Shown piece by piece: positions 1 to 16,399 of a stretch of DNA of 16,399 nt. This DNA is from Candidatus Desantisiibacteriota bacterium (GTDB lineage: Bacteria; JACRDZ01), in NCBI GenBank assembly GCA_016209155.1, contig JACQWU010000137.1, positions 1 to 16,399 of the forward strand, in the 5' to 3' direction. The translations under genes were made by a program, and so were the position numbers. Under the pieces are notes generated by a model. That model searched no databases and was not told where the DNA came from. It worked only from the letters and a program-made list of their open reading frames with translations. The number at the start of each line of letters is the position of its first letter. Position 1 is the stretch's first letter.

Positions 1-590
1 TTTGGAACAAAAATATATGGAATTAAGGCAGCGGCTAATACTAATTTTGGAAAAGAACCACATGACCTCACACCGCTTGAAGGAGCATTTATTGTCACTG
101 CAGCAACATTAACAGGATTAGTCACATCAATCCATGTGACTGATATGGTTTGCCATTTAATTATTGGAACGTTATTGTTAATTACAGAATTATTCAATGC
201 AGCAATAGCTGCTGTATTTGAGGCTATGTTTGCAGAATTAGTATTAATAGCTGCTGTATTTGCAGCAATATCGGATGTGTTTTTGGATATATTATTTGTA
301 TTGGCATCAATTTTATCTGAATTAACTTCAATCGCAGCTTTATTAGCATTGATATCTGCCGTATTAGAGGTAATTTTAGCATCATGTGACGCTATATCGG
401 ATGCATTATTATTTACCGCTTGTTCCAAAACGTTAAAATTTTCGTTCACCTTTGCGGCACTTGCTGTGTCTCCAGCAGTAAATGTATTTGGAATAGTTAT
501 ATTGCCCGCAAGAATATTAGACGCAATACCTAAAATAAAAAGTATACAGCAAAAGAGCGCGAAATTTTTTAAATAATTTTTTTGTTTCAT
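1..590 (-). CDS. Secreted fibre/stalk-like coiled-coil protein, 3' part outside window
   Basis: The reading frame begins with ATG at 590 on the minus strand, behind an AGAGGG ribosome site about nine bases upstream, and stays open to the window edge (about 196 codons seen). Residues 1-28 form a signal peptide ending near ILA. Residues 36-60 hold FTAGDTASAAKVNENFNVLE, a motif I know from many secreted tail-fibre-like proteins. Residues about 62-130 are a run of roughly seven-residue repeats of the type NTAAI/NSANI/NTADI, as in trimeric coiled-coil stalks. A more globular start follows (VPIIKWQTISVTWIDVTNPV). The repeats make a long shadow ORF on the plus strand. Surface location is inferred from the signal peptide and stalk; the function is unknown. 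The last part seen (residues about 173-196) is unusually hydrophobic and does not resemble what usually follows APSSG in such proteins, so a frame error near base 75 cannot be excluded. Confidence 0.72.
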   Translation of the reverse strand, partial: MKQKNYLKNFALFCCILFILGIASNILAGNITIPNTFTAGDTASAAKVNENFNVLEQAVNNNASDIASHDAKITSNTADINANKAAIEVNSDKIDANTNNISKNTSDIAANTAAINTNSANIASNTAAIAALNNSVINNNVPIIKWQTISVTWIDVTNPVNVAAVTINAPSSGVRSCGSFPKLVLAAALIPYIFVP

Positions 591-640
591 TGGTATCCCT
601 CTTTCTAAAATATTTTTAATATTTTTTTAAATTTCAAAAA

Positions 641-1348
641 TTATTCTCCCCAAATACCGTTATCCCATTTCATCTCATCCCATTTACCGGCAGCTATTGC
701 AGTAGATAAAGGTTTAGCTGAAGCTTCAATACTTATATCGCTTTCTCCTGTTGAATTAACAGAAGTTATAACATAATAATATATTATTCCGTTTGACAGA
801 TTTGTATGAATATAAGGAATTGAAGCCATTGCTATTTTATTATCAGATTTAGATACCCCTGTATTTGTTGACCAGTAAATATTGTATGATGTGGCATCTG
901 AAACAGAATTCCATGAAATTGTTATTTGTCCATCTCCGGATGCAGCGCTTACGTTAGAAGGAATATTTGGTATTTTGGATACTGCTACAGGTTTAGCAGA
1001 TACTTCAGTGCTTACATTACTTTCACCCGCTGAATTAACAGCAGTTACCACATAATAGTATGTTATTCCATTTGTCAAAGCAGTATGTGTGTATGGACTG
1101 GGTAATCCACTGATTTTACTATTAGATTTGGATACCCCTGTATTTGTTGACCAGTAAATATTATATGATGTGGCATCTGAAACAGAATTCCATGAAATTG
1201 TTATTTGTCCATCTCCGGCAACTGCATTAACATTAGTCGGAACTGCGGGAACATTAGTTGTAATATTATTTTTTGTATTATCTCCGCATGCCAGTGCGAT
1301 ACTTATTAACATAACAGATAGAAATAAAAATAGACATTTTTTAGTCAT
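641..1348 (-). CDS. Lipoprotein with two fibronectin type III domains and Trp-rich tail
   Basis: This 235-residue protein starts at ATG 1348 behind a strong GGAGGTG site. Residues 1-21 are a lipoprotein signal (hydrophobic stretch, then IALAC with Cys21 as the lipidated residue). Two fibronectin type III domains follow, about residues 34-120 and 127-213; each has the conserved ITISWNSVSDATSYNIYWS core strand and a Y-Y-x-V-x-V-N-S-x-G-E-S end. The C terminus (221-235) is a short Trp-rich tail with a repeated K-W-D pattern (GKWDEMKWDNGIWGE). FN3 domains in bacteria usually serve as adhesion or spacer modules outside the cell, so an envelope-surface role is likely but inferred. The two domains are almost identical over 94 bases of DNA, a sign of recent duplication. 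It lies in the same direction as the fibre protein, 50 bases upstream of its start, and may be co-transcribed. Confidence 0.88.
   Translation of the reverse strand: MTKKCLFLFLSVMLISIALACGDNTKNNITTNVPAVPTNVNAVAGDGQITISWNSVSDATSYNIYWSTNTGVSKSNSKISGLPSPYTHTALTNGITYYYVVTAVNSAGESNVSTEVSAKPVAVSKIPNIPSNVSAASGDGQITISWNSVSDATSYNIYWSTNTGVSKSDNKIAMASIPYIHTNLSNGIIYYYVITSVNSTGESDISIEASAKPLSTAIAAGKWDEMKWDNGIWGE
846..1218. repeat. Internal duplication of FN3 core, two 94-bp copies 279 bp apart
   Basis: Bases 846-939 and 1125-1218 are the same sequence with only two differences that I can find by eye, spaced exactly 279 bases (93 codons) apart. The copies encode the central strands of the two FN3 domains. 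Flanking parts of the domains have diverged more, which suggests either recent duplication or gene conversion restricted to the core. Confidence 0.85.
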
Positions 1349-1376
1349 TTAAACACCTCCTCTCATATCAGAGACA

Positions 1377-1406
1377 GAAGAGCCCCTGTCTGCCTCAGGG
1401 TTCTTC
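1377..1406 (+). terminator. Strong hairpin followed by T tract in plus orientation
   Basis: Bases 1377-1388 (GAAGAG-C-CCCTG) pair with 1396-1406 (CAGGG-TTCTTC): eleven pairs including one G-T wobble, one bulged C and a seven-base loop. On the plus strand it is followed by CATTTTTTAAATTTT, the layout of an intrinsic terminator. Yet the genes on both sides read on the minus strand and the stop codon of the upstream one lies inside the stem. It may stop antisense transcription, or act as a hairpin between the two minus-strand genes. Confidence 0.45.
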
Positions 1407-1989
1407 ATTTTTTAAATTTTGTTTTTATTAAATTAATAAATTTATTCCGTCCCGAAGGTATACCCGGTTTTACTTCTATAGCCTCCGGCCTGCTTGTACC
1501 CTGCAAATGCTGACGTAAAGGTATCAATGTTTGAGTCATGAAACACTCGTTAATTATGGATTCCGGTAAATTCAGTTCACGCCCGATTACTATTGCCTGG
1601 GATCGCGCTGACAGAGTCGCATCAGAAACACCGCCGATCGATCCTGAAATAACACTGCTTACAACACAAGTGAGAAGAAAAATTAGTTCATGCCGCCGCT
1701 TGTGATGTTTTTGCAGAAGGCTGGATATTTCAAGCATGAGCTCCTGATTTTGGAGCAAACGCATAATCTCCTCAGCACTAACAATGTCTTCTCTTATATC
1801 TTTATCTATTCCGCATTTAAATAATGAATCTCTAAGTTTTTTGGAATTTTTAGAAATTTCATGGAATTCAGTTGTCGGTTTAATTCCTTTATTTGATGTT
1901 ATGACCACATTAACAAGGGAAGCCATATATAAAGCATAAGAGACAGCAACTTCAACAATCTCAAGATCAAGGTCAGTATCTTTTTCCAT
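1405..1989 (-). CDS. Unknown 194-residue protein with one membrane segment
   Basis: I do not recognise this family. ATG at 1989 follows a GGGAGTG site about twelve bases upstream. The first 90 residues are helical and acidic with no signal peptide, and residues about 91-99 are very basic (QKHHKRRHE). One hydrophobic segment of about 20 residues follows (LIFLLTCVVSSVISGSIGG), with a cytosol-like charged tail ending in lysines (FINLIKTKFKK). This suggests an inner-membrane-anchored or amphitropic protein. It lies 94 bases downstream of the permease gene and 56 bases upstream of the FN3 lipoprotein on the same strand, so it could be the middle gene of a transcription unit, though it has its own promoter candidate. 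The stop codon lies within a strong hairpin. GC content is closer to the liv genes than to the AT-rich central island. No function is proposed. Confidence 0.7.
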   Translation of the reverse strand: MEKDTDLDLEIVEVAVSYALYMASLVNVVITSNKGIKPTTEFHEISKNSKKLRDSLFKCGIDKDIREDIVSAEEIMRLLQNQELMLEISSLLQKHHKRRHELIFLLTCVVSSVISGSIGGVSDATLSARSQAIVIGRELNLPESIINECFMTQTLIPLRQHLQGTSRPEAIEVKPGIPSGRNKFINLIKTKFKK

Positions 1990-2040
1990 TTAATTAATCA
2001 CTCCCATTATTCGATTTTATCACCTAAGTCCCCCGCCTGC

Positions 2041-2069
2041 TTGATATCCATGGTATTATCTTTCGTCAA
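2041..2069 (-). promoter_or_regulatory. Candidate sigma70 promoter for the 194-residue protein gene
   Basis: On the minus strand TTGACG (2069-2064) is followed by a 17-base spacer and TATCAA (2046-2041), about 50 bases before the start codon at 1989. The -35 is good and the -10 is moderate, so this is a candidate only. Confidence 0.35.
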
Positions 2070-2083
2070 TCTTTATTTTCTAT

Positions 2084-3028
2084 TTACCCAAGCAGATAAC
2101 CTAAAATTATTGAACCTGTTATACTTATCATCAAAAAAGTAATGACGGCCTGTTTTTTAAACATTCCGTTTAAGGCTACGATTGCAGGGATACTTGTTAC
2201 AGGGCCTGCAAGCATAAAAGATACGGCTGCTTTTTGCCCCATTCCATTTTTCATTAATCCGCTTAATAAAGGGACAACTGAAACACCATTAACAGGTAAA
2301 GGAATTCCGGCGAAAGTTGCCCATACAGGGGAAAGCAGATTATTATTCCCAAGAAAAGAAGCTACCCATTCAACAGGAATAAAAATAACCATTATTGCTT
2401 CAATAAATGTAGCGATTAAAACAAATTTTACCATAAATCGAAATAGTTCTTTTGCCCGTTTAAAGAAAAAATCAAGTTTATTGCTTGCAAGTTTTGTATC
2501 TATGGGGATGTCTCCAGGCGCTTTATTTTCCATGTCTTTAGCTTTAACAATACATGAGTCTATGAATTTGTGTGTTTTAAGAATATCTGTATCAAAGAAA
2601 TTAATTTTTTGTAAAAAATAAGCGGTAAATCCTGCTAAAAGCCCCATTAATATGGCTCCAACCAGCTTTGCAATAGCCATTCCAGAGCCAAGAACTCCGT
2701 ATGTAAAAACCAGAGCATCAGGACTCATTATAGGTGAAGTTACAAAAAGCGCCATGACAGGAGGAAGCGGTATGCCGCATTCAATAAGAGTAATAACAAC
2801 CGGCATTATACCGCAGGAACACAAGGGGCTAAAAACACCTATAAATACAGCAAAAAATATCATGCTTATTTCACGTTTATTGAGTATTTTATATAACTTG
2901 CGGTCCAGTTTATAGGTTTTAATTAATGCTCCGAGCAGGATTCCAAGTAAAACAAACCACCACATCCGTAGCAGTTCGTTTCCCATAACAACAGGGATCT
3001 TATACAATTTATTTAAAAAAGTTATCAT
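2084..3028 (-). CDS. Permease of the ArsP/UPF0718 (DUF318, YraQ-like) family
   Basis: A 314-residue integral membrane protein. Eight or so hydrophobic segments are visible, in two blocks (about residues 20-135 and 198-314) separated by a charged cytosolic loop (about 140-195). Each block carries the family's signature. The first has PLCSCGIMPV at 68-77 with Cys70 and Cys72, followed by TSPIMSPD at 97-104; the second has AGIPLPVNGVSVVPL near 240. The CxC pair and the P-rich motifs are typical of permeases in this family, some of which export trivalent or methylated arsenic compounds; others have unknown substrates. The substrate here cannot be read from sequence, and no ars genes are nearby. 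The start at 3028 has a weak AAAGAGAA site. A very good promoter lies upstream (3142-3114), leaving a leader of about 80 bases. Length is usual for the family. Confidence 0.82.
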   Translation of the reverse strand: MITFLNKLYKIPVVMGNELLRMWWFVLLGILLGALIKTYKLDRKLYKILNKREISMIFFAVFIGVFSPLCSCGIMPVVITLIECGIPLPPVMALFVTSPIMSPDALVFTYGVLGSGMAIAKLVGAILMGLLAGFTAYFLQKINFFDTDILKTHKFIDSCIVKAKDMENKAPGDIPIDTKLASNKLDFFFKRAKELFRFMVKFVLIATFIEAIMVIFIPVEWVASFLGNNNLLSPVWATFAGIPLPVNGVSVVPLLSGLMKNGMGQKAAVSFMLAGPVTSIPAIVALNGMFKKQAVITFLMISITGSIILGYLLG

Positions 3029-3113
3029 ATTTTCTCTTTAAAATATACGGTTTTTACAATAATAGCTTTATAGCGTGAGGCTTTAATCTCAGTTCCAAAT
3101 TTTTATATATCAG

Positions 3114-3142
3114 AGTATATTGTTATAAAAAATGCTTGTCAA
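3114..3142 (-). promoter_or_regulatory. Strong promoter for the permease gene with overlapping palindrome
   Basis: On the minus strand TTGACA (3142-3137), a 17-base spacer and TATACT (3119-3114) form a near-consensus sigma70 promoter. The -35 hexamer sits inside the perfect 13-base palindrome TGCTTGTCAAGCA (3133-3145), a likely operator. The predicted transcript would have about 80 untranslated bases before the permease ATG at 3028. Confidence 0.65.
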
Positions 3143-3173
3143 GCAATAATAGAATTAATGAATTAAAACAATC

Positions 3174-3202
3174 TTGACTTTTTAACAATTTTTATGTTAA
3201 AT
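3174..3202 (+). promoter_or_regulatory. Candidate promoter of the liv operon
   Basis: TTGACT (3174-3179), a 17-base spacer and TTAAAT (3197-3202) lie about 73 bases before the livK start codon. It diverges from the permease promoter, whose palindrome is only about 30 bases away, so one regulator might touch both. The -10 matches the consensus at four of six bases. Confidence 0.45.
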
Positions 3203-3275
3203 AAACTATCTTGATTTATTTGTAGATATACATTATTTCTGCTAAATTTACTTACATTAAAAAAAGGGAAAAATT

Positions 3276-4234
3276 ATGAAACGGCTGGTTATTTTATGTT
3301 TTGCGGTTTGTGTGCTTTTCGGTTGCAGTAAGGATTCGAGTTTGAAAATCGGTGTTTCCGCTCCGCTTACAGGTGATATTGCCGCGCTTGGGCAATCCAC
3401 TAAAAATGCCATTTTAATGGCAGAAGAAGAAATCAACGGTCAATTGCCGAAAGCGCGGGGATATCGCAAATATCTCCATGGTCAACCAATCCTAATGTAA
3501 CTTTAGGCCGGAAATATGTTTTTCGCGCGTGTTTTATAGATCCGTTCCAGGGTAAAGTTGTAGCTTTATTCGCACTAAACCAGTTAAAAGCAAAAACCGC
3601 GGCAGTACTTTATGATATTGCAAGTGATTACAACAAAGGTATCGCGGAAGTTTTCAATAAGGAATTTACAAGCGCCGGAGGGCAAATAGTCAGTTTTGAA
3701 ACCTACAATACAAAAGATACTGATTTTTCCGCCCAGTTAACCAAAATCAAGGGTACTAATCCGGATGTGCTTTTCCTTCCAAATTATTTTAATGAAGTAC
3801 CGCTGCAGGTACAACAAGCCCGAAAATTGGGTATTACCGCGCAAATCATCGGAAGTGACAGTTGGGATAATCCTGAATTGATTTCTCTTGGCGGAGATCT
3901 AATGAACGGTACATATTTTACCAACCATTATTCACCGGATATAGATAATCCATCAGCCCGTGATTTTATTACCAATTATCAGAAAAAATTCAATATGGTG
4001 CCCGATGCCGCGGCAGCTCTGACATACGACGCCGCTAAACTTCTATTTAGCGCAATTGCTAAAGCGGGGAAGGACGATGCTAAAGCAATTCGTGACGCTA
4101 TTGCGGCAACCAAAGGATTTAGCGGGATAACAGGAATGATTACTTATGAAGGTTCGGGTGATCCGGTAAAAGGCGCTGTCATTATTAAAATCGAAAATGG
4201 AAAATTTGTCTTTAATAACCAGGTAAATCCATAA
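3276..4234 (+). pseudogene. livK: Branched-chain amino acid ABC binding lipoprotein LivK, internally deleted and frame-shifted
   Basis: The N-terminal frame (3276-3500) starts at ATG behind AGGGA and gives a lipoprotein signal (VCVLFGC, Cys17), then the LivK start KIGVSAPLTGDIAALGQSTK and MAEEEING to about 3440. From about 3443 the homologous protein continues in another frame: IAESAGISQISPWSTNPN, then FIDPFQGK, LYDIASDY, TDFSAQL and GSDSWDNPEL to the stop at 4232-4234. The two parts sum to about 318 residues against roughly 370-390 usual. The first lobe's middle section, normally the D-D-x-S/A-K-P and VxxIxGxxxS region, is absent. So about 160-175 bases are missing, a number not divisible by three. 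The N-terminal frame ends at a TAA after 74 residues, so no full binding protein can be made. This is either a true deletion in the first gene of an otherwise intact liv operon or a misassembly. The downstream genes show no damage. Confidence 0.85.
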
Positions 4235-4241
4235 TAACCAT

Positions 4242-5129
4242 ATGATTTATACAATCATTCAACAAATGTTTAATGCCATTCAATTGGGAGCGGTATATGC
4301 TTTGATCGCTCTCGGTTATACTATGGTATACGGCATTCTCCGTATGATCAATTTTGCCCATGGGGATATTTTTATGTGCGGGGCATTTATCGGTTTTTTA
4401 CTGGCAACTAAAATAGGGTTACCCCTTTGGCTCATGCTGCCTATGGCTATGTGCCTGACAGCATTACTCGGAGTAATAATTGAACGGATAGCTTATCGGA
4501 GACTGCGAACTGCTCAAAAAATGTCACTTGTAATTACCGCTTTGGGTGTAGGAATATTTTTAGAAAATTTCGTTATGCTGATGGTAGGACCTGCAACAAA
4601 GCAGCTTCCGCAGCAGCTTCCGGGCAGTATTGTTCAATGGTTTTTTAAATATAATATTACAGTTACATGGGACAGGATATGGATTATTATTATCTCCCTG
4701 GTTTTAATGGCTGTTTTGTGGCTGTTTGTTAACCGGACACTTATGGGCACTGCGATGAGAGCTGTCGCGGACAACAAAGATATTGTTCCTTTAATGGGGA
4801 TAAACATCAATCAGGTAATAGCAGTTACTTTTGCTGTTGGTTCCGCTTTAGCTGCTGCCGGAGGGATTTTTTACGGCCAATCATACTCGATAGATCCTTA
4901 TATGGGTATTGATCTTGGCTGGAAAGCCTTTATCGCCGCTGTTATCGGCGGCATAGGGTCAATTGAGGGGGCGGTATTAGGCGCTTTTTTGCTGTCAGGG
5001 GTAGAAATTTTCACTGTAGCTTACCTTTCATCAAATTTAAAAAACGGAATTTCTTTTGGATTACTTATCATTTTACTTCTTATCCGGCCAAACGGAATAA
5101 TGGGAAAACCAATCCTCAAAAAGGTATAA
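4242..5129 (+). CDS. livH: Branched-chain amino acid ABC transporter permease LivH
   Basis: A 295-residue inner-membrane permease, the usual length. The N terminus (QQMFNAIQLGAVYALIALG) and GYTMVYGILRMINFAHGD near residues 24-41 are the LivH signature. About eight membrane segments follow. The ABC-ATPase coupling (EAA-like) loop is seen around MGTAMRAVADNKDIVPLMGININ near 170-190, and the conserved AFIAAVIGGIGSIEGAVLGA lies near 228-247. It forms the heteromeric channel with LivM for uptake of Leu, Ile, Val or related solutes delivered by a periplasmic binding protein. The start lies eight bases after the livK stop with only a weak ribosome site, so translation is probably coupled to livK; this makes the livK frame break relevant for its expression. 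It is followed three bases later by livM. Confidence 0.95.
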   Translation: MIYTIIQQMFNAIQLGAVYALIALGYTMVYGILRMINFAHGDIFMCGAFIGFLLATKIGLPLWLMLPMAMCLTALLGVIIERIAYRRLRTAQKMSLVITALGVGIFLENFVMLMVGPATKQLPQQLPGSIVQWFFKYNITVTWDRIWIIIISLVLMAVLWLFVNRTLMGTAMRAVADNKDIVPLMGININQVIAVTFAVGSALAAAGGIFYGQSYSIDPYMGIDLGWKAFIAAVIGGIGSIEGAVLGAFLLSGVEIFTVAYLSSNLKNGISFGLLIILLLIRPNGIMGKPILKKV

Positions 5130-5132
5130 AAT

Positions 5133-6152
5133 ATGAAAGATTATTCAAATTCCTGCTGGTTTAAAATCCGTTTTGGAATTTTTTCCGCAGTGCTGCTGTG
5201 TATAATTTTAATTTTGCAGGAACTAAGCAAAAACGGCTGGGTTAATCAATATTATCTGCATATTTTGACTGTAATCGGAATGAACGTTATACTTGTTTCC
5301 AGCTTAAATCTGGTGAATGGTTATCTCGGTGAATTTGCGCTCGGGCATGCCGGTTTTATGGCATGCGGCGCGTATACCGCGGCTTATTTATCAACGCAAT
5401 TAGACTTAACAGGTTTTCCGGCCATAATAGTTTCACTTGGAGCTGCAATAATAGCAGCCGGGATTATTGGCTATCTTATAGGTTTAGCTGCATTTAAAAC
5501 CGTTGGAGATTATCTGGCTATTATCACTCTGGGTTTTAATATGATAATTGTAAATGCTATCCAAAACATCGACTCACTTGGCGGCCCGCGGGGATTTACC
5601 GGTATTCCGAAGTATACAAGCCTCTTCAGTGTTGCTGTTTGTCTTTTGGCAACTTATTATATTTTCTATCATCTGGTAAATTCTAATTTCGGACGGCTTT
5701 GGGTTGCAATACGTGAAAATTCTCTTGCCGCGGAATTAATGGGTATTAATATTAATCAGGTAAAAAATTTTGTTTTTACGATTGCGGCTGCATTTGCCGG
5801 ATTAGCCGGAGGTTTATGGGCTGAATATCAGCAATTCATTACACCCCGGAGTTTTGATTACATTAAAACTACTGAGCTATTAGTCATGCTATACCTTGGC
5901 GGGACCGGCAGCTTGTCCGGTTCAATACTTGGTGTTACCGTATATATTATTTCCATGGAATTACTGCGGAATTTTTTAAGTTTTAACCCGCAACTGGTAG
6001 AAATGCGTATGATAGTAAGCCCGCTTATTCTTATCATTATCATGATAACCAGGCAGTCGGGACTTTTAGGAAACCGCGAATGGAGATGGCTTAGGCCTGC
6101 TGAAGCATATATACCGGAGGAAAATATTACTCATGACAGCGTTAAAAATTGA
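5133..6152 (+). CDS. livM: Branched-chain amino acid ABC transporter permease LivM
   Basis: A 339-residue permease with a short charged N terminus and about nine membrane segments. Diagnostic stretches are NLVNGYLGEFALGHAGFMACG (residues about 59-79), DYLAIITLGFNMI (about 126-138), GGPRGFTGIP (about 150-159) and the coupling loop RLWVAIRENSLAAELMGIN (about 188-206), all typical of LivM. The late GGTGSLSGSILG motif matches the equivalent GGIGSIEGAVLG motif of LivH. It pairs with LivH to form the transmembrane pore. The start at 5133 follows AAAAGG and lies three bases behind livH. Its last 20 bases overlap the start of livG, so the two are translationally linked. No defect is visible. Confidence 0.95.
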   Translation: MKDYSNSCWFKIRFGIFSAVLLCIILILQELSKNGWVNQYYLHILTVIGMNVILVSSLNLVNGYLGEFALGHAGFMACGAYTAAYLSTQLDLTGFPAIIVSLGAAIIAAGIIGYLIGLAAFKTVGDYLAIITLGFNMIIVNAIQNIDSLGGPRGFTGIPKYTSLFSVAVCLLATYYIFYHLVNSNFGRLWVAIRENSLAAELMGININQVKNFVFTIAAAFAGLAGGLWAEYQQFITPRSFDYIKTTELLVMLYLGGTGSLSGSILGVTVYIISMELLRNFLSFNPQLVEMRMIVSPLILIIIMITRQSGLLGNREWRWLRPAEAYIPEENITHDSVKN

Positions 6153-6906
6153 AAATTTATCAAAATCATTTGGCGGCATTCAGGCGGTTTTGAATTATAA
6201 CCTGGAATTACCTGATAACACCATCACGGGACTCATTGGCCCCAATGGCGCAGGTAAAACATCTATTTTTAATCTTATCAGCGGTATCTATCGTCCCGAC
6301 TCAGGACAGGTCTTTTTGAATGATAAAGAGATTACACATAAGGCTTTATCCATGATATCCCGCTCAGGAATCGCACGCACCTTTCAAAATATCCGCCTTT
6401 TTAATCAAATGACGGTTTTGGATAATATCAAAACAGCATTTCACCGCCGCGCCGGATATCATTTTGGAGAAACTATTCTGGGACTATCCAAATTCTATCT
6501 GTCAGAAAAAAAAATTGACAGGGAAAGCATGGAATATCTTAATTACTTTGGATTAACCGGATACAAATCGGAATTTGCAAAAAATCTTTGTTACGGAGAC
6601 CAGCGCCGTCTGGAAATAGCCAGAGCTTTAGCATCAGAGCCAAAGGTATTACTTTTAGATGAACCTGCCGCCGGTATGAATCAGGTGGAAGTAGAGGAAC
6701 TGATCAAGCTCATACGGAAAGTACAGAAGGATTTTGGATTATCCATTTTATTAATTGAACATCAGATGCCGGTTGTGATTGAACTTTGCAGATCTATTCA
6801 GGTGCTTAATTTCGGACGTTTAATCGCATCCGGAAATCCTTCGGAAGTAATTTCTAATCCGGAAGTAATACAGGCTTATCTTGGAGAAATGGAGCCTGTA
6901 ATATGA
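6133..6906 (+). CDS. livG: Branched-chain amino acid ABC transporter ATP-binding protein LivG
   Basis: A 257-residue ABC ATPase. Walker A is GPNGAGKT at 36-43, the Q-loop is FQNIRLFNQMT near 84-94, the signature region is CYGDQRRLEIARAL near 153-166 and Walker B is VLLLDEPAAGMN with Glu167. The switch His is in LLIEHQMPVV near 190. The LivG hallmarks are the Y-G-D/x-Q-R-R-L variant of the LSGGQ motif and the C-terminal helix around the AYLGE end. It hydrolyses ATP with LivF to power import. The start has a good GGAGG site (about 6116) placed inside livM, whose 3' end overlaps by 20 bases. The 3' end overlaps livF by four bases (ATGA). Confidence 0.95.
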   Translation: MTALKIENLSKSFGGIQAVLNYNLELPDNTITGLIGPNGAGKTSIFNLISGIYRPDSGQVFLNDKEITHKALSMISRSGIARTFQNIRLFNQMTVLDNIKTAFHRRAGYHFGETILGLSKFYLSEKKIDRESMEYLNYFGLTGYKSEFAKNLCYGDQRRLEIARALASEPKVLLLDEPAAGMNQVEVEELIKLIRKVQKDFGLSILLIEHQMPVVIELCRSIQVLNFGRLIASGNPSEVISNPEVIQAYLGEMEPVI

Positions 6907-7622
6907 ATCTCCTACACCTGGAACAATTATCAATTGCTTATGGTCCGATTAAAGCATTACATGCGATAAATCTGGAAGTTCATGAAGGAGAGATTATTTC
7001 ACTTTTGGGAGCTAACGGCGCGGGAAAATCCACTACATTAAGGGCAATTTCACGGCTTATTCCTGTACTGTCGGGTAAAATTAATTACAAAGGTAAAAAT
7101 CTTCTGGAGTATCAGCCTCATACTGTGGTTGCTCAAGGGATTGCTCATGTTCCTGAGGGCCGGGGAATTTTTCCGGGTTTAACAGTTTTGCAAAACCTGC
7201 AACTGGCCGGCTGGACAGTTAAGCATAAAAAACAATTAAAGTTAAATTATGAATCAGTATTTAATCTTTTCCCAAGGCTTGCGGAAAGGATAGCTCAATC
7301 AGCCGGAACATTAAGCGGTGGTGAGCAGCAGATGCTGGCTGTAGCACGCGCCCTGATGACAAATTGCCGGCTTATGCTTCTGGATGAACCGTCTATGGGG
7401 CTGTCTCCTCTTCTTGTAAAAGAAGTTTTTCGTGTTTTGCGGGAGATTAACAAACGCGGCACCACCATTTTGCTGGTTGAACAAAATGCCAATATGGCTC
7501 TTAAGATTGCTCATAGAGGTTATGTTCTGGAAAACGGCCGGATTGTTCTTTGCGGTTCCGCCTCAGAGCTGATGCAAGACCACCGTATAATTGACGCGTA
7601 TTTAGGGGCTGCGAAAAAATAA
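6903..7622 (+). CDS. livF: Branched-chain amino acid ABC transporter ATP-binding protein LivF
   Basis: A 239-residue ABC ATPase, the usual LivF size. Walker A is GANGAGKS at 36-43, followed by the LivF-typical IAHVPEGRGIFPGLTV block (about 80-95). The signature is LSGGEQQMLAVARAL at 137-151, Walker B is LMLLDEPSMGLSP with Glu162, and the switch-His region reads VEQNAN (Gln in place of His, usual in LivF). The start codon overlaps the livG stop in an ATGA, so translation is coupled. It is the last gene of the operon; the next gene converges on it from the other strand 81 bases away. No clear T-tract terminator is seen, but the inverted repeat at 7629-7669 lies directly behind the stop. Confidence 0.95.
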   Translation: MNLLHLEQLSIAYGPIKALHAINLEVHEGEIISLLGANGAGKSTTLRAISRLIPVLSGKINYKGKNLLEYQPHTVVAQGIAHVPEGRGIFPGLTVLQNLQLAGWTVKHKKQLKLNYESVFNLFPRLAERIAQSAGTLSGGEQQMLAVARALMTNCRLMLLDEPSMGLSPLLVKEVFRVLREINKRGTTILLVEQNANMALKIAHRGYVLENGRIVLCGSASELMQDHRIIDAYLGAAKK

Positions 7623-7628
7623 CAGAAT

Positions 7629-7669
7629 TTGGGGTCACCTATTTCCTGATAAACTTACTCTGTCCCCAA
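7629..7669. repeat. Inverted repeat TTGGGG...CCCCAA, possible REP-transposase-linked element
   Basis: TTGGGG (7629-7634) and CCCCAA (7664-7669) pair perfectly around a 29-base centre, and the match extends imperfectly (TTGGGGTCA against TTGGGGACA on the other strand). The ends resemble the GGGGTCA/GGGGACAGAGTA ends I associate with REP-associated Y1 transposases, and a relic of such a gene lies at 12525-12659 with TGGGGTC beyond its 3' end. It sits between two convergent genes at the left edge of the AT-rich island and could also slow transcription out of livF. Confidence 0.45.
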
Positions 7670-7703
7670 GTCCATTCCCCAACTTTACTTTTCAATTTAA
7701 TTT

Positions 7704-8813
7704 TTATAAATGAAAATCAGTTGGGTATTCAATCACTATTTTAAATTCTGAATAAGGAATATTATCTAAACTAAAAATGGTTTTATCCAATGAATAAGCT
7801 GTGATACTCATATTATGTATTTCACAAACTTTTTTAGCAAAAAACAATCCAATTCCAGTCCAACCAAATTTTTCTTTAACATATTTACCCCTTACATTTC
7901 TTAAAAAAATATTATCAATTTCTGAAATTTCAATTTTAGGTCCAATATTTTTTATTTCAATTTTTTCAGAGTTATACTTTTTAATAAATTCAACTGTAAT
8001 ATCATTATCACGTGGAGAATATTTAATTGCATTATCTAAAATCACAAATGGCAACAAATCAAGAATTGGGAAGCCATAAAGTTCAGTTGTTGAATTCCCA
8101 ATTATTTTTATTTTTTTTCTATCTATTCTGCATCTATTATCAAGGCAGTGTTTAACTTTATCAAATTTTTTATATATTCCCATAGGCGTTTTTGTTTGCA
8201 TAGTTACGCTCATTGGATTAAAAATAAAATCATATGCATCAAGTCTAATAGAAACTAATGAACTTGTACTAAATATATTTGCAGTTAAATCTTTTAGGAA
8301 TTCCAACTCAGTATTTTCTAATTTATTATAATTTTCTTTTGAAATATGTATATTTATTTCTTCTGATTGACTTTTGATTTCTCTATTTAGTTTTCGAATT
8401 TCATGCATTATAGCTTCAACAAAATCAATATTTTCTTTTAATTTTTTTTCAGCGTCTATTTTTTGCAGCTTTAAAGCTAATGCGTTTTCATTTACATCTA
8501 AAAAATTTTCAAATTGCTCAACTGATAATTCTTGTGTAAACATATCATTATCAATTTTATCTTTTAGTTTTCTTTTATTAAAATGTCCTTTTATTCTCAT
8601 TGATGTAAAAATTATTTTATTATTACAAAAAGTTGTTGTGAATGTCGAAAATCCATATGGGCATATTTTATATCCATCTTTTAGAATAGCATTTTTATAA
8701 AAAACATTACATTTTTTTCTATTTTTATTACAAAATTTATAAGTTTTTAATAATAAACCATCAGAGGGTAATTGATTGTTTCCTAAATCAGTAATATAAG
8801 GTAAATAGATCAT
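7704..8813 (-). CDS. Histidine-kinase-like ATPase with N-terminal cysteine cluster
   Basis: A 369-residue soluble protein with no membrane segment or signal peptide. The N terminus has Cys28, Cys35, Cys51 (in ICPYGFSTF) and Cys63, a spacing that suggests a metal- or redox-binding sensor. Residues about 95-150 are helical and hold MHEIRKLNREI with His137 at the place of a phosphorylatable DHp histidine. The GHKL ATPase domain has an N-box LLPFVILDNAIKYSPRDN (Asn261), a weak G1 box (IKNIGPKI, 287-294, lacking the Asp of DxGxG) and a good G2 box GWTGIGLFFAKKV (317-329) before H-N-M. It is thus kinase-like, but its partner is unclear: no response regulator is encoded nearby. It is very AT-rich. 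Immediately upstream on the same strand is a small gene with a frame break, and divergently placed is a second GHKL protein. A role as the sensor of this module is inferred. Confidence 0.72.
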   Translation of the reverse strand: MIYLPYITDLGNNQLPSDGLLLKTYKFCNKNRKKCNVFYKNAILKDGYKICPYGFSTFTTTFCNNKIIFTSMRIKGHFNKRKLKDKIDNDMFTQELSVEQFENFLDVNENALALKLQKIDAEKKLKENIDFVEAIMHEIRKLNREIKSQSEEINIHISKENYNKLENTELEFLKDLTANIFSTSSLVSIRLDAYDFIFNPMSVTMQTKTPMGIYKKFDKVKHCLDNRCRIDRKKIKIIGNSTTELYGFPILDLLPFVILDNAIKYSPRDNDITVEFIKKYNSEKIEIKNIGPKIEISEIDNIFLRNVRGKYVKEKFGWTGIGLFFAKKVCEIHNMSITAYSLDKTIFSLDNIPYSEFKIVIEYPTDFHL

Positions 8814-8817
8814 TTTA

Positions 8818-9011
8818 TTAACCCGTTATTTTTTTAATAATGATATTTGAAACAAAATTTAGAATTATTTTTTTCAACTCAGATGGTAAGGAATTTTCGA
8901 GACTTTTAATAGGAAACGTTTTATTTTTATTAAGAATATACTTAACATATTCATCTTCTAGTTTAAGGAGATGTTCTGCGGATATTCCAATTTTAATTAA
9001 TCGTTACTCAT
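8818..9011 (-). pseudogene. Small unknown gene (about 64 residues) with a one-base frame break near its start
   Basis: On the minus strand ATG at 9011 follows a good AGAGGAAAG site and reads M-S-N-D-stop. One base out of frame the sequence continues as RLIKIGISAEHLLKLEDE, then LPSELKKIILNFVSN and KKITG, to a TAA at 8820-8818, five bases before the kinase-like gene's ATG at 8813. The length of 194 bases is one short of a 65-codon gene; an extra A in the AGTAACG stretch would give M-S-K-R-L-I-K-I-G. So this is probably a real small gene, translationally coupled to the kinase-like gene, that is either mutated or misread. The protein would be small, helical and charged, like a partner or regulator. 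I do not recognise the family. The plus-strand ORF over the same bases looks like its shadow. Confidence 0.5.
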
Positions 9012-9078
9012 TTTCGCTTTCCTCTGCATTTTTTTCGAAAAAATTATTGATTTCATATTTTTTCGTGATTAAATACTA

Positions 9079-9109
9079 ATCATAAATCTTAATTTATGAA
9101 AATTGTCAA
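9079..9109 (-). promoter_or_regulatory. Candidate promoter and operator of the small gene/kinase unit
   Basis: On the minus strand TTGACA (9109-9104) and TATGAT (9084-9079) are separated by 19 bases, longer than ideal. The spacer holds a perfect inverted repeat CATAAAT-CTTA-ATTTATG (9081-9098) that overlaps the -10, as an operator would. The leader to ATG 9011 is about 60 bases. Confidence 0.45.
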
Positions 9110-9131
9110 TAAAATGTATATGATAATCATC

Positions 9132-9203
9132 GTATCCGATACTTTCTGTCCCTTAGTTTTTTTACCATGATTTTTTGAGAGGATACAGAAATAAGGTTAA
9201 AAA
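9132..9203 (+). promoter_or_regulatory. Palindrome and weak promoter candidate upstream of the STAS/HATPase gene
   Basis: GTATCCGATAC (9132-9142) is a perfect 11-base palindrome. Further on, TTGAGA (9175-9180), a 17-base spacer and TAAAAA (9198-9203) give a weak plus-strand promoter. TTTCTGT (9143-9149) and ACAGAAA (9185-9191) also form an inverted pair. Together these make a plausible control region for the rightward genes, but no element is decisive. Confidence 0.3.
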
Positions 9204-9272
9204 ATTTTCCGATTAACTGTTAATATGATTTTCAACTAAATCAAAAAATAAATTTTTATAAATAAATTTAAA

Positions 9273-9296
9273 TTTGGAATAGTATTTGGAATAGTA
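9273..9296 (+). repeat. Perfect 12-bp tandem duplication over the ribosome binding site
   Basis: TTTGGAATAGTA occurs twice in direct tandem (9273-9284 and 9285-9296), ending one base before the ATG at 9298. Each copy carries a GGAA that could act as ribosome site, the second at normal spacing. Confidence 0.85.
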
Positions 9297-9297
9297 A

Positions 9298-10590
9298 ATG
9301 AAGCCAATTAAAATAAAAATATCCTCATCTGCTGTTGTTGGTAATATTGAAAGTAATTTTGCTGACTATTTTTCGGAAAATAAATTTAACCAGTCGTGGC
9401 AGATAGATTTGTCTACTGTTGATTTTATAGAAATAGCTTCAATGGTTTATTTGGCTCAATTGATTTATAGAAGGTACAAACAAAACATCGAAACAAAAAT
9501 TATTCTTCCAATATCGTCTTCTGTATTAATTATTTTACATACATGGAGATTTTTTGAAATCATTGAAGATTTAACTAATATAAAAATTCTAAATTTTATT
9601 GATGGTGAATTTGAAAAATTTTCCGAGGTTAAGATTGAAATTGGAGGTAAAACTTTTCACAAGGATATCAATAAAGATTATTTTGAAAAATACTATTCAG
9701 ATAAGTCTATTAATGAATTAATAAAAAAAGGCTTTTTTTCTTTGATTTGTTTGCCATTTAAAACTATGGAAGAAAAAGAATTCGCACTAAAAAACCAAAG
9801 AATTCAATGGAATGCAGATAAATTAATTTCTGATGTCCTAGAAAAAAATCTTTTACTTAATGTTGAAGTTGGGAATATACTTGCAAACACTATTATTTAT
9901 GAGTGTTTAACCAATGCCGCTCATCACCCACAGTCAGATTATTTAGTAATAGGATCATTCTTTGACTTAAAAAAAACATCTAAAAAAGAAAATGTAATAT
10001 ATTATTTTACAATTGTTATATGGGATAATGGTAATAGTATTATAAAAACCTTGAAGGATTCCATTGATAATGGTAAAAATATTCGTGCAGAAAAATCATT
10101 TTTACTTGCCAAAACGCATAGTCTCACATCATGGATAAAATTAACCAGAAACTATATATCAACATCAAATAATAATTTTTTATACTATGACTTTATACCT
10201 GATAAAAAAACTGATAAAGACGAGATATTTGTTTCCTCCTTTTTCCCAGGAATTTCTAGAGATCCAAACAGGGAACAAAATTTAAGTTTTGAAAATAATA
10301 GTACGAATAAAGAAGCGATAGAAAAACATGATCCTGGATTGGGTCTAACCTATTTACTTAATGCTGTTATTGAAAAACTAAATGGAAATTTGTCTGTTAG
10401 AACAAATGAATACTTTTTGAATATAAAAAAAGGTAATAAGAATATTATATCAGAGTTTGAATCCTTAAAAAGTAAATCCGTTGCTTATAAAGCTGATCTG
10501 GAGTTGAAAAGATTAAAGGGATTAGAAAATCTTAATTATTCACAAGCAATTGACTTGTTGCAAATAAAAGAAAAAATCAAGATAAATTAA
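9298..10590 (+). CDS. STAS-like domain fused to GHKL (HATPase) domain
   Basis: A 430-residue soluble protein. ATG 9298 is fixed as the start because a TAA lies in frame directly upstream (9295-9297). Residues about 30-90 look like a STAS domain (SWQIDLSTVDFIEIASMVYL, the beta strand and helix seen in anti-sigma antagonists). Residues about 190-390 form a GHKL ATPase: N-box YECLTNAAHH at 201-210 (Glu202, Asn206), G1 box IWDNGNSI (Asp243, Gly245), and G2 box DPGLGL at 345-350 followed by a long helix and NGNLSV. This fuses the two partners, STAS and anti-sigma-type kinase, that are usually separate proteins in sigma-factor switching. No DHp histidine is seen, so autophosphorylation is unlikely. 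The 3' end overlaps by 37 bases an open frame that continues into a phosphoribosyltransferase-like protein. Whether this makes a fusion is unresolved. Base composition is very AT-rich, unlike the liv operon. Confidence 0.7.
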   Translation: MKPIKIKISSSAVVGNIESNFADYFSENKFNQSWQIDLSTVDFIEIASMVYLAQLIYRRYKQNIETKIILPISSSVLIILHTWRFFEIIEDLTNIKILNFIDGEFEKFSEVKIEIGGKTFHKDINKDYFEKYYSDKSINELIKKGFFSLICLPFKTMEEKEFALKNQRIQWNADKLISDVLEKNLLLNVEVGNILANTIIYECLTNAAHHPQSDYLVIGSFFDLKKTSKKENVIYYFTIVIWDNGNSIIKTLKDSIDNGKNIRAEKSFLLAKTHSLTSWIKLTRNYISTSNNNFLYYDFIPDKKTDKDEIFVSSFFPGISRDPNREQNLSFENNSTNKEAIEKHDPGLGLTYLLNAVIEKLNGNLSVRTNEYFLNIKKGNKNIISEFESLKSKSVAYKADLELKRLKGLENLNYSQAIDLLQIKEKIKIN

Positions 10591-11534
10591 AAATTCTTTT
10601 TGTTGTTGACTTAATTTATAGCGGAAACACTTTCATAAATAAATATAAAGAATTACAAACTTATTTCTATAATTCTGAAATTAGAGCACTTAGTATTTTG
10701 AACATTGATAATTCAATTGAATCAGAAGGAAAAGAAAACAAAAGAAAAATAGATCTCAATGCAAAAGATTTAATTGAGGTAGAATTTTTTTTAACAGTTC
10801 AACAAGTTAATTATCTCAAGGCAGATAATAACTGTCTCATGTGCCTTTATGATTTGCTACCGATGACTGATAGTAATTGTATTTGTGAAGATCACCTTAT
10901 ATCTTATGAAATGTGGTTAATGTGTGATATTGCGGGTTATAAATCTGAAGACTTTCAACCAAACAAAGGTCGAACAAAAATAGAATATTTACCTCATTCT
11001 ATTGAAATAATGAAAAATAATGCACCGTATTTAGCATATAAATTTAATAAACTTATTATTAAAAAAGATTTTAAAAAAAACTCCGATCTTATTTTGTTAT
11101 TTCCAGATGAAACAACGAATGAATTAGAATTAGTAAAACGCGATAATACCTTAATACTACTTAGTGAAACCCCCTCAGGTTATTTTGCAGAATCCTTAAA
11201 GCAGTTGGAAGATTTCCAATATTTTTCTATACCTAGAAATATAATAAGAAAACTTCAAGAAAAAGAAATTATGCTTAATGACATTCCTTCTCAAAATTCT
11301 GATTTCTATAATAATTTAAAAAAATTACCAGAAGCAATAATTATATTTGATGAATTTAAAAATTCCGGAGGGACATTTAGTATTATTTTAAAAATACTTG
11401 AATCTGTAAATAAAAAACCTATAGCATTTTTTCCAATTTTTGACTATTTCCCTTCTGATAAACAATTAAATAATATTCCAGTACTATCCTTATATAAATT
11501 TGATATAACACCAGAGGGTAATAATGCAAAATGA
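10554..11534 (+). CDS. Double phosphoribosyltransferase-like protein, true start unresolved
   Basis: The frame opens after a TGA at 10551-10553. It has no ATG, GTG or TTG until TTG at 10698, which gives 278 residues. Yet clearly coding sequence lies before that: ILFVVDLIYSGNTF (10593-10634) resembles the PRPP-binding loop of type I phosphoribosyltransferases such as PyrR. A second, more canonical loop, AIIIFDEFKNSGGTF, is at residues 213-227 counted from the TTG. Between them is a cysteine block C46-x2-C49 and C61-x-C63, a possible zinc site, and a segment SDLILLFPDETTNEL that looks like the first strands of the second PRTase core. The first PRTase lacks its N-terminal half. So either the upstream gene and this one are joined after a lost base in AAAAAA (10571-10576), or part of the gene is deleted. 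In this family the loop binds PRPP or a nucleotide. The stop overlaps the next gene by 11 bases. Confidence 0.55.
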   Translation, partial: LVANKRKNQDKLKILFVVDLIYSGNTFINKYKELQTYFYNSEIRALSILNIDNSIESEGKENKRKIDLNAKDLIEVEFFLTVQQVNYLKADNNCLMCLYDLLPMTDSNCICEDHLISYEMWLMCDIAGYKSEDFQPNKGRTKIEYLPHSIEIMKNNAPYLAYKFNKLIIKKDFKKNSDLILLFPDETTNELELVKRDNTLILLSETPSGYFAESLKQLEDFQYFSIPRNIIRKLQEKEIMLNDIPSQNSDFYNNLKKLPEAIIIFDEFKNSGGTFSIILKILESVNKKPIAFFPIFDYFPSDKQLNNIPVLSLYKFDITPEGNNAK

Positions 11535-12434
11535 ACAAAATGAAATTCAAATTCTTCAAGAAATTAAATCCATAGCTTATTTCATTGGCAATACTACTAA
11601 CACAGATAGTATTAAATTGAAACTTGCAGATTTCCATTATCGTGCAAAAAATTTACAGAATATAATATCTGTAGACCCTTCTAAACAGCCAATAATTAAA
11701 GAGCTTTTAAATCCTTCTTTTACCCTAAATGAAGAAAAATATTTAGCTGGTTCACGAATTAGTGCCATAAAGAAAGCAAAAGAAGTTTTGCGGGTAATTA
11801 ATGAAAAAAATATAGATTTATCAAATCATGGTTTTTTAAGCCTTGGAGGTGGAGATGGGACAGAACTATTTTTTGAAATTGAAAATTCTAAATCAAATTA
11901 TGGAATTTTAATGGAATATGACTTCTTCTCAGTAAATCGATTTAGTAATTTTCAAATTCCATTTTATTTAAGGAACTCTAAAAGAAAAATACGTACTGAA
12001 GTTATCGAATGCGATTTGTTAGATAAAATAAAATTTGATATTGCAAATAAATTAATTAAAGCCAGAAAATTGGATGGCATAGTGGTAGCAATACATGCTG
12101 TCCTTCATGAACTTTCAACTAGATCTCAATTAATGAAAGGTATGGGAATAAAAGATAAAATTGAAACTCTTTTTCGTAGAATTTATGATTTACACTCAAA
12201 TATTCTTTTAATTATTCGTGAACCAGGAATTCCGGAAAATTGGAAGGAGAGGATTATATATATATTACAATTGGAGATGAATATAAAAACGATTTTTTTG
12301 AAATACTTAAACAAATAAATGGGATACACTTTCAAAATAGTAATAGTAATTTTGAACTATTTGAAACAGGGACAATAAAATGTAAAAAGGATTTAGCAAT
12401 TGAATCTTTTAAATTTTACAGGGAATGGTTCTAA
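11524..12434 (+). pseudogene. Rossmann (SAM-dependent) methyltransferase-like protein with late frame break
   Basis: ATG 11524 follows an AGAGGG site and overlaps the PRTase gene by 11 bases. The first 240 residues show a helical N terminus (1-100) and a Rossmann start, FLSLGGGDGTEL at 104-115 (the glycine-rich SAM loop), then ILMEYD at 128-133 with the acidic ribose-binding residue Asp133. Later come DGIVVAIHAVLHELST near 184-199 and REPGIPENW near 232-240. At about 12243 the homologous reading shifts frame: the original frame runs to a TAA at 12318 through low-complexity sequence. The other frame gives EDYIYITIGDEYKNDFFEIL and a sensible C terminus to the TAA at 12432-12434. One missing A in AAGGAG would restore a protein of about 303 residues. 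Methyltransferase activity is inferred from the fold only; the substrate is unknown. It ends the rightward module. Confidence 0.6.
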
Positions 12435-12524
12435 AATTTTACCTAAACCGCAATGCTTTACTTATACAATTGCAAGAAAACGGACTTAAAAAGAGAACAA
12501 AATGGGGTCTTGTAAAATTATATT

Positions 12525-12659
12525 TTATATATTTTCAATCTTTTTAATAACACGGTTTATTGTTGCATAATGAACATTAAAATATTCCGATATTTCTTTT
12601 AATGCATATCCAAACTTTGAATAAGCTTCATAAATTAAATTTTTTTGCCACTTAAACTT
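12525..12659 (-). pseudogene. 3' relic of a REP-associated (Y1/IS200-like) transposase
   Basis: Read on the minus strand, 12659-12525 encodes KFKWQKNLIYEAY, then FGYALKEISEYFNVHYATIN and KKIENI before a TAA. This is the C-terminal helix-turn-helix I associate with REP-associated tyrosine transposases (GYTLKEIAxxLGxHYSTVSR). Beyond the stop comes ACAAGACCCCATTTTG, similar to the conserved 3' ends of those elements. The catalytic His-hydrophobic-His domain is absent: the frame begins directly after the stop codon of the antitoxin gene, in the same phase. So only about 44 codons of a decayed element remain. Confidence 0.65.
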
Positions 12660-13022
12660 TTATGCCGCCAGCTTAAATTGAATTATGTTATATTCCACAA
12701 GAGGTCTGCTGGTATATCTTCCCGAAAATTTATTTTTTTCGATTTTTATGACCCCTAATTCATTGAAAAAATTTATTATTTTGCTTAAATTGGATACATC
12801 TCTCTTGATTAACTTTGCGAGTTCATAAATGGAGGTAGGTTTGAAATTTATAATATAAGTCAAAACATCAATATTTCGTATGAAACGGGAAAAATCATTC
12901 TTATTATCAAACGAAATTTCAAAATTATGCTCTTTATTATAAAATTGCTTATTTTTTAAAGCATTTTTAAAATTATCCAGCACTTCAGATGATGTTTTTA
13001 ACGAAACAATTAATTTTTTCAT
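12660..13022 (-). CDS. tumA: TumA-like antitoxin, winged helix-turn-helix (HVO_A0114 family)
   Basis: A 120-residue protein. Residues about 50-98 form a winged helix-turn-helix (TSIYELAKLIKRDVSNLSKI as helices 2-3, then FFNELGVIKIEKN as the wing), which fits the HVO_A0114-type DNA-binding antitoxins. The N terminus (KLIVSLKTSSEVLDNF) and the C-terminal LAA end also match that family as I know it. Its start codon overlaps the stop of the toxin gene (ATGA at 13022-13019), so its translation depends on the toxin gene's translation. It would neutralise TumE and probably repress the shared promoter; the near-palindrome at 13313-13326 over the -10 box is a likely operator. The stop codon abuts a transposase relic in the same frame. 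The family call rests on pattern memory and on the gene pair. Confidence 0.75.
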   Translation of the reverse strand: MKKLIVSLKTSSEVLDNFKNALKNKQFYNKEHNFEISFDNKNDFSRFIRNIDVLTYIINFKPTSIYELAKLIKRDVSNLSKIINFFNELGVIKIEKNKFSGRYTSRPLVEYNIIQFKLAA

Positions 13023-13309
13023 AATTTTACTCCTAAATGTTCTAAAATTATTTTTTTAAAATCTTCTATAAGCTTATCTTCATCAACATAATCATATGGG
13101 ATCTCTTTGTCATCTATATGAATATGCGACCTTTTTGGTTTATGATTATCAATTAATATTTTTTTCTTTGTTTTAATATCAAAACAAATTAAGCTGAATT
13201 TATGACCATCAGGATAATTATCTGACTTTCCTACATTCCAAATTTTAAGTTCAAGAACATATCTATTTTGCAATTTAGCTTTATGCCAATAAACAATTTC
13301 AGCTTTCAT
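13019..13309 (-). CDS. tumE: TumE-like toxin (DUF6516)
   Basis: A 96-residue protein that fits the DUF6516/TumE family. It starts MKAEIVYWH, then has GHKFSLICFD (residues 35-44), an LIDNHKPKRSHIHID block (52-66) with His56, His62 and His64 close together, and a C-terminal PYDYVDEDKLIEDF helix. The D/N-x-x-H-x-H block is the family's conserved core and a likely active site, but its biochemistry cannot be read from sequence. It precedes the antitoxin gene, which is the usual order for this pair, and overlaps it by four bases. The start codon lies six bases after the -10 box of a consensus promoter, with no ribosome site, so the mRNA should be leaderless. Base composition is AT-rich like the central island. 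Confidence 0.78.
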   Translation of the reverse strand: MKAEIVYWHKAKLQNRYVLELKIWNVGKSDNYPDGHKFSLICFDIKTKKKILIDNHKPKRSHIHIDDKEIPYDYVDEDKLIEDFKKIILEHLGVKL

Positions 13310-13312
13310 ATT

Positions 13313-13344
13313 GGTATTATATTACCCATATAAAAATTTGTCAA
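13313..13344 (-). promoter_or_regulatory. Consensus promoter of the tumE-tumA operon, predicted leaderless transcript
   Basis: On the minus strand TTGACA (13344-13339), a 17-base spacer and TATAAT (13321-13316) are a perfect sigma70 promoter. Six bases later comes the A of the tumE ATG, where transcription should start. A near-palindrome GGTATTATATTACC (13313-13326; six of seven pairs) covers the -10 and may be the antitoxin operator. Confidence 0.75.
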
Positions 13345-13421
13345 CATAAAAGTACTTCAAAAATAGAAAATTTTTGTCCTTGAAATATTTTTAAAAAATG
13401 TTTGCAACTAAAAACTAATTA

Positions 13422-13466
13422 CAAGAAAAGTTTTTCTTGACATTTATATAGGATAGGGGGTATACT
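13422..13466 (+). promoter_or_regulatory. Promoter with CsoR-type operator and second inverted repeat
   Basis: TTGACA (13437-13442) and TATACT (13461-13466) with an 18-base spacer form a strong promoter about 20 bases before the DUF156 repressor gene. The spacer and -10 carry ATAGGATAGGGGGTAT, a G-tract flanked by ATA/TAT as in known CsoR-family operators. A second perfect inverted repeat, CAAGAAAA-GT-TTTTCTTG (13422-13439), overlaps the -35. Autoregulation is therefore likely. Confidence 0.65.
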
Positions 13467-13489
13467 ATATTATAAAGGAGACAAAAATT

Positions 13490-13747
13490 ATGAATGAAAG
13501 AAGAAAAGAAACACTCGCCCATGTTAAACGAATACAGGGACAAATCGATACGCTTGTAAAGTATATTGAAGAAGGAAAAGATTGCTCTGATATTGCTATG
13601 CTCACTACATCTATCGCGAAATCATTTGATACATTAAGATTTAGAACCCTTGAAGGGTTTATTTTAAATCACTTGCTTAAAGGGAAAAAAGTTCCGGAAG
13701 AAAAAATTAAAGCTTTAAATTCTTTAATCTCCCTTTATAAAAAATAG
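13490..13747 (+). CDS. CsoR/RcnR-family (DUF156) transcriptional repressor
   Basis: An 85-residue all-helical protein of the usual length. HVKRIQGQIDTLVKYIEEGKDC (residues 11-32) matches the family's first helix (R-I-x-G-Q ... D-C). The rest, SDIAMLTTSIAKSFDTLRFR, fits the second helix. The metal-site positions differ: Cys32 is present, but the residues 25 and 29 positions later, His and Cys in copper-sensing CsoR, are Phe57 and His61. So it does not carry the copper C-H-C set nor the two cysteines of sulfide-sensing CstR; its signal is unknown. The start has a good GGAG site. It is the first gene of a rightward operon with an ABC exporter cassette and lies behind a CsoR-type operator, so it probably represses its own operon until its signal arrives. 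Confidence 0.85.
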   Translation: MNERRKETLAHVKRIQGQIDTLVKYIEEGKDCSDIAMLTTSIAKSFDTLRFRTLEGFILNHLLKGKKVPEEKIKALNSLISLYKK

Positions 13748-13768
13748 ATCCAATAGGAGGAACAAACA

Positions 13769-14476
13769 ATGAGTCTTGTAATTCTTGAAAATATAAAAAA
13801 AAATTACATCAGCGGAGAAGTTTCTGTCCCGGCATTAAGGGGAATAAATCTTTCTATTGATAAAGGAAAATTTGTTTCTTTTGTCGGCCCGTCCGGCAGT
13901 GGAAAAACAACATTGCTGAATTTAATCGGATGTCTTGATAAGCCGACTGAAGGGAAAATTTTTGTAGCCGGAGCTGAAGTTAACAATATGAATAGAAAAA
14001 CATCGGCGAAATTCAGGGGTGATAATATCGGGCTTATATTCCAGAATTTTAATCTTATCCCTGTTCTAACGGTTTATGAAAATGTTGAATATCCTTTGAT
14101 AATGGTGCAAGATGTTCCACCGGAAAAACGGAAACAGAGGATACTTGATTTGCTTGAAAAGGTGGGAATGACAGACCAGAAAGACAAATATCCGGCACAG
14201 CTTTCCGGCGGACAGAAACAGCGGGTGGCAATCGCCAGAGCCCTCGTAACAGAGCCAAAACTTGTTCTTGCGGATGAGCCTACTGCAAATCTCGACCACG
14301 ACACAGCCTATAAAGTAATAGGACTTATGCACCATATGGAAAAAGAATTCAATACTACTTTTATTTTCGCAACCCATGATTCAAAAATTGTAGGCGAAGT
14401 TGAGGTTATTTATACAGTGGAAGACGGGTTGATTACTAAAACACATGAAAACAAAAAAATCGGGGAGGAAAAATAA
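13769..14476 (+). CDS. ABC exporter ATPase of the LolD/MacB type
   Basis: A 235-residue ATP-binding protein. Walker A is GPSGSGKTT at 40-48, the Q-loop is [17 protein letters not shown] at about 91-107, the signature is [15 protein letters not shown] at 145-159, Walker B is [12 protein letters not shown] with Glu170, and the switch is ATHD with His203. The [23 protein letters not shown] block and the PTANLD end are typical of the LolD/MacB/FtsE group that powers MacB-like permeases: lipoprotein release, drug or peptide export, or cell-division functions. It has an AGGAGG ribosome site and lies 21 bases behind the repressor gene and one base before the permease start, so it is clearly part of the operon. 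No defect is visible. Confidence 0.93.
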
Positions 14477-14477
14477 A

Positions 14478-15616
14478 ATGAAAAATATAATAAAAATTGC
14501 CCTGCGTAACCTGCTGAGACAAACCCGAAGAACACTTTTAACCTCATCCCTGATTGCTGTGGGAGTGGCAATGGTAATATTTTTTGGCGGGATAGGGAAT
14601 TCATTTAAAAATGAAATGATAGGTATTTTAACTAATTCTAATCTGGGCGATATTCAAATTCACAAAAAAGGATACATCAGTTCAATAGATAATTTACCGC
14701 TTGATATAACTATTAGTGAAAATGATTTAAAAAACCTGAAAAAGAGAGTAAAACCTGTTCCGGTCTTGTTAAAAGAATAAAAGAAGGAGATACAAATCCT
14801 GATACTTTTGTAAAACCGGGTTCTATTGTAATTCCGCAAAATATAGCAACAGGAATGAATTTAAAAATAGGGAACGATCTTGTTTTAGTAGCCACCAACA
14901 AGGATGGATCTGTTAACGGTGTAACTTTTAAGATATCCGGTATTTCGGAAAATATTATGGGCCCTCAAGGGAAAGACGGGTACATTCATATGGATGACGC
15001 AAAATCACTTTTAAGAATTGAGAATGGTGAAATTACCGAAATCGCTATCAAACTGAATAATTTTGACAGATTAAATAAGACATATATAAACCTGCAAAAT
15101 GATTTGCTTAAAATAAAAGAAGAAAAAATAGGCAGACCTGTTTTTGAAATTCACACATGGGAAGCATTGACTCCGTTTGCAACCATTGCAAAAATCATAA
15201 CTATGTTGATTATGGTCGTGCGAATAGTTCTCTTTATTATTGTTTTAGTAAGCATACTTAATGTAATGATGATGTCTGTTTATGAAAGAATGGGAGAAAT
15301 TGGCACAATAGCTTCCATTGGAACACCTCCTTCAAAAATTCTTACGCTATTTTTGACCGAAGGCTTATTTGTGGGACTTTTCAGTTCAATAGCGGGTAAT
15401 ATTATGGGGATAATTATCTTATTGATTATTCGCGCGGCAAAACTGACTTTTACATTCGGAGATGCGCGTACAGAACTGACACTTGCTCCTCAAATCCCGA
15501 CTACTGAAATATTACTTTCAATAATTTTTGTAGTTGTAATTTCTGCGATTGCAAGTTTACAACCGGCGCTCAAAGCATCTAAAATGGAGCCAGTTGAAGC
15601 ATTAAGACATGTTTAA
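14478..15616 (+). pseudogene. MacB/FtsX-like permease, internally deleted and frame-shifted
   Basis: ATG 14478 follows GGGAGGAAA. The first part (about 91 residues, to about 14750) reads IIKIALRNLLRQTRRTLLTS, then a membrane segment, GGIGNSFKNEMIG and LGDIQIHKKGY, the MacB-type periplasmic start. It runs to a TAA at 14778-14780 after a nonsense stretch. From about 14753 another frame continues, GLVKRIKEGDTNPDTFVKPGS, IATGMNLKIGNDL and so on, to the FtsX core: a three-segment membrane block with YERMGEIGTIASIGTPPSKI and the final PALKASKMEPVEALRHV. The joined parts give about 380 residues, against about 400-420 usual. So some 30-40 residues around the lost junction seem missing, the region that normally leads into the GIDP-like motif. 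The ATPase before it is intact. As in livK, this may be decay or misassembly. The gene would form the transmembrane part of a lipoprotein-sorting or export complex. Confidence 0.8.
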
Positions 15617-15643
15617 TTTGGTAATTTAAACGGGAGAATTATA

Positions 15644-16294
15644 ATGAAAAATATTAAAATTGTTTTACTATTTATTATCCTTATTTCAATTGCAGGTGTA
15701 ACATTTGCTCAAGACGGAAATGAGCTCTTAAAAAGAATTGATAAAAAATTAATGCCCGAAAGTTACGAATCTTACAGAAAATTTATAAATGTAGAACCGG
15801 ATGGAAAAACCAAAGAATTTGTAGCGTATACAATAAAAAAACAAAAAGTTAATGTTGCCTTACTTTTTCTTTCTCCGGCAAGTGAAAAAGGAAGGGCTAC
15901 CTTAAGATTAGGCGAGAATATGTGGCTTTATATACCCAATGTTGGCAAACCAATCCGGATTACAAGTTTACAATCAGTTACAGGCGGCGTATTTAATAAC
16001 GCTGATATTATGCTGGTTGATTACAGCGCGGAATATGATGTTGTTAATTTGGTAAATAACGAAGCAGAATATATTCTTGAACTAAAAGCGAAAAATAAAA
16101 CCGTGGCTTATGATAAATTAAAAATGTGGGCCACAAAAGATGAGATATTAACAAAAATAGAATGTAGTTCAGCCGGAGGAACGCTCATAAAAACGCTTGA
16201 ATTTAGGGAATTGAAAGATTTTGGCAATGGACTTGTAACATCTTCAGTTGTAGAAACATCAGAACTCCTGACCCATATTTTTAGTAAAATGTGA
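15644..16294 (+). CDS. LolA-like outer-membrane lipoprotein-sorting protein, C terminus probably shortened
   Basis: A 216-residue protein with a Sec signal peptide (IVLLFIILISIAGVTFA, cut about 22-23). The core matches the LolA-like outer-membrane lipoprotein-sorting family: GRATLRLGENMWLYIPNVGKP (about 86-106), RITSLQSVTGGVFNNADIM (about 107-125) and DYSAEYDV, followed by a Y-D-K-L-K-M-W strand. It would shuttle lipid or lipoprotein in the periplasm for the ABC cassette before it. The reading stops after VVETSELLTHIFSKM, while members are usually about 250 residues. Behind the stop, one frame down, bases 16330-16380 read YKKELYMLDFDMIPYLQ and a stop, which could be the lost C terminus; this is uncertain. 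It starts 27 bases after the permease and has a weak ribosome site (GGGAGA). Confidence 0.8.
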   Translation: MKNIKIVLLFIILISIAGVTFAQDGNELLKRIDKKLMPESYESYRKFINVEPDGKTKEFVAYTIKKQKVNVALLFLSPASEKGRATLRLGENMWLYIPNVGKPIRITSLQSVTGGVFNNADIMLVDYSAEYDVVNLVNNEAEYILELKAKNKTVAYDKLKMWATKDEILTKIECSSAGGTLIKTLEFRELKDFGNGLVTSSVVETSELLTHIFSKM

Positions 16295-16384
16295 AAGTGC
16301 AATAAAGACGGGCAATCCCAATCAAATTGTATAAAAAAGAGCTTTACATGTTGGATTTTGATATGATACCTTATTTACAATAAG

Positions 16385-16392
16385 AAAGGAGA
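16385..16392 (+). promoter_or_regulatory. Ribosome binding site of a further gene beyond the window
   Basis: AAAGGAGATATCAAT closes the window, a strong ribosome site at the right distance from a start codon that would begin directly after the last base. So the exporter operon very probably continues. Confidence 0.6.
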
Positions 16393-16399
16393 TATCAAT

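Follow-up and report, generated by a model that had tools for sequence, protein, structure and literature searches.

An AT-rich segment of the window, by which we mean the whole stretch of 16,399 nucleotides analyzed, carries a HATPase gene on one strand and genes for a STAS-GHKL protein, a phosphoribosyltransferase (PRTase)-like protein and a methyltransferase-like protein on the other. The question that it raises is whether these divergent genes belong to a single module, which the initial annotation had claimed, and what such a module might do.

Gene content of the AT-rich segment

The computed GC content over 7700–13350 was 0.25, against 0.38 in the left flank and 0.34 in the right flank, which bore out the base composition claimed for the segment. 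All four of the claimed genes and frames were located. The rightward genes span 9298–12489 on the plus strand and overlap at 11524–11534, as had been proposed, and the methyltransferase-like frame was present from 11524 with its end at 12489, instead of at 12434. The features are given below with the evidence for each, including relatives from Acidobacteria (L011), two Rhodocyclaceae (L012 and L018) and Tetrasphaera (L016).

7704–8813, minus strand: HATPase gene (PF02518, 5e-9)
9298–10590, plus strand: STAS-GHKL protein, operon gene 1 (match to L018, GHKL motifs, STAS fold of a relative)
10575–11534, plus strand: gene 2, encoding the C-terminal half of the double PRTase (43% identity to L011)
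10602–10631, plus strand: first PRPP-loop motif VVDLIYSGNT (sequence; alignment of relatives)
10833–10886, plus strand: cysteines CxxC...CxC resembling a zinc site, located between the two PRTase units (sequence; alignment of relatives)
11340–11375, plus strand: second PRPP-loop motif IIFDEFKNSGGT (invariant DEF..SGGT in L011, L012, L018 and the window)
11524–12489, plus strand: methyltransferase-like protein, gene 3, in the effector position (45–65% identity to the L011 methyltransferase)
11839–11868, plus strand: SAM-binding motif I SLGGGDGTEL of the methyltransferase-like protein (sequence; kept in six relatives)

The AT-rich segment contains two separate things, the leftward HATPase gene and the rightward operon, and the HATPase gene lies outside the rightward cassette. 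A single module across both strands, in which the HATPase gene would act as the sensor, would agree with the adjacency, divergence and equally low GC of the four genes; however, no HATPase gene of this type was found in the L011, L012, L016 and L018 loci (the upstream side of L011 being out of view, as its contig starts inside gene 1), the mobile block of L012 and L018 described below leaves it out, and the kinases related to it are of PDC-M43B-like type, each with a receiver protein as partner. We regard this reading as highly improbable. The leftward protein matched the PADLOC candidate PDC-M43B across the HATPase part only (4e-12), and its DHp and HATPase regions were related at 28% identity to a PDC-M43 member on a Phaeobacter plasmid; the match to this Phaeobacter histidine kinase was rejected as a route to the cassette and pointed to PDC-M43 instead. 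Whereas the leftward gene resembles the kinase of PDC-M43 (receiver A and histidine kinase B) in its DHp and HATPase regions, it has an N-terminal CPYG region of its own and no recognizable receiver partner, and the PDC-M43A receiver protein had no match on the window contig. A frame at 8818–9003 on the minus strand showed weak similarity to the C-terminus of a relative (shuffle p 0.013).

Distribution of the rightward genes in other genomes

The initial annotation had staked the module idea on co-occurrence in other genomes, and for the rightward genes this was found: in four other genomes, from three other phyla, the STAS-GHKL gene lay next to the PRTase gene with the order conserved, and with the window the cassette was found in four bacterial phyla. 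The complete order of STAS-GHKL gene, PRTase gene and third gene was present in L012, L018 and L016, and the order in L011 was identical as far as its contig extends. The L016 middle gene resembled the others weakly (8.8e-4 in a two-sequence comparison). In L012 and L018, a single common block of 4,480 bp, 89.6% identical, consisted of the three genes and short flanks; because the surroundings of this block differed between the two Rhodocyclaceae, it represents a discrete mobile unit. The neighbors of the cassette are usually virus-defense genes: a complete Lamassu set of LmuA, LmuB and LmuC beside L016 (LmuB, 2e-198), AriAB-like genes (4e-38), a TIR effector and AbiEi beside L018, and AbiEi/AbiEii beside L012.

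Scanning genomes for PRPP-loop patterns gave no loci, and a second scan with methyltransferase and GHKL motifs gave eight, each match being confirmed by tblastn with the actual protein as query; the alignments of the scan were artificial and served only to set which columns are degenerate. No homologue was found by tblastn in plasmids, phages or 386 genomes spread over families, by scanning viral contigs, or by a profile search of 978 other genomes, which recovered the genome of the window itself as a positive control and gave one borderline partial match (E 1e-3) that was not counted. Because the cassette was not found in the 978 other genomes, plasmids, phages and viral contigs searched, it is rare, with few members in three other lineages and the window. 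A literature search found no papers on the gene set.

Proteins of the cassette and condition of the window copy

The STAS-GHKL protein of the window showed 25.6% identity with that of L018 over 399 residues (E 5e-29), and the GHKL motifs, an N-box with E/N/A/H/P, D-x-G and G-[LM]-G-L, were invariant in four loci. A tryptophan at residue 104 of the L018 protein is invariant as well and is a candidate for comparison with the W68/F54 site of CapK/VapK. The STAS part of the window protein matched no Pfam family by sequence; the STAS domain proposed for it is backed by the fold of a relative, since in a structure search the predicted model matched STAS domains almost exclusively, with the STAS fold at residues 22–128 of the L018 model. 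No helix-turn-helix was recognized in the STAS-GHKL proteins, the start of the relative's model being of very low confidence.

In the relatives, the PRTase protein is 568–615 residues long. The claim of a double PRTase holds for the family, and the window copy retains only the second half, which aligned with residues 300–612 of the L011 protein (43% identity, 315 aa, E 4e-66). In predicted models of relatives, which were of low confidence (pLDDT 45 and 52), residues 181–378 of a full-length protein matched APRT (Z 11.4, 150 residues, 2.9 Å) and a model matched HGPRT (Foldseek 2.5e-5). A STAS reading was considered for residues 1–180, where the pLDDT was mostly <50. The second PRPP-loop motif follows the zinc-like C..C motif in the full-length relative, and the alignment shows no variation in the first C..C pair. 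In comparison with the type I PRTase superfamily, the fold and the PRPP-binding loop were present, as indicated by the APRT and HGPRT matches and the two loops of the window, and the two loops were not both conserved in every member: both are well kept in L011 and the window, loop 1 is degenerate in L012 and L018 (in L018 its glycine is lacking), and L016 has a degenerate or lost loop 2. Because of this partial degeneration, catalysis by the PRTase units is uncertain.

Effectors of two kinds replace each other at the last gene, one methyltransferase-like and the other nucleoside-phosphorylase-like. The window and L011 carry the methyltransferase-like form, the two proteins being 45–65% identical in three pieces over residues 8–305 and 364–389 of the L011 protein. 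In a comparison with class I SAM-dependent methyltransferases, for motif I and a spermidine-synthase/methyltransferase-like Rossmann profile, motif I was conserved but the best PDB profile matches were weak (0.013–0.03). The third genes of L018 and L016 matched the PADLOC CBASS effector 'PN-superfamily' (7e-30 and 5e-26) and Pfam PNP_UDP_1 (5e-15 and 4e-15), and that of L012 shares the motifs MEG[SA]GFA and RGI[AT]DY with these two phosphorylase-like proteins; the window protein is methyltransferase-like and not of the PNP superfamily. Elsewhere, the methyltransferase domain stands on the N-terminal side of TPR or TPR/NTPase proteins (L013, L014 and L015), and the methyltransferase-TPR genes have HEC-05, LmuB-like and type II methyltransferase genes nearby.

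These features bear on the reading of the PRTase protein as a true enzyme whose product is an unusual nucleotide signal or an antimetabolite; the STAS-GHKL protein would activate this enzyme and the phosphorylase or methyltransferase would finish or clear the product. The good PRPP loops of both units in L011 and in the window, the APRT/HGPRT fold match and the action of phosphorylases and methyltransferases on adenosine-type molecules are consistent with such a pathway; however, the loop losses in L018 and L016 mean that two-unit catalysis is not conserved, and the third genes substitute for one another instead of acting as partners, a pattern more in keeping with exchangeable effectors than with successive steps in one pathway. 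We therefore consider the enzyme reading unlikely.

As assembled, the window copy is incomplete, and it may therefore not work in the source organism. The frame of gene 1 is sound from its start until about 10482, where a break alters the tail beyond; the stretch at 10482–10560 might derive from the PRTase gene. Gene 2 lacks about 300 N-terminal residues of its relatives, there is no start codon ahead of the first PRPP loop, and the missing half was not found elsewhere in the assembly. Gene 3 has a frameshift near 12240–12258, and about 60 of its residues are absent at 12407/12409. We weighed programmed frameshifting between genes 1 and 2 but discarded it, as the relatives have two normal adjoining genes, the second with 300 extra N-terminal residues. 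The missing residues and frameshifts would fit a remnant that has decayed and no longer functions; on the other hand, the surviving parts retain 43–48% identity and their motifs, and because the essential rpoB gene of the same assembly (about 10 codons missing and a frameshift) and the window's livJ and FtsX frames (also split) are similarly damaged, the lesions may be assembly errors. We judge decay to be a serious possibility, somewhat short of an even chance.

Proposed function and comparison with known systems

A 2026 study described STAS-GHKL kinases that control immune operons, in the case of CapK, or a toxin, in that of VapKSC (PMC13373217), and the earlier statement that no described signaling system has this gene set is thus outdated for the first component. 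VapKSC consists of a STAS-GHKL kinase, a STAS antitoxin and a VapC PIN toxin and gave about 2-log protection against a phage; the trigger of CapK and VapK kinases is single-stranded DNA, on which they phosphorylate their partner (EMBO J 2026, PMC13373217). CapK, an HTH-STAS-GHKL kinase, and CapS, a STAS-wHTH repressor, are encoded upstream of CBASS, Bub and other immune operons, whose expression CapK genes control (PMC13373217). By this precedent, the STAS-GHKL gene could merely govern transcription of the next two genes, with no antitoxin-like partner; however, the cassette has no gene for a DNA-binding partner and stops at the third gene, its STAS-GHKL proteins have no recognized helix-turn-helix, and its genes form a single operon, overlapping or directly adjoining so that an internal promoter has no room, which makes this explanation quite improbable.

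The rightward genes are probably a mobile defense cassette of sensor, adaptor and exchangeable effector with a candidate anti-phage role, or they could instead serve general stress-triggered self-harm. On the best reading, by analogy, they would be an undescribed anti-phage system laid out like VapKSC, in which the double PRTase replaces the STAS antitoxin. The sensing, partner switch and nucleotide-based effector first proposed come close to this for the rightward genes, with the leftward gene excluded. The STAS-GHKL protein would sense a trigger, by analogy with CapK/VapK and single-stranded DNA, and its GHKL kinase-type domain would then phosphorylate or re-bind the PRTase protein, which, in the place of the STAS antitoxin, would keep the effector inactive until the kinase acts. 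The freed effector may attack a common small molecule or macromolecule, so that growth arrest would precede phage spread. PNP effectors in Detocs cleave ATP, and the phosphorylase form may by analogy target ATP or another adenosine nucleotide; the methyltransferase form may act by methylation or a SAM-linked reaction. Release of an effector by the kinase is a tentative mechanism drawn from this analogy. Equally tentatively, the kinase may signal via the double PRTase as a nucleotide-sensing switch, with PRPP or a nucleotide at the PRTase sites, and thereby free exchangeable effectors, including a new methyltransferase class that is also fused to TPR and TPR/NTPase proteins. If true, STAS-GHKL immune kinases would gain another type of switch, built on phosphoribosyltransferase folds, and the methyltransferase-like domain would join the candidate immune effectors. 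The small size of the intact cassettes in Rhodocyclaceae, only 4.5 kb, makes the idea directly testable.

Among known systems, CapK/CapS is alike in having STAS before the GHKL domain in the protein that heads an immune operon, but the cassette has no recognized helix-turn-helix and no CapS partner, the PRTase gene following the kinase gene in all loci. The L016 and L018 third genes fit the effector model of CBASS and other systems with PNP-superfamily effectors (PADLOC PDLC00759), whereas the cassette differs from CBASS and Detocs in lacking a cyclase and phosphorelay proteins and in its sensor and adaptor. The PRPP loop weakly matched the retron type III-A PRTase (PADLOC PDLC02932) and PRTase_2 (PF15609), at 1.4e-4 and 0.037; in contrast to that retron, no reverse transcriptase was seen in the cassette, and its PRTase is doubled with a zinc-like insert. 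VapKSC, compared by description, shares with the cassette a three-gene operon with STAS-GHKL first and the effector last, immune genes nearby and the order of sensor, switch and effector. The first gene encodes STAS and then GHKL (L018 model; motifs in four loci), but the middle gene encodes a double PRTase of 568–615 aa in place of the 116-aa STAS antitoxin with a conserved Ser/Thr, the third gene encodes a PNP_UDP_1 or methyltransferase-like protein in place of the VapC-like PIN nuclease, and in the data analyzed here the cassette is much rarer than VapKSC.

Rightward operon and its relatives

The GC content of 7700-13350 was computed at 25%, against 38% in the left flank and 34% in the right flank, which bore out the AT-rich segment described in the initial annotation. 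The sequence came from a metagenome assembly of 352 contigs that was 79% complete, and its phylum was represented by only three other genomes in the comparison set. The genes of the segment were as follows.

7704-8813, minus strand: HATPase gene
9298-10590, plus strand: STAS-GHKL gene (gene 1)
to 11534, plus strand: phosphoribosyltransferase (PRTase)-like frame (gene 2)
11524 on, plus strand: methyltransferase-like frame (gene 3)
12660-13022 and 13019-13309, minus strand: small overlapping genes for an HVO_A0114-type winged-helix protein and a short partner with phage-family matches

The last two looked like a toxin-antitoxin pair. Elsewhere in the window, the product of 641-1348 (minus strand) resembled a lipoprotein and contained two fibronectin type III-like repeats that were almost identical.

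Standard searches using the proteins of the window as queries gave no match in plasmids, phages, viral contigs, or 386 genomes drawn from different families. Scanning one genome for each species with the methyltransferase motif S[LVI]GG[GA]DG[TS]E[LI] and the GHKL motif E[CA][LIV][TL]NA[AVI]xHP yielded eight loci, each confirmed by tblastn with real sequences, and the operon was present in four of them; these counts are lower bounds, because the scan reaches only relatives keeping those motifs. A gene 2 profile run against 386 genomes sampled across families detected only the window's own genome and one borderline partial match, and it had zero matches in two phyla (195 and 398 genomes).

In L011, from an Acidobacteria MAG, the end of a STAS-GHKL gene was followed by genes for a PRTase protein of 615 aa, 43% identical to the window protein over 315 residues, and for a methyltransferase-like protein of 394 aa (47% identity). 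L012 (Sulfuritalea) and L018 (a Rhodocyclaceae MAG) encoded a STAS-GHKL protein of 441-462 aa, a PRTase protein of 583-586 aa, and a phosphorylase of 384 aa. The proteins of L016 (Tetrasphaera australiensis Ben110), of 404, 568, and 365 aa, were in the same order; the middle gene, the weakest member, was assigned from its position and length and from an E-value of 8.8e-4 in a two-sequence comparison. The ends of genes 1 and 2 overlapped or abutted at every operon locus. L012 and L018 had exactly one DNA stretch in common, 4,480 bases with 89.6% identity, extending from approximately 160 bases before gene 1 to approximately 80 bases after gene 3, and its surroundings differed between them. This single block in differing surroundings indicated that the three genes move as one cassette, to which no other gene belongs.

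Leftward HATPase gene

The initial annotation had placed the leftward HATPase gene and the rightward genes in one module. The order of the rightward genes was kept in the relatives, but no counterpart of the HATPase gene was found in L011, L012, L016, or L018; the leftward gene is a separate matter from the cassette. Its product was histidine-kinase-like and combined an N-terminal cysteine region, marked by a CPYG motif, with an H-box-like HEIRK sequence and a HATPase domain. It was related to the PADLOC candidate defence kinase PDC-M43B, showing 28% identity over 233 residues with a Phaeobacter plasmid kinase whose partner is a receiver-domain protein; the two together match candidate system PDC-M43.

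L006 7030-8744, Phaeobacter inhibens plasmid: receiver domain with a probable membrane tail, and soluble histidine kinase, matching PDC-M43A and B

The leftward gene may itself be defence-related. Directly upstream of it lay a short frame (8818-9003, minus strand) preceded by a good Shine-Dalgarno-like GAGGAAAG. This frame bore a weak resemblance to a PDC-M43A-like receiver protein at the latter's C-terminus (shuffle p 0.013) and may be a truncated partner.

Cassette proteins and state of the window copy

The AlphaFold2 model of the L018 gene 1 protein was poor overall (mean pLDDT 45); for residues 22-128, STAS domains including SpoIIAA and RsbS/RsbV made up 48 of the 50 matches listed (Z 5.5-7.4). 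The GHKL-fold ATP-binding motifs were invariant in four loci. In the model of the L011 gene 2 protein (mean pLDDT 52), residues 181-378 matched adenine PRTase (Z 11.4, 150 residues, 2.9 A), and HGPRT was matched by Foldseek at 2.5e-5. Gene 2 also encoded a cysteine pair followed by a second PRPP loop (DEF..SGGT). The glycine of loop 1 was gone in L012 and L018, and loop 2 was gone in L016; therefore, in some members the sites may serve for binding and not for catalysis.

Relative to L011, the window PRTase protein was without its first 299 residues, the methyltransferase-like protein was without residues 306-363, and the frame of the latter shifted near 12240-12258. The absent PRTase half was not found elsewhere in the window's assembly. 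These lesions would suit a decayed copy; however, the essential rpoB gene of the same assembly (G000:C276, L010 near 2022) was also split and frameshifted, with approximately 10 codons absent after GKVTPKGE relative to what we take to be the expected RpoB sequence, and in the window itself a livJ-like gene (3276-4234, plus strand) and an FtsX-like gene (14445-15616, plus strand) were each split between frames. The assembly carries indel errors, and the lesions of the cassette copy may likewise be assembly errors.

Gene 3 was of two kinds. The phosphorylase-superfamily kind matched the PADLOC model "Effector PN-superfamily" in L018 (7e-30) and L016 (5e-26), and the catalytic-type motifs MEG[SA]GFA and RGI[AT]DY of these two were common to L012. 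The methyltransferase-like kind, in the window and L011, had an intact motif I; profile comparison matched it weakly with a putative methyltransferase and with spermidine synthases (E 0.013-0.03). Its domain also occurred inside other proteins, forming the N-terminal part, the usual seat of effector domains, of TPR or TPR/NTPase proteins.

L013 7279-9369, L014 5587-8609, and L015 7827-10136: fusions with TPR or TPR/NTPase
L017 1659-5210: domain embedded in a 1183-aa protein

Defence neighbours, proposed mechanism, and comparison with VapKSC

The L016 cassette directly adjoined a complete Lamassu set (LmuA 2e-81, LmuB 2e-198, LmuC 3e-48). Neighbours in L018 were an AriAB-like ATPase (4e-38), a TIR effector-like protein, and AbiEi; L012 had AbiEi/AbiEii, and L011 a protein that was weakly type IV-restriction-like. 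HEC-05, LmuB-like, and type II methyltransferase genes lay near the fused methyltransferase genes in places.

We propose that gene 1 would sense, gene 2 would restrain and transmit, and gene 3 would act. If it behaves like the known immune effectors of the PNP superfamily, the phosphorylase form would act by destroying an adenosine nucleotide, for example ATP; for the methyltransferase form we know of no checkable precedent. Apart from a weak match at the PRPP loop, the PADLOC 2023 library had no model that fitted gene 1 or 2, and a literature search did not find the set of STAS-GHKL, PRTase, and effector genes described.

The closest arrangement described is VapKSC, made up of the STAS-GHKL kinase VapK, the STAS antitoxin VapS, and the VapC toxin. 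In that system, once the kinase has been activated, probably by single-stranded DNA, VapS becomes phosphorylated and the toxin is set free; protection against one phage was about 2-log (PMC13373217). The gene order of the cassette is the same, but its second position, that of VapS, is taken by a PRTase protein, and its third, that of VapC, by a phosphorylase or methyltransferase. Because these two defining genes differ, the cassette is not a member of VapKSC.
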